From assembly GCF_900155385.1 (NCBI RefSeq), contig NZ_LT699744.1, positions 515,562-579,561 of the forward strand: 64,000 nt of DNA, read 5' to 3'. The notes under the pieces are model-generated. The model saw only the letters and a program-made list of their open reading frames with translations. It had not been told where the DNA came from and searched no databases. Position numbers and translations under genes: made by a program. Every line of letters begins with the position of its first letter. Positions within the stretch are counted from its first letter, which is position 1. Origin of the DNA: Vreelandella massiliensis (GTDB lineage: Bacteria; Pseudomonadota; Gammaproteobacteria; Pseudomonadales; Halomonadaceae). Positions 1 to 64,000 of this stretch are shown one piece after another.

Positions 1-2434
1 GGGTGAGGTCGGTATCGGCCTGGGGATTCTCGAAATGCAGTGTGGAGGGCTCAAATATCATCCGGCCAATAAACGGCAGCAGTACGTTTTCACGCCTGTC
101 GACGGGCAGGGTTTCGCTCATCTCTAGGTGCAGGTCGGCCGAAAGTCTCCCCAACCGCTCTTCCACCGGTGTGAAATTGTCGGCCAGCGTTGCCAGTGAC
201 ATGTTATCGATCACGGTGTCGAGACTTCCCGAGGCCACCTGGCCGTTGGTGTCCATGACCAACCGGCTGGTGACCACGCCGTCGGCAAGGCCAAAGCGAA
301 GGGGCTCAACGTCCAACCTTCCTTCATCAAGGCCGGCGGAAAGCTCAAGGCCGCTCAGTACGGTGCCCGCGGGCAGTACCAAGCTGTCTGCCCTTAGGGC
401 TAATTGGCCATCGAAGCCCCGTAGCGGCGCCAGTAGCGAGTCATCCGCAGGCTCCTCGTTCGTCTCGGCGCCGGTGGATTCGGGAAGAAGCCGAGCAAGG
501 GAGATGCGACCCGCCTCAAAATCAGCCTGCACGTTAGGGCGCTCGGTATTGCGAAACGTAACGCTGCCAGCGACACGGGCTCCGCCTATCTCACCTTTAA
601 GCTCGGAGGCGGACCAGCGTTCGTTCTCCCGCTCCAGGCGGCCCACAAGCCGAAACTCGGGCAGGGGAGGGAGCACTGGCCCTACCCAGGCTTCCAGGTC
701 GCGAGCATCCGGCGCCTGAAGCATTACCTCGCCGGCGAGGGTTGCCGGGTTGAGTAGCGAGGCGAGGGTGGTGTCGGCCCGAGCCCGTAGGTTCCCGGAG
801 GTGGCCTCAGCTTCGAAGCGGTACTCCTCTTTCAATGCGACCAGCCCGGGCAGCGAATCGCCTTCAACTTCCAGGGTCAGGGGTTTGTCGCGGAAGGTGC
901 CGGTTACGCCGAGTCGCAGCGGTGGCGCTTCGCCGCTGGCGAGGCGGATATCGAGGTGGCTTTTGGCCTGCTGGTTGCGGTAAGAGAAGCGGCCGTTGTC
1001 GATCGCTAGGTTCGCAAGCAGCGTATCAAGCGCGAAAGCGGGGCGCTGCTCTAGGGGTGGAAGGCGCAAACCAACGTCGCCCGCGAGGGTACCGCCCTGT
1101 TCGGCGATACCCCGTGATTCTATACCCAGTGCCTCCATATCCAGTGCTTGCAGCGAGATTTGTGCCTCTGCCGAAAGTGTCTCGGGGCTACTCGCCAGGT
1201 CGGCGCTGGCCTCGATCTTGCCACCTGCGACGTCGAAGGTGACCGGTGCCAGCTTGAGTGAGTGCTCGGCGAGGTGCACTTTGGCCGATAAGTTCTCCAA
1301 AGCGTTTTCCAAAACCCTCTGCTGAAGCACGAGCCGATCCGTCGATAGTGCTAACTCTCCGCGCAGGTCCGGCAGCACCGGAATCGCCATGCCTTGCGTT
1401 TTCTCCCCCTCGGGCAGCGCTTCTCGCCAGGCGGCTAGATCAATCTCGGTGGCGTGCAGGCGTCCATTCAGCCTCGGTGTCTCCTCGGTGGCCTCCACGC
1501 TGAGCTCGCCGTTGACGCGGCTATCGAGTGCCGAAGCGTCGATCTCGCGGAATTGCCACTCGTTACCTGCGCGTTCAAGGCGCGTCGTTAACGCAAGAGA
1601 CCCCAGCTCCACGCCGGGCAGGCCGAGCCAATCGGCCCAGTCGGCGGTGGACGCCACGCTAAACTTGGCGTCTGCCTGCAGGGGCGTCAGCGAGGGCAGC
1701 TCAGGTAGGGTGAAAGTGCCTTCCAATCGGTCATCGTCGGCAGTGAGGGTTATCTCGCCACCGAAGGGTGACGTACTATCCAACAGTGCCTGCAGTGAAT
1801 CGGTTTGGGCCTCTAGTTCGAAGCGCCGGTCTATGTAGACCAGCGCCCCCTGGGTGTGCATGGTTTCGTTATCACGCGCGATCTGCAGGGAGGGAATCGT
1901 CAATGCCACCGGGGATTCGGTGTGTGGAGCCCAATAGCTGACTCTTGCATCCACCAGGGAGAACTGGCGGATGGTGATGGGTAGGACCGATGTCCCGTCA
2001 CCGTCAGGTGGCGGCTCGCTTTCCTCATCCCGCGTATTCTGAAACACCCAGTTGCCGGGGGCGTCTTGGCGCTGCTCCAAGCTGAGGATGGGGCCGGCTA
2101 ACTCGACCGCGTCCACCGCTAATTCGCCATTAAACAGCGCGGCAAGCGAAGGCGTGACGCTGAGGCGCTGCGCTTCGAGCAGGAACGAGGACCTCGCCCA
2201 CTCCGGGTTGCCAATCGTGATGTCGTGCAGCGAAACCCCTGGGCGGGGAAGGAAATCGATTGTGATGTCACCTTCGATCGCCACAGAGCGTCCGGTGGCC
2301 TCCTCGGCACGCTCGATAATGAGAGGCTTGAGGATATTCCACGACATCAACGGCACAAGGGTGACAACGAGCGCCACCAGCAACAAAGGGGCGAGCCACC
2401 ACCCGCGCCATTTTCGTGAAGATTCATCTGCCAT
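1..2434 (-). CDS. AsmA family protein, 3' end outside window
   Basis: The minus strand is open from an ATG at 2434 to the window edge, about 811 codons, so the C-terminus is missing. The predicted protein starts MADESSRKWRG and has one N-terminal membrane segment (about residues 11-33, rich in L, V and P). It then runs into the AsmA-type beginning, with an ERAEEATGRSV stretch followed by short beta-like segments (IEGDITIDFLP, VSLHDITIGNPEW). AsmA-family proteins are inner-membrane-anchored periplasmic proteins linked to phospholipid transport and outer membrane assembly. The length and N-terminus fit the long AsmA/YhjG-like members. All plus-strand ORFs over this stretch are shadows. Family assignment is fairly sure; the subfamily is not. 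Confidence 0.82.
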   Translation of the reverse strand, partial: MADESSRKWRGWWLAPLLLVALVVTLVPLMSWNILKPLIIERAEEATGRSVAIEGDITIDFLPRPGVSLHDITIGNPEWARSSFLLEAQRLSVTPSLAALFNGELAVDAVELAGPILSLEQRQDAPGNWVFQNTRDEESEPPPDGDGTSVLPITIRQFSLVDARVSYWAPHTESPVALTIPSLQIARDNETMHTQGALVYIDRRFELEAQTDSLQALLDSTSPFGGEITLTADDDRLEGTFTLPELPSLTPLQADAKFSVASTADWADWLGLPGVELGSLALTTRLERAGNEWQFREIDASALDSRVNGELSVEATEETPRLNGRLHATEIDLAAWREALPEGEKTQGMAIPVLPDLRGELALSTDRLVLQQRVLENALENLSAKVHLAEHSLKLAPVTFDVAGGKIEASADLASSPETLSAEAQISLQALDMEALGIESRGIAEQGGTLAGDVGLRLPPLEQRPAFALDTLLANLAIDNGRFSYRNQQAKSHLDIRLASGEAPPLRLGVTGTFRDKPLTLEVEGDSLPGLVALKEEYRFEAEATSGNLRARADTTLASLLNPATLAGEVMLQAPDARDLEAWVGPVLPPLPEFRLVGRLERENERWSASELKGEIGGARVAGSVTFRNTERPNVQADFEAGRISLARLLPESTGAETNEEPADDSLLAPLRGFDGQLALRADSLVLPAGTVLSGLELSAGLDEGRLDVEPLRFGLADGVVTSRLVMDTNGQVASGSLDTVIDNMSLATLADNFTPVEERLGRLSADLHLEMSETLPVDRRENVLLPFIGRMIFEPSTLHFENPQADTDLT

Positions 2435-2516
2435 GGGCTCGTGACTCCCCTTAAAAGTGGCCGGGTGTTAACCGTTTTCTAGTGTCTCCTACCCAGGATG
2501 ACCGCTGAAGTATAGC

Positions 2517-2690
2517 CTATCCCCCCGGGACTTCGATGTTGTGCCCTGTGAGGGTCGTCGACGGCGTGACAGTGGCCTTATCAATCAGCGCGGAAAACCG
2601 CTTACTTTTAGTGAGCGGATGGATAGCGCGGCATCCACCGGATGCCATTGCTGACGGTTTGTGCAGTGCTATACTACCCATGTCGACACG
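2517..2690. other. gene-poor stretch, unassigned
   Basis: This lies between the AsmA start and the transposon remnant. A minus-strand frame covers it (ending ...LTGHNIEVPGG before a stop at 2517) but I recognise no family and no convincing ribosome binding site. It may be another degraded insertion-sequence fragment. Nothing else is visible here. Confidence 0.3.
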
Positions 2691-2925
2691 GCCTACCGAG
2701 GGGCACTCGGGAAGATACGTCTGTGGAGACGATGTGAGACCTGGGGGATATGAGTTGGCTCGCCACCGTAAAAATCCCCACTGTGGGACTTTTGCGGCGA
2801 TAACCAAGCCATTCCCTCGGGCAGTCGTCTTGGAAGCAGAAACCAGGAAGGTGACGACCTGGGAATCCCCTTCCTTTCCGTCGTTAGACGGCAGCGCAAG
2901 CTGAGGAAGGGGAGGATGTCAATCA
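2691..2925 (+). mobile_element. Remnant of IS200/IS605 (IS1341-type) tnpB 3' end
   Basis: The plus strand ends in the arrangement typical of the right end of tnpB-bearing IS200/IS605 elements: a GAATCCCC-type stem opening, a closing GGAAGGGGAGGATGTCAA and then flanking DNA. Upstream, one frame reads EGHSGRYVCGDDVRPGG, which resembles the variable C-terminal tail of TnpB proteins after their zinc finger. The RuvC catalytic core and the left end are absent, so this is a decayed fragment, not an active element. The assignment rests on pattern recognition of the right end and tail; no database comparison was possible. Confidence 0.55.
2842..2924 (+). ncRNA. omega-RNA-like structured 3' end
   Basis: The strand folds on paper into a compact three-way junction. 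The outer stem TCCCCTTCC (2866-2874) pairs with GGAAGGGGA (2905-2913). Inside are hairpin CCGTC-GTTA-GACGG (2878-2891) and hairpin CAGC-GCAA-GCTG (2892-2903), the latter closed by a GNRA tetraloop. A further small hairpin precedes it (CCAGG...CCTGG, about 2843-2862). The fold ends in AGGATGTCAAT, so the flanking bases from about 2926 would be the guide if the RNA were made. TnpB nucleases use such right-end transcripts as guide RNAs. With no intact tnpB in the window, any role would be residual or in trans. Confidence 0.5.
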
Positions 2926-2992
2926 CGACATAACGCTAGGGTCAGCTTCGCGCAGCACGTTTGCTGAGCTGACGGCACCCGCTCTGTCGTCA

Positions 2993-3934
2993 TCACGTTG
3001 ACTCGCTGGCCAACCGGTAGCAGTTGCGCCCCGCCTGCTTGGCCGCATAGAGTGCGGCATCGGCCTGGGCGAGCAGGCTTGTCATGCAGGCCTGATCGTC
3101 TCTTGGTGTGTCGGTACTAGCCGGCAGCACCGCCACCCCAAGGCTCAGTGTGACCACCTCGGCAGCGCTGGAATGAGCATGAGGCAGGGCAAGCGCTTGT
3201 ACCGCCTCGCGCAGGCGTTCGGCTACACGGCACGCCCCCGCGGCATCGGTACCCGGCAGTAGCGCCACAAACTCTTCGCCACCGTAACGCGCGATCACAT
3301 CGGTGGGGCGCTCCGCGGCAAGTGTTAAGGCCAGTGCGACCTTCTTCAAGCACTCATCCCCTGGGCCATGGCCATAATGGTCGTTGAACTGCTTAAAATG
3401 ATCCACATCCATCAAGATGACCGAGAGGGGCGAGCCTTGGCGTCGAGCGAGACCGAACTCTCGGGTTAGCTGCTCGTCGAAGTAACGTCGATTAGGAATG
3501 CCGGTCAGACCGTCGAGCATGGCGATCTTTTCCAATAGATCGGTCTTACGCTTAAGGCTCAGATGGGTATTGACCCGGGCGCGCACTATTACCGGATAAA
3601 ATGGCTTGGTGATATAGTCCACCGCGCCGAGCAGAAAACCTTTCTCCTCGTCAGTCACCGAATTACTTGCTGTCACAAAGATTACCGGAATATCGTGGGT
3701 ACGACGGTTTTCCTTGAGGCGCTGACAGACCTCGTAACCGTCCATGTCTGGCATCTGAACGTCAAGCAGGATCAGGTCGGGTGGCATCTCCCCGTTGGCG
3801 AGCGTTAGGGCTTTTGCGCCACTGTTGGCCACTTTGATACGGCAGTCTGCCTTGAGCAGTTTGGCCAACACCTGAATGTTATCAGGCTGGTCATCCACGA
3901 TGAGCACGGTCGGGGTGAGTTGCTCTAGGCTCAT
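2993..3934 (-). CDS. Response regulator diguanylate cyclase (REC-GGDEF)
   Basis: This 313-residue cytoplasmic protein has an N-terminal receiver domain (about 9-125) with phospho-acceptor D58 in [13 protein letters not shown], then a GGDEF domain (about 140-308). The active-site motif is intact (GGEEF, 218-222), as is the metal-binding Asp in MDVDHFK. An RPTD inhibitory I-site (209-212) sits five residues upstream of GGEEF. It should make c-di-GMP from two GTP when its receiver is phosphorylated, with product inhibition through the I-site. Its ATG overlaps the stop of the upstream hybrid kinase by four bases (ATGA), so the two are probably translationally coupled, and that kinase is the obvious phosphodonor. 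Confidence 0.93.
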
Positions 3935-6927
3935 GTCACTTTTCCTTCTGCCGCTTGAATGAGGGCGTCGAGTTGCTCAAGCGCTGCCTCGTTCTCCATC
4001 TGTTCCACCAGGGTGGTCAGCTGGGCAAGACTAGCAGCGCTGGCGACGGTTTCCAGTGAGGCGAGGGCTGCCTGAAGCGTGGTTTCATCAACGAACTCGC
4101 TGGCCGCAAGGTACTCGCGCAGTTGCGCAATAGCAGCGGGGTCTTGTGTGACACGCGCTGTCTGGCGGGGCGCGCTTAGGGAGGTGAGGGCATGCTTGGC
4201 TTCTTTAAGGGCGCCAACGAGGGCTTGACGCTGAGCGTGGGTCACGTTGCCACCCGCGTAGAGGATGGTTTCGATCTCACCTGCAAGCTGATGCAGTGTT
4301 TCGGCGGCAAGGGTGCCGGCCAACCCCTTGAGGGAGTGGGCCAGCCGTCTGGCGGCGTCACGTTCGCCTGCTTGAATCAGGCCGGGTAGGGCGGCAAACT
4401 CGTGCTCAAGCCGTTCACGAAAGCGCACTAGCATGGCGAGATAAAAGTCTTCCGCGCCATCGACATAGCGCACTCCTTTGGCGACATCAAAGCCTTTTAA
4501 GCTTGCGGGCAGGCATCCGGTTGTCGGCGTTGCAGGTGGAGTGACCGGCGCTTGTGCTTCAGTACCCAGCCAGTGCGCCAGCGTGCGATAGAGCATTGCG
4601 CTGTCAATGGGCTTGTCCACATGGTCATCAATGCCAGCTTGGCGCGCGCGGCTGCGGTCGTCCTGCATCACGGACGCGGAAAGCGCGATGACCGGTGGCG
4701 TGAAGCCTCTTTCGCGTAGGCGAGCGGTGGCCTCAAAACCATCCATTACCGGCATTTGTAAATCCATCAGCACCAGATCGAAGGCCGACTCCTTAGCTTT
4801 GTCCAGGGCCTCAACGCCATTTTCTGCTAGCACAATCTCGGCGCCGGTTTTCTCTAGCAGGCGTAGTGCCACCTCCAGGTTGATGGCGTTGTCATCCACA
4901 AGAAGAAGGCGGTAGCCATCCAGCGCGGGGAGCGTCGCCATCTTTGCACGCTCAGGCGCGGCATGCCTGGCTGAATCGGCTGTTGTGGACGCTCCGGCTA
5001 GAGAGAAAGTGAGACTGAAGAAAAAGTGACTCCCTTGACCCGGAGTGGATTCCACGTTTAATTGGCCGCCCATCATCTCCACGAGTTGGCGACTGATCGC
5101 GAGCCCGAGGCCGGTGCCGCCGTACTGACGGGTGGTTGAGGTGTCGACCTGGGAGAAGCTTTGAAACAGTTTCGCTATATCGGCTGAGGTCATGCCGATG
5201 CCGGTATCCGTCACGCTGAAGGTCAGATGAGCACTATCGGCTTGGCGTTCCGTTAGTGCTACGTTCAAGGTGACACTGCCGGCGGCGGTGAACTTCACGG
5301 CGTTGCTGAGTAGGTTGGTGAGTACCTGGCTTAGACGTAGCGTATCGCCGATCAGCCATCGGGGGACTTCGGGATCGATCACTATCTCCAGGGCGAGTCC
5401 GCGCTTTTGGGCCGTGGCCTCAAAAAGGGCCCACATCTGCTCGGTTAGGCTATTGACATCAAAGGGGATCTGCTCAAGCTCAAGCTTGCCGGCCTCGATC
5501 TTGGAGTAGTCGAGTACATCGTTGATGATCCCCAGTAGTAACCGTGAGGCGTCGTGAATTTTATCGAGGTAGTCGCGCTGTTTGGCATCCAGCGGCGTCT
5601 CCTGCAGCAGTTGGCTCAGGCCGATCACGGCATTCATGGGGGTGCGAATCTCGTGGCTCATGTTGGCGAGAAACTCGCTTTTGGCACGGTTGGCTTGCTC
5701 GGCCTCCTCGAGGGCTTGCTCCATGCGGACTTCACGCTCCTTGGCCTTAGCCTCGGCAGCTTTAAGCTCCGAAATATCTTGAATAATGGACCAAATAACC
5801 GGCCGCCCCTCAGCGTCGAGGCCCTTGAAGCCGCTTAGCAGCACGGGATAGCGCGAACCATCGCGGCGCTGGTACTCCTTCTCGAAAGGGCCGTAGCGTC
5901 CGGTACTTTCTAGTATCTCTAGTTGCTGCTGCTCGGCTTGCTTGTACTCCACCGGGGTGATGTCCCAGTAGCTCAGACGCCGGAACGCTTCAGGGGTGTA
6001 GCCCGCCGGCTCATTGACGGCGGCGTTGAATTCCAGAAATTCGCCAGTTTGGTAGTCATTCATGGCGATCCCCACGGGGGAGAGCTCGAAAAGGCCCCGA
6101 AACTTGGCTTCCTCGGCGGCCAGTTCGCGGCGCTCATGCACGCGCTGGCTGATATCACGGATAGTGCCGATAAATTCGCGAGGATGATCCAGGCCGGTAT
6201 CCGCAACGTTAAGCTCAATGGGAAAAGTGCTACCATCGCGACGCAGCGCCGTGACTTCACGGCCGATGCCAATAACGCGTCGCTCGCCGGTGTGTTCGTA
6301 GCGCTGCATGTAGCTGTCGTGTTGGCTGCTATAGGGCTCGGGCATCAGCCGGCGCAGGTTCTCGCCGATGATCTCCGAGGCCCTGTAGCCGAACATGGCT
6401 TCGGCTGCACGGTTGAAGCTTAAAATCCGCCCGGTGTCATCGGCGGTGATGATGGCGTCGCCAGCGGTGTTAAGCAGCGTGTGCATGCGCTGATTGGCGT
6501 CTTCAAGGCGTATCTCCAGGCGATGGCGGCTGATGACTTGGTGAAGCGTCCGGAGTAGCCGCGCCGCGTCAACATCACTTTTGACCAAATACTCCTGCGC
6601 GCCTGCCGCAAGCGCCTGCAGGGCAATGCCTTGGTCGTCGTTGCCGGTCAGCACGATGATGGGGGTATCCGCTGCCAACGCACGAGCATTGGTCACGGTG
6701 GGTATCCCTTGCGAGTCCGGCAGCCCTATATCCAGCAGTATTACATCCGCCGTGTCGCTTTCCAGAAAGCGAGTTAGCTCGGTAAAGGTGGCGACCTGGC
6801 TCAGCCTAATAGCTGTCTCGGTCTGTCCGCCCGGGGGGCGGCTGAGATAGTAGCGTATTAGCTCGGCCTCTGAGGGTTCATCCTCCACCAGCAGGACATG
6901 CAGGTGTGAAGCGGTTGACGTTAGCAT
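3931..6927 (-). CDS. Hybrid sensor histidine kinase (REC-PAS-PAS-HK-REC-HPt)
   Basis: I place the start at the ATG at 6927 ([11 protein letters not shown]), which has ttgagaga upstream. The open frame extends to 7128, but that would overlap the preceding HD-GYP gene by about 190 bases. The 998-residue product has an N-terminal receiver (Asp about 66), two PAS domains (about 145-390), HisKA with phospho-His about 425 in [10 protein letters not shown], HATPase_c (about 525-640), a second receiver (Asp about 720) and a C-terminal HPt with AHSLKGLAG, His about 864. No membrane segment is seen, so it is a soluble phosphorelay hub. The order suggests His-Asp-His transfer, with output to the downstream REC-GGDEF cyclase. 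Confidence 0.93.
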
Positions 6928-6934
6928 GTGTCTC

Positions 6935-8068
6935 TCAAGAGGGGGTGGGTTCGTGATGGTCGCGGTAGTGCTCGCGCACCTTGAGGACCTCGGGTAGTAC
7001 CTTAAAAAACGCATCCACCACGGCGGGGTCGAAGTGCTTGCCGCGATTCTCCTCGATGAGGGTAAGCGCTTCGTCCACCGACCAGGCGCGCTTATAGGGA
7101 CGAGGCGAGGTGAGCGCGTCGAAGACATCGCTGATGGCGGCGATGCGCCCCGAGAGGGGAATCGCCTCGCCGGCGGTGCCGTGAGGATAGCCGCTGCCGT
7201 CCCACTTTTCGTGATGGGTGAGGGCGATATCCCGCGCTAAACGCAGTAGGTCCGAGTCATCGCCCTCCAGCATACGCGCCCCGATGGTGACGTGGGTTTT
7301 CATGATCTCCCACTCGTCGGGCTCGAATTTGCCGGGCTTGAGCAAAATGCGATCAGGTATGCCAATCTTGCCGATGTCGTGCATGGGGCTTGCCAGCAGT
7401 ATCAGTTCGCACTCGGCGTCGGTCCAGCCCAGCTCTCGGGCGATCAGCGCGCAGCACTGGCTCATGCGTAGGATGTGCTCGCCGGTCTCCTCGTCGCGGT
7501 ACTCGGCGGCCAGGCCGAGTCGGCGCACCACCTGCAGGCGGGTGTGGCTGACCTCCTCGGTACGCAGGCGCACCATTTCTTCGAGCACAGCGTTCTGTTC
7601 GTGTAGCAGGCGCTTACCCAGATGCGCTTCAAGTTGATTGCGCACCCGCATCATAAGCTCGGCCCGGTCGAAGGGTTTGGTGATGTAATCACGGGCGCCA
7701 AGAGATAGCGCACGTAGCAAAAACTCACGATCGCTTTGGGCCGTCAGCATGATGACCGGGGGCAGCAGAGGGTCATCGAGCGCCTGAAGCTGTTCGAGCA
7801 CCGCAAAGCCGTCTAAGTACGGCATGTTAATATCGAGCAGAATGAGTGCCGCCCCTTCCTCTTGGTAGCGCGCCACCACCTCTCGCGGGTCGGCAATCAA
7901 CTGCAGGTTCAAATAACCTTGGGCCCGGAGCATCCGGTCCATGAGCTTGAGGTTGGCGGGCTCGTCGTCAACGACAAGAATGCCGCCGGCCTTGATGTAT
8001 TCCTCGTCCAAGTCACGCATGATCAGGCAAGTGCTCTCGATAGTCGTTGTACGATAGTTGTTGTACAT
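6935..8068 (-). CDS. Response regulator with HD-GYP phosphodiesterase domain
   Basis: The product is 377 residues from the ATG at 8068. A second in-frame ATG at 8020 (MRDLDEEY) is an equally plausible start because neither has a strong Shine-Dalgarno. The receiver (about 28-145) carries D79 in [13 protein letters not shown]. The HD-GYP domain (about 170-370) shows [10 protein letters not shown] (HD at 230-231) and [13 protein letters not shown], the full signature of c-di-GMP-degrading HD-GYP enzymes, which hydrolyse c-di-GMP to pGpG/GMP. It ends seven bases before the next kinase starts. Pairing an HD-GYP enzyme with a GGDEF enzyme in one operon suggests opposing outputs of one phosphorelay. 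Confidence 0.93.
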
Positions 8069-8083
8069 AAAAGGAGCATGGCA

Positions 8084-9790
8084 TTACGCCTGCCCGTTTT
8101 GTTTGGCATTACTGTCTTTCAGGTAGGCGTCCAGCGTTTCCAGAAAGGCCGTCACGTCCAAGGGTTTGGTCAGGTAGTGGTCAAAGCCCGCTTGCCTTGC
8201 CCGCGTGATGTCGTCGGGCATGGCGTTGGCGCTCACGGCCACGACGGGAATATCTCGCGTCTCTGGGTCTTGACGGAGAATCTCGAGCACCTCGAAGCCG
8301 CTTAGCCCAGGCATGTGGATATCGAGAAGAATCAACGCCGGACGCTGTTCCCGGGCAAGGATAATGCCTTGTTCGGGAGCTTTCGCGGTAAACAGCTGTA
8401 TGCGTCTTCGGCCGCGTAGCAGTTTCTCTACGACCTTAAGGTTGGCTGGGTTGTCTTCGATATAGAGCACCGGTGAGTGTTCGAGGTCATCGACGGGCTC
8501 GGATGGCCTTGCCGGGGGAGTCACTACTTCGAAGGTTGGTTGATGCATCTCGCCGGGAAGCTCGACCCAGAAACAGCTCCCCACACCAGGCTGGCTCTCC
8601 ATCTCCAACCGGCCTCCCATTCGTTCGGCGATGCGCCGGGAGATACTCAGGCCAATGCCGGTCCCCTCGATGGCGCTACCTTCTGCCTCAAGACGGTTGA
8701 AGGGCTGAAATAGGGCGGCATGATCTTCTGGCGCAATACCCTTACCGGTATCGGTGACGCGAATCTGTAAGCGTTCAGGGGCGGATGAGGCGAGCGCAAC
8801 GTCAACCTGGCCCTGCTCGCGATTGTACTTAATGGCATTGGAGAGCAAGTTGAGCAATACCTGCTTGAGCCGGGTGCGATCGGCTTGCACGACAGCACCA
8901 TTGAGATCCTCAGTGCAGAGTTGGATCCCGCGTTTGGCGGCTTGAGCGCGCACGAGTGTTAAGCACTCTTCCACGACGTCGGCGACCGCTACCGGCTCTA
9001 GTGAAAACTCCAAGTGCCCCGATTCGACCTTGGCGAGATCCAGTATCTCGTTGATCAGCGTAAGCAGATGCTGGCCCGCCTTGAGAATTTCGGCCACGCT
9101 ATCCCGCTGGTCCGCGTCGAGGCTCTCTTCGTACTCCAGCAGTTGGCCAAAGCCGATAATGGCATTGAGCGGGGTGCGCAGTTCATGGCTCATGTTGGAA
9201 AGAAACTCAGACTTGGCGCGATTAGCGCGCTCGGCCTCTTCACGAGCTCGGATGAGTTCCGTTTCCACCCGCTTACGTTCGTCGATATCACTATGGATAC
9301 CAATGACGCGGGTGGGGTGTCCGCTGCTGTCGCGTTCGGCCACGGTGCTGCGACAGAGTACCCACTTATAGCGACCGTTTTTGCAGCGAATCCGAAGCTC
9401 AACCTCGTAGCTTGTACGACGGTCCTGAAGGTAGGCGTCTAGGCGCTCTTGGGCCAAGGGAAGGTCATCTGGGTGAACATCCTTTTCCCAAGCGTCTGGG
9501 GTGCGATAAAACTCCTCGGGGCGATAGCCGAGCATTTCGGCGTAAAGGCGAGAGTACTGAACGACGTTGCCGGGAATGTCCCAGTCCCAAACACCGTCGC
9601 CTGCGCCCTCAACGGCAAAAGTGAAGCGCTCCTGGCTTTCGCGTAAGGCTTTTTCGGCGTCTATCTGAGGAGTAATGTCTTGTATGGTCCCTTTGAGAAA
9701 AACCAGCCGGCCAGCCTCATTCATCTCGGCCTTGGCCAGCTCGTGGACGTGGCGCACCTCGCCATCAGGGCGCAGAATGCGGTACATGAC
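8084..9790 (-). pseudogene. C-terminal fragment of giant hybrid kinase (PAS-PAS-HK-REC)
   Basis: This is the 3' part of the kinase gene interrupted at 9791 by an IS1380-family element. The frame opens in the middle of a PAS domain (MYRILRPDGEV) and continues through a complete PAS, HisKA (MSHELRTPLN), HATPase_c and a C-terminal receiver (ILLDIHMPGLSG), with a stop at 8084. The 567 residues from the ATG at 9787 are a complete kinase core without its N-terminal sensory part. That ATG lies at the insertion junction, and the insertion-sequence end just upstream (gaggcggggtc) could act as a ribosome binding site, so a shortened kinase may still be made. In the uninterrupted gene this codon is an internal Met. 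Confidence 0.85.
9786..9790. repeat. Target site duplication ATGAC, left copy
   Basis: ATGAC directly precedes the terminal repeat CCCGCCTC of the IS1380-family element. It is repeated at 11509-11513 after the other terminus. Five bases is within the range reported for this family. Confidence 0.85.
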
Positions 9791-11508
9791 CCCGCCTCAT
9801 TCATGAGGGTGCCGATTGAGCGTTTTGGAGCCATGGGTTGCCGGCTTCGGTTTTTCGCAGCCGTATCGATGGCGTGTTGACACACAGATTAATGCCCAAG
9901 TGTAGCGCTTATCTTCGTTGTCTATAACTTTCAGGCATTGATCCCGGCCATCAAGGTAGCCATGTCCGCCGGCCCCCGTTGTGGCCGCCTTGTTCTTGCG
10001 TTAGTTATGAGTTTATCGCCGTATTAGCTCAGTGCGGTCAGCTTCGGCAGCCCCTTGAGCAAGGTGGGCCACCATTTTTCAGCGGCGTCACCGAGGTGAA
10101 CGGTGATACGTCGAGCATGTAGCGAGAGGGTGGAAGCGACCTTGAGCACCTGCTCGCGCATCCGGCTCAGGCTCCAGCCTTGGCGAGTTTGTCGCACCAG
10201 AAGACAGCGCAGGCCATGCAGGACCTGGTAGGCGTAGAGGCTCAGCAGTAGACTCACTTCGTTACGAGCCATCACGTCTTGAACGGTGGAGGCGCCACGA
10301 TCCGTCGAGGAGAGATGCACGTCGAGGGCTGATTTTACCTCGCCCATGTGCGCTTCGGCACTGCCGCGCTTACGGTAAAGCGCCAGGACTTTCTCTGGGG
10401 GCCAGTGGAACTTGCTGAGATTGGTGACCAGGAAGAAGGCATGCAGCAACAGATCATCGGGGCGTTCCTGCACCACCAGTACCACGCGCCGTGGTGACGA
10501 CCAGGAGCCGGCTTGGTATTCCAGGTCATGACACCATTCACGAGGCTGTTCGGGTGGCCGGCCACGGGGTCGCTTGAGATAGGGCGCGGCTAGCTGCTGT
10601 AGACCTGTATGGCTGCGGAGCCGGCCCAAGTACTGAATGTCACGCGCTTCCAAGGCCTCCAGTGTCGCGTTGCCTGTGAAGCCAGCGTCAATGCGCACTC
10701 GCACCTGGGCGCCGGTGCTCTCGTTGAGTCGCCGTACCAGATGCGGGACCCAGGTGTCGGCATTCTCGGCCGGGCCAGCATTGCCCTCCCGCAGCAAACC
10801 GCCCACCATGTCGCCGGTCTCTGCCAACGACGCGACTAGCGGTGAGTAGATGCGGGCACCGTAATGACCATGAAAGGCCGAGCCGCCCTGGTGACCGTGG
10901 ACCTCAATCGGCAGGCCATCGATGTCCAGTGTCAGTTGATCCGGGCGTTTGCCCTTCTCCAGCGAGGTCAGACGCCAGACCACCAACCGCAGCAAACCTT
11001 CGTGTACGGCATCGATGTTGTCGCTACGTCCAAGGCACGTCAGCAGCCGCGACAGCGTGGCTTGGGACGGCCGGTCCTGCGCCAATGGCGTCATCCCGCG
11101 CGCATCGCTGCAGGCCAGTTGCCAGAGCGGGTCGTGGCGCAGTGTGTCGGTATCACTGAGATCGATCCAGCCCATCGCACGCTGTAGCACCAGCGTCCGC
11201 AGCTGGCTGGCCAGCGAATGGCGGATACGCAGTGGGTTGCGTGGGTCGACCAGATTATCCTCCAGCGCGTCGATCACGCCGCTGTTGTCGAGGGCTTCAC
11301 GCAGCAGCAAAGCGCCGCTGTCACTGGTGGTGCGTTGACCATCGAGCTCAACGCGGATGGACCCGTTGCAGGACGGAATCCAGGGAGATACAGTTTCACC
11401 CATAGCGGATGGTCCTCTTGAATCAGGTTCTTGGCGGAACGCACTGATTTTTCAAGAGAATACCATCCGCTATTTTCGTTTTCAGGTCTGCCTCATGAAT
11501 AAGACGGG
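9791..11508 (-). mobile_element. IS1380-family insertion sequence, complete
   Basis: This 1718-bp element has imperfect terminal inverted repeats CCCGYCTYATTCATGAGG, matching at 16 of 18 positions. They lie at 9791-9808 and, reversed, at 11491-11508. It is flanked by ATGAC direct repeats and holds one intact transposase gene on the minus strand. About 230 bases at the left end and 105 at the right end are non-coding. It splits the giant kinase inside a PAS domain, and removing it with one ATGAC restores the reading frame exactly. That clean excision in silico and the intact transposase suggest a recent insertion and a potentially active element. Confidence 0.92.
10024..11403 (-). CDS. IS1380-family transposase
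   Basis: The 459-residue DDE transposase is uninterrupted. The N-terminus has the family's typical RTTSDSGALLLREAL stretch and a region on autonomous DNA binding (NPLRIRHSLASQLRTLVLQRAMG). The catalytic core includes LTLDIDGLPIEVHGHQ (first Asp), RIDAGFTG (second Asp), and a C-terminal KRGSAEAHMGEVKSAL block with the catalytic Glu. Length agrees with the usual 430-470 residues. It is read in the same direction as the disrupted kinase, so its transcript could continue into the kinase remnant and the HD-GYP gene. Confidence 0.93.
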   Translation of the reverse strand: MGETVSPWIPSCNGSIRVELDGQRTTSDSGALLLREALDNSGVIDALEDNLVDPRNPLRIRHSLASQLRTLVLQRAMGWIDLSDTDTLRHDPLWQLACSDARGMTPLAQDRPSQATLSRLLTCLGRSDNIDAVHEGLLRLVVWRLTSLEKGKRPDQLTLDIDGLPIEVHGHQGGSAFHGHYGARIYSPLVASLAETGDMVGGLLREGNAGPAENADTWVPHLVRRLNESTGAQVRVRIDAGFTGNATLEALEARDIQYLGRLRSHTGLQQLAAPYLKRPRGRPPEQPREWCHDLEYQAGSWSSPRRVVLVVQERPDDLLLHAFFLVTNLSKFHWPPEKVLALYRKRGSAEAHMGEVKSALDVHLSSTDRGASTVQDVMARNEVSLLLSLYAYQVLHGLRCLLVRQTRQGWSLSRMREQVLKVASTLSLHARRITVHLGDAAEKWWPTLLKGLPKLTALS

Positions 11509-11513
11509 ATGAC
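11509..11513. repeat. Target site duplication ATGAC, right copy
   Basis: This second ATGAC copy immediately follows the right terminus (…ACGGG) of the IS1380-family element and matches 9786-9790. Confidence 0.85.
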
Positions 11514-12258
11514 ATCATGAGTCCCTTGTGTTTGCGTGTGACGCATACTAACGCTGAGTCGTCCGCGATCCTCGGGATGAATACGGGCTTTTAGGACCGT
11601 GTCACACGGCGTCACTTCGCCGGGTTGATAGCCTAGAATGCGGAACACCTCATCAGACCACGCGCGCTCACGGTTAAGAAGATTTAGCTGCCAGCTGCCG
11701 ATATGCGCCAGGCGTTGAGCTTCAAGCAGCTCGTGTTCGCGCTCGACAAGGGCGAGTTCAGCGCGTTTGCGTGCATCAATATCCTGCACCACGCCGATCA
11801 TTTGCAAAGGCGCTCCCTGCGCATCGCGCAGCACGGCTCCGCGTTCAAGCAGCCAGCGTACCTGTCCATCGGGCCATATCACGCGATGCTCGTACTCATA
11901 AGGGGCATCGTTTTCGATGGTGGCGCGAATCGCCGCGTTGAGCCCCTCGCGATCCTCAGGATGAACCGCCTGGATAAACAGGTCGTAAGAGGGTGCGATC
12001 TCCTCTGATCGAGCGTAACCGAAAAGAGGCGCGATCTGCTCGGTCCAATAGAGTTTGCCGCTCTGGATATGCCACTCCCAAGTGCCGATATTGGCGTACA
12101 TCTGGCCTCGGCGTAGGCGTTCCTTGTGCTCTTTTAACTCCGTCTGCGCACGTCGGCTGTCGGTGATATCGTGAAAGCTCCATACCCGGCCGATCGCGGC
12201 CCCGTCCATCACGGGTTGCGAGTACACCTCTAAAAAACGTCCACTGCTCAACTCCAGG

Positions 12259-12261
12259 ATG
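12259..12261. repeat. Target site duplication ATG of the IS3 copy, left
   Basis: ATG lies directly before the TGAACCG terminus at 12262 and is repeated directly after the other terminus at 13577-13579. A three-base duplication is normal for the IS3 family. Confidence 0.75.
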
Positions 12262-12300
12262 TGAACCGTACCGGCTTTCTCGGAGACCCGTTTGTTTGAG

Positions 12301-13518
<1,218 letters not shown>

Positions 13519-13526
<8 letters not shown>

Positions 13527-15420
13527 AGCTCCATCCTCTCAAGGTTTGGAGCCTCCGGGAATCCCGGAACGGTTCAATGTTGTGAAAAGTCTCCTGGGTT
13601 TGATAAAGCGCTTCAATGCGATTGAAGAAGTCGCCGCTTTGGGCACTGCTTACAATTTTATGTGCAACCGCCTTGAGGTGTTCGCGTTCATCCATCCCTT
13701 GATGCGCCTGGGAGGTGGGCAAATCCCAGAGTTGGCGAAAGCGGTCATTGGCAAAACGCACGCGCCGATCAGGCGCCACTGCCAGAATGCCATCCTGAGT
13801 CGCATCTAGCGTAGCGGTAAGCTCCTGCTCGCGCGCTTTAAGATCTAGCTCGGCTTGCTTTAGCTGCGTGATGTCGGTGCGAATCGAGACGTACTGGTAA
13901 GGGTTGCCGGTCTCATCGAGAAAGGGCGTGATAGTCGATTCCACCCAGTAATGCTTGCCATCTTTGCAGCGGTTGCAAATCTCGCCTTGCCATACATTGC
14001 CGTGGCAGATCGTCTGCCACATGTCATGGTAGAAGGCCGGTGAGTGCATGCCGGATTTCACGATACGGTGGTTGCGGCCCATGAGTTCTTCGCGAGAATA
14101 GCCGCTGATCTGACAGAAGCGCTCATTAACCTCGATAATATTGCCGTCTCTGTCAGCGACACTGACGATGGCGTGGTGGTTGAGCGTTAGGTGTTCGCGC
14201 TGGCGCTCGTACAGCGAGGTCTCTAGGCGTTTGCGAATAGCCCCGTGCTGGCGACTGCGGCGCGCACGCACGGCCACCGCTTCGATAAAGTGCTCTGGAT
14301 CCACCGGCTTGACCAGGAAATCATCGCCGCCGAGGTTGAGGGCGTGTAGCTGCTGCTGCAGATCGGTTTCGGCGGAGAGAAATAGAATCGGTAGCTCAAG
14401 GTAATTGTCGCGCTCGCGTAGGACGGCAGCGAGTTCAGGGCCGCTTACCTCGGGCATATGCACATCCAGTACCACGACATCAGGCGGCCAAGTCTCCATG
14501 GCATTGAGAAGCGCCATCGGCTCGGCCAGGGAAAAAACCTCCATGCCGGCACTTTCCAGTACCAAGGTTTGGCTCTCCAGCAGCACAGGGTCGTCATCCA
14601 CCAGCAAGACGCGATAGGGCTTGGGTGGCTGGCGCCCGCTCAAGCTATCCAGTAGCTGTATGAGTCCAGGAATCTCCACCGGTTTGGTGAGATAGCGGCA
14701 AGCCCCGGCGCGCAGGGCCGCCAGGCGCGCTTCTAGGTCATCGCGCACCGAAATGACCACGGTGGGGATGCCTTCCTGGCCACCGAGGCGGAGTCTTTGG
14801 ATCAACTCAGCTCCCTGTAAGGTGCCGTTATCCAATACCATGTCGATGATGACCACCGCCGGAAGCTCTGCCTTGGCATCGCTCAATGCTTGCTGAAACG
14901 CCTCTATTTGAGTGAAGCCTTGCACACGGTAGCGGCGTTTTTCGAGCGCCTGCGTCAGGTGAGCAAGCTGTAAGCTGTCATCTTCCAGTATGAACAGCAG
15001 GGGTTGAGTGGTGGGAGAGGGGGGCGGAGCCGGAATCATCAGCGACGGTTCGGTGCGTGTGAGACTCTGATGGGCCTCTGTGAGCAAGGCATCAAGTGCC
15101 TCTTTAAGCCCCTGGTGCTGGACGTCTGTAAGTGGCGGTGATGCTTCAAGGGCTGCCTTGGCGCGCCTTTCTAAAGTGCGCGCGCAGCGCGATAGCGTGG
15201 GCATGCCAAAGGTGCCGGCGGTGCCGGTTAAACGGTGTGCCAGAGTGTGTAGGGTATCAAGCCCTAGGGACTCTGAGTGCGACGCCGATACCGTCGTCTC
15301 GCTGCGGGCATGGGGCACCTCCAAGCAGCGGCGCATGGCGTCCAAGCGCTCAGGGAGCTGCTGAATAAATTGCGCACGCAGCGCGTTGAGCGCAGCCACG
15401 GCTTCTTCGGGCGTTGTCAT
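13519..15420 (-). pseudogene. N-terminal fragment of giant hybrid kinase (HPt-REC-REC-PAS)
   Basis: The native gene starts at the ATG at 15420, which overlaps the stop of the upstream regulator (ATGA). Native sequence continues to 13577, where the IS3 copy begins. The frame then adds about 19 foreign residues and stops at 13519, giving 633 residues. Domains: HPt with H62 (AHRLTGTAG), receiver 1 (about 143-265, Asp in VVIIDMVLDNG), receiver 2 (about 270-395, Asp in VVVLDVHMPEVSG), one full PAS (about 410-520) and a truncated PAS. There is no kinase core. As a free HPt/REC protein it could act as a phosphate sink. In the restored 1431-residue protein, HPt and receivers precede five PAS domains, HisKA, HATPase and a third receiver. 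Confidence 0.87.
13577..13579. repeat. Target site duplication ATG of the IS3 copy, right
   Basis: ATG directly follows the …GGTTCA terminus of the IS3-family element and matches 12259-12261. Confidence 0.75.
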
Positions 15421-15797
15421 GGCCTCTCCTTATGCCACAGCGCTTTAACTTCATCGGCAAGGGTCATCGGGTCGAACGGCTTGGCAATCACGCCGCAAGC
15501 GCCCAGAGCGGTGTAATGCGCCACCTCCTCAGGCTGCACGCGGGCGGTCATAAAGGCGATGGGCACATGTTGTAGCGCGGGGTCTTGGCGCAGTGCGGCC
15601 AGGGTCGTCGGGCCGTCCATGCCGGGCATCATCACATCCAGCAAAATCATGTCCGGGGCCAGAGCCGGCGCTCTCTCCAGCGCCTCGGCACCGGAGCTGC
15701 AGAGCGTGACCTGTAGACCGCCAATGGCTGCAAGCGCCAGCCGGGCCACCACCTGAATATCGGGGTCGTCTTCTACGCAGAGAATGTGCTCAAGCAT
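15417..15797 (-). CDS. Single-domain response regulator (CheY-like)
   Basis: The 126-residue stand-alone receiver has D54 in MILLDVMMPGMDG, acidic pocket ED at 9-10, and the conserved Lys in VIAKPFDP. I start it at the ATG at 15797 (MLEHILCVEDD) because it is preceded by AGGAGAGA at good spacing. The longer open frame to 15971 only repeats the antisense of the kinase tail. The start overlaps the end of the upstream GAF kinase by eight bases, and its stop overlaps the next ATG (ATGA). With no output domain it is likely a phosphorelay intermediate between the flanking kinases. Confidence 0.92.
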   Translation of the reverse strand: MLEHILCVEDDPDIQVVARLALAAIGGLQVTLCSSGAEALERAPALAPDMILLDVMMPGMDGPTTLAALRQDPALQHVPIAFMTARVQPEEVAHYTALGACGVIAKPFDPMTLADEVKALWHKERP

Positions 15798-17433
15798 TGG
15801 GTGTCTCTCCTGGTGCGGGGGCGGTACTGTCAGGCGTGATACCCATTGCCGCCAGCAGTGTTTCGGGGCCTGCTCGGGTCTTGAGCAGCACCGCCTCGAC
15901 TTGTTCGGCTTCTTTGGCCGAGACCTCCCACGCGGTGAGCACGACGAGACGGGCATCGGGTTGTCGGGCACGAACCTCGGGGACCAGTGACCATCCGCTA
16001 CCGTCGGGCAAGCTCAGGTCAAGCAGCACGGCATCAAAGCGTGCGCGCTCAAGCCGAGCGCGTGCGTCGAGCAGGGTAGCGGCATGCTCCAGGAGAATAG
16101 GGGCGCCCATTTGCGCCTGGAGCACTTGGGGAAGATCGATATCATCCTCGATAATAAGTACCCGCAAGACGTCTGCTTGACTGGCGTCGGTCTGCATTAG
16201 GGGTGTCTTGGCGGGTGCCGGCGCCGCCTCAAATCGGGGCGTAATGGGCAAGGTAAAGTAAAAGCGTGCCCCTTCCCCTTCAACCGAGTGAAAACCGATC
16301 TCACCGCCCATGCGCTCAATGATGTCACGGCTGATGGCGAGTCCCAGGCCGGTGCCTTCGCGCGTGCGGGTGTTGATGCTTTCCGCTTGGGCGAACTTTT
16401 CAAAGAGGTTTTTCTGGAACGCAGCAGGCACACCCGGGCCGTGATCCCGCACGCTCACTTCCACCCCTGTGTTTTTTGGCTCAGCGCTTAACACCACCTG
16501 GCCGCCAGGAGGGGAGAACTTCAACGCATTGGAAAGTAAGTTGGCCAGCACCTGCTGTAGGCGCTGTGCATCTACCGTTACCGTGACATCGACAATGGGC
16601 TCCAGAATCTCAATTGTCACCTTGCGCTCGTGGCTATAGGTGGCGAGGGCATCCACGGCTTGATAGATCAGTGGCGCTAGGGGCTCGGGCTGCATGTCAA
16701 AGCGCATCTTGCCGGCTGAGAGCTTTTCCATGTCGAGCAGGTCGTTAATCAACAGCGTTAAGCGCTTGCTGTTGGCGTGGGCGATCTCTAACATCTGGCT
16801 GGCGTCGGCGGAGAAGCGGCCCAGCATGCCGCTGTTGAGCAGCCCAAGGGCACCAGAGATAGACGTTAAAGGCGTGCGCAGCTCATGGCTGACCATGGAG
16901 ACAAACTCGCTTTTCATTCGCTCGGCCCGCTCGCGCACTTGTTCTAAAGCTTGCTGATTGATTTCCGCCTCCACACAGGCTGCGAGGTCAGCAAGAAGTT
17001 GGCGCTCGCTGGCTTCAAGCTGACGGGGTTGCGGGTCGAGCAGACAGAGCGTGCCTAGGGCGTGACCGCTTGGCGTTTGCAAGGGCATGCCGGCGTAGAA
17101 GCGAATAAAGGGCGCCCCAGTGACCAACGGGTTATCGTGAAAGCGCACATCCTTCCGGGCATCGGGCACTTCAAACAGCGTCCGGCCCAGAATCGCGTGG
17201 CCGCAAAATGAGATATCACGGGGCGTTTCGCTGGCCTCAAGGCCTTGGCGTGACTTGAACCATTGACGCTCACTGTCGACGAGGGTAACCAATACCGTCG
17301 AAACGCCTAACGCCTGCTGGGCAATGCGTGTCAGGCGATCAAAGCGCTCCTCGGCGGCGGTGTCGAGAAGCCCTCTGGCGTGGAGCGCCGCGAGGCGCTC
17401 AAGCTCATTTTCTGGTAACGCAGGTGGTTGCAT
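15790..17433 (-). CDS. GAF-domain hybrid histidine kinase
   Basis: The 547-residue soluble protein has an N-terminal GAF domain (about 20-165, with ISFCGHAIL and GALxLLDP-type GTLCLLDPQ), HisKA with FVSMVSHELRTPLTS, HATPase_c (about 285-400, N-box LLSNALKFSPPGG, ATP lid GTGLGLAIS) and a C-terminal receiver (Asp in AVLLDLSLPDGSG). The GAF pattern is the one found in cyanobacteriochrome-unrelated GAF kinases that follow a short ...LAALHxxGLLDT leader. The ligand is unknown. It is 48 bases downstream of the chemoreceptor gene and overlaps the response regulator. Confidence 0.92.
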   Translation of the reverse strand: MQPPALPENELERLAALHARGLLDTAAEERFDRLTRIAQQALGVSTVLVTLVDSERQWFKSRQGLEASETPRDISFCGHAILGRTLFEVPDARKDVRFHDNPLVTGAPFIRFYAGMPLQTPSGHALGTLCLLDPQPRQLEASERQLLADLAACVEAEINQQALEQVRERAERMKSEFVSMVSHELRTPLTSISGALGLLNSGMLGRFSADASQMLEIAHANSKRLTLLINDLLDMEKLSAGKMRFDMQPEPLAPLIYQAVDALATYSHERKVTIEILEPIVDVTVTVDAQRLQQVLANLLSNALKFSPPGGQVVLSAEPKNTGVEVSVRDHGPGVPAAFQKNLFEKFAQAESINTRTREGTGLGLAISRDIIERMGGEIGFHSVEGEGARFYFTLPITPRFEAAPAPAKTPLMQTDASQADVLRVLIIEDDIDLPQVLQAQMGAPILLEHAATLLDARARLERARFDAVLLDLSLPDGSGWSLVPEVRARQPDARLVVLTAWEVSAKEAEQVEAVLLKTRAGPETLLAAMGITPDSTAPAPGETPNA

Positions 17434-17481
17434 GATGAAAAGTGCCCCGTTTTCAGCCGTGGCAAACGCCGCGTATCCGGT

Positions 17482-19635
17482 TTAGAACGACTCCCACTCA
17501 TCCGCGGAAGTGTCGTGTGACGCTGGGCGCTGGCCGGTCTTTTCCGCGGGCGCCCGTTTTGATGCCGGTAGTGGTCGAGACGCCTGCTGTTGCCGGTCGG
17601 GTGCCGGAAGGCCCTGGCTGCCTTTTTGCGCCTGTATATCGGCCTCGGACTGAAAGGCGCGAGCGCTGTGCGCCAGGGAGAGCACCTCCTTGCGCAAGGC
17701 CTGGGTAGAGGCGTTGTAGCTCTGCATGGCGCTAGAGCTCTCCTGGGTGCCACGGTCGATTTCGGAAATCGCCTGGCTGATTTCACCGACCCCTTGATTC
17801 TGCTCTTTCGTCGCCGCGCTGATTTCGCCCATCAAGTCATTGACGCGCTGGCTTGCCTCGCGGATACGCGCCATGGCCTCCTCCGCTTCGTGGGTGCGTT
17901 TCTCGCCCTCCTTGATACTGCCCTGTGTTTGTTGAATCAGCGTCTGCACCTGCTGGGCGGCATCCGCTGACTGACTGGCGAGCTTGCGCACTTCCTGAGC
18001 GACCACGGCAAAGCCACGGCCATGTTGGCCCGCACGAGCCGCCTCCACCGAGGCATTGAGCGCCAGGATGTTGGTTTGAAAAGCGATAGAGTCGATGGTG
18101 CCGACAATGCTGGCCATGTTATTGGCATGCTGGGTAATGTCGTCCATCGACTGGCCTAGGGCCTGCATGGTGCGGCCGGCTTCCTCCACCTCGCGGGAGT
18201 TGCCGGTGGAGGCCTCGCTCGCCTGTTGCGCGTTTTCGGCGCTGTGGGCCACCGTCGAGGAGATCTCCTCGGCGCTGGCGGCGGTTTCCTGAACGGCCGA
18301 GGCCTGCTGCTCAATGCGACCGCTCATGGCTTGGTTATTATTGAGCAGCTCGTTGATCGACGGGCGTACCACGCCGACGCGTTGATTCACCTCGCCGATC
18401 AAAAAGCTAAGCGACTTGCGCATGAAGTTGAGCGAGCGCAGCGTCTGGCCGACCTCGTTTTTGCTCGTTCGAGGTAGGTCAGCCTTCAGGTTGCCGGCCG
18501 CCACTTGGAGCGTAAAGTCGTTGGCTTGGCGCAGTGAGACGCGCACATAGCGGCCAATGCGCCAAAGGATGAGGGAAATTAGCAGGCCACCGATCACGGC
18601 GATCAGGCCAAATATCCAACCTAAATGGCGCTCGAAGGCCACATCCAGCGCGCGGCGCTCCCCCCACTGGGCCAGTGACTGCTGCAGGCTGTCGAGCTCT
18701 TCAAGAAGCGGAGTGGCGTCTTGCTGAATAAATTGCGAGAAGCGGGCTTGGGCCTCGGTCGTCCGACCTGCTTGTAGGTGATTCGCCATCTCGGGCATCG
18801 CGCCGTTGAACAAACGCTGCATGCGCTCATCGAGTGTGGCGGTTGCCTCAGGTTGGCGGCTATCCAAGGCAACCTTAAAGGTGCTCCACTCCTGCTCAAG
18901 CAGCTCGGCGGTTTCGCGTATCCGCGACGCCGCGGCTTCCGAGCTGAGTTCGGCCCGTGGGTCGACCCCCGCCAACAACGCGGCCTGCCCGTGGCTGATG
19001 CTGCCTTCCAGGGCGTGGGCATCAAGGCGTAGCTCGGCGCGGTCTTTGTCCAGTGTCTGTTGATGGATGATATAGCCGCCGCCGATACCGGTAATGCCCA
19101 ATAGGAGCAGCGTCATAAGGCTAGTGGCGCCAAGGCGAGCGGCGAGGCTTTCTGGCTTGAAGCGCTGCCAATGCTTGCGTAGCCCGGTGCGATAGATTTT
19201 TCCCTCGGAGACGGTGTAGCGCTTGCCGCCTTCGCGTATGTCACGATAAGCGATCTCGGCCAGTTGAATGTCCTCTTCATCGGGTTTGACGCGGATGGAG
19301 GCATAGCCCTGGACGCTGCCGCCTTCCCGCAACGGCACCACGTTGGCGCGTACCCAGTAATGGTCGCCGTCCTTACGCCGGTTCTTGACCAGCCCACTCC
19401 AATAGCGCCCCTTCTTCAGGGTATCCCACATATCTTTGTAAGCGGCCTCCGGCATGTCGGGATGGCGTACCAAATTATGGGGTGAGCCTTTTAGCTCCTC
19501 GTAGGTAAACCCGCTGACCTCGATAAAGCGCTGATTAGCGTAAGTGATGTGACTTTGGGTGTCGGTCTTGGATATGAGGACATCGTTATCGGAAAGAGGA
19601 TGGTTGTTTTGTGTTACCGGCCCGTTGTCACGCAT
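17482..19635 (-). CDS. Aer-like PAS chemoreceptor (MCP)
   Basis: The 717-residue receptor has an Aer-type PAS domain (about 20-115) of the kind that binds FAD. Transmembrane segments are about 170-191 and 338-360, enclosing a roughly 145-residue helical region, presumably periplasmic. A HAMP domain and an MCP signalling domain follow, with the hairpin tip near EISSTVAH to [17 protein letters not shown]. Aer of E. coli has no large periplasmic part, so this is a different layout. The C-terminus ends DEWESF, matching the CheR/CheB-tethering pentapeptide of high-abundance receptors. Start at 19635 follows ggag. It leads the signalling operon, so it may coordinate aerotaxis with c-di-GMP control. 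Confidence 0.92.
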
Positions 19636-20278
19636 TGCTTAACACTCCAGCATCAAATGAATAGTGCGGTGTCTGCTTTCAGATATTTCAGCTTTATGCC
19701 ATCAGGCTTAATGAAGGCGTACCAGAGGCCCGATGCTGTGTACGAACATGTGACTGAAAGCAGGAGATTTGTTGCGGCAATGTATAAGCGAATAAGCTTA
19801 GGTGCGAATGGTAATGGTCATTAATTTGACTTAAGTCAAATAAATGACATTTTTTTAAAAAAAAGCTAAGCTTTTGAAAAAAGAGAATAAATTAGTTTTT
19901 TTTGAATGTGTTGAGATAGTTTTTGTCCAGAGGATGTATAAGAGTTGGCAGCTTCGGTCACGAGGGTAAAAGCGTAAGTGTTTCGTTTCCTTATGCTGTC
20001 CACATTGGCGCAATCGCCTGAGGCAAAAAGGAGAGGGGGCGTTTGGTTAATGGTGATGGCGCTGCGTGGAACGTAGTGGTGGCCGCGCTTAGGCGGGTTT
20101 ATCATCGCGCCCTATTTTCTACGTTAAGGAGATTAAACTACTTCTTGGTAGGCATGTCGGCGTCTGATGAGAGGAGCCGTTTCCCCCTTAGCATCGGGCG
20201 TTGTATCGTACCCAAATCAGGGCGCACCCATGGATACGCCTGCAGAGAGAACCCATATCGTCATCACGGGATACCATC
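19636..20278. other. Divergent intergenic region, AT-rich
   Basis: This 643-base gap separates the chemoreceptor operon from the plus-strand PAS-GGDEF-EAL gene, so promoters for both should lie here. It is markedly AT-rich at about 19820-19920, with a T7/A8 run and a second small palindrome AAAAGCT-A-AGCTTTT at 19861-19875. The FNR-like site is listed separately. No ORF with a credible start was recognised. Confidence 0.5.
19824..19841. promoter_or_regulatory. FNR/Anr-family-like palindrome
   Basis: The 18-base perfect palindrome ATTTGACTTAAGTCAAAT contains TTGAC-N4-GTCAA. This is the 5-4-5 architecture of FNR/CRP-family sites (FNR consensus TTGAT-N4-ATCAA), with C/G replacing the T/A in each half. 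It is 189 bases upstream of the Aer-like gene start. Anaerobic regulation of aer by FNR/Anr is known in other gammaproteobacteria. The regulator here is inferred. Confidence 0.5.
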
Positions 20279-22117
20279 ATGGATGAAGCCTCGTCGGGAG
20301 CCAACAACGCCCATAACGCTGAACTTGAGGCGCGCGTACGCGAACGCACCGCGCAGTTGGAGCAGGAGGTAAAAAGCCACCAGCAGACGATCCAGCACCT
20401 TGAACTCGTTAACCGGGTGATGGAGCGGGTTAGCCATGCCGTGGTGATCACCGATGCCGATAATCGTATCCTCTACGTCAATCCCGCTTACGAGAAAATG
20501 ACGGGCTTTAAGCTCAAGCATGTTATCGGCAAAAAACCCTCGATCTCCAAGTCCGGCCGGCACGGCCCCGAGTTCTACCGCAAAATGTGGGATGCGCTGC
20601 ATCACGACTTGCACTGGGAAGGCGAAATTTGGGATCGCAGTGAAGACGGAGCTGTGTTTCCCAAACTGATGAGTATCGACCGGCTGGTGGACGAGGCGGG
20701 CAATACACGTAATTTTGTGGCGATGTTCTACGATCTCACGCAGCAAAAAGCCTCGGAAGAGGAGATCGAGCGCCTACAGTATTACGATTCGCTCACCACC
20801 TTGCCCAACCGTTCGCTGTTTCGTCATCGCCTACAGCATGAATTTGAGGTCTCCCGCCGCCAAAAGACCCGCGTGGGCCTCATGCTGGTTAATCTCGATC
20901 GCTTTAAGCAGGTCAACGACACCTTCGGTTTTCCGGTCGGAGACCAATTGCTCGTGGAAGTGGCAGAGCGCTTGGCGACAACGGTGCGCCGCACCGACCT
21001 TGTTGCCCGCCAAGAGAGCCGCCGTGAACGCGACCCTGATATTGTGTCCCGCGTCGGCGGTGATGACTTTGCCATCATCCTTAGCGATCTGAAGCAGCCT
21101 GAGAACGCGACCGTGGTGGCATCGCGTGTGCTGGAGACATTGAGCCAGCCGTTCACGGTTCAAGATGAAGCGGAGAAAATAGACGACATCTTTTTGCAGG
21201 CGAGTATCGGTATCAGCATTTTTCCCGATAATGCCGAGAATATCGACACCCTTATACGCGTCGCGGAAACCGCCCTGACCTGGGCCAAAGCGTATGGAGG
21301 AGGGGAGTTTCGCTTTTTCTCCGAGAGCATGAATAAAAACAGCGCCGAACGCTTGCGCCTGGAAAGCGACCTACGTCGGGCGGTGAAAGAAAATGCGTTC
21401 ACCTTGCACTACCAGCCGAAACTCGACGTCAAAACTCACCGCTTTTCCAGCATGGAAGCGCTGATTCGGTGGCCCCGGGGTGGAAGCATTGTGTCCCCTG
21501 CCGATTTTATCCCCTTGGCCGAGGAGACCAATCTGATTGTGCCATTGGGGGCGTGGGTGCTTCGCCAATCCTGCCAGGACGCCATGGCCCTCAGCCGGCG
21601 TATTGGCCAAGTACCGGGGATCGCGATCAACCTGTCCGCCCGTCAATTTCGTCAGCCTGGCCTGATTGAGGCCGTGCGCGTTGCCCTGGAAGAGAGCGCC
21701 ATCCCACCTGAGAAAGTGGAGCTGGAAATTACCGAAAGCATGGTCATGGAGGATGTCGAGGCCGCTATCAAGACCATGCACGCGTTGCGTGAGCTGGGCG
21801 TACAGCTGGCTATCGATGATTTTGGCACCGGCTACTCATCGCTGAGTTATCTCAAGCGCTTTCCGGTCAATACCCTAAAGCTTGATCGTGCCTTCATTCG
21901 CGACTTGCCTCACGGCACGGAGGATGCCGCGATCACGGAGGCGGTGATTGTGCTGGCCAAGGCGCTCACGTTAAACGTGGTGGCCGAAGGGGTGGAAACC
22001 CGTGATCAGCTCACCTTTCTCGGCGAGCGCAACTGTGCGTATGTCCAAGGCTTTCTGCTTGCCCGACCTGCGCCCCTTGAACGTATGCCCGATATCTTTT
22101 TCGACGGTTTTTTGTAG
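20279..22117 (+). CDS. PAS-GGDEF-EAL c-di-GMP phosphodiesterase
   Basis: I start at the ATG at 20279 (MDEASSGANN), giving 612 residues. The open frame could reach a TTG at 20201, but that adds no recognisable sequence. A coiled coil (about 12-45) leads into PAS (about 45-160), GGDEF (about 168-350) and EAL (about 365-605). The EAL part has all expected motifs: EALIRW (393), ELEITES and AIDDFGTGYSS (DDFG at 513). The GGDEF part reads GGDDF (260-264) and has Asn205 where the first metal-binding Asp normally sits (VNLDRFK). It is therefore probably a phosphodiesterase with a regulatory GGDEF. An RxxD motif (RDPD, 251-254) is kept. Confidence 0.92.
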   Translation: MDEASSGANNAHNAELEARVRERTAQLEQEVKSHQQTIQHLELVNRVMERVSHAVVITDADNRILYVNPAYEKMTGFKLKHVIGKKPSISKSGRHGPEFYRKMWDALHHDLHWEGEIWDRSEDGAVFPKLMSIDRLVDEAGNTRNFVAMFYDLTQQKASEEEIERLQYYDSLTTLPNRSLFRHRLQHEFEVSRRQKTRVGLMLVNLDRFKQVNDTFGFPVGDQLLVEVAERLATTVRRTDLVARQESRRERDPDIVSRVGGDDFAIILSDLKQPENATVVASRVLETLSQPFTVQDEAEKIDDIFLQASIGISIFPDNAENIDTLIRVAETALTWAKAYGGGEFRFFSESMNKNSAERLRLESDLRRAVKENAFTLHYQPKLDVKTHRFSSMEALIRWPRGGSIVSPADFIPLAEETNLIVPLGAWVLRQSCQDAMALSRRIGQVPGIAINLSARQFRQPGLIEAVRVALEESAIPPEKVELEITESMVMEDVEAAIKTMHALRELGVQLAIDDFGTGYSSLSYLKRFPVNTLKLDRAFIRDLPHGTEDAAITEAVIVLAKALTLNVVAEGVETRDQLTFLGERNCAYVQGFLLARPAPLERMPDIFFDGFL

Positions 22118-22227
22118 ATGGTTTTTTGTAACAGGGTCATTGCGCCGCGCTGTCGCATTACTATCTTTTGTCAACGGCTCTGGTGTCTGGTCGACGAGAT
22201 GGCAACGACAGAGAAACAGGGAGTTTT

Positions 22228-23514
22228 ATGCGAGAAATGCAGTACCTGCGGTTGCTAGAAGCCGCGATGGAGCAGTCGTTCAATGCCGTCCTGATTACCA
22301 CGGCCCAACTCGACCGTCCGGGGCCGGAGATCGTCTATGTCAACGCGGCCATGACACGTATGAGCGGCTATTCCCGTGAAGAGCTGTTAGGCACGACACC
22401 GCGCTTACTGCAGGGGCCAGAGACCGACCGCGACATGCTTGACCACTTGCGTGCGGCGTTGGCGAACGGCGAGCATTTTGAAGCTAACACGGTTAACTAC
22501 CGCAAGGACGGTACGCCCTATTGGGTGGAGTGGAGTATTTCGCCGATGCACGACGAGGAGGGCACCTTAACCCACTTCATCTCGATTCAGCAGGATGTGA
22601 CGCGCCTGGTCGAGGATCAAAAGCAAATGAAACTGCTGTCGAGCGCGCTTGAAATGTCGCCCGATATCGTGGTCATGGCCGATGCCGCCGGCAACATTGA
22701 ATACGTCAACCGGGCGTTTGAGCGCTATACGGGGTATGACCGCGACGACGTGCTCGGGCAGAACCCCCGGCTATTGAAGTCCGGCCAGCATTCGGCCCAA
22801 TTTTACCGCAACATGTGGGATACCTTGACCCGCGGTGAGACGTTTCGCGATACCTTTGTCGACCAGGGCATTGGCGGCCGGCTCTTTCATATCGAGCAGA
22901 CCATCACGCCTATCAAGGACGACATGGGGCAGATTATCCGCTACGTCTCCATCGGCAAGGACATCACACGACGCGTCCAAAACGAGCGGGAGCTCAAGCG
23001 GATAGCCCACACAGACACGCTCACGGGCCTGGTTAACCGCATGAGCTTCGACCAACGCTTGGAAAAGGAGATCGAGCGAGCCAAACGCTATAAGCGGCCG
23101 CTGTCACTTATTATGCTGGATATCGACCACTTCAAATACGTCAATGATGATCATGGCCATGACGTGGGAGATCAGGTGCTGGTGCATTTAGCCCAAGTTC
23201 TCTTGGAAAACCTGCGGGCAGCCGATCTCTGTGCGCGCTGGGGCGGTGAGGAGTTCATGGTGCTGGCCCCGGAAACAGCGCTCACCGAAGCCGCGCAGCT
23301 CGCTGAAAAGCTGCGCGAAGTTATCGCCGATACGGATTTCCCGGTGGTGGGGCAGGTGACGGCAAGCTTCGGCGTCGTTGAGGCCGCTTGCAACAACTTT
23401 TCCGCCGAGGTCGTCAAACGTGCCGATAAGGCGCTCTACCAAGCCAAGGCCGAAGGGCGTAACCGGGTGAGGGCGTGTGATGGTGAACGCAGTACCCCTC
23501 GGCCACCGACATAG
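22228..23514 (+). CDS. PAS-PAS-GGDEF diguanylate cyclase
   Basis: The start is the ATG at 22228 (MREMQYL), preceded by AGGGAG. The frame extends upstream to 22168 without support. Product 428 residues: PAS 1 (about 12-125), PAS 2 (about 138-250), GGDEF (about 258-420). Catalytic features are intact: LDIDHFK, GGEEF (339-343), and I-site RAAD (330-333). PAS 1 resembles LOV domains (GTTPRLLQGPETD) but lacks the photoactive cysteine. It follows the PAS-GGDEF-EAL gene by 110 bases on the same strand, so synthesis and breakdown of c-di-GMP may be co-transcribed. No membrane segment. Confidence 0.93.
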   Translation: MREMQYLRLLEAAMEQSFNAVLITTAQLDRPGPEIVYVNAAMTRMSGYSREELLGTTPRLLQGPETDRDMLDHLRAALANGEHFEANTVNYRKDGTPYWVEWSISPMHDEEGTLTHFISIQQDVTRLVEDQKQMKLLSSALEMSPDIVVMADAAGNIEYVNRAFERYTGYDRDDVLGQNPRLLKSGQHSAQFYRNMWDTLTRGETFRDTFVDQGIGGRLFHIEQTITPIKDDMGQIIRYVSIGKDITRRVQNERELKRIAHTDTLTGLVNRMSFDQRLEKEIERAKRYKRPLSLIMLDIDHFKYVNDDHGHDVGDQVLVHLAQVLLENLRAADLCARWGGEEFMVLAPETALTEAAQLAEKLREVIADTDFPVVGQVTASFGVVEAACNNFSAEVVKRADKALYQAKAEGRNRVRACDGERSTPRPPT

Positions 23515-23522
23515 CGCTAGCG

Positions 23523-24725
23523 TCAGTCGGGGGTATGGCGCTCCTTTGATGACGACTCGCTCCCCTCTCTAAGACGCTCGATGGACGCACTGCCGCGTTT
23601 GGACAGGCTCGCCAGGCGGTCGATCTGCTCATCGAGCCGGGGCAGGGCTTCTTGACGATAGCTCGAGAGATCATCGATGGCGCCCATTACCTCGTTGAAA
23701 GCCTCTTCAAGCCTTTGCATATCGAGCATGGCACCAGATGCGCGCTTCTGAATGTCCACGCCTTGCTGGCGCAGCGCCTTGGCGGTCCCGCCGATCATCT
23801 GCGATGTGGTGGTGTTGAGGGCTTCGATGCGATCCAGCACCAGGCGCTGATTGCCCATCGCCATGGCCACGGTGACCGCGACGGTGAGGGCCGAAACGGT
23901 GACGTTGATGGCCCTGTCCACGCCGCGCATCAATTCCCGGTTGTTGCGGATAATGACTTCCAATGCCAGCACGCCCTGCTGGCTCACCGCTAGCTGCTGC
24001 TGGAGGTCGACGATGCGCTGGCGCAGGGGAAAGAGTAGCTCTTCCTCAAGAAATTGACGCCGTGGATCCTCGGTATCGCGAGCAGCGATTTCATCTTGTA
24101 GGCGATGATCAATCAAACGACCCAAGGCGATCTGACGGTTCAGCTCGCGCAGGATGTCATTCAAGGCCTGCTGGTCGTCGCTCAGGGTGAGGTTGTCGCG
24201 GTCCAGCATGTCGCGACCGCTTTCCAGCTCCTCGATGATCGCGTCCAGCGCCTGTTGGGCATTCTCGAACTTTCGAAAGTAGCGCTGCAGACGGTTGTCG
24301 ATGCCGGGAATCATCGCTAAAACGCGATCCAGGGCGCTCGGCGCCAGGCGGTGGCGAGCGGGGTCGAGCCCTTCCATGCGCCCGCGCAGATCGGTCAGTG
24401 CCTTGGCGACCGGCCCGCCTTCGTCGCCCTGGTGGGCCAACTGGTGCAGCGGCGTTTGCAGCATGGCGCTGCGATGAGCGGCCTGCTGCTGCAATTCAAG
24501 CCCCATCTCATCGACCGCACGGCGCTGGCGAACCGCTGATGCTTCGTCATCCTCGGCGAGGATCTCATTGACAAAGCGGGAGGCCATTGCCTCAAGTTCA
24601 GGATCGATGTCACGCTCATCGGGCTCGACCGAGCCGAACTGGCGGGTGCCTAGCTGGCTTTCGATCTCGTCAACCGGCGGCAGGGAGAGGCGGCGTTGGT
24701 CATCGGAGGGCTGAGACATGGACAT
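23523..24725 (-). CDS. TelA family toxic-anion resistance protein
   Basis: The 400-residue soluble protein is largely alpha-helical and matches the TelA family (PF05816 type). It has an N-terminal low-complexity region, then long helices with RLQRYFRKFENAQQALDAI, LAVSQQGVLALEVIIRNNRELMRGVDRA and the typical TVAVAMGNQRLVLDRIEALN segment. TelA homologues are associated with tellurite and other envelope stress resistance; the biochemical role is not established. It lies directly downstream of an XpaC-like gene on the same strand, a pairing seen in many genomes, so the two probably act together. Convergent with the cyclase gene. Confidence 0.88.
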   Translation of the reverse strand: MSMSQPSDDQRRLSLPPVDEIESQLGTRQFGSVEPDERDIDPELEAMASRFVNEILAEDDEASAVRQRRAVDEMGLELQQQAAHRSAMLQTPLHQLAHQGDEGGPVAKALTDLRGRMEGLDPARHRLAPSALDRVLAMIPGIDNRLQRYFRKFENAQQALDAIIEELESGRDMLDRDNLTLSDDQQALNDILRELNRQIALGRLIDHRLQDEIAARDTEDPRRQFLEEELLFPLRQRIVDLQQQLAVSQQGVLALEVIIRNNRELMRGVDRAINVTVSALTVAVTVAMAMGNQRLVLDRIEALNTTTSQMIGGTAKALRQQGVDIQKRASGAMLDMQRLEEAFNEVMGAIDDLSSYRQEALPRLDEQIDRLASLSKRGSASIERLREGSESSSKERHTPD

Positions 24726-24770
24726 CTCCTGAACTATTAAAAAAAACCGTTGTGAAAGCCGGCTGGCAGA

Positions 24771-25712
24771 TCACTCCTTGCGTGCATAACGATCCGCGCC
24801 CTCGACGAAGCGGCGCAGATCCTCCAGCGCTTTTTCGGTGGTGACAGATGCCTGCGGGCGAGTCGTTTCGATACGCGCCATGGAAACCGCGGTATCGTCG
24901 AGCACGGTCAAAGCGGATTCGATGCGGGCGGAGAGCGCGTTTAGCCGCTGTTCGGTTTCTGCCAGAAGGTCCAAGCGCCGGACCAGGGCGGCACGCTCCT
25001 CCTCGGTTAATCGGCTGCTCGCATGTTTCAAGCGCTCCCGCACGTAATCGCCGTCGACGCTCACCACCCCGCGTGCCTGGGATGCCATGGTTATCAGCGT
25101 ATCGACCGCGCCGAAACAGACTTGGGTCACTAGGCTTCGTGAGCGTTCAAAGGCCAGCTCGCCACGCTGGAATCGCTCACCCAGCACGTCCATCACATGG
25201 CGATAACGGCTATAGAGGCGATCGGCCAGGATCGCCAGATCGGGGCGACGAACCTCTACTAGACGCTGCTTGGCCCGACACATGGCCAGCACCAGTTCGT
25301 CGGCGCCTTCGGGTGGGTTGGCGGGGTCAAGCACGGCCACTCCGGCCTCATGGGCGCGGCGCTCCTCCTGAGCACGGCGCTTTTGTGCCTCGGCCACCCG
25401 TTGGGCCTCTTGACGACGCTGGCGGCGGCGAGCCAGCCAGCCGCGCAGGCTTCGCTCGACGGGTAGCGCCACGGGAATGGCGACAATGCCTGCAAGCCAG
25501 CCCAATAGACTGGGGCTGAAACCTCCCCAAAGAGACGTCAGCCACAGCAGCATGCTGATGAAAGGAATCACCAAGCAGTAGCGCGCAACCACCTGCAGGC
25601 GGCCAAACGCCGGCCCGGGAAGCGCCAGGCGAGGATTAAACAGACCGGCCAGCAGCCAGGGCAGGCACGTCATAAATAGGCCATAGGAAAAACCCTGCAG
25701 GAATCCCAACAT
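24771..25712 (-). CDS. XpaC-like membrane protein, TelA partner
   Basis: The 313-residue protein has hydrophobic segments near its N-terminus (about 5-28, 43-65 and 68-85), then a strongly basic segment (RRRQRRQEAQRVAEAQKRRAQEERR) and a long helical C-terminal half. I assign it to the XpaC (5-bromo-4-chloroindolyl phosphate hydrolysis) family by layout, helical C-terminus and position upstream of telA. The name is historical and no hydrolase activity is implied. The gap to telA is 45 bases, so an operon is likely. Confidence 0.65.
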   Translation of the reverse strand: MLGFLQGFSYGLFMTCLPWLLAGLFNPRLALPGPAFGRLQVVARYCLVIPFISMLLWLTSLWGGFSPSLLGWLAGIVAIPVALPVERSLRGWLARRRQRRQEAQRVAEAQKRRAQEERRAHEAGVAVLDPANPPEGADELVLAMCRAKQRLVEVRRPDLAILADRLYSRYRHVMDVLGERFQRGELAFERSRSLVTQVCFGAVDTLITMASQARGVVSVDGDYVRERLKHASSRLTEEERAALVRRLDLLAETEQRLNALSARIESALTVLDDTAVSMARIETTRPQASVTTEKALEDLRRFVEGADRYARKE

Positions 25713-25848
25713 TGATAGGACTATCCTTCCGTCGAGTGCAAATATCGAGTGTAGAGTAACCGAGCAGGAACGCTAAGCACTAGCGAGATATGACACAACG
25801 GTAACGGCCATGTTTCTCACGACCCCGTGATTGGGCCGCTAACAACAC

Positions 25849-26427
25849 CTATATACTGCGAGGGTGAAAACGTTGGGTGAGACACTTCACGATGGACTGT
25901 TCGCCGCGCAGCCAGGGCCCCAGCAGGTGCATGGAGAGCGGAATGAACAAAAACACCATGACCGGCGTTAGTGCCAAGGTGCTAACCAGTACCTTGGGGA
26001 CTAGCGCCAAGTCGGCGAGCAGGCCACCAAAGAGCGTCTGAAAGAGCAGGGACACGGGAAAAAATGCCAGCCAGATGGCGATCGCCTGCTTCCAGCGTGG
26101 CGGCGTCTGGCCGGTAGCCTCCTGAAACCAACCGTCCAGGCCAATGGCGCGATGCTCCTGGGGTGCCTCATAAAGCCCCTCGCCACGAGAAAGCCAGGTC
26201 CGGCGCGAGGCCGAGTGCTCCCAGGCAGCCAGCGTTTGGGCGTCGCGAAAGCGGAAGATAATCTGATACTCGTCATCGCCTGGCGGTGGGGCCAGCACGC
26301 CGGAGCCAAGATAGCCTTCGAAATCGCTGGCCAGTTCGCGGCCTTCTTCCAGCCAGGCGGTGAAGTCGCGGTAGCGGCCACGGGCGACGCGGCGCGCGAC
26401 CATCAGGGTGACAGGGTTAGGGGACAT
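25849..26427 (-). CDS. Antibiotic biosynthesis monooxygenase domain protein with membrane tail
   Basis: I start at the ATG at 26427 (MSPNPVTLMVARRV), which has AAGGAGA at ideal spacing. The frame runs to 26469 without support. The 192-residue protein has an ABM ferredoxin-like fold in the N-terminal half (VARRVARGRYRDFTAWLEE, YLGSGVL, YQIIFRFRDAQTLAAWEHS). Two membrane segments follow (about 125-147 and 155-178). ABM proteins with such tails are common and mostly uncharacterised. The function is not known. Confidence 0.82.
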   Translation of the reverse strand: MSPNPVTLMVARRVARGRYRDFTAWLEEGRELASDFEGYLGSGVLAPPPGDDEYQIIFRFRDAQTLAAWEHSASRRTWLSRGEGLYEAPQEHRAIGLDGWFQEATGQTPPRWKQAIAIWLAFFPVSLLFQTLFGGLLADLALVPKVLVSTLALTPVMVFLFIPLSMHLLGPWLRGEQSIVKCLTQRFHPRSI

Positions 26428-26533
26428 GGTGTATCTCCTTTTTGTGGCGCTAGGGTAGGGCGCCGGCACTCACTTGAACCGGGTAGGCTCTCGTGATGTT
26501 ATAAGCAATAAGCATACCATGAATATTTTTTCT

Positions 26534-26556
26534 GGTAAAAAAAGCTATTTTTTACC
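26534..26556. promoter_or_regulatory. AT-rich inverted repeat between divergent genes
   Basis: GGTAAAAAA and TTTTTTACC form perfect nine-base arms around AGCTA. The site lies between the divergent monooxygenase-domain and deaminase genes, where a shared operator would be expected. No matching regulator was found in the window. Confidence 0.35.
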
Positions 26557-26675
26557 CATAAAGTAGGTTTTATGCCTGCTGGAGCCTTGGCCCACATGCG
26601 CGGGCTATGGCCAGTATGAGATGTAAATACAGCCAATACGTTCATTCTGTACGTTCATTCTGAAAGGAGAGAGCC

Positions 26676-27122
26676 GTGACACATCAAGAGTGGATAGCGC
26701 AGTGCATTGAGCTTGCTCTTGAAAACGCTGCAGATGGACAGGCGCCTTTCGCCGCCCTGGTGGTGCAGGATGATAATCTGGTCGCAACAGGCGTAAACGA
26801 TGTTAAGGCCACACAGGACGTGGCCGGTCATGCCGAGATTCGCGCGCTTCAAGCCGCCGCCCGTTGCATGGGCACCAGGCGCTTAGCCGGGTGTGTGCTC
26901 TACACCAGCTGCGAGCCTTGCCCCATGTGTCTGGGCGCCATCTACTGGAGCGGTATTACGCACGTGTATTACGGGCTCTCCGTCACGGAGCAGGCGGCAT
27001 TCGATGACCTTCCAGCGTTGCAGTACGCGGAGTTGTGCCGCGCGGCTCACAAGCGTCGTGTTCAGTTGGTGCAGGCCACCCCCGATAACGTCGATCCTCG
27101 CCGCCCCTTTCAGGCCCATTGA
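26676..27122 (+). CDS. Nucleoside deaminase, guanine deaminase-like
   Basis: The 148-residue CDA-fold zinc deaminase has the catalytic motif HAEIRAL (His ligand and general-base Glu) and CEPCPMCLGAI (PCxxC, two Cys zinc ligands). Start is GTG at 26676 with AAGGAGAG eight bases upstream. Its length and the WSGITHVYYGL stretch are closest to the bacterial GuaD-type guanine deaminases and their TadA/CDA relatives. The essential tRNA deaminase TadA is usually longer and has a different C-terminus, so purine base or nucleoside deamination is the better guess. The substrate is unproven. Confidence 0.82.
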   Translation: MTHQEWIAQCIELALENAADGQAPFAALVVQDDNLVATGVNDVKATQDVAGHAEIRALQAAARCMGTRRLAGCVLYTSCEPCPMCLGAIYWSGITHVYYGLSVTEQAAFDDLPALQYAELCRAAHKRRVQLVQATPDNVDPRRPFQAH

Positions 27123-27168
27123 CGTAGGCTGTTTTCCACCCGTGGTTTCCATGGTGACCGTCAACGGT

Positions 27169-28980
27169 TCATAGCGGCCAGAGCATCGGGACGATGAGCA
27201 AAATAACCGCTAACGTCAGCGCGTTGAGGCCGATGCCGAAACGCAGATAGTCGCTCGGCTTGTAGTCGCCAGGCTCCTGGACCAGAAACGGCGCCGGGTG
27301 ACCGAAAGGCATCAAAAAGGTGGCCGAGCAGGAGACAACAACGGCGACGCAGAAGGCGGTCAAACTTGAATCCATCATCTCGGCGGCGTTGATCGCGATG
27401 GGGGTCATGATGATCGCCACCGCGGCATTGTGCATCGGCTGGGTCAGGATCATGCAGATGACCGAAATGCCGGCCAACACCGCCAGCGGACCCAAGCTAC
27501 CCAAATTGGCCACCAGGCCCTCACCGACGAGGTCAGCCGCGCCGGACTGGTTCAGCGCGACGCCCAGCGGATACATCCCCGCGATCAGTACCAGCGTTTT
27601 CCAGTCGATCACGTTGTAGACCCGCTTCCACTCGACAATGCCCAAAAGCACCATCAGCGCCGCCCCGGCCATGGCGCTGACCGCGATGGGAAACCAGCCT
27701 AGCGCCGCTACCACGATGACGGCCAGCAGGATGGCAGCCGAAATGGGCGCCTGATGTTTTTTCGAGGAAGTGACCTCCGCAATCCCCGGCTTGAAGTAGA
27801 TCAGCAGATCCTTTTCGGGATTGAACTCCCGCATCTTCGCGCGTGGGCCATAAAACAGCAGGCTATCGCCTTCTTGAAGCGCTATATCAAGCGCCCCTTT
27901 ACGATGGGGGCGGTCGTCACGATAGTAGGCGATGGTTTTCAGTCCGTACGTTTCGGACCATCCCAGCTCGCGCGGCGTGTGGCCAATGGCGGCTGACCGG
28001 GGCGGCACCACCGCCTCGGCGAGTTCCGCCGTACTTAAAGGGTACTTCTTCTGCGCCCTGGGTGGGCCAAAAAAGGTCATGGCTTCTTGTTTTTCGGCCA
28101 GCGCTTCGGCGTCTCCCTGCCGTCCCTGGACCAGCAACATGTCGCCTTCACGCAGTTCCACGTTTTTGTCGCTGTACTCAAGGTGATCGCCATCGCGCAC
28201 GATAGTCACCAGCTCCAGGTCATGGTCCTTTTTGAGATAAGCCTCGCCGACCGTGCACGGCTCTCCTTCGATTTCCTCGGTCACCCAGATCTCGAACAGC
28301 CGGTCCTCCAATTCATAGGTGTCGATCAATTTGAGCGTGACCGGCACATCCTCGGGGTCCGCTGTCTCTTGTTTACCTGGCAGTAGACGCTGGCCGATCA
28401 GAAAGATGTACACCATGGCGACGGCCAGAAGCACAGCACCCACAATAGTGAACTCGAAAAAACCGAAGCCGAAGCCGCGCGCGTCTTCCAAAAGGCTGTG
28501 CACGACCAAGTTGTGCGACGCGCCGATCAGGGTCAGGTTGGCGCCGATCAAGGCGGTGCATGCCATCGGCAGGAGAATCTTCGATTGGGCCACGCCCATC
28601 TGCTTGCAGAGACGCAGAATGACAGGAATAAAAAACGAGGCGGCGGCGACGATGTTCAGAAAACCCGACAGAGTGCCCGGCACTGCCATGTTGACGAACA
28701 GCAAACGGTTGTAACGCTTGCGGATCACCCGCTCCAGCCGCCTGGCGACCCATTCGACCACGCCGGTCTTTTCCAGGCCGTCACCGATCACCATCAGCGC
28801 GGCGATGGTGATCACCGCAAAGCTGCTGAAGCCGGCAAACGCCTGCGCCGGTTCGATGATGCGGGTCAGCACCAGCGCTAGAAGCACCAGCACCGCGACG
28901 ATATCGGGCTTGAGCCAGCCGGCAATCAAGAAGAGAAACGCCAATGCCAGGATGACGAAGACGAGAATTGCGCCGCTCAT
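27169..28980 (-). CDS. SLC13/DASS family transporter with RCK_C domains
   Basis: The 603-residue inner-membrane permease has about five N-terminal membrane helices, a cytoplasmic insert (about 205-395) holding two TrkA-C/RCK_C domains, and about six C-terminal helices ending near residue 602. Conserved parts include GDGLEKTGVVEWVARRL and the C-terminal TQPMHNAAVAIIMTPIA. Members of this family move sodium with dicarboxylates, sulfate or related anions, and the RCK_C insert suggests ligand gating. The substrate cannot be read from the sequence. A 23-codon ORF with a strong ribosome binding site ends overlapping its start (ATGA). Confidence 0.9.
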   Translation of the reverse strand: MSGAILVFVILALAFLFLIAGWLKPDIVAVLVLLALVLTRIIEPAQAFAGFSSFAVITIAALMVIGDGLEKTGVVEWVARRLERVIRKRYNRLLFVNMAVPGTLSGFLNIVAAASFFIPVILRLCKQMGVAQSKILLPMACTALIGANLTLIGASHNLVVHSLLEDARGFGFGFFEFTIVGAVLLAVAMVYIFLIGQRLLPGKQETADPEDVPVTLKLIDTYELEDRLFEIWVTEEIEGEPCTVGEAYLKKDHDLELVTIVRDGDHLEYSDKNVELREGDMLLVQGRQGDAEALAEKQEAMTFFGPPRAQKKYPLSTAELAEAVVPPRSAAIGHTPRELGWSETYGLKTIAYYRDDRPHRKGALDIALQEGDSLLFYGPRAKMREFNPEKDLLIYFKPGIAEVTSSKKHQAPISAAILLAVIVVAALGWFPIAVSAMAGAALMVLLGIVEWKRVYNVIDWKTLVLIAGMYPLGVALNQSGAADLVGEGLVANLGSLGPLAVLAGISVICMILTQPMHNAAVAIIMTPIAINAAEMMDSSLTAFCVAVVVSCSATFLMPFGHPAPFLVQEPGDYKPSDYLRFGIGLNALTLAVILLIVPMLWPL

Positions 28981-29048
28981 TGTTTCGCCTCCCTGGCATG
29001 GAATGAAGACTTGCTCGGCTTCGACGGGTACTCTGCTGGCTTGGGCAT
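28977..29048 (-). CDS. Tiny leader ORF coupled to the SLC13 gene
   Basis: An ATG at 29048 follows GAGGAGG by five bases. It opens a 23-residue frame (beginning MPKPAEYPSKPSK, rich in K, P and S) whose TGA overlaps the transporter ATG as ATGA. The transporter has little Shine-Dalgarno of its own beyond ggagg in the same short frame, so coupling through this ORF is plausible. No regulatory amino-acid run is evident. It could be a leader peptide or a small membrane-transporter accessory protein. Confidence 0.45.
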   Translation of the reverse strand: MPKPAEYPSKPSKSSFHAREAKQ

Positions 29049-29349
29049 GTTGACCTCCTCCTCTCTGCCATCCGCTACTGCTTAATCAAGAAGAAACGCG
29101 TGCTCCTTTCAACAGCGTTGCTGATTCCGCTTGCGCTGACAAGGCACGCCACAGCGTGCCAACTTGAAACACGGTTGAAAACAGCGAGCGAAAAATGACC
29201 TGCGGCAATAGCAGAGAGCGTGGAATTTTTTCTCCTTGACCTTTGGGCTACCTATAGGTTGTAGGCTTATCACTGAGGCTAAACCCACCTTCTTCCCTCG
29301 TAGCGGAAAAGGTGACTTCTCGATCCACAACACGATGAGAGGTAATACC

Positions 29350-29862
29350 ATGGTTAAGTACAAAAAGATCGTTGCCATTGCGCTTGCTGCTAGCCTCGGT
29401 GCCGCAAGCAGCGCGGCCGTTGCCCAAGGTATGCATCAAGGCGGCATGATGGGCGGCCAAGGCGGTATGGGCGCCGGCATGATGATGGGCGGCCAAGGCG
29501 GCATGGGGTTTGGCATGATGCCTGATGCCATGATGGGAGGCATGGGGTCGATGTTCGGCATGAGCGGTATGCTCGACGAGCAGCAGAGGAGCACCATGCG
29601 CGAGATGCGCCAGGAGCATCGCGCCGTCCAACTCGAGCGGATGGGGGAAATGATGAACCTGCGTGATGACATGATGCAACTCATGCAGGCAGAGCGCCCT
29701 GATCCAGAGGAAGTGAAGGCGCTGCACGGGCAAATGGCGAGCCTCCATGGCGACATGCTGGCGGATAATGTGCGCCTGCATAATCAGATGCAGGATCTTT
29801 TGACCGATGAGCAGCGCAAGCAAATGCGCGAGGCGATGCCACGCTATCGTGGCCTTCAATAA
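29350..29862 (+). CDS. Methionine-rich Spy/CpxP-like periplasmic protein
   Basis: The 170-residue protein has a signal peptide (about 1-25, cleavage after AVAQ-like AAVA). A Met/Gly/Gln-rich tract follows (about 26-75, repeated MMGGQGGMG units). Then comes an alpha-helical domain with DEQQRSTMREMRQEHR and LLTDEQRKQMREAM, the LTxxQ-like motif of the Spy/CpxP/ZraP group. Start at 29350 follows gagagg. The Met-rich tract suggests Cu(I) or other soft-metal binding in the periplasm, and the helical part a chaperone or stress-sensing role. Family membership is inferred from the motif. Confidence 0.72.
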   Translation: MVKYKKIVAIALAASLGAASSAAVAQGMHQGGMMGGQGGMGAGMMMGGQGGMGFGMMPDAMMGGMGSMFGMSGMLDEQQRSTMREMRQEHRAVQLERMGEMMNLRDDMMQLMQAERPDPEEVKALHGQMASLHGDMLADNVRLHNQMQDLLTDEQRKQMREAMPRYRGLQ

Positions 29863-29984
29863 GGCTTGACGCGTGTTGCTTTGGCTCAATGTGAGGTTAG
29901 GTTGGCGGATTGCCCTGGCCATGCGGCCATAAGTCGTCTGGCCCTAACACCTTAAAAAAGTGGGGCGATGCGCTTTAGGTGGCC

Positions 29985-31124
29985 TCAATACCCGGTCATT
30001 TCCAAATAGCCCACGCCGATATCGTCTTGCGATTCGGCGTGGCGCACCACGACATCGCCTTCCCAGTAAGGTACCGACGTCGGCATCCAGCGGTTTTGGT
30101 GGCGTGCTTCCACCTCGATTTGTAGGTTGGCCTGGGGTAGCGAGAGGGACCAGCGTGTGGGGATCTCGCGTCCGGCCACATTTTGAGTCGCTAGGGGTGT
30201 CAGCGTGGCAATGTCGTGGCCGATGTGCTGGGTTTGGCCATTGGCGGCGAATAAATGTGCGAACGTAGCATCATTACCTTGCGCGCCACCCCCTCGTAGT
30301 CGGTAGGCCATCAGCTTGCGGCCATCATCCAGATGTAGCGAAAACCAATCCCATCCGGTTTGCTCGGCGGTAAGCAGTTGGCTGCTCCATTCGCGGTCTA
30401 GCCACCCTTTGCCCGTTACCTCGCGAGGCTCGCCGTTCATCGTGACCTCACCGGTAATATGCAAAAATGGCTGGCTGTAATAGCGTGAGCCTTGACCATC
30501 CTCGGTTTTGGCGTTAAAGCCGTTTTCGCCATGCCAAACCAGCGGACCTTGCGCGCTGAGTGTCAGGTCGTAACCGAAGCGCTCTTTGCCCTCACCGCGG
30601 TAGGCTTGCAGCGTAAATTGCGCAAAATTGGTCTCTGGCGGGCTTTTTAGCGACCAGTCATCGATCCAAGCATGAAAAGGCGAGGCCGTTACCCCCGCTT
30701 GTCCATCGCTGCGCGCGCTGTGGCTGCGGGCAAAGCGTTCGGCGGCAAGGTGTGTCTCCCCTTGGGAAACCCCCATATGCGCCATCCATAGTTGATCGGT
30801 TGCCCATGGAGAGGGGGCGGGGCGTTCACTTGGCGGCATAAGCGCCTGACGAAACAGCGTCCACTGCAGGCCGAGTGGCTTGCCGCGGGCGTCTTCAAGA
30901 TTGGCGGTGAGGTACCACCATTCGATGCGGTAGTCCGGGTGTGAACCGTGGTCTCGTGGAAAGCGCAGCGGCGTCGAGGCATCTGCTTGCACAAAGGCGT
31001 CGGCCGTCTGGCCCAGTCCGGCAAACCCTTGAGGCTCGGCGCTAGAAGGCGTCTCTTCGCAACCCGTCAGTAAAAGGCTGCTCACAATAGCCCCTACCAG
31101 CGCCCATATACGAAGACGGTTCAT
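29985..31124 (-). CDS. CrtC/AttH-like lipoprotein of an ABC export operon
   Basis: The start at 31124 overlaps the permease stop (ATGA). A longer frame to 31418 lies inside the permease gene and is rejected. The 379-residue protein has a lipoprotein signal with lipobox LTGC (Cys about 22). A lipocalin-like/CrtC (hydroxyneurosporene synthase) family region follows: PDYRIEWWYLTANLED, MAHMGVSQGE, GKGWLDREWSSQLL, GWDWFSLHLDDGRKLMAYRLR. Homologues are usually annotated carotenoid 1,2-hydratase or AttH-like, but no carotenoid gene is near. Its constant company with a LolD/FtsX transporter suggests a role in envelope lipid handling. Confidence 0.85.
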   Translation of the reverse strand: MNRLRIWALVGAIVSSLLLTGCEETPSSAEPQGFAGLGQTADAFVQADASTPLRFPRDHGSHPDYRIEWWYLTANLEDARGKPLGLQWTLFRQALMPPSERPAPSPWATDQLWMAHMGVSQGETHLAAERFARSHSARSDGQAGVTASPFHAWIDDWSLKSPPETNFAQFTLQAYRGEGKERFGYDLTLSAQGPLVWHGENGFNAKTEDGQGSRYYSQPFLHITGEVTMNGEPREVTGKGWLDREWSSQLLTAEQTGWDWFSLHLDDGRKLMAYRLRGGGAQGNDATFAHLFAANGQTQHIGHDIATLTPLATQNVAGREIPTRWSLSLPQANLQIEVEARHQNRWMPTSVPYWEGDVVVRHAESQDDIGVGYLEMTGY

Positions 31125-33613
31125 GTGGCCCCCTCGTTGAGCATTGCCCGTGGCGACGCTCGCCATAGCTGAATCGACGGCAGCGCGGCCGCGATCAGTG
31201 CCACGCCGAGGGCGGTCAACAGCGTGATGACGATATCGCCGGGGAAGAGATGTAACGGCAATCGCCAACCAAAAGCGGCCACGTTGATAATCGCCACCAG
31301 CGTCCAGGTGATCGCGATGCCCAGCGGAATGGCCACGATACCGGTCATCAGTGCCAGCCCACCGAGTTGAAAGAGCGGGAGCCGTGCGAGTGCTTTGCGT
31401 GGCACGCCCAGCGCCCATAGCGACGCCAGTTGTCGCTGTCGTTCGCGGGCTTGCGCCAACAAGGTGGCGAACAGGGCAAGGGCCGCAACGCCCAAGGTGA
31501 GTCCGTTTAACGCCCGGGTGATGCTAAAGGTGCGCTCGAAAATCTGCGTCGCTTGACGTTTGATCGCGTGCTGATCAATCAGGGCATCCGCAGAGACATC
31601 AAAGGTATCGGCCAGCGCTTGGCGTAACGTGGCTGGGTCGCTGCCCTCCTTTAGAGCGAGCCCGATGGAGGCGATTTCAGCCCCAAAGCGCTGAATGAGC
31701 GTTTGGGTAGGCATGAGTAGCTCGTGGCGCGGGTTACCGTAATCAGGATAAACCGCCGCGATGGTTAACGTCTCTGGCCCGCGCGGCGTTGCCAGGGTGA
31801 GGGCATCGCCCGGCGCTAAGCCTTTTCCTACCGCCATCTGTTCATTGATGAAGACCCCGTTGACGTTCAGCGCCGCCCAAGCATCGGTGCGGCCCGTTTG
31901 CGTATCGAGTAGCGGCCATTGGTCGGTGATGGTGGGCGCGGTCGTAATGCCAAAGAGCGCAATGCGCTCGCCGGTGCTCCCAGGGTGGGAGGCATTTTTC
32001 ATGGCGAGCAGTTCAGCGTTGCCGCGGGCAGTGGGCAGCGTCTCGGTGACATCAGAACGGCGCTCCAGCCAATCCATCATCGGGGTTAGCGTCGACGGGG
32101 CGGCATTGATATATAGTGGTGCGGCCAAGCGCTGGTCCAGCCACTCCAAAAAGGTGAGGCGAAAACCGCCCACCATGCTGCTCACTCCTAAATTCGTCGC
32201 AAGGGCAATCAATAGGGCCATCATGGCCAATGAAAGGCGCGGTAGCTGCAGCTGACTATCGGCTACCGCCCAATGAGCCAGCGGATGCCGATGCATCACG
32301 CGTTGCAACAAACGCAGCCCACCGTTGAGCAGAGGGGGGAGGCTCAGCGCACTGCACAACAAGAGCGCGGCGACGAACCCAAAGCTCACCCGCACGCCCT
32401 GGCCGGGGGGGAGAAGCGTAAGCCAAACCGCCAAAGCGATCGCGATGACCGCCATCACCGCGGCACCTTGTATCATGCGCGTTAGCTGGCGTTGGTAGCC
32501 GGCGCGCCAGGCCTGAGACTGCCCCAGCGCTAACACGTCAAGTCGCGCTGCTCGCCACAGCACGCCGCTACCGGCAAGTAGCAGCCCGCCCAAAGTGATC
32601 GCGAGGCTGCCCAGCCAGTAGTGCCACGGCAATACCAGCGTGCGATGCACATCGGCTTGGTAAAGAGAGGAGAGGGTGTTGGCCACATCGGGCAGTAAGT
32701 GGCCTGCCAGCCAAATGCCGCTGATAAGCCCGAGCGCGGCGCCCAGCAAGCCGAACACCAAAAGCTCAAGGACGATCGCCAGGGTGAGGGTGCGCGCCGG
32801 TACCCCTAGCGCTCGCAGGGTACGCAATGTCGTGAGGCGCTGCTCCATGGCAAGCCCCAAGGCGGCCTGGACGATAAATAGCCCCACGATCAGCGACAGC
32901 AGAGCCAGTGCAGTGAGGTTCAGGTGAAAGCTGTCCGTGAGCTCCCCGGGAGACGCCAGCGAGGCGGCGCGGGTGAGCCGATAGCCCTCGGGTGGATGGG
33001 TCAGCGCCCCAGGCGCGGTGACGAGTTGGCTTAGGCGGTTATCAGTGTCTAATAGCGAAGCGGCAGCGGCGATATCCATCACCAAGGTATTGGACGGAAG
33101 ATCGGTGCGTAGCGACAGCGGCGGCAGGCGCTGATTCTCCTCGACAAGGGGCCTTGCCCCCGACGCTTGTTGGCGAGACAGGCCGAGTAATGCCACGGTT
33201 TCGGGAGCGAGTTGAGTCTGCCAGGGCGGCGTTAAAAACGCCGTTAACTCGGCGCCGTTGCCGCCCAGCGCGTTACCGCTTTGCAAGGTTAAGGGGTCAA
33301 TGCCGATAACGGTGACGCGCTGCCCGTCTATTTCTAGGGGGCCTTCGAGCATCGGTGACACCGGCCAGCCGGCGCGCCGCAGGGTCAGGTAGTCCTCGCG
33401 GGTGAGCGGCTGATCATCGCGTCGCGTTAGCTGGTCGACATTGGCGCTAAAGAGTTGATTGGCGCGGGCGTAACTCTCTTTGGCGGTCGCGTTAACCGCC
33501 TGAACGCTGCTCCAGAGCGCGCTGGCCACCCAAAGCCCCAATAGCAGCATGGCCAACTGTCCCGGGTGGCGGCGGTAGTGGGCAAGCAGTGTCAGCAGCA
33601 CGCGCAGGATCAT
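31121..33613 (-). CDS. FtsX-type ABC transporter permease
   Basis: This 830-residue protein has the arrangement of large MacB/FtsX permeases: an N-terminal helix (about 15-35), a large periplasmic part, three membrane helices near 230-350, a middle helix pair near 370-430, a second periplasmic part, and three C-terminal helices. It therefore looks like two FtsX units in one chain. It overlaps the ATPase gene upstream (ATGA) and the lipoprotein gene downstream (ATGA). Such transporters act by mechanotransmission on periplasmic lipoproteins or envelope substrates. The substrate is unknown. Confidence 0.9.
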   Translation of the reverse strand: MILRVLLTLLAHYRRHPGQLAMLLLGLWVASALWSSVQAVNATAKESYARANQLFSANVDQLTRRDDQPLTREDYLTLRRAGWPVSPMLEGPLEIDGQRVTVIGIDPLTLQSGNALGGNGAELTAFLTPPWQTQLAPETVALLGLSRQQASGARPLVEENQRLPPLSLRTDLPSNTLVMDIAAAASLLDTDNRLSQLVTAPGALTHPPEGYRLTRAASLASPGELTDSFHLNLTALALLSLIVGLFIVQAALGLAMEQRLTTLRTLRALGVPARTLTLAIVLELLVFGLLGAALGLISGIWLAGHLLPDVANTLSSLYQADVHRTLVLPWHYWLGSLAITLGGLLLAGSGVLWRAARLDVLALGQSQAWRAGYQRQLTRMIQGAAVMAVIAIALAVWLTLLPPGQGVRVSFGFVAALLLCSALSLPPLLNGGLRLLQRVMHRHPLAHWAVADSQLQLPRLSLAMMALLIALATNLGVSSMVGGFRLTFLEWLDQRLAAPLYINAAPSTLTPMMDWLERRSDVTETLPTARGNAELLAMKNASHPGSTGERIALFGITTAPTITDQWPLLDTQTGRTDAWAALNVNGVFINEQMAVGKGLAPGDALTLATPRGPETLTIAAVYPDYGNPRHELLMPTQTLIQRFGAEIASIGLALKEGSDPATLRQALADTFDVSADALIDQHAIKRQATQIFERTFSITRALNGLTLGVAALALFATLLAQARERQRQLASLWALGVPRKALARLPLFQLGGLALMTGIVAIPLGIAITWTLVAIINVAAFGWRLPLHLFPGDIVITLLTALGVALIAAALPSIQLWRASPRAMLNEGAT

Positions 33614-34275
33614 GTGGGGGCATCCTGTAACTGCCCGCGATGCAAGCGCGCCACGCGGTTAAGCGGCTTCGCTACGCGCGCGCTATGGGTCACCATTAGC
33701 AGTGCGCAGCGCGTCTCGGCCACGAGTTCCAGCAGAAGCTCAAGCACGGTGTCGGCACTTTGTTCATCCAGGTTGCCGGTTGGCTCATCGGCTAACAGCA
33801 GGCTCGGGCGAACGGCTAGCGCGCGGCCAATGGCCAGGCGCTGCTGTTGGCCACCCGAGAGCTGCTCGGGGAAGTAGCGCTCGCGCCCGGAAAGCCCCAA
33901 GCGTTTTACTAAGTGAGCGCTCCACTTGGCGTCTTCACGGTTGGCCAAGCGTGCCTGAAGGCGTAGGTTGTCGATAACATTGAGACTCGGCACCAGATGA
34001 AATTGCTGGAACACAAGCCCGAGTTGCTGGCGGCGTAAACGGGCGCGCTCGGCTTCATCCAGGGTGGCGAGATCGTGATCGGCAAAGATAATCTGCCCAC
34101 GGTCGGGCACGTCGAGCCCCGCGGCCAAATGCAGCAGAGTGGATTTTCCGCTGCCCGATTCGCCCATCAAGGCGAGGCTTTCACCCGCTTGAAGGGTCAG
34201 GTCGATACCGCTGAGCACCGGCAGTACGCCCTGCGGCGTGTTGAACGTTTTATGCACCTGATGCAGGGCCAGCAT
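33610..34275 (-). CDS. ABC transporter ATP-binding protein, LolD-like
   Basis: The 221-residue ATPase has Walker A GESGSGKSTLLHL, Q-loop FQQFHLVPSL, signature LSGGQQQRLAIGRAL, Walker B LLLADEPTGNLD and H-loop VTHS. Its sequence type is that of the LolD/MacB/FtsE group, which powers FtsX-fold permeases. The permease starts inside its stop codon, so the three genes (ATPase, permease, CrtC-like lipoprotein) form one tightly coupled operon. Confidence 0.93.
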   Translation of the reverse strand: MLALHQVHKTFNTPQGVLPVLSGIDLTLQAGESLALMGESGSGKSTLLHLAAGLDVPDRGQIIFADHDLATLDEAERARLRRQQLGLVFQQFHLVPSLNVIDNLRLQARLANREDAKWSAHLVKRLGLSGRERYFPEQLSGGQQQRLAIGRALAVRPSLLLADEPTGNLDEQSADTVLELLLELVAETRCALLMVTHSARVAKPLNRVARLHRGQLQDAPT

Positions 34276-34349
34276 GCGGGCCTCCTGTTACCCGTAATCG
34301 CAACGACAGCAAAGCATGAAGTGCGATAGGCTCGGATATTTCCGCTCGT

Positions 34350-34426
34350 CCTGAGCCTGTCGAAGGGAGCCTGTCGAAGGGCGTATCAGCGTTGACACAG
34401 CGCTTTACCCTTCGACAAGCTCAGGG
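34350..34426. repeat. REP-like inverted repeat cluster (CCCTTCGACAAGCTCAGGG type)
   Basis: CCTGAGCCTGTCGAAGGG (34350-34367) and a shortened direct copy AGCCTGTCGAAGGG (34368-34381) face CCCTTCGACAAGCTCAGGG (34408-34426). A long hairpin can form. A related single copy occurs at 52358-52374. This sequence type is widespread in intergenic DNA of many proteobacteria. Confidence 0.7.
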
Positions 34427-34506
34427 TGGTCGGGTGGTATGCCATTGAGTCACTCACTGTAATAACCCTGAGACTTTAATGCACCCGAAATACGAGGAAA
34501 TATGCC

Positions 34507-35076
34507 ATGCAGCCACTGCTGAATGAAAACACCCCCGTGACCGAGTCAGCCCTGAACGCCATTGCCCACATGCCCACCGCAAGCCTTTCGGCGTTGATGG
34601 ATGACGCCTTCACGCGTCGCTTAAGCGATGCCGACTTCATGCGCGTGGCGGTGCTGTTGGCGCAGAAAAGCTATGACGAGGGCGGCTGCCCTATTGGCGC
34701 GGTGATCATCGATAACGCGACGCGAAGAATCGTCGGCAAGGGGCACAATACCCTGGTGCAGGAGAGTCATCCCTACAACCATGGGGAAACCGCCGCCATG
34801 CGCGATGCGGGTCGTCTTGATTTCAGCCAAACAACGCTTTTTACGTCCTTGAGCCCTTGTGATATCTGCGCCACGCTCCTTCCTATGCGCGGGGTCGCGC
34901 GGGTGGTGATCGGCGATGTCACCAATGCCTCGGGAACGGAAGCGCTGCTGCGCGAGAAGGGCGTTCAGGTGGATATCATCGAAGACGCGCAAGGCATCGC
35001 GCTCTACGCGCGCTTTCGTGCCGAGAACCCAGCGCTTGAGCGCGAGGACTGGAAAGGGGTGGTGGCGAAAGGGTAA
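34507..35076 (+). CDS. Cytosine deaminase, yeast FCY1-like
   Basis: The 189-residue CDA-fold zinc enzyme has catalytic HGETAAM (His ligand and proton-shuttle Glu) and SLSPCDICATLLPM (PCxxC zinc ligands). The SPCDIC signature, RVVIGDVTN and the C-terminal RFRAENPALEREDW stretch recall the small eukaryotic-type cytosine deaminases (FCY1), which differ from bacterial CodA. It should convert cytosine to uracil for salvage, although isocytosine or other pyrimidines are possible. An extra N-terminal region of about 40 residues (start at 34507) precedes the core. No codB-like permease is adjacent. Confidence 0.8.
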   Translation: MQPLLNENTPVTESALNAIAHMPTASLSALMDDAFTRRLSDADFMRVAVLLAQKSYDEGGCPIGAVIIDNATRRIVGKGHNTLVQESHPYNHGETAAMRDAGRLDFSQTTLFTSLSPCDICATLLPMRGVARVVIGDVTNASGTEALLREKGVQVDIIEDAQGIALYARFRAENPALEREDWKGVVAKG

Positions 35077-35156
35077 ACGCTTTCGCCATCTTGGGGTGAA
35101 TGCGCGGCGCATAGCGCGTAAGATGGCGGGCTTTTGCACTATGACTGGACCCTTAC

Positions 35157-36743
35157 GTGATCGCAACCGCCAATATCACCATGCAGTTCGGGGCCAAGCC
35201 CCTGTTTGAAAACGTCTCCGTTAAGTTCGGCAACGGCAATCGCTACGGCCTGATTGGCGCCAACGGCTGTGGCAAGTCGACGTTCATGAAGATTCTTGGC
35301 GGTGATCTGGATCCCACCTCCGGGCAGGTAATGGTGGATACCAGTGCGCGGCTGGGTAAGCTGCGCCAGGATCAGTTCGCGTTCGAGAATGAGCGCGTTA
35401 TCGATACCGTGATCATGGGCAACACGGAACTCTGGCAGGTGGCGGCGGAGCGCGAGCGCATCTACGCAAAGGCGGAAATGAGCGAAGAAGACGGCATGAC
35501 GGTCGCCGATCTGGAGGTCCGTTTTGCTGAACTCGACGGTTATACCGCCGAGGCGCGGGCGGGTGAGCTGCTCCTGGGTCTGGGTATTCCCATCGAGCAG
35601 CATTACGGCCCCATGAGCGAGGTATCGCCGGGCTGGAAGCTGCGCGTGCTGCTGGCCCAAGCGCTGTTCTCCGACCCGGATGTATTGCTGCTCGACGAGC
35701 CCACCAACCACCTGGATATCAATACCATCCGCTGGCTGGAGGATGTGCTCCGTGCGCGCAGCAGTACCATGATCATCATTTCCCACGATCGTCACTTTCT
35801 TAACAGTGTCTGCACCCACATGGCGGACCTGGACTACGGCGAGATCACGCTGTTCCCTGGCAACTATGACGACTACATGACCGCGGCCACCGCCGTGCGT
35901 GAGCGTCAGTACGCCGACAACGCCAAGAAAAAAGCCCAGATCGCCGAACTGCAGCAGTTCGTCAGCCGTTTCTCGGCCAATGCCTCCAAGGCCAAGCAGG
36001 CTACCTCCCGGGCGCGCCAGATCGACAAGATCAAGCTTGAGGAGATCAAGCCGTCGAGCCGGGTGAGCCCTTTTATCCGCTTCGACCAGGCCAAAAAGAT
36101 TCACCGCAATGCCGTCAATGTCGAGGCCATCACCAAGGGCTACGACGATGCGCCTCTCTTTGAGCGGCTCTCCATGACCGTAGAAGCGGGTGAGCGAATT
36201 GCCATCATTGGCCCCAACGGCATTGGCAAGACCACGCTGCTTAAGACCCTGGCGGGCGAGTTGCACCCGGATGCCGGGGAGGTGAAGTGGACCGATAGCG
36301 CCGACGTTGGCGTCTTCGCTCAGGAGCACGGCGACGATTTTGCCGTCGACGCCACGCTGTTCGAGTGGATGTCCCAGTGGACGCAAGGCGGTGAGCAGGT
36401 GGTGCGGGGCGCGCTGGGGCGGATGCTGTTCTCCAGCGACGATATCGACAAATCGGTGAAGGTGATTTCCGGCGGCGAGCAGGGGCGCATGCTGTTCGGC
36501 AAGCTGACACTGACCCAGCCCAACGTGCTGTTGATGGACGAGCCCACCAACCACCTCGACATGGAGTCCATCGAGGCGCTCAACCTGGCGCTGGAGAACT
36601 ACCCCGGCACGCTGATTTTTGTCAGCCACGACCGCGAGTTTGTCTCCTCGCTGGCCACGCGGGTGCTCGATATGAGCAGCGATGGCATCGTCGACTTCAG
36701 CGGTGGCTACGATGACTACTTGCGCAGCCAAGGTGTGATCTGA
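35157..36743 (+). CDS. ybiT: ABC-F family ATPase YbiT
   Basis: The 528-residue soluble protein has two ABC domains. Walker A motifs are GANGCGKST and GPNGIGKTT; each Walker B is followed by DEPTNHLD ([13 protein letters not shown] and [13 protein letters not shown]). A charged linker (about 245-300) joins them. There are no membrane helices. Length and N-terminus ([22 protein letters not shown]) match E. coli YbiT, an ABC-F protein that acts on the ribosome. Start is GTG at 35157. A 530-codon antisense frame over the whole gene is a shadow. Confidence 0.93.
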
Positions 36744-36773
36744 GGGGCTGCCAGTAAGCCGAGGGCGATGGGC

Positions 36774-37154
36774 CTACCACTCGCCGCTCTCGATGCGCAA
36801 TGCACCTTCGATATCGGCGTTGTAGAGATAGCACCAGGCCTCGCCGTGCTGGGTGGCGAAAATAGCGCGGTCGTAAACGCCCGTATGCGGGGCATGGGCG
36901 ATAAAGTCTTCTAGTTCATCGAGTCGGGCCAGCTGCCTGGCGTCGATCGCGTAAACCTCGATCACCGTACCGCGGGAGGCTTCACGCTTGGCCCCTGGAT
37001 AGGGGCCAAGGTCGTAGAGGCTGAGCGCGGTCAAGCGGTCCTGGCCGAGCAGGGTGGCGCCCTCTAGCCAGGTGTGATTGCGATAGCCCCGTTTGAGCGT
37101 GCCGTACACGGCGACGCGGGGGCAGCGTTGTATGTCGCGCTGCAAGTGATCCAT
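36774..37154 (-). CDS. Gamma-glutamylcyclotransferase-like protein (YtfP type)
   Basis: The 126-residue protein has the signature VAVYGTLKRGYRNHTWLEGA, the YGTLK glycine loop that binds the gamma-glutamyl group, and the central LDELEDFI segment (catalytic Glu) before VYDRAIF. This fold is that of GGCT/YtfP proteins, small cytosolic enzymes. Some cyclise gamma-glutamyl amino acids, and others are of unknown substrate. It is convergent with ybiT, 30 bases apart. Confidence 0.85.
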   Translation of the reverse strand: MDHLQRDIQRCPRVAVYGTLKRGYRNHTWLEGATLLGQDRLTALSLYDLGPYPGAKREASRGTVIEVYAIDARQLARLDELEDFIAHAPHTGVYDRAIFATQHGEAWCYLYNADIEGALRIESGEW

Positions 37155-37168
37155 TTCGCGGCCTTCTT

Positions 37169-37246
37169 ACGTACTGTTTTCACGCACTCTTCTTACGTAC
37201 TCTTCTCAAGTACTGTTTTCACGTACTCTTCTCACGTGCTATTGGC
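37169..37246. repeat. 13-bp tandem repeat
   Basis: Five clear units and one degenerate unit of 13 bases follow the pattern acgtactsttytc: acgtactgttttc, acgcactcttctt, acgtactcttctc, aagtactgttttc, acgtactcttctc, acgtgctattggc. The array fills the gap between the cyclotransferase-like gene and the end of the AAA ATPase gene. The last unit abuts the ATPase stop codon. Confidence 0.75.
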
Positions 37247-39363
37247 TAAACAAACCCTATCGGCTGGCGCTTGCCGTGCTGTTCGCGCTCTTCCAGGGTG
37301 AGGGCGTCCATTAGCGTGTTCAAGCGGATGGGGAGACCGCGCAGGTCGAGTTGATCCAGGGCGGTGCGCACATTGCCGGGGGTGACGCGGCGCTGGGCCA
37401 GGTGGCTCGCGGGGATGGTGGCCAGGCGAGGGTGGTCGCGCTCGGGGAGCACCGACTTAAGCAAGTCGCGCAGCGGCTCGGGGTCGAGCGGTAAGAACTC
37501 CACCTTGAGATCAAAGCGGCGCATCACGGCGCGATCAAGGCTATCCACGCGGTTGGTGGTGGCCAGCAAGATGCCGTCGAAGTTCTCGATCTGCACCAAG
37601 AGCTCGTTGGTGTGCGAGATCTCCCAGCTCTGCATGCCGTTATCGCGCTGCATGAGTAGCGTATCCACCTCATCCAGCAGCAGCACGGCCTTTTGCTCGC
37701 GCGCCTGCTGAAACAGCGCCGCGAGTTTCCCCTCCGTGCCGCCAACAAACTTGTCCAGCAAGCTGCTCGCATGAGCGGTGATAAGCTTGCGATCCAAGCG
37801 CTTAGCCAAGTGCTGTGCCAGGGCGGTCTTGCCGCTGCCGGGTAGGCCATGCAGGCACAAGCGGCCGCGCTGTCGGCGGGTTAGGCGCTGCACAATGCTC
37901 TCAAGCCCCGGGCGGGTATTGAGCCATTCGAGGCGGTACTCGGGCATGCTTGGCCCGGCAGCGTGAGACGCATCCGGTAGCACGCGCGAACTCGCTTCGC
38001 CCAGGGCGTGCAAACGGTGCGACATCAGCGTGTCGATATGCTGCTCGTTGCGCTGTGGGGTGCGCGGGTTCAATAGCGTGCCCAAGCGGCACAGCTGCTG
38101 CGCCGCCGCCGGCGTCATCCACGGCTGCTCGGCCAGGTGCTGGCGCCCCTGGGGGGTTACCGGTAGTTCGTCGAGCAACTGGCGGTAGTGCGCCTTGGCT
38201 TGCTCGCCGTGCTGGGCTTTCACTTCAATGATCATGTCAAAGCGACGCAAATACGCGGGGTCGAGCCAGTGAACGCTGTTGCTTACCCAGAGCCCAGGCT
38301 TAGGGTTGCTCTCTAAAAGCTGGTTCATCCAGCCCTTGGGCAGCGCCTCCTCGTCGTTGATGACGTCCTCGATCTCATCAAACATCACAAGGCCCTGGCG
38401 TTGATCGATCAGCTTCTGTACGACCTGATAGCGGCTCAGACGTTTACTCGGGGTCAGCACGTCGTCGTCCTGATCCACCACCGGCACGCCGTAAAGCGGC
38501 ACGCCCAGCTGGGTGGCCAAGGTTTTGACCAGCTCGGTCTTGCCCACGCCGGGAGCGCCGTAGATCAATACATTGGCACCGGCTTGGTGCGTGTCTAGCG
38601 CCTGGCGCAGGTAATCGACCGCGAGTTGGCGCAGGGGAACGGCATCAAAGCTTGCCAGCGAAAACGTTCCCGCTGGCTGAGTGGGGCAAAGGCTCATTAG
38701 CCGGTCGGTGATAAAGCCGCGTAGCGCCTGGGAGGAGAGCGTGGCGACGTCGTGGTTCACCAGCGGGGCGAGGCTTCGCAGCATCGGCCCTGTCGACAAG
38801 GTGTCATCCAGGTCGAGCGGGCGGTAACTCTTGTTGTGGGACAAAAGCCCCAGCATTTTCAAGCGGCCGCGCTCTTGCAAGCCCAGATGGATCTCATCGC
38901 TGCCGTACCCCGTTAATTGCGCCAGCAGCTTCTTGGCGCGGGTCTCCTCAACGCAGGTCAAAATCGGGTTCATATTGGGGTGGCGCAGACGCAGCCACGT
39001 TAAGGTAAGCAGGTCGCGTTCCAACGGCGTTAGCTGCAACAGATCGGCCACATGCGCGCAGAGTGTGGTCAAAGTACCGGTTACCGGTGTATCCGGGTCA
39101 AGCTCGCGGGTAGCGCGTTTCCACCAACGCTTTAGCGCCGGGGCATAATCGCTGTAACGGCGACTGTTCTCGGCACCTTGGGGTAATTTGATACCCAGCC
39201 AGCCAAAGAGGCTCTGCCAATCCTCGTCATCGAGCGAGCCGTCCTTGCCTTGAAACATCACCATGCGCGCGGTGATTAACTGGGCGAAAAGGCGCTCCTC
39301 GGGATCGTGGTGCTCATCGGTGGATGAAGGCGATGTCACATCGAGTACTTGTCCCCACTGCAT
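37246..39363 (-). CDS. Tandem AAA ATPase of unknown role
   Basis: I start at the ATG at 39363 (MQWGQVLDV), preceded by AGGAG; the frame extends 72 bases further without support. The 705-residue cytoplasmic protein has an alpha-helical N-terminal third with no recognised domain (about 1-240). AAA domain 1 has Walker A GAPGVGKT at 269 and Walker B VMFDEIED about 325. AAA domain 2 has Walker A GLPGSGKT at 506 and Walker B VLLLDEVDTLL about 560, with sensor ATTNR and arginine RRFD. Such proteins remodel partners using ATP. The partner is not visible from neighbours, and it is not ClpB, ClpA, FtsH or RuvB. Confidence 0.85.
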   Translation of the reverse strand: MQWGQVLDVTSPSSTDEHHDPEERLFAQLITARMVMFQGKDGSLDDEDWQSLFGWLGIKLPQGAENSRRYSDYAPALKRWWKRATRELDPDTPVTGTLTTLCAHVADLLQLTPLERDLLTLTWLRLRHPNMNPILTCVEETRAKKLLAQLTGYGSDEIHLGLQERGRLKMLGLLSHNKSYRPLDLDDTLSTGPMLRSLAPLVNHDVATLSSQALRGFITDRLMSLCPTQPAGTFSLASFDAVPLRQLAVDYLRQALDTHQAGANVLIYGAPGVGKTELVKTLATQLGVPLYGVPVVDQDDDVLTPSKRLSRYQVVQKLIDQRQGLVMFDEIEDVINDEEALPKGWMNQLLESNPKPGLWVSNSVHWLDPAYLRRFDMIIEVKAQHGEQAKAHYRQLLDELPVTPQGRQHLAEQPWMTPAAAQQLCRLGTLLNPRTPQRNEQHIDTLMSHRLHALGEASSRVLPDASHAAGPSMPEYRLEWLNTRPGLESIVQRLTRRQRGRLCLHGLPGSGKTALAQHLAKRLDRKLITAHASSLLDKFVGGTEGKLAALFQQAREQKAVLLLDEVDTLLMQRDNGMQSWEISHTNELLVQIENFDGILLATTNRVDSLDRAVMRRFDLKVEFLPLDPEPLRDLLKSVLPERDHPRLATIPASHLAQRRVTPGNVRTALDQLDLRGLPIRLNTLMDALTLEEREQHGKRQPIGFV

Positions 39364-39612
39364 AGCGCGCTCCTGTCTTGCCCATTGATCCCCCATCTTA
39401 ACGCCAAGGTGCGACGTTTTGTGCCGCAAGGACAAACTTCTTGATTGGCTGGGTAAATCAACCGGCGTAAAGATTGCGCACGGCGGTAAAAAGTAACAGA
39501 AGATATTTAAATTATTTATTTAGGCTGATATGTAATACAAGGTGAGTTAATCGTTTAATGTGTTATCAAGATTTGGCGTATTATTTCCTAACCCTTGTGA
39601 AAAGGAGCCGCC

Positions 39613-41358
39613 ATGCGCATTCACCTTCTGCCGTGTATGGCGCTCGTTATGCTGCTTTTGACGTGTGGCAGCAGCTTGGCAGATACCCCGCCCGCGCCAC
39701 TGAATAACTGGGAGTACCGCTGGGGCGATTCCCCCCTAGATGAGAAGGGTAATCCCGTTTGGCTGAGGGATGAATCGGCGCCGTGGCACGCGATCTCTTT
39801 TCCTGCTAGCCCCCCTGAGAGGGAGGGGCGGCAGCACGTCTGGTTTCGCACGGTTCTGCCCGAAGGGGAGTGGCGAGACCCGGTGCTGTATATCACCAGC
39901 ATTGATTTAATCGCCCAAGTTTACCTGGATGATGCGCTGATTTATCAGCACGGGGAGTTCGACGCCGAGGGCAAAGGTGATTTTGTCGGCTGGCCCTGGC
40001 ATATGATTGAGCTGCCCGAAGATTTTGCCGGCAAGCCAATGTCTATCCGTGTGTTTTCGTATTACACCGATATTGGCCTGTGGGGCGAGGTCAAGCTGAT
40101 GGATCGCATCGACGGCTTTCATAAAGTGATTAAGCGCTCGGCAATGGATCTGGCGGTCAGTGCCTTTAGCCTTCTAATCGCTATTTTGGCCGTCATTTTT
40201 GCACTTATGGGGCCTGAGAGGCGGGGGTTTGCCGCGATCGCGCTGTTTTCGCTTTCCGCGGGCCTTATGCTGCTGGCCGAGGCGCCCGCCCGACAGCTCA
40301 TCGCTGAGAGTGCTTTGGCTTGGGATACCTTGCGGGCAAGTAGCTACTATATGTTGCCCGTGGCGATGGGGCTATTGCTGAGTTACTGGGTGCCGGGTCG
40401 ATCCCGGCGCTGGATGGCACGTCTTTGGCAGCTACATCTTGCCTACCTGATTGGGGCGATTGGGTTGGTCAAAGCGGGAATGATCAGTTTATCGCTGACG
40501 TTTCCCGTCTTTGATGCGCTATTGGCGGTCACGCTGCCCCTGATGCTGTTGATTGCGGTGCGCCGCTTTAGCCGTTTTGGGTTAGAGCAGCGTTTACTGG
40601 TGCTCAGTTTTGCTATTTTTGCCGTGCTGCTCTTCGTGGATATGCTGGTAGCTCATGGTTTTCTCCCGTGGCGCATCGTGCCACTCAATGTGGGCACTTT
40701 AGGGTTTTCCATCGCGATTGTGGGTATATCGCTTTGGCACTACCGCGAGACTCAGCGGCAATTGGCTCACGTCAATCAAACGCTTGAGGACAAAGTGTTC
40801 GCGCGAACGGCCGAGCTCGATAGGCTCGTGCATGAGCTGGAAGGGCTCTCGCTAAAGGATTCGTTGACCGGGCTAAGTAACCGGCGCCATTTTGATAGCC
40901 TGCTTGAGCATGAGTTTCGTCGTGCTGAGCGTCAAGGCGGCCGGCTTTCGCTTTTGATGTTGGATTTAGATCACTTTAAAAACATCAATGACTCTCTCGG
41001 TCACGATGCGGGCGATGCGGTGTTAAAAGGCGTGGCGGCATTACTCAAGCGCCATTTTCGTGGTGCGGATGTGGTGTGTCGTTTGGGTGGCGAGGAGTTT
41101 GTGGCCCTGCTTCCTGGTGTGGCGATGGAGGAGGCCGCGTCACGCGCGAAGTCGCTCCTTGAGAGGGTTCGGCAACACACTTTTCGCTATGAGAGCCGTG
41201 AGATAGAGAGCCTTACCCTTTCCTGTGGCGTGGCCACTTATCCCGATCATGCTAAAGAGCCTAAAACGTTGCTTATCAAGGCGGACGAGGCGCTTTATCA
41301 AGCGAAAAATAGCGGCCGTGACTGCTGTGTGATTTACGCGCCACCCATTGAGGCATAA
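39613..41358 (+). CDS. 7TMR-DISM diguanylate cyclase
   Basis: The 581-residue protein has a signal peptide (about 1-23), a periplasmic beta-sandwich sensor (about 30-175, 7TMR-DISM extracellular or galactose-binding-like), seven membrane helices (about 178-380), a short coiled coil and a GGDEF domain (about 410-575). The GGDEF site is intact: MLDLDHFK, I-site RGAD and GGEEF about 493. It should sense a periplasmic ligand, perhaps carbohydrate-like, and make c-di-GMP. Start at 39613 follows aaaggag. It stands alone with its own upstream AT-rich region. Confidence 0.92.
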   Translation: MRIHLLPCMALVMLLLTCGSSLADTPPAPLNNWEYRWGDSPLDEKGNPVWLRDESAPWHAISFPASPPEREGRQHVWFRTVLPEGEWRDPVLYITSIDLIAQVYLDDALIYQHGEFDAEGKGDFVGWPWHMIELPEDFAGKPMSIRVFSYYTDIGLWGEVKLMDRIDGFHKVIKRSAMDLAVSAFSLLIAILAVIFALMGPERRGFAAIALFSLSAGLMLLAEAPARQLIAESALAWDTLRASSYYMLPVAMGLLLSYWVPGRSRRWMARLWQLHLAYLIGAIGLVKAGMISLSLTFPVFDALLAVTLPLMLLIAVRRFSRFGLEQRLLVLSFAIFAVLLFVDMLVAHGFLPWRIVPLNVGTLGFSIAIVGISLWHYRETQRQLAHVNQTLEDKVFARTAELDRLVHELEGLSLKDSLTGLSNRRHFDSLLEHEFRRAERQGGRLSLLMLDLDHFKNINDSLGHDAGDAVLKGVAALLKRHFRGADVVCRLGGEEFVALLPGVAMEEAASRAKSLLERVRQHTFRYESREIESLTLSCGVATYPDHAKEPKTLLIKADEALYQAKNSGRDCCVIYAPPIEA

Positions 41359-41363
41359 CCCAC

Positions 41364-41391
41364 AAAAAACCGCGCCTCAAGGGGCGCGGTT
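41364..41391 (-). terminator. Rho-independent terminator of katG
   Basis: The stem AACCGCGCC and GGCGCGGTT (41368-41376 and 41383-41391) closes a six-base loop. On the minus strand it is followed by a U-run (complement of the A6 at 41364-41369), so it terminates katG. The plus-strand cyclase may use the same stem, but with no U-run. Confidence 0.82.
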
Positions 41392-41429
41392 GGGTGCGGT
41401 GAGTCTAAGACTCATGTCAGCTCGCTGGA

Positions 41430-43637
<2,208 letters not shown>

Positions 43638-43829
43638 TCACGGTTGCAACCAAATCACGCATGTAACATAGACGCCGAGCCTGGGGGCAGCAAAACTATT
43701 TCTCGCTCACCTTGATATCGAACAATGATGACCGTTAATGCTTACGAGATAAGCTGTGCCTCTAAGCTTCGCTTCATATTTATAGAACACGAACGCCATA
43801 GCCACCATTTGCTTTTTATCACTGTTTTA

Positions 43830-43844
43830 ATAGACAAGTGCTAT
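43830..43844. promoter_or_regulatory. Possible OxyR half-site upstream of katG
   Basis: ATAG-N7-CTAT occurs at 43830-43844, matching one half of the OxyR tetramer site. The neighbouring positions where the second half should be do not match. It is 223 bases upstream of the katG start, and also 20 bases past the end of the next gene. Weak call. Confidence 0.3.
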
Positions 43845-43863
43845 AGCCTTGTGCCCTTCATCT

Positions 43864-45159
43864 CTAATAGAAAAACATCGTGCCCCACGCACTCACGATG
43901 CCAAGTAAAACGGAGGCAAGCATGGGCAAGGCAATGCGCCATCCCAGGGCGCGAGCACCGAGGCCGGTAGCCATCGCGCCTTTCACCACATTATTGACCG
44001 AGGCGGCGATGATAATGCCCAGTACCGCGCTGGCGATGTTTAAGTCGTCCTGCGCCATGCGCGCTAGCGACAGCGTGATGGCGTCGACATCGGCAATGCC
44101 CGAGACCGTGGCCAGCAGGTAAACGCCGGTATCACCCAGCGCTTCACGCAGCCACTTCCCTAGCAGCATAATCACAGTGAGTAAGGCGCCAAACATCAGC
44201 GCGGTACGCAACTCAAGCGGGTTCTGGTTGAGTTCCGGGGTATCGATAGCGTCGCCCCGGCGTTGTTGATACCAGATGAGCAGGGCCGGCAGGTAGAGGC
44301 TTAGCGCCATCAGTGTAACGGGGAGAATCAGCGGAGGAATCAGCGCTGGATGAATAATCGCGGCGTAGATGATGATGCGGGGAAACATGGTGCCGCAGGC
44401 AATTAAGATACCCGAGGCCAGCAAAGGGCTAAGCGCGGTTTCCACGCGCGACTGCCTGGCAAAATGCAGCGTGAGCGCCGTTGAAGAGGAGAGTCCCGCA
44501 AACAGGCCGGTGAACAGAATGCCTTTCTCTGCGCCGCCAAAACGGATCGCGAAGTAGCCGACAAAGGAGATGGTGGCGATCATCACCACCATCCACCATA
44601 GCTGGTAGGGGTTGAGTACCCCGCCCGGCCCCATGCCCTGATTGGGTAGCAATGGCAGCATGACCGCCGAAATCAGCAGCAGTTTAAGCGCGGCATCAAG
44701 CTCATGGGACTGCAGTTTGTGCAAAAGGCCATGTATTTCACGCTTATTGTCCAGAATCACCGCGGTGATAACCGCGCAGGCTGTCGCCAACGCCGGGCTA
44801 ACGGCCACGGCCATGGCACCAAACGAAAACGCCAACAGCAGGCCAATCAACCCGGTGATGCTCACGTCGCCGCTTTGCGCTACCTTTTCGCGCCAGCCCA
44901 CCAGTGCAATAACGGACAGCCCAAGAAACATCAGCGGGAAGGCCCAAGGCGTCAGCGTTTCAGCCAAAAGCCCCGACACCCCGCCCAAAAGCCCAATCAG
45001 CGCGTGGGTGCGAACCCCTGCCACACGTGAACCGGCGCCCCTATCGCGCGCGACCCAGCCGCGCTCAATGCCAATCAGCGTGCCCAGCAACAGGGCGAGT
45101 GCAAGATGCAGGGCGGACTGATTGGAGGTGATAAATTCGCTGGTGAGTTGTTCCATCAT
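43864..45159 (-). CDS. MgtC/DUF4010 family membrane protein
   Basis: The 431-residue integral membrane protein has about 11-12 helices. The N-terminal part carries the MgtC/SapB pattern (ALALLLGTLIGIERGW, then AGVRTHALIGLLGG). The C-terminal part is DUF4010 (GLFAGLSSSTALTLHFAR, and ATVSGIADVDAITLSLAR near the end). These fusion proteins are widespread. A link to magnesium or membrane homeostasis is suggested by MgtC homology but untested for this subfamily. Confidence 0.87.
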   Translation of the reverse strand: MMEQLTSEFITSNQSALHLALALLLGTLIGIERGWVARDRGAGSRVAGVRTHALIGLLGGVSGLLAETLTPWAFPLMFLGLSVIALVGWREKVAQSGDVSITGLIGLLLAFSFGAMAVAVSPALATACAVITAVILDNKREIHGLLHKLQSHELDAALKLLLISAVMLPLLPNQGMGPGGVLNPYQLWWMVVMIATISFVGYFAIRFGGAEKGILFTGLFAGLSSSTALTLHFARQSRVETALSPLLASGILIACGTMFPRIIIYAAIIHPALIPPLILPVTLMALSLYLPALLIWYQQRRGDAIDTPELNQNPLELRTALMFGALLTVIMLLGKWLREALGDTGVYLLATVSGIADVDAITLSLARMAQDDLNIASAVLGIIIAASVNNVVKGAMATGLGARALGWRIALPMLASVLLGIVSAWGTMFFY

Positions 45160-45234
45160 CCCCCCTTCGATAGCCGGATACGCTTTTGATTAGCCCTAAC
45201 TTACACTATGTGCGGTCACCGACAAGGAGAACCT

Positions 45235-46125
45235 ATGCATTGGCAACCCCTTATGGCCGCTTCGAGGCCCGGTTTTTTGATCCTCGCCGTACTTTGCGTC
45301 GGGTTGGCGTTGGCGTTGGTCGCGCGTCAATCCGTCGCGATAGCGCCTTTGCATGGTGTCTTGATTCTGTTGGCGGCGCTGCTGGCGCATATTGCCGTCA
45401 ACCTACTCAATGAGTACGACGATTTCCGCTCGGGGTTGGATGCCATCACCCAGCGCACACTGTTCTCGGGCGGAAGTGGCGCGCTACCGGCGGAGCCGGC
45501 GGCGGCATCGCTGGTCGGCTGGGGGGCGCTGTTGTCACTGGGGCTTGTGGTGGGTATGGGGCTCTACTTTGTCTGGCTGCGGGGCGGGGCGCTTTTGCCG
45601 TTGGGGGCAGGCGGTGTATTGCTCGTCATGGCGTACACGCGATGGCTCACGCGCTCACCGCTTTTATGCCTTCTCGCACCGGGGCTTGGTTTTGCCATTG
45701 TCGTCATGGGCAGTTTGCTGGCGCTGGGTGGGGAGCTGACCGCCGCCGTGTGGACGGTGACATTGGTGGTGCTTTTGCTGGTCAGCGAACTGTTGCTGTT
45801 AAATCAATTTCCCGATGTCGAGGCTGACCGTGAAGTGGGGCGGCGGCATCTTCTGATTGCCTTTGGCAAAGGCGTTGGGGCGCGCGTGGTGGCAGGGCTA
45901 GTGCTGGCCGCTTATGGCGTGATCGCGATCGGCATTGGGCAAGGCATACTACCCACGCTCTGCGTGTTAGCGCTCATTCCGCTGCCGGTCATGGCTTGGC
46001 TGAGTGTAAAACTTAACGTCACGCACTCCTTAGAAGAGCCCGCATGGCCGCCATTGTTGGCGGCCAATGTCGCGGCGTTACTGAGCACACTGGCCTTGCT
46101 ACTCGTGGGTTTATGGTGGGGGTAG
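45235..46125 (+). CDS. UbiA-family prenyltransferase, MenA-like
   Basis: The 296-residue protein starts at the ATG at 45235 (MHWQPLMAASRPGF), which follows AAGGAG; the open frame begins at 45208 without support. It has about eight membrane helices and the two Asp-rich prenyl-diphosphate motifs, NLLNEYDDFRSGLD and NQFPDVEADREVGRR. It transfers a prenyl chain to an aromatic acceptor. The first motif and the short length are closer to MenA-type 1,4-dihydroxy-2-naphthoate enzymes than to UbiA or CyoE. The acceptor is not determined by the neighbourhood. Confidence 0.83.
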   Translation: MHWQPLMAASRPGFLILAVLCVGLALALVARQSVAIAPLHGVLILLAALLAHIAVNLLNEYDDFRSGLDAITQRTLFSGGSGALPAEPAAASLVGWGALLSLGLVVGMGLYFVWLRGGALLPLGAGGVLLVMAYTRWLTRSPLLCLLAPGLGFAIVVMGSLLALGGELTAAVWTVTLVVLLLVSELLLLNQFPDVEADREVGRRHLLIAFGKGVGARVVAGLVLAAYGVIAIGIGQGILPTLCVLALIPLPVMAWLSVKLNVTHSLEEPAWPPLLAANVAALLSTLALLLVGLWWG

Positions 46126-46145
46126 GCAATTCAAAGCCAGCGTGG

Positions 46146-46826
46146 TTAAAACCCTAGCTCGTCGAGAAGGTCATCGACTTGATCCTGGCCGCTGACCACA
46201 TCCGCTTTCTCTTTATCCATTTGCGGGCCATTGCGTAGCTTGGCGTGCTCGTCGCGCTCATCCTTGAGGTTCACGCCTTCCGTAACGCCCGGCGCGCTCT
46301 CCATCAGCACTTGCACCAGTTCCTGTTCGATGGTTTGGATCACGTCCATCATCTTTTTGATGACTTGGCCGGTTAAATCCTGGAAGTCTTGCGCCATCAT
46401 GACTTCAAGGAGCTCTTTTTGCGCGATACCGACCTGGCTAGGGACTTGCTCGGCAAGAAAGTGGCGCGTGTCGGCAATAAGCTGCTCATTGCTTAGCGGG
46501 TCGTCGTGGTTTTCCAGGGCTTCCCAGCGCTTGGAGAGTGTTTGGCTTTCACTTTCGAGCTGATCTTGGGTCGGCTGGGCACGCTCAACGGCATTGAGTG
46601 AGCGCTCGGCCGCCTGTTCGGTCATTGAGGCGACGTACCGGAGTCGCTCGCTGGCATCAGGAATGGCTTGGGCGGCCTGCTCGATTTGCTGATCAAGCCC
46701 AAGCTCCTTCATGCTTTCACGCAGCATGCGCGTCAAATGGCCAATCCGTTGGATGACCTCTTCCGCGCCGTGTTCATTAAGCACAGAGGGCATAGCGCTA
46801 TCATGCGCGTTCTTGGGATTTGCCAT
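46146..46826 (-). CDS. cheZ: Chemotaxis phosphatase CheZ
   Basis: The 226-residue protein starts at the ATG at 46826 (MANPKNAHD), which follows GAGAGGAT; the frame limit at 46862 is less likely. The catalytic segment is MMAQDFQDLTGQVIKKMM, containing the Asp and Gln that dephosphorylate CheY-P. The C-terminal CheY-binding peptide is QVDDLLDELGF. The long helical hairpin lies between. It terminates the CheY-P signal at the flagellar switch. No cheA, cheY or flagellar gene is adjacent. Confidence 0.95.
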   Translation of the reverse strand: MANPKNAHDSAMPSVLNEHGAEEVIQRIGHLTRMLRESMKELGLDQQIEQAAQAIPDASERLRYVASMTEQAAERSLNAVERAQPTQDQLESESQTLSKRWEALENHDDPLSNEQLIADTRHFLAEQVPSQVGIAQKELLEVMMAQDFQDLTGQVIKKMMDVIQTIEQELVQVLMESAPGVTEGVNLKDERDEHAKLRNGPQMDKEKADVVSGQDQVDDLLDELGF

Positions 46827-47093
46827 CTTATCCTCTCTTGACGTGAGTTCTAGGCTCATCATGCACGATAAAGCCCAGCATTGCCTATTCGCCTGTGCGC
46901 CTGTTAGGGAGCAAAATTGCGCTAGATCAAGATGCGCCGATGTTCAGCAAAAGGGGATTCGTGGTTTATACCGGTAAACGGCGCGATGAACCACCAAGTG
47001 AGTTTGCGTGAAGTCGTCGCGTTAATTGGCGTAAACTACGCCGCCATGTTGCATGAGAAAGCGTCCAAAACCATATAGATCGATAGTGAATAG

Positions 47094-47906
47094 GTGCGTG
47101 TGAAAGGTGCAAAGAAGGCGTTTGAGCTAACTCCCGAAGGGGATCGTTATTTTGACGGCATGGCGGATAAGTTCGCGCGTTCGCTGTATGACGCACCGCG
47201 CGGGGCTTTGCGATTAGCGCTGCTCGATGCGCTGCTGCCCGAAATGCTCACCTTCGACCAGCAGCCGGTGCTGGATGTCGGAGGCGGCTTGGGCCAGCAA
47301 GCGGCGTGGTTTGCCCGGCGCGGCCACGCCGTGACGCTTGCCGAGCCCTCGGGCGATATGCTGGCGTGCGCGCAGCGTGAAATAGAGGGGCAGGAGGCGA
47401 TTAAAGCGCGGGTGCGCTACGTGCAAGCGCCGCTACAGCGGCTTTCGCAAGTCGCGCCCGGCCCTTGGGCATTGATCACTTGCCACGCTGTGCTGGAGTG
47501 GCTCGGCGACCCTCGCGCGGCGCTTTATCAGCTCAGCCAGCGTTTGGCCCCGGGCGGTCAGCTCAGCCTGATGGTGTTTAATCGCGATGCGCTACGCTTC
47601 TCCAACGTCGTGAAGGGCAACATGCACAAAGCGTTAAGCGACGAGCTTGAAGGACTTGGCAAAGGCCAGCGTCTAACGCCCATCTCGCCGCTTACCCATG
47701 CCCAGATTGAGCAGTGGAGTGGCGAGGTGGGCTTGACGCTTGCCCATGTCGCGGGTATTCGAATTTTTCAGGACTATTTACGCGAGCCCGCGGCGACACA
47801 GGCACAGCGTTCGACACTTTTTGCCCTAGAAAAAGCCTACGCCCGCGTTGACCCCCATTGGCGCCTGGGGCGCTATCTGCTCTATACCCTGATCAAAACA
47901 GCTTAA
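47094..47906 (+). CDS. cmoM: tRNA 5-carboxymethoxyuridine methyltransferase CmoM
   Basis: The 270-residue class I SAM-dependent methyltransferase has motif I VLDVGGGLGQQAA, motif II-like TLAEPSGDML, then ITCHAVLEWLGDPRAAL, PGGQLSLMVFN and IRIFQDYLRE. These match the CmoM (formerly SmtA) family, which methylates cmo5U at tRNA position 34. Start GTG at 47094 is the frame limit, with another GTG two codons later, and no strong Shine-Dalgarno. It is upstream of rsmC on the same strand. Confidence 0.88.
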   Translation: MRVKGAKKAFELTPEGDRYFDGMADKFARSLYDAPRGALRLALLDALLPEMLTFDQQPVLDVGGGLGQQAAWFARRGHAVTLAEPSGDMLACAQREIEGQEAIKARVRYVQAPLQRLSQVAPGPWALITCHAVLEWLGDPRAALYQLSQRLAPGGQLSLMVFNRDALRFSNVVKGNMHKALSDELEGLGKGQRLTPISPLTHAQIEQWSGEVGLTLAHVAGIRIFQDYLREPAATQAQRSTLFALEKAYARVDPHWRLGRYLLYTLIKTA

Positions 47907-47936
47907 AACGGCGTAAACCCCTCGGAGATCCTTTGC

Positions 47937-48968
47937 ATGAGCGGCACCCTCAAACGCGAGAGCCCTAGTAAAAGTGAAAGCTCTACCTGCCAACTGCTCG
48001 CCCGCTACTTTGGGGCGGCGCCGGAGCCCATGCTGTGGGCGGTGGCGCCGCCTGCGGATGCGTGGCTGGTGGAAAATAGCAGTGGGGTCGTCAGCGCGGA
48101 TGCGGGCATGCGTGAGCAGTGGCAGCGCGCGGGCAAAATCGCGCAGTCGCCGTTTGGGCAGTGCGTAATGCCCGATGATGCTCGCGTGGTGCTGTTCTGG
48201 CCTAAAGCGCACCAGCTTGGTGTCTGGTGGCTGACGTGGCTGTGCGCGCACTTGCCACCGGGTACGCCGTTAGCATTCGTAGGAGAGCATCAGGGAGGTA
48301 TTAAGCGGGTGCCTAAAGTGCTCGCCGAGCTCGGGCTTGCGTGCGATAAGCTCGACAGCGCTCGGCGCTGCTCGCTATTTGTCACGCGTACCGAGCCGCT
48401 TGATCAGCCAAGCGACGCCGCCTGGGTCGCCTTCGAGGCGCTCGACTTAACGCTTTACAGCCATCCGGGGGTGTTTGGCCATGGCAAGCTCGATGACGGC
48501 ACGGCACTGCTATTAGAGACGTTAGCCACTGCCTTGCCGGCCCAAACGCAGCGCATTCTCGATGTGGGCTGCGGCGATGGCATTATCACCGCTTGGCTGG
48601 CCCGGCGCGGCCACGACGTGACCGCCGTGGATATCAGCGACTTCGCCGTGGAAGCGGCACGAAAAACGCTTGAGGCCAATGCGCTAACGGGCCGGGTAGT
48701 CGCCAGCGATGTGTACCATGCGATCGACCAGGAGCGGTTTGATCTCATCATCAGCAACCCCCCGTTTCACCAGGAGCGCGATATTCATTACGGCGCGGCG
48801 GGGAGGCTGATAAGCGAAGCACCGCACCACCTTACGCGCGGCGGGCAGCTCATTTTGGTGGCGAATGGGTTTCTGCCCTATCCCGAGCGGTTGGCGCAGG
48901 CATTTGGTGGCTTTGAGATACTGGCCGATAACCGCCGTTTCAAGGTTTATCGCGCAGGGTCGCGGTAG
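47937..48968 (+). CDS. rsmC: 16S rRNA m2G1207 methyltransferase RsmC
   Basis: The 343-residue protein has a degenerate N-terminal methyltransferase-like half and a C-terminal catalytic half with YSHPGVFGHGKLDDGTALLL, motif I ILDVGCGDGIITAWL, and NPPFHQ (the N2-guanine methyltransferase motif). It methylates G1207 of 16S rRNA in the 30S subunit. The end overlaps greB by 22 bases on the opposite strand. An ATG at 47937 follows cggagat. Confidence 0.94.
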   Translation: MSGTLKRESPSKSESSTCQLLARYFGAAPEPMLWAVAPPADAWLVENSSGVVSADAGMREQWQRAGKIAQSPFGQCVMPDDARVVLFWPKAHQLGVWWLTWLCAHLPPGTPLAFVGEHQGGIKRVPKVLAELGLACDKLDSARRCSLFVTRTEPLDQPSDAAWVAFEALDLTLYSHPGVFGHGKLDDGTALLLETLATALPAQTQRILDVGCGDGIITAWLARRGHDVTAVDISDFAVEAARKTLEANALTGRVVASDVYHAIDQERFDLIISNPPFHQERDIHYGAAGRLISEAPHHLTRGGQLILVANGFLPYPERLAQAFGGFEILADNRRFKVYRAGSR

Positions 48969-49471
48969 TCGATAGCGGTGATCAAGTAGGTGGTATCGCC
49001 CGCCGGGGTGGTGACCGTCACTTCGTCGTCCACCTCTTTACCCAATAGCGCCTTGGCGAGCGGTGCATCGACGCTAATCCAGTGCTTGGTGGTATCGGTT
49101 TCGTCGTGGCCGACCAGGCGAATGTCGAGCGTTTCGCCCTCTTCATCTTCAAGCGCGACGAAAGCGCCAAAAAACACCTTACTGGTATCGGCGGGCAGTC
49201 GGTCGATCACCTGCAGCTCGTCAAGGCGCTTGGTGAGATAGCGAATGCGTGCGATGACGCGGTTCAACTCCTTCTTGTTGTACGTGTAGTCGGCGTTCTC
49301 CGAGCGATCGCCAAGGGCTGCCGCCTCGCCCACCTTGGTGGAGAGCGCGGGGCGTTTCACCCGCGATAAATGATCCAGAATGCCGCGCAGCCGCGCCGCG
49401 CCTTCGGCGGTGATCACGTTGCTTTTGGGCTCCTGGCGCGGGTCCTTGGCGGGATCGCGCCAGCGGGTCAT
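48947..49471 (-). CDS. greB: Transcription elongation factor GreB
   Basis: The product is 174 residues from the ATG at 49471 (MTRWRDP). A GTG at 49486 would add five residues (MKGRH). The N-terminal coiled coil carries the GDRSENADYTYNKKELNRVIARI signature with the two tip acidic residues (D, E), and a C-terminal FKBP-like domain follows (DIRLVGHDETDTT). It stimulates cleavage of backtracked transcripts by RNA polymerase. The extension of basic residues after the coiled coil, and the RWR start, fit GreB and not GreA. Confidence 0.93.
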   Translation of the reverse strand: MTRWRDPAKDPRQEPKSNVITAEGAARLRGILDHLSRVKRPALSTKVGEAAALGDRSENADYTYNKKELNRVIARIRYLTKRLDELQVIDRLPADTSKVFFGAFVALEDEEGETLDIRLVGHDETDTTKHWISVDAPLAKALLGKEVDDEVTVTTPAGDTTYLITAIDYRDPAR

Positions 49472-49664
49472 GTGTCTGCCTTTCACTTTCCACGCCTCTC
49501 TAAAGAGTAAGAGCGCTCACTTTAAAAAAGATCACCTAGCGCTGCCAAGCACGATGCGTTGAGCTGGCGATTAATTCAAACGTTCGTTACATTAGGCGAA
49601 GCCGCGTGATTGAGCCGCGTTTTGACGGGCTTTCCCGGCGACAACAACAACTCAGGAGCGATGT

Positions 49665-50306
49665 ATGCGATTCACACCTAATAAATGCTTGGCGACAGCG
49701 CTTATCGGCGCCTCCTTGGTACTGGTTAGCGTAAGCGCGAACGCGTATGAAAACGCACTATTTGCGCTTAAAAACCGGTGGGAGCATACGGTCACACAGA
49801 CGCCCAAGAGCGAACGCGAAGAGAACCTCAAAGCCTTGGCGGAGGAAGTCCAAACACTCGCGAAGCAGCACAGCGACGCCGCCGATGTGCTGATATGGCA
49901 AGGCGTTGTGCTGGCCTCTTATGCCCGCGAGCAGGGCGGTTTAGGTGCGCTTGGCAGCGCCAAGGAGGCTCGCGATGCACTGGAGCGCGCCATTGAGCTA
50001 GACCCTGCCGGCAACAATGGCTCGGCCTACGTCACGCTGGGGGCGCTTTATGATCGGGTGCCGGGTGGGTTGATTAGCTTTGGCGATAGCGAGACCGCTG
50101 AGCGAATGTTTCAGCGCGCCTTGGACATCCGCCCCGACGGCATTGATGTGAACTACTATTACGCCTCTTTCCTAGAAGAGGAAGGCAATACCCAAGCGGC
50201 AAAAGCGCATGCCCAACGCGCGGTGAACGGGACGGCGCGCGAGGGTCGCAAAGCATCAGATGAAGCCCTGCGCAACGATGCCAAGGCGCTGTTGGGTAGC
50301 CTTTAG
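49665..50306 (+). CDS. Exported TPR-repeat protein
   Basis: The 213-residue protein has a signal peptide (about 1-27, ...SVSANAYEN, cleavage after ANA). Three or so TPR-like helices follow, including ARDALERAIELDPAG and AERMFQRALDIRPDG. TPR proteins scaffold complexes. Nothing indicates the partner, and the function is unknown. Start at 49665 follows caggagcg. Confidence 0.75.
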   Translation: MRFTPNKCLATALIGASLVLVSVSANAYENALFALKNRWEHTVTQTPKSEREENLKALAEEVQTLAKQHSDAADVLIWQGVVLASYAREQGGLGALGSAKEARDALERAIELDPAGNNGSAYVTLGALYDRVPGGLISFGDSETAERMFQRALDIRPDGIDVNYYYASFLEEEGNTQAAKAHAQRAVNGTAREGRKASDEALRNDAKALLGSL

Positions 50307-50387
50307 CGGATATCTCAGCCCGTGCGGTGGTGGCATTCGTGCCAATCACCCCCGATAATAGTGCGATATGCTTATTGGGAGTGATAC

Positions 50388-51053
50388 ATGGCATCATTTA
50401 CGCCAACCTCATCGTCAGCGCTGATGACCCCCGCGTTCGGACGAGACGATGTTGAAGTGATGTCGCGCGAGGTGCTGCAGGAGGGCTTTTTCCGCTTGGA
50501 AGCGCTTACCTTGCGCCATCGTCTGTTTGAAGGTGGCTTTAGCGACACCATGCGCCGTGAAGTGCACTTTCGCCATGACGCGGTGGGAGTGCTACTTTAT
50601 GACGTGGCACGCGATGCGCTAGTGCTTGTCGAGCAGCTACGCGCGGGGGCGATTGACGACTCCGATTCGGCGTGGAAGTTGGAGCTGGTCGCGGGCCTGG
50701 TCGACGCCGATGAAACCCTTGAAAGCGTGGCACGCCGCGAGGCTCGTGAAGAAGCCGCCTGCGACATCGTCGAGCTGAAAAAGATCCATATGTATTACCC
50801 CAGCCCCGGCGCTTGCAGCGAGCGCGTGACACTTTTTTGTGGGTTAACCGATACCCAAGGGCTAGGCGGTATTCACGGGGTAGACGAAGAGCATGAAGAT
50901 ATTCGCGTGCACGTGGTACCTTTTCGTGAGGCGTGGGAACTTCTTGAGCAGGGGCGACTCGATAACGCCACGACCTTGATTGGCCTGCACTGGCTGGCTG
51001 GCCAGCGCGCCTCACTGCGTGCGTTGCCGGATAACGCTTTGCGCTTTACCTGA
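50388..51053 (+). CDS. nudF: ADP-ribose pyrophosphatase NudF
   Basis: The 221-residue NUDIX hydrolase has the box GLVDADETLESVARREAREEAACDI (Gx5Ex7REUxEE). The VLVEQLRAGAIDDS and KLELVAGLVDADE surroundings match NudF. It hydrolyses ADP-ribose to AMP and ribose 5-phosphate. It is followed by yqiB and cpdA as in E. coli (tolC-nudF-yqiB-cpdA), which supports the call; tolC is not adjacent. Start at 50388 follows gggag. Confidence 0.92.
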   Translation: MASFTPTSSSALMTPAFGRDDVEVMSREVLQEGFFRLEALTLRHRLFEGGFSDTMRREVHFRHDAVGVLLYDVARDALVLVEQLRAGAIDDSDSAWKLELVAGLVDADETLESVARREAREEAACDIVELKKIHMYYPSPGACSERVTLFCGLTDTQGLGGIHGVDEEHEDIRVHVVPFREAWELLEQGRLDNATTLIGLHWLAGQRASLRALPDNALRFT

Positions 51054-51107
51054 TCTGAAAAGCGTGAAAAGACCCCATGCCCAAGCACAAGACCGACAGG
51101 AGCCCGC

Positions 51108-51548
51108 ATGGCCAAAACCGCCTATGTGACCGATTTAAAATCCCTGCAGGGCGAGTGCAGTGCCAACTATCTGCGCCTGATTCGTCTGGTGGGGGATATG
51201 GAGCAAGGGCAGAGCCGCGATATCCCTCTGAGCGAAGCGGGCACCCATGCCTTGCACTTGTATATTCAAGAAAACGCGCCCTATACCACGATGATCCAAG
51301 TGTCTCAGACAGGGCCGCTGGATCACGTACTCGAAAGCCCCAGAATGCGCGTTCACCTTTACCACGACGTGCGCATGGCGGAAGTCACCGATTTTCAGCG
51401 CGAGCGCCATTTTCACGGCCGTTATCGCTACCCCAACCCGCGCATGCATCAACCCGACGAGAAGCTTCAGCTCAACCGCTTCCTCGGGGAGTGGCTGGCC
51501 CATGGCCTTGCTCATGGGCGTAGCGAGCACGTACCGGAGATGCCTTGA
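51108..51548 (+). CDS. yqiB: DUF1249 protein YqiB
   Basis: The 146-residue protein belongs to the DUF1249 family by its CSANYLRLIRLVG, HDVRMAEVTDFQ and NRFLGEWLAHGL segments, and by its place between nudF and cpdA. The function is unknown. Its TGA overlaps the cpdA ATG (TGATG), so translation is coupled. Start at 51108 follows aggagcc. Confidence 0.9.
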   Translation: MAKTAYVTDLKSLQGECSANYLRLIRLVGDMEQGQSRDIPLSEAGTHALHLYIQENAPYTTMIQVSQTGPLDHVLESPRMRVHLYHDVRMAEVTDFQRERHFHGRYRYPNPRMHQPDEKLQLNRFLGEWLAHGLAHGRSEHVPEMP

Positions 51549-52294
51549 TGCGCATCGTGCAGATTACCGATGCGCACCTGCATGCCGACCCTTTAGCGCG
51601 TTCACGCACCGGGGTTCCGCTGAAGCAGTTCAAGGCGGTGGTCGAGGCGGCCCAAGCCGAACATCCCGATATCGTGCTTGTAACCGGGGATGTCAGCCAG
51701 GATGAAACGCCGGCCTCTTATACGCACGCGGCCGAGGCGCTTAGGGCGTTTCCTTGTCCCTGGTTTTGGCTGCCGGGCAACCACGATCACGTTGGGTTAA
51801 TGGAAGCTGAACACCCCTTGCTTGACGAGGTCGACCTTGATGATTGGCGCATGCTGCTGCTGAACACGCAAGTGCCCGGTCAGCCCCATGGTGAGCTTGG
51901 GCCCAAGCGGCTTGCCGCCCTGGCCGAGCGGCTAGAGACCGATATTCGCCCGACGCTGATTGCCATGCATCACCCCCCCGTTGAGGTGGGCGCACGCTGG
52001 TTGGACGCGATTGGATTGGAAGATCGTGAGGCGTTTTGGCAGGTGCTTAGCGCCTACCGCCAGGTAAAGCTGATTGTTTTCGGGCACGCGCATCAAGCCT
52101 TTGCGCAGACGCAGGCACTTGGGGTAGGTATGAGCGAAGGGCAGGCTAAGGTCTACGGCTGCCCCGCGACAGCGGATCAGTTTCTTCCCGGTGCCGATGA
52201 CTTCGCCCTCGACGAAGCCTCGCGCCCAGGGTATCGCGTCTTAGAGCTTAAAGGAGAGCAGTGGCAAACTTGGGTGGAGCGAGTGGATCTGTAA
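51548..52294 (+). CDS. cpdA: 3',5'-cAMP phosphodiesterase CpdA (Icc)
   Basis: The 248-residue calcineurin-like metallophosphoesterase has ITDAHLHAD, VTGDVSQD, LPGNHDH, MHHPP and VFGHAHQA, giving a complete binuclear metal site. It hydrolyses cAMP to AMP. I use the ATG at 51548 and not the TTG one codon earlier. The third gene of a nudF-yqiB-cpdA run. Confidence 0.93.
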   Translation: MRIVQITDAHLHADPLARSRTGVPLKQFKAVVEAAQAEHPDIVLVTGDVSQDETPASYTHAAEALRAFPCPWFWLPGNHDHVGLMEAEHPLLDEVDLDDWRMLLLNTQVPGQPHGELGPKRLAALAERLETDIRPTLIAMHHPPVEVGARWLDAIGLEDREAFWQVLSAYRQVKLIVFGHAHQAFAQTQALGVGMSEGQAKVYGCPATADQFLPGADDFALDEASRPGYRVLELKGEQWQTWVERVDL

Positions 52295-52357
52295 CTTAGG
52301 CGCGCCTGTCCGTACATCCATATCCACACATCTCATTCAATCCGCACATCCATTCAT

Positions 52358-52374
52358 CCCGAGCCTGTCGAGGG
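52358..52374. repeat. REP-like repeat, single copy
   Basis: CCCGAGCCTGTCGAGGG is one degenerate arm of the repeat seen at 34350-34426, here in the gap between cpdA and cysD. Nearby are short imperfect copies of a ccrcacatccat pattern (52312-52353). Confidence 0.5.
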
Positions 52375-52553
52375 AAGCACGCTAATCCCACAAAGCGTCG
52401 CGCTCAGACAAGCGCTGCGGTTGTTGTTAAAGTGGAATAAAAAGATAGTCATTAATTCTTTTGGGTTATTATTGGCCTAGCGTTACCCTGATCGCATTCA
52501 ACGTCGTTTGAGAGCACGTTTTCAGACCCGATTTTGCGATGAGGTAGTGCCAC

Positions 52554-53537
52554 ATGGTCCAGCTTTCCGAAGTCTCCCCCCAAGAGGCCGTCTCCCGGCA
52601 GGCGGCCCCCCCGTCGGCGCCTGCCGCCCCGGACGCTGCACGACTAACGCACCTAAAGCAGTTGGAAGCGGAGTCGATCCATATTATTCGCGAGGTGGCG
52701 GCAGAGTTTTCCAATCCGGTGATGATGTACTCCATCGGCAAAGACTCCTCGGTAATGCTGCACTTGGCGCGTAAGGCGTTTTACCCGGGTACGCCGCCGT
52801 TTCCGCTTTTGCACGTGGATACCACCTGGAAATTCCGCGAGATGATCGCCTTTCGCAACCGCATGGCGGCGGAAGCGGGCATGGAGCTGATTGTCCATAC
52901 CAACGAAGAGGGGCGCGCGGCGGGTATCAACCCCTTTGACCACGGTAGTGCCAAGTACACCGATATCATGAAAACCCAGGCGCTCAAGCAGGCGCTGGAC
53001 AAACACGGTTTCGATGCCGCTTTTGGCGGTGCGCGTCGCGATGAAGAGGCGAGCCGGGCCAAGGAGCGGGTGTACTCTTTCCGCGATAAGTACCACCGCT
53101 GGGATCCCAAAAATCAACGCCCCGAGCTTTGGAATATCTACAACGCCAAAGTCAACAAAGGCGAGTCCATTCGCGTCTTTCCGCTCTCCAATTGGACGGA
53201 GCTGGATATCTGGCAGTACATCTACCTTGAGCACATTCCCATTGTGCCACTCTACTACGCCGCGCCGCGCCCGGTGGTCGAGCGCGATGGCATGCAGATC
53301 ATGGTCGACGACGACCGCATGCCGCTCGCGCCTGGTGAAGTGCCCGAGGAGAAGTGGGTACGTTTTCGTACACTCGGCTGCTACCCGCTCACCGGCGCGG
53401 TGGAGTCCAACGCGGCCACGCTGCCCGAGATTATTCAGGAAATGCTGCTGACCAAAACCAGCGAGCGCAGCGGTCGTGCCATTGATCATGACCAGGCCGG
53501 CTCGATGGAGCGTAAAAAGCGCGAGGGGTATTTTTAA
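52554..53537 (+). CDS. cysD: Sulfate adenylyltransferase subunit CysD
   Basis: The 327-residue subunit has the PP-motif [17 protein letters not shown] of ATP-pyrophosphatase-type enzymes, then [27 protein letters not shown] and [13 protein letters not shown]. It adenylylates sulfate to APS with the GTPase CysN. About 25 Ala/Pro-rich residues precede the usual start, so a shorter product is possible, but the ATG at 52554 follows a gaggt. The stop is one base before cysN. Confidence 0.95.
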
Positions 53538-53538
53538 T

Positions 53539-54990
53539 ATGGCTCACCAATCCAATTTGATTGCCGATAACATCGAGCAGTATCTGCACGAGCATGAAAA
53601 CAAGGACTTGCTGCGTTTTATTACCTGCGGCAGCGTCGATGACGGTAAATCGACCCTGATCGGGCGGCTTCTGCACGACTCGAAAATGATTTTTGAGGAT
53701 CAGTTGGCCGCCATCACCGCCGCGTCCAAGACCAGCGGTACGACCGGCGACACGGTGGATCTGGCGCTCTTGGTGGATGGGCTTCAGTCCGAGCGTGAAC
53801 AGGGCATCACCATTGACGTGGCGTATCGCTTTTTCTCCACCGAGAAACGCAAGTTCATCATCGCCGACACGCCGGGGCACGAGCAGTACACCCGCAATAT
53901 GGCCACGGGCGCCTCGAACGCGAGCCTGGCCATCATTCTGATCGACGCGCGTTATGGCGTGCAGACGCAGACCCGCCGCCACAGTTTTATCGCCGACCTG
54001 CTGGGTATCCAGCACTTGGTGATAGCGGTCAACAAGATGGACCTGGTGGAGTTCTCCCAAGCTCGCTTTGATGAAATTGTTTCAGAATATCAAATGTTTG
54101 CGAAGAACCTGAATGCCCGGGATATCCGCTTTGTGCCCATCTCGGCGTTGGCGGGCGACAACGTGGTCAACCCCAGCGCGAACATGCCTTGGTATTTCCA
54201 GGCGCCGCAAACGGGCGCTCGGTCTTATACCGGCGAGACGCTGTTAAGCCTTTTGGAAAACGTTGAGATTCGTCGCGATCAAAATCTGACCAACCTGCGC
54301 CTGCCGGTGCAGTACGTGAATCGCCCGCATCTGGATTTTCGCGGTTATTGCGGCACGCTCGCCGCAGGCATCGCCCGGCCCGGTCAACAGGTGAAAGCAT
54401 TGCCGTCGCAGAAACAGGCGACCATTGAACGGGTGGTGACGTTCGACGGTGATCTGGATGCCGCTTTTCCCGGTCAGGCGATTACCCTGACGCTGGATGA
54501 GGAGATCGATATTTCCCGCGGGGATTGGCTTGTCGCAGCCGATGAATCGGTGCCTCTTTCCAACGCTTTCAGCGCCGATATCGTCTGGATGCACGAAGAC
54601 GCGCTAACGCCCGGCAAGCTTTACGACTTTAAACTCGCCACGCGTGATTTGTCCGGCCAGGTGCGCCATATCGATTACCAAATCGACGTGAACACACTGG
54701 AAAAGCACGCCTGCGATGCGCTTGAGCTTAACGCGATCGCCCGCTGCGAGGTCGAGTTGACGGCGGAAATTCCGGTGGATGATTACCGTCAAAGTCCCGG
54801 TACGGGCAGCTTTATCATCATTGACCGGCTGACCAATGTCACCGTGGGCGCGGGCATGATTCGCAACGCGGTAGCCGCCAACGATGCCGCAGTGCAAACC
54901 GATTGGGCAGCGTTTGAGCGCGACTTAAATGCCCTGGTGCGCAAACACTTTCCGCACTGGGAAGCGAAGGACATTCGCTCCTTGCTCTAA
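53539..54990 (+). CDS. cysN: Sulfate adenylyltransferase GTPase subunit CysN
   Basis: This 483-residue translation-factor-like GTPase has G1 GSVDDGKST, switch [11 protein letters not shown]4 NKMDL, and three beta-barrel domains. It couples GTP hydrolysis to sulfate activation by CysD. I start at the ATG at 53539 (MAHQSNLIA); an upstream frame to 53476 lies in cysD. No CysC APS-kinase domain is fused at the C-terminus, which ends [14 protein letters not shown]. Confidence 0.95.
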
Positions 54991-55031
54991 GCGGTGGGAT
55001 TCGCGTTTGGCGCCATTGTTAAGCGCATTCA

Positions 55032-55082
55032 CGCCCTGCCTGAAAACGTGTACCTTTACGTGGACACGTTTAGGGTAGGGCG
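55032..55082 (+). terminator. Terminator after cysDN
   Basis: CGCCCT and AGGGCG close a long imperfect stem whose inner arms AAACGTGT and ACACGTTT pair perfectly. TTTT follows at 55083. This is a Rho-independent terminator-like structure with interruptions in the stem. Confidence 0.55.
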
Positions 55083-55130
55083 TTTTATGTCGCAAAAATC
55101 AAGGGCGCCAACACGGCAGCGGTGGTGGAA

Positions 55131-56255
55131 ATGATGCGCGCTCTTCGCAAAGTGTGGCATTTCATTAAGCGGTTGCTGCATTTGGTGGCCTCCCCGATTC
55201 GTCGTGACCGTGGCCGCGGCGGCGTCGTGGTTCACCCCTACCGGGGTTATGGCTCCCAGCGGGAAGCCTTCGTCATGGGGCGTGTTTTTCGTCAGGCGAC
55301 ACTAGGCCGTATGATTCCTCGACGGGGCATATTGCGCGATACCGCCGACGTGGCGCGGCGAATCTTCCGCCACGGACTCGCCGATACCGAGGTTGAGGTT
55401 TACCTGGGCGAGAATCAGCATCAAGTCGTCACCGATCGGGATGGCTATTTCGATGTGCGGGTTCCGCTTGAGCAGCCGCTGCCCATTGAGGTGTCATGGC
55501 ACCGTGCGGATATTTGGGTAAGAGCGCAAGGGGAAGCCCCCATTCGCACCCATGTGGAGGTGTTCGTGCCATCGCCTGACGCCGACTTGCTGATCATCAG
55601 CGATATCGACGATACGGTGATGTTTACCGGTGTCGCCGAGAAGCTCAAGATGCTCTACCGCTTGTTTGTCAAAAAGCCTCACCGCCGCACGGCGTTTCCC
55701 GGCGTCGCCTCGCTCTATCAAGCGCTTCATCGTGGCGCAAATGAAAAATCCGAACGGCCTATCCTATACGTCTCGCGCGGCCCCTGGGCGATTTACGAAT
55801 TGCTCGAAGCCTTTTTTCAGCTTAACCGTATTCCGGTGGGGCCAATTCTGTTTCTACGCGAGTGGGGAATCTCCTGGCGCCGCCCCTGGCCACGTCGCGC
55901 CGAAGATCATAAGCGCGATTTAATCCATCGTATGCTAAAGCTCTTTGATGGCTTGCCCTGTGTGCTGATTGGCGACAGCGGCCAGCATGACCCCGAAGTG
56001 TATGCCGATATTGTCAAAGTTTACCCTAACCGTATTGCGGCGATTTATATCCGCCAAGTGGGTAACGACCCGCAGCGCGAGGAGGCCATACGCACGTTAC
56101 AGCGTGAACTTGAGCATACGTCCTGTGATCTTATTCTTGCCGCCGATAGCATCAAAATGGCGGAACATGCCTTTGAGAACGGGCATATTTCGATTCGTGG
56201 GCTGCAAGCCGTGAAACGTGATGTGGCGGATAACCGCACGGATGAGGGCGGGTAG
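55131..56255 (+). CDS. APP1-family phosphatase (DUF2183)
   Basis: The 374-residue protein has LLIISDIDDTVMFT, the DxDxT catalytic motif of the APP1 (phosphatidate phosphatase) family, followed by YVSRGPWAIYELLE and LIGDSGQHDPEVY. Start codon choice among the GTG and ATG codons at 55122-55134 is uncertain; I use the ATG at 55131. The yeast homologue dephosphorylates phosphatidate. The bacterial role is untested. Confidence 0.88.
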   Translation: MMRALRKVWHFIKRLLHLVASPIRRDRGRGGVVVHPYRGYGSQREAFVMGRVFRQATLGRMIPRRGILRDTADVARRIFRHGLADTEVEVYLGENQHQVVTDRDGYFDVRVPLEQPLPIEVSWHRADIWVRAQGEAPIRTHVEVFVPSPDADLLIISDIDDTVMFTGVAEKLKMLYRLFVKKPHRRTAFPGVASLYQALHRGANEKSERPILYVSRGPWAIYELLEAFFQLNRIPVGPILFLREWGISWRRPWPRRAEDHKRDLIHRMLKLFDGLPCVLIGDSGQHDPEVYADIVKVYPNRIAAIYIRQVGNDPQREEAIRTLQRELEHTSCDLILAADSIKMAEHAFENGHISIRGLQAVKRDVADNRTDEGG

Positions 56256-56278
56256 CGCGTAGCCGGGAGCATCTTTCT

Positions 56279-56953
56279 ATGATCGTCGTATTGATCGTTT
56301 TTTTATTGGCCATTTTTGTACTGCCCAATCTATGGGCCAAATGGGTATTGAGGCGCCATACCCGGGGGCGCGATGACTACCCCGGTACCGGCGCCGAGCT
56401 TGCCGATCATTTATTGCGCCGTTTGGGTATCGAAGGGGTGAAAGTCGAGCGGACCGAGCAGGGCGACCACTACGACCCCGAAGCGCGTCGCGTGCGCCTC
56501 TCCCCTGAGCATTACGACGGCCGCTCGCTCACGGCGGTGACCGTCGCCGCCCATGAAGTCGGTCACGCCCTTCAGCACTTTGAAGGCTACGCGCCGCTGA
56601 TCGCTCGCAGCCGCCTGGTTAAGCTGGCGCAAAAGGCGGAGAAGGTCGGCGCAATACTGATGATGGCCGCGCCATTTCTGTTTATTTTGACCCGTCTGCC
56701 GGGTGGGCTGGCGCTTGTGGTGGGCATGGCGGTGGTAAGCTTCGGGACGGCGGCCGTTGTGCATTTGGTCACGCTGCCGGTGGAGTTCGATGCCAGTTTC
56801 AACCGCGCTCTACCCATGCTCAAAGAGTACGTTCCCCCCTACGACATGCCCGGCGCCCGTCACGTGCTCACTGCCTGCGCCTTCACCTACGTCGCCGCTT
56901 CGCTTGCGAGCATTATGAACCTCGGCCGCTGGCTCGTCATATTAAGGCGCTGA
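56279..56953 (+). CDS. Zinc metallopeptidase, YugP type
   Basis: The 224-residue membrane protein has an N-terminal helix (about 1-20) and HEXXH zinc site AAHEVGHALQH (about 90-100). Two or three helices follow (about 120-165 and 200-222), as in the neutral zinc metallopeptidase (PF04298) family. It is 24 bases downstream of the APP1 gene, so the two may be co-transcribed. The substrate is unknown. Confidence 0.88.
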   Translation: MIVVLIVFLLAIFVLPNLWAKWVLRRHTRGRDDYPGTGAELADHLLRRLGIEGVKVERTEQGDHYDPEARRVRLSPEHYDGRSLTAVTVAAHEVGHALQHFEGYAPLIARSRLVKLAQKAEKVGAILMMAAPFLFILTRLPGGLALVVGMAVVSFGTAAVVHLVTLPVEFDASFNRALPMLKEYVPPYDMPGARHVLTACAFTYVAASLASIMNLGRWLVILRR

Positions 56954-56990
56954 GTCAAACGCCTTGCTTTTACTTCTTTATCAGCCGTAT

Positions 56991-57009
56991 GTTATTACAA
57001 AGTAATAAC
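56991..57009. promoter_or_regulatory. Candidate MazE operator
   Basis: GTTATTAC-AAA-GTAATAAC is a perfect inverted repeat with eight-base arms, 23 bases upstream of the mazE ATG. MazE antitoxins repress their own operons through such palindromes. Confidence 0.55.
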
Positions 57010-57032
57010 TGAATGGTGCTTAGGGGGAATCA

Positions 57033-57269
57033 ATGCGTACGCATTTGAGAAAAATCGGTAACTCGAAAGGCGTACTGATATCGGCGAGCTTGCTCAACGA
57101 GCTGGGGATTGAGGATGAGGTGGAAATTCACTCTGAAGGGCGACGGCTGGTTGTCGAAGCGGTTAAGCGGCCGCGCCAAGGTTGGTTTGAAGGCTATAAC
57201 GCCGCGCAGGACAGCGATACCTGGCCTGACGTCATGGAAGACGCTGACAATGAGGAGTGGCAGTGGTGA
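57033..57269 (+). CDS. mazE: MazE-like antitoxin
   Basis: The 78-residue protein has an N-terminal AbrB/MazE swapped-hairpin fold (RKIGNSKGVLISASLL...VEIHSEGRRLVVEAV) that binds DNA, and an acidic C-terminal tail (DVMEDADNEEWQW) that would block the toxin. Start follows agggggaatca. The toxin gene overlaps its stop. Confidence 0.9.
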   Translation: MRTHLRKIGNSKGVLISASLLNELGIEDEVEIHSEGRRLVVEAVKRPRQGWFEGYNAAQDSDTWPDVMEDADNEEWQW

Positions 57270-57583
57270 GCCGCGTCATTCGCCGCGGCGACGTCTACTG
57301 GGTCAATCTCGACCCGACGGTCGGCACAGAGATTCGCAAGACGTGCCCCGCCTTGGTGATCTCCCCCGACGATATGAACGCCGCTATGCCACGCGTTATC
57401 GTGGCGCCGGTGACGAGCAAGGGGCAGCCTTTAGGGTGCCGCCCTGTGGCTGCCTTTCAGGACAAGAGTGCGCGCATCCTGCTGGATCAAATTCGATGTG
57501 TGGATAAGCGTCGTCTTCTTGGCCATATGGGCGAAATACCCCTCAATATCTGGCAACCCACCCTGCTGGAAATGCTGAGCTAG
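57263..57583 (+). CDS. mazF: MazF-like endoribonuclease toxin
   Basis: The 106-residue protein reads VSRVIRRGDVYWVNLDPTVGTEIRKTCPALVIS with the catalytic RNase region, then QIRCVDKRRL and ending in PTLLEML. I begin at GTG 57263 because GAGGAG (57252-57257) is five bases upstream and the MVSR start matches E. coli MazF. GTG 57266 and GTG 57257 are alternatives. MazF cuts mRNA at short sequence motifs. Confidence 0.9.
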   Translation: MVSRVIRRGDVYWVNLDPTVGTEIRKTCPALVISPDDMNAAMPRVIVAPVTSKGQPLGCRPVAAFQDKSARILLDQIRCVDKRRLLGHMGEIPLNIWQPTLLEMLS

Positions 57584-57586
57584 TGC

Positions 57587-58594
57587 TTACCCTGGCTTAT
57601 TGGCCATAACGACTGCGCGGCGGGGGGCGGGGTAGCCTTCCCGTGTGTGGTTAGGGTCGTGCGGGTCGAGGAAATCAGCAAGCGACTGGTAGGTCATCCA
57701 CTCGGTTGAGCGCTGCTCCTCAAGCGTGGTGACGGCTTCATCGACCACGCGCACGTTAATAAAACCGCAGCGCTCAAGCCAGTGGCACAGGGCCTTGGAC
57801 GAGGGCAGAAAGTAGACGTTGGGCATCGCCGCGTAGCGCTCACCGGGGAGCAGTACCGTCTGCTCGTCGCCCTCCACCACGAGCGTCTCAAGCACCAGCT
57901 CGCCGCCGGGGGCGAGCGCCGCTTTGAGCTGCTGAAGATGCTCCAGCGGTGCGGGGCGGTGATAGAGCACACCCATCGAAAATACGGTATCGAAAAAGCC
58001 CAGGTTCTCTGGTACATCCTCTATGCCGACGGGTAGAAAGTGCGTGCGGTGGCCGTCGGCTGCGCCAACAAAGTGGCGCACCGCGTGAAACTGCCAATAA
58101 AAGCGCGGCGAGGGGTCGATCACCAGCACAAAGTCCGCACCGGCGCCCGCCATGCGCCAGGCGTGATAGCCGCTCCCGCCGCCCACATCCAGCACCTTAC
58201 GGTAGTGTAGTGGCGCTAAATGCGGGGCGACACGCTGCCACTTCCAGTCCGAGCGCCACTCGGTGTCAATAAAGATGCCGCCAAGCGCAAAGGGGCCTTT
58301 GCGCCAAGGGGCAAGCTTTCTGAGCAGGTTTTCGCACTGGCGGCGCTGACTATCGCTAAGCGCGAGTTCGACGCTGACGGTGTCACGGTCTAAGTGTACG
58401 TGGCGTTCAACCGGGAGCTCGGGCAGCTTGGCCACGGCCTTTTCCCACATGGGCAGATCGCCGTGGCGTTTGCGATCCAGCCCCGCGGCGAGCTGCTCGG
58501 GGAGCTTGGCCAGCCAGCGGGTGAGCCCCTGGTCGAGAAAGGCTTGATAAAGCAAGCGGTGGTCTTCGGGCAACGGCGTGTTGGGATTAGCCAC
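57587..58594 (-). CDS. cmoB: tRNA U34 carboxymethyltransferase CmoB
   Basis: The 335-residue protein has a CmoB N-terminal helical region (RLLYQAFLDQGLTRWLAKLPEQL) and a methyltransferase core with VLDVGGGSGYHAWRM, VIDPSPRFYWQF and FSMGVLYHRPAPLEHLQQLK. It uses carboxy-SAM, made by CmoA, to convert ho5U34 to cmo5U34 in tRNAs. It starts one base after the cmoA stop. Convergent with mazF. Confidence 0.95.
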   Translation of the reverse strand: MANPNTPLPEDHRLLYQAFLDQGLTRWLAKLPEQLAAGLDRKRHGDLPMWEKAVAKLPELPVERHVHLDRDTVSVELALSDSQRRQCENLLRKLAPWRKGPFALGGIFIDTEWRSDWKWQRVAPHLAPLHYRKVLDVGGGSGYHAWRMAGAGADFVLVIDPSPRFYWQFHAVRHFVGAADGHRTHFLPVGIEDVPENLGFFDTVFSMGVLYHRPAPLEHLQQLKAALAPGGELVLETLVVEGDEQTVLLPGERYAAMPNVYFLPSSKALCHWLERCGFINVRVVDEAVTTLEEQRSTEWMTYQSLADFLDPHDPNHTREGYPAPRRAVVMANKPG

Positions 58595-58595
58595 C

Positions 58596-59339
58596 TTAAC
58601 CCTCCTTAAAGGCGATCATGGACGCGAAATTGAGGTACTGAAACCAGGTGAGCGAGCGGGGAAACCCGGCCTTTTTTAGCCGCGCATGGTGGGCTTCAAG
58701 GGTATCGGGTACCAGCACGTTCTCAAGCGCGGTGCGCTTCTGGCTGATTTCCAAGTCGCTGTAGCCGTTGGCGCGCTTGAAATCGTGGTAGCGCTCGACG
58801 CGCCAGGCGTTGTCGCGCTCATCGATATCCACTGTCTTCTCCGAGAGCACCAGCACGCCGCCGGGCTCCAGCGCTTGATAGAGCCTGGCGAGTAGGGCGT
58901 CGCGGTCTTCGGGGGGCAAAAATTGTAGCGTGAAGTTGAGAATAATCATGCCCGACGGGGCGTAATCCAGTGTCCGGATATCGGCCTCTTCCACCTGCAT
59001 GGCGTGCTCGGGGCACTCTTCAAGAAAGGTTTGGCGCGCGCGCTCGACCATGGCGGGGGAGAGATCCACCCCGGTGTAGCGAAACGCATCAAACGGCAGG
59101 GCGCCGGCGAGCGCCAGCCCCGAGGCGCCCAGCGAGCAGCCCAGGTCATACACATGAGCGCCGTGGCGCAGGTGGCGCTGGGCGATCAGGCTCAGCATGC
59201 CCAGAATCTGCCCGTAGCCGGGCACCGAGCGACGGATCATATCGGGAAAACAGGCCACCACCTGTTCGTCGAAGGAGAAGCGCGCGACACGATCCAGGGG
59301 TGTGGAAAAGATGGCGTCGCGGTAAGATGCATCACTCAT
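58596..59339 (-). CDS. cmoA: Carboxy-SAM synthase CmoA
   Basis: The product is 247 residues from the ATG at 59339 (MSDASYRDAIFSTPLD); an ATG at 59357 is an alternative. The core has VYDLGCSLGASGLALA, MIILNFTLQFLPPEDR and the SEKTVD and YSDLEISQKRTALENVL segments of CmoA. It makes carboxy-S-adenosylmethionine from SAM and prephenate for CmoB. cmoA and cmoB form one operon. Confidence 0.94.
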   Translation of the reverse strand: MSDASYRDAIFSTPLDRVARFSFDEQVVACFPDMIRRSVPGYGQILGMLSLIAQRHLRHGAHVYDLGCSLGASGLALAGALPFDAFRYTGVDLSPAMVERARQTFLEECPEHAMQVEEADIRTLDYAPSGMIILNFTLQFLPPEDRDALLARLYQALEPGGVLVLSEKTVDIDERDNAWRVERYHDFKRANGYSDLEISQKRTALENVLVPDTLEAHHARLKKAGFPRSLTWFQYLNFASMIAFKEG

Positions 59340-59441
59340 GGGGCAGGCCGGGTTCATCGCAAAAAAGGGGCAATAGTTTACGCGCCTAGCGGGAAGCAGA
59401 ACAGGCCCGGCCGCACAGCAAGACGCCACAGGAGAGGGCAC

Positions 59442-61151
59442 ATGGCATCCGTACCACCGCACGCAACATCCACGTCCAACGCCACGACGCCCGATACACT
59501 GCCGGCTTGGCGGGCGCTTAAGCGCCATGCCGACGTGCAGAAAACGGTGCATCTGAAAACACTGTTTAAGCAAGATCCTCAGCGGTTTGAGACCTTTACA
59601 CGACGCATTGCCGGGTTGACGCTGGATCTCTCCAAGCAGCGCTGGAACCAAGAAACGCTTAATCTGCTGCTGGCGCTGGCCGAAGAAGCCAAGGTACCCG
59701 AGGAGATTGACGCCCTGCTGAGCGGGCAGCGGGTCAATACCAGCGAAGACCGCCCGGCCCTGCACACAGCGCTGCGCTTGCCTATGGAAGCCTCCTTAAC
59801 GGTGGACGGTGAGGATGTGGTGGCGGGCGTGCATGAAAGCCTTGCGCAGATGGAGCGCTTGGTGGAGCGCCTTCATGCCGGGCAGTGGCGCGGAGCCACC
59901 GGCAAGCCCATCAAAGACGTGGTGAATTTGGGCGTTGGCGGTTCGGATTTAGGGCCGCTGATGGTCACCCATGCGCTAGCGGATTTTCGCCCACTTGAGG
60001 TCCATCCGGTGGAGGTGCACTTTGCCTCGACCATGGACGGCTCGCAGCTTGCCGACTATTTAAGCCGCTTGAACCCCGAAACCACGCTCTTTGTGCTGTC
60101 GTCGAAGTCGTTTACCACCATCGATACGCTCTCCAACGCCAATACGGCGCGGGACTGGCTACTGGCGCGGCTGACGCGCCACGGCGCGACGCCGATTAGC
60201 GCCGAGCTTGTGGTGCGTCAACACTTTATCGGCGTCTCCGCCTGCCCGGAAAAGATGAGCGAGTGGGGGATTGCCCCCGCCCACCAGCTGCGTTTCTGGG
60301 AGTGGGTCGGCGGGCGCTACTCGCTCTGGGGCACCATTGGCCTGCCGATTGCGCTGGTGGTGGGGGTGGCCCATTTTCGTGCGCTTTTGGCCGGGGCGCA
60401 CGCCATGGATCGCCACTTTCAATCCGCGCCGCTTGCCGACAACTTGCCGGTGATGCTGGCGCTCGCGGGTATCTGGAACGTCAACTTTCTCGATATCCGC
60501 GCCCACTCGATTCTGCCCTACGATGGGCGGTTGGAGTACTTTGCCGCCTACCTTGAGCAGCTGGAGATGGAGTCCAACGGTAAATCCGTCACGCGTCACG
60601 GCCAGGCGATCGACTACTCCACCTGCCCGGTGCTGTGGGGGCAGCTTGGCCCTAATGCGCAGCACGCCTTCTACCAGTTATTGCATCAGGGGACTCAGCC
60701 GGTGGAGTGCGACTTTATCGCTCCGCTCAAGCGTTACGATGAGGTGACCGACCCCGAAACGCACCGCCACTTGAAGGCGCAGCATAAGCTTTCGCTGGCC
60801 AACTGCTTTGCCCAGTCGCGAGTGCTGATGCTGGGCGACGATGCCATCGACGACGACGGCCCCCGCCCGGCGCACAAGCGCTATCGCGGTAATCAGCCCT
60901 CATCCACGGTGCTGCTCGACCAGCTCACGCCGGCCACCCTGGGCGCATTGATCGCGCTTTACGAGCACAAAGTGTTCGTGCAAGCGGTGATCTGGGATAT
61001 CAACCCGTTCGATCAGTGGGGGGTAGAGCTGGGCAAGAAAATCGCCACCGACACGCAAAAAATCCTCGACCACGAAGGCAGCTTGGCGCCGATGGACGCC
61101 TCAACGCGCGGCTTGATCGAGGCGTTTTGGGCGTGTGAGAAGGGTGGGTAG
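59442..61151 (+). CDS. pgi: Glucose-6-phosphate isomerase
   Basis: The 569-residue SIS-fold enzyme starts at the ATG at 59442, which follows AGGAGAGGG; a longer frame to 59004 overlaps cmoA and is rejected. It has NLGVGGSDLGPLM, LSSKSFTTIDT, QLEMESNGKSVTRHG (catalytic Glu region) and NPFDQWGVELGKKIA. It interconverts glucose 6-phosphate and fructose 6-phosphate. Divergent from cmoA. Confidence 0.96.
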   Translation: MASVPPHATSTSNATTPDTLPAWRALKRHADVQKTVHLKTLFKQDPQRFETFTRRIAGLTLDLSKQRWNQETLNLLLALAEEAKVPEEIDALLSGQRVNTSEDRPALHTALRLPMEASLTVDGEDVVAGVHESLAQMERLVERLHAGQWRGATGKPIKDVVNLGVGGSDLGPLMVTHALADFRPLEVHPVEVHFASTMDGSQLADYLSRLNPETTLFVLSSKSFTTIDTLSNANTARDWLLARLTRHGATPISAELVVRQHFIGVSACPEKMSEWGIAPAHQLRFWEWVGGRYSLWGTIGLPIALVVGVAHFRALLAGAHAMDRHFQSAPLADNLPVMLALAGIWNVNFLDIRAHSILPYDGRLEYFAAYLEQLEMESNGKSVTRHGQAIDYSTCPVLWGQLGPNAQHAFYQLLHQGTQPVECDFIAPLKRYDEVTDPETHRHLKAQHKLSLANCFAQSRVLMLGDDAIDDDGPRPAHKRYRGNQPSSTVLLDQLTPATLGALIALYEHKVFVQAVIWDINPFDQWGVELGKKIATDTQKILDHEGSLAPMDASTRGLIEAFWACEKGG

Positions 61152-61203
61152 ATATACAGCCTTTGGCTTTTCCGCTATCCTATTCGCCTTTTGCTCGCTT
61201 TGA

Positions 61204-63120
<1,917 letters not shown>

Positions 63121-63126
63121 CCCCTG

Positions 63127-64000
63127 ATGACCATGGATATTCAAGTCGCCGAGGGCGACGTCGAACGCCTCTCCCTGCGTGACTACACCGAAAAAGCGTA
63201 TCTCGACTACTCGATGTACGTGATTCTGGATCGCGCCTTGCCTAATATCGGCGATGGCATGAAGCCCGTTCAGCGGCGTATCGTCTACGCCATGCGCGAG
63301 TTGGCGCTACACGCCAACGCCAAGTACAAAAAGTCGGCGCGCACCGTCGGCGACGTACTGGGTAAATTCCACCCTCACGGCGATAGCGCCTGCTACGAAG
63401 CCATGGTGCTGATGGCGCAGCCGTTCAGCTACCGCTACCCCTTGGTGGATGGTCAGGGTAACTGGGGCAGCCCCGATGACCCCAAATCCTTCGCGGCCAT
63501 GCGCTACACCGAGGCCAAGCTCTCCAAGTTTGCCGAGGTGCTCCTAAGCGAGCTGGGCCAAGGCACCGTCGACTGGACGCCTAACTTTGACGGCACCATG
63601 CAAGAGCCGGTCGTGCTGCCCGCGCGTTTGCCGCACGTGCTCCTTAACGGTGGCAGCGGTATCGCCGTGGGGATGGCGACCGATATTCCGCCCCACAACG
63701 TGGCGGAAGTGGTTGAGGCCACCTGCCACTTGCTGCGCAACCCCGAGGCGACCACCGCCGATTTGATGGAATTTGTCCCCGCGCCGGACTTTCCCACGGC
63801 GGCGGAGATCATCACACCGCGCGCCGATCTTCGAAAGCTTTATGAGGCCGGCCGCGGCTCGGTCAAGCTGCGCGCCCGTTACGTGCGCGAAGACGCCAAT
63901 ATCGTGATTACCGCGTTGCCGTATCAGGTCAGCGGCGCCAAGGTATTGGAGCAAATCGCCGCCCAGATGCAGGCCAAAAAACTGCCCATGGTGGCCGATC
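63127..64000 (+). CDS. parC: DNA topoisomerase IV subunit A ParC, 5' part
   Basis: An ATG at 63127 begins [13 protein letters not shown] and stays open to the window end (291 codons). It has [21 protein letters not shown] and the quinolone-resistance region [22 protein letters not shown]. The residues matching Ser80 and Glu84 of E. coli ParC are the wild-type forms. The active tyrosine is in [12 protein letters not shown]. The gene is seven bases after parE. Confidence 0.96.

Follow-up and report, generated by a model that had tools for sequence, protein, structure and literature searches.

Organization of the interrupted kinase locus

The window analysed here, a stretch of 64,000 nucleotides of Vreelandella massiliensis DNA (genome G000, 3.44 Mb), carries on its minus strand a hybrid histidine-kinase gene that is divided into three pieces by two insertion sequences (ISs), designated IS_A and IS_B. 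The locus is situated within a 1.02-Mb contig. Its features, each with the supporting evidence, are listed below in the direction of transcription; G029 and G077 are two other genomes of the genus.

15790..17433, minus strand: GAF-HisKA-HATPase-REC kinase gene, upstream (gene order as in G077, 70%)
15417..15971, minus strand: REC protein gene, upstream (Pfam; gene order as in G077, 57%)
15420→8084, minus strand: interrupted hybrid histidine-kinase gene (ORFs, sequence, Pfam)
13580..15420, minus strand: kinase piece 1, residues 1-613 of the joined frame, with HPt, REC1, REC2, PAS1 and the start of PAS2 (ORF, Pfam, alignment with intact relatives)
13577..13579, no strand: ATG, a copy of the IS_A target duplication (sequence)
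12262..13576, minus strand: IS_A, IS3-family insertion sequence of 1315 bp within PAS2 (ends, duplication, end-to-end matches, NF033516 for orfB)
13206..13526, minus strand: IS_A orfA, HTH_Tnp_1 (ORF, Pfam; alone below the NF033516 cut-off)
12301..13209, minus strand: IS_A orfB, rve integrase core (ORF, Pfam, NF033516)
12259..12261, no strand: ATG, second copy of the IS_A target duplication (sequence)
11514..12261, minus strand: kinase piece 2, residues 614-863, with the remainder of PAS2, PAS3 and the start of PAS4 (ORF 11493-12410, Pfam, alignment)
11509..11513, no strand: ATGAC, a copy of the IS_B target duplication (sequence)
9791..11508, minus strand: IS_B, IS1380-family insertion sequence of 1718 bp within PAS4 (ends, duplication, NF033539, other full copies)
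10024..11403, minus strand: IS_B transposase gene of the IS1380 family, 459 aa, open (ORF, Pfam PF13701, NF033539)
9785..9798, minus strand: GAGG (9798-9795, in the IS_B end) and native ATG (9787-9785), candidate start of a 567-aa fragment
9786..9790, no strand: ATGAC, second copy of the IS_B target duplication (sequence)
8084..9790, minus strand: kinase piece 3, residues 864-1431, with the remainder of PAS4, PAS5, HisKA, HATPase and REC3 (ORF, Pfam, alignment)
6935..8068, minus strand: REC-HD-GYP gene, adjacent downstream (Pfam; adjacent in G029 too, 87% identical)

At present the frame of piece 1 continues into IS_A and reaches a stop at 13519 (633 aa), and the codons of piece 2 are split at the junctions. 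Piece 2 (window 11493-12335) is open into both elements; translation from an ATG at 12335-12333, close to the 3' part of IS_A orfB, could yield a PAS-domain protein of about 280 residues. Another hybrid kinase ORF (window 3931-7128) shares 194 bases with the HD-GYP gene; residues 1-67 of this ORF are probably non-coding, a later start being likelier.

Insertion sequences within the gene

IS_A has inverted ends of the TG...CA type (TGAACCGTACCGG.../TGAACCGTTCCGG...) and is bordered by a 3-base duplication (ATG); target duplications of the IS3 family comprise 3-4 bases. Its two genes have the layout of this family, as orfA and orfB, the latter with the rve (DDE) core, lie in different frames and overlap by 4 bases, and orfB scores 308 bits against the NF033516 cut-off of 160. 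Its ends are borne out by the full-length matches to plasmid elements described below and by two other full copies in the genome with identical start and stop bases: one, at G000:C1:10033-11347, is identical to IS_A, and the other, at C2:1103535, has 1 mismatch in 1315. One of them is accompanied by an AGGT duplication and one by no duplication.

The ends of IS_B (CCCGCCTCATTCATGAGG/CCCGTCTTATTCATGAGG) are likewise inverted repeats, beginning with CC, and the duplication bordering them (ATGAC) is within the 4-5 bases that are usual for the IS1380 family. Its transposase reaches 346 bits (NF033539 cut-off 180) and thus belongs to the IS1380 transposases. Four other full-length copies, starting and stopping at the same bases, are present in the genome, the closest being 97.3% identical to IS_B and the three others 88%; two of the four have 5-base duplications (GAAAC, ATTAT) and the other two have no clean duplication. 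Elements of both types are clustered near the start of contig C1 (G000:C1:8000-42500), where one IS_A and three full-length IS_B-type copies are found within about 31 kb.

The restored kinase and its uninterrupted relatives

The first-pass annotation of this DNA had proposed that the removal of both elements, each with one copy of its duplication, restores a single frame of 1431 residues. Rejoining of the flanks by a script, with a single copy of each duplication retained, confirmed the coordinates, the duplications and the frame to the base, yielding 4296 nt and 1431 residues with one terminal stop. The restored junctions read ...TQETFH|NILELSSG... (IS_A) and ...QGTHD|VMYRILRP... (IS_B). The proposed domain order (HPt-REC-REC-PAS...-HisKA-HATPase-REC) agrees with Pfam results for the pieces; five PAS domains were counted, by their Pfam stretches, on the three separate pieces and on the intact relative P0001 rather than on the joined protein. 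The phospho-acceptor His of HisKA, the N, G1 and G2 boxes of HATPase, the Asp and Lys residues of REC and the His of HPt are all kept, and by these motifs the protein would be a hybrid histidine kinase.

Residues 130-1290 of the read-through served as the query in a protein database search that scored 7990 candidates. This revealed 448 proteins at E<=1e-200, of which the nearest among the 120 matches listed were P0001 (1431 aa, JGI source), P0002 (1419 aa, Halomonas vilamensis), P0003 (1148 aa, Halomonas sediminis) and P0004 (1307 aa, Halomonas aquatica), all uninterrupted. An uninterrupted frame of 1159 aa is also present in G029. A scan of the named genomes with piece 3 gave at least 588 relatives, the best 80 of which reach a best-segment identity of no more than 55%.

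P0001 and P0002 provide the uninterrupted homologues of about 1430 residues that were to be looked for; they have the same domain content as the restored kinase, are 72-74% identical to it and show no gap at either junction, and they differ from the gene described here in being uninterrupted. In the alignment of P0001-P0004 and G029 the IS_A junction is gapless in all five sequences, and the IS_B junction in all four that carry the corresponding PAS domain, so that the uninterrupted relatives match the restored frame at both sites. The PAS domain that holds IS_B here is missing from P0004, which suggests that PAS modules are gained and lost in this kinase family. G029 and P0003 are without HPt and terminal REC, and the architecture of 1431 residues is therefore not universal but one of several. 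The intact orthologue in G029 (L123, G029:C19, 9848-13327) has no HPt at its N terminus and no REC at its C terminus, and is directly followed by the REC-HD-GYP gene.

Judging from the domains and the gene order, the intact sensor would most likely act in a phosphorelay, in which five PAS modules would feed the kinase's own REC and HPt domains, and from which the neighbouring REC protein and the REC-HD-GYP protein (a predicted c-di-GMP phosphodiesterase) would be phosphorylated.

Distribution of the kinase gene and its apparent break in a second species

With P0001 as the query (E<=1e-140), three of the 82 genomes searched in the genus carried the kinase, namely G000 (with two elements), G029 (intact) and G077. 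With piece 1 as the query (E<=1e-120), 5 of 250 genomes of the family matched: the same three and two of another genus, the latter with 48-49% identity and open frames of 1184-1185 codons. P0001-P0004 would have matched had they come from any of the 82 genomes, and so seem to lie outside this set.

In G077, which represents another species of the genus, the gene appears truncated (L138, G077:C158, 2036-4039), the match ending after residue 652 of P0001. A search of this genome for the remainder of the kinase gave nothing better than a 51% paralogue, and the HD-GYP partner was not found there at E<=1e-130. As in G000, the truncated gene is preceded by the GAF-kinase and REC genes (70% and 57% identical, respectively). 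The sequence from the break onward recurs over about 399 bases, at 91%, on contig C106; an IS4-family transposase is encoded at 5231-6682, about 1.2 kb downstream. Insertion of a defined element was considered and rejected, as no inverted repeat is discernible by eye at the two ends of the 399-base stretch, and the break looks more like a rearrangement; it is seen in the assembly of a draft genome of about 180 contigs. With both G000 and G077 interrupted, two of the three genus carriers in this sample are broken, by different events. The rarity of the gene in the genus and its different truncation in a second species lead us to infer that this lineage can dispense with the sensor.

Residual damage and age of the insertions

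The open frame, the intact motifs and the relatives that match at the junctions bear out the description of the locus as one gene with two insertions and no other visible damage. Relative-rate (Tajima) counts over the whole protein were made for two relatives and three outgroups (six comparisons). Five of the six gave chi2 values of 0.09-3.2 (<3.84); in the sixth, with P0002 as the partner and P0004 as the outgroup, the broken gene had an excess of unique changes (118 vs 85, chi2 5.4), located mainly in piece 1 (60 vs 37, chi2 5.5). In four of the six comparisons the count of unique changes was higher for the broken gene than for the relative paired with it. These counts point to no clear acceleration in the broken gene, yet slight decay may have begun. 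A stop is created by 3.4% of single changes in the kinase gene, so that one stop becomes 95% likely after about 87 neutral substitutions (2% of sites); given the intact frame, neutral divergence since the break was probably under about 2% per site.

The suggestion that both insertions are recent holds better for one element than for the other. The identical and single-mismatch copies elsewhere in the genome imply that IS_A moved recently. The closest copy of IS_B differs by 2.7%, so that its recency is argued by the clean flanks alone, and this insertion need not be recent. No strain of the same species, by whose divergence the insertions might be dated, was found.

Probable loss of the sensor and alternative explanations

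The explanation that we consider very probable is that a hybrid histidine kinase, accessory within its halomonad genus, ceased to function as a single protein after two separate insertions, of an IS3-family element in PAS2 and of an IS1380-family element in PAS4, each of which left the usual short duplication. The full-length product would thereby be lost, as both elements contain stops and part the input domains from the kinase core. With uninterrupted orthologues in its relatives and a disrupted frame here, the gene can be regarded as a probable pseudogene, and we infer the loss of its full-length product from the DNA; the loss may be incomplete if a C-terminal fragment is expressed. An origin of this arrangement in a faulty assembly, with repeated elements mis-joined into the kinase gene, is scarcely credible: both IS_A and IS_B are multi-copy, and repeats do cause misassembly, but target duplications are present at both sites, the flanks rejoin in frame and match the relatives, and the locus lies inside a long (1.02-Mb) contig.

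The presence of two elements in one gene had been taken as a sign of relaxed or even favourable loss. How often such pairs are to be expected was estimated from a census with four Pfam transposase models in the 3.44-Mb genome, which gave 6 places over the cut-off for PF00665 (7 matches), 10 for PF01609, none for PF02371 and 10 for PF00872; the resulting 26 places are a lower bound, as only these four families were counted. When gene lengths are drawn from the window (49 frames), 0.05 same-gene pairs are expected across the genome with 16 elements, 0.14 with 26, 0.33 with 40 and 0.76 with 60; the corresponding probability that such a pair occurs is about 0.13 with 26 elements, 0.05 with 16 and 0.53 with 60. 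The double hit is therefore mildly unusual and by itself weak evidence. The orientation of both elements in agreement with that of the gene, also put forward as a sign of such loss, has a 1-in-4 chance and adds nothing useful. Relaxed selection thus draws its support from the rarity of the gene in the genus and the truncation in G077, and hardly from the pair of insertions. That loss of the sensor was selected, which would explain both the two elements in one gene and the loss in a second species, appears improbable. Two of the three carriers among the 82 genus genomes are broken by different events, as this explanation would have it, but dispensability accounts for the same facts, a same-gene pair has the chance probabilities given above, the second insertion is neutral once the first has silenced the gene, and the gene is intact in G029 and P0001-P0004.

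A further alternative concerns the fate of piece 3. The end of IS_B might provide a free C-terminal kinase of 567 residues (PAS5-HisKA-HATPase-REC) with a ribosome-binding site and perhaps also with transcription; such a kinase would work without its HPt-REC-REC-PAS input half. At the edge of IS_B a GAGG precedes a native in-frame ATG by 7 nt, the 567-aa frame is open with all the catalytic motifs present, and the IS_B transposase gene is oriented toward the fragment. Outward promoters are, moreover, found in the same IS family: PMC9330008 describes a strong outward promoter in ISPme1, which mobilises DNA beside its 3' end, and a complete one in ISEcp1. However, when the IS_B end was placed at 4266 positions of the gene, such an ATG arose at 123 (2.9%) and any start codon at 416 (9.8%), and chance is accordingly a sufficient account of the GAGG-ATG arrangement. 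The promoter scan of 9600-13700 also speaks against this possibility, as it gave one sigma-70-like site, compared with a mean of 1.8 in shuffled sequences; this sole site is in IS_A (12410-12383), and none was found in IS_B. We regard the expression of a working fragment as unlikely, and loss of function is ranked far ahead of it. It is very doubtful that disruption strikes this kinase gene repeatedly in the genus and that IS_B here made a start for a free, input-independent C-terminal kinase; if it were so, transposition would have rewired the neighbouring HD-GYP pathway instead of merely removing it.

Inactivation of the accessory sensor by the two ISs, the preferred explanation, makes this locus a clean and checkable case of an apparently young gene loss, which by itself opens no new question. 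The present analysis adds that the kinase gene is rare and that a second species has it broken in a different way. The locus could serve as a small test case of how accessory sensory systems are lost and of whether IS ends re-create translation starts. A literature search, judged by titles, gave no report of this locus.

Comparison with known systems

Among the end-to-end matches listed, the plasmid-borne IS3 elements annotated as ISMex33 or IS51 share with IS_A the orfA/orfB layout and the TGAACCG... ends, and IS_A aligns with them over its whole length (1-1315), but their nucleotide identity is 70-71% and IS_A corresponds to no named element. Two of 162 plasmid records, outside these listed matches, have their best place at 90-95% identity to IS_A. 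Plasmid-borne IS1380 copies of Halomonas sp. KO116 are 85% identical to IS_B over 86% of the element, and Pseudomonas records also matched IS_B in the plasmid search. As IS1380-family elements, these plasmid copies and ISPme1 and ISEcp1 share with IS_B the transposase family and the 5-base target duplications; ISPme1 and ISEcp1 differ in their outward promoters, for no such site was found in IS_B by the promoter scan.

Inactivation of accessory regulators by ISs is a known process, and the case described here is an ordinary, well-known example of its kind, with a sensor gene interrupted by elements that are bordered by target duplications. It differs from the usual case in that two unlike elements share one gene and that another species of the genus has this gene broken in a different way.
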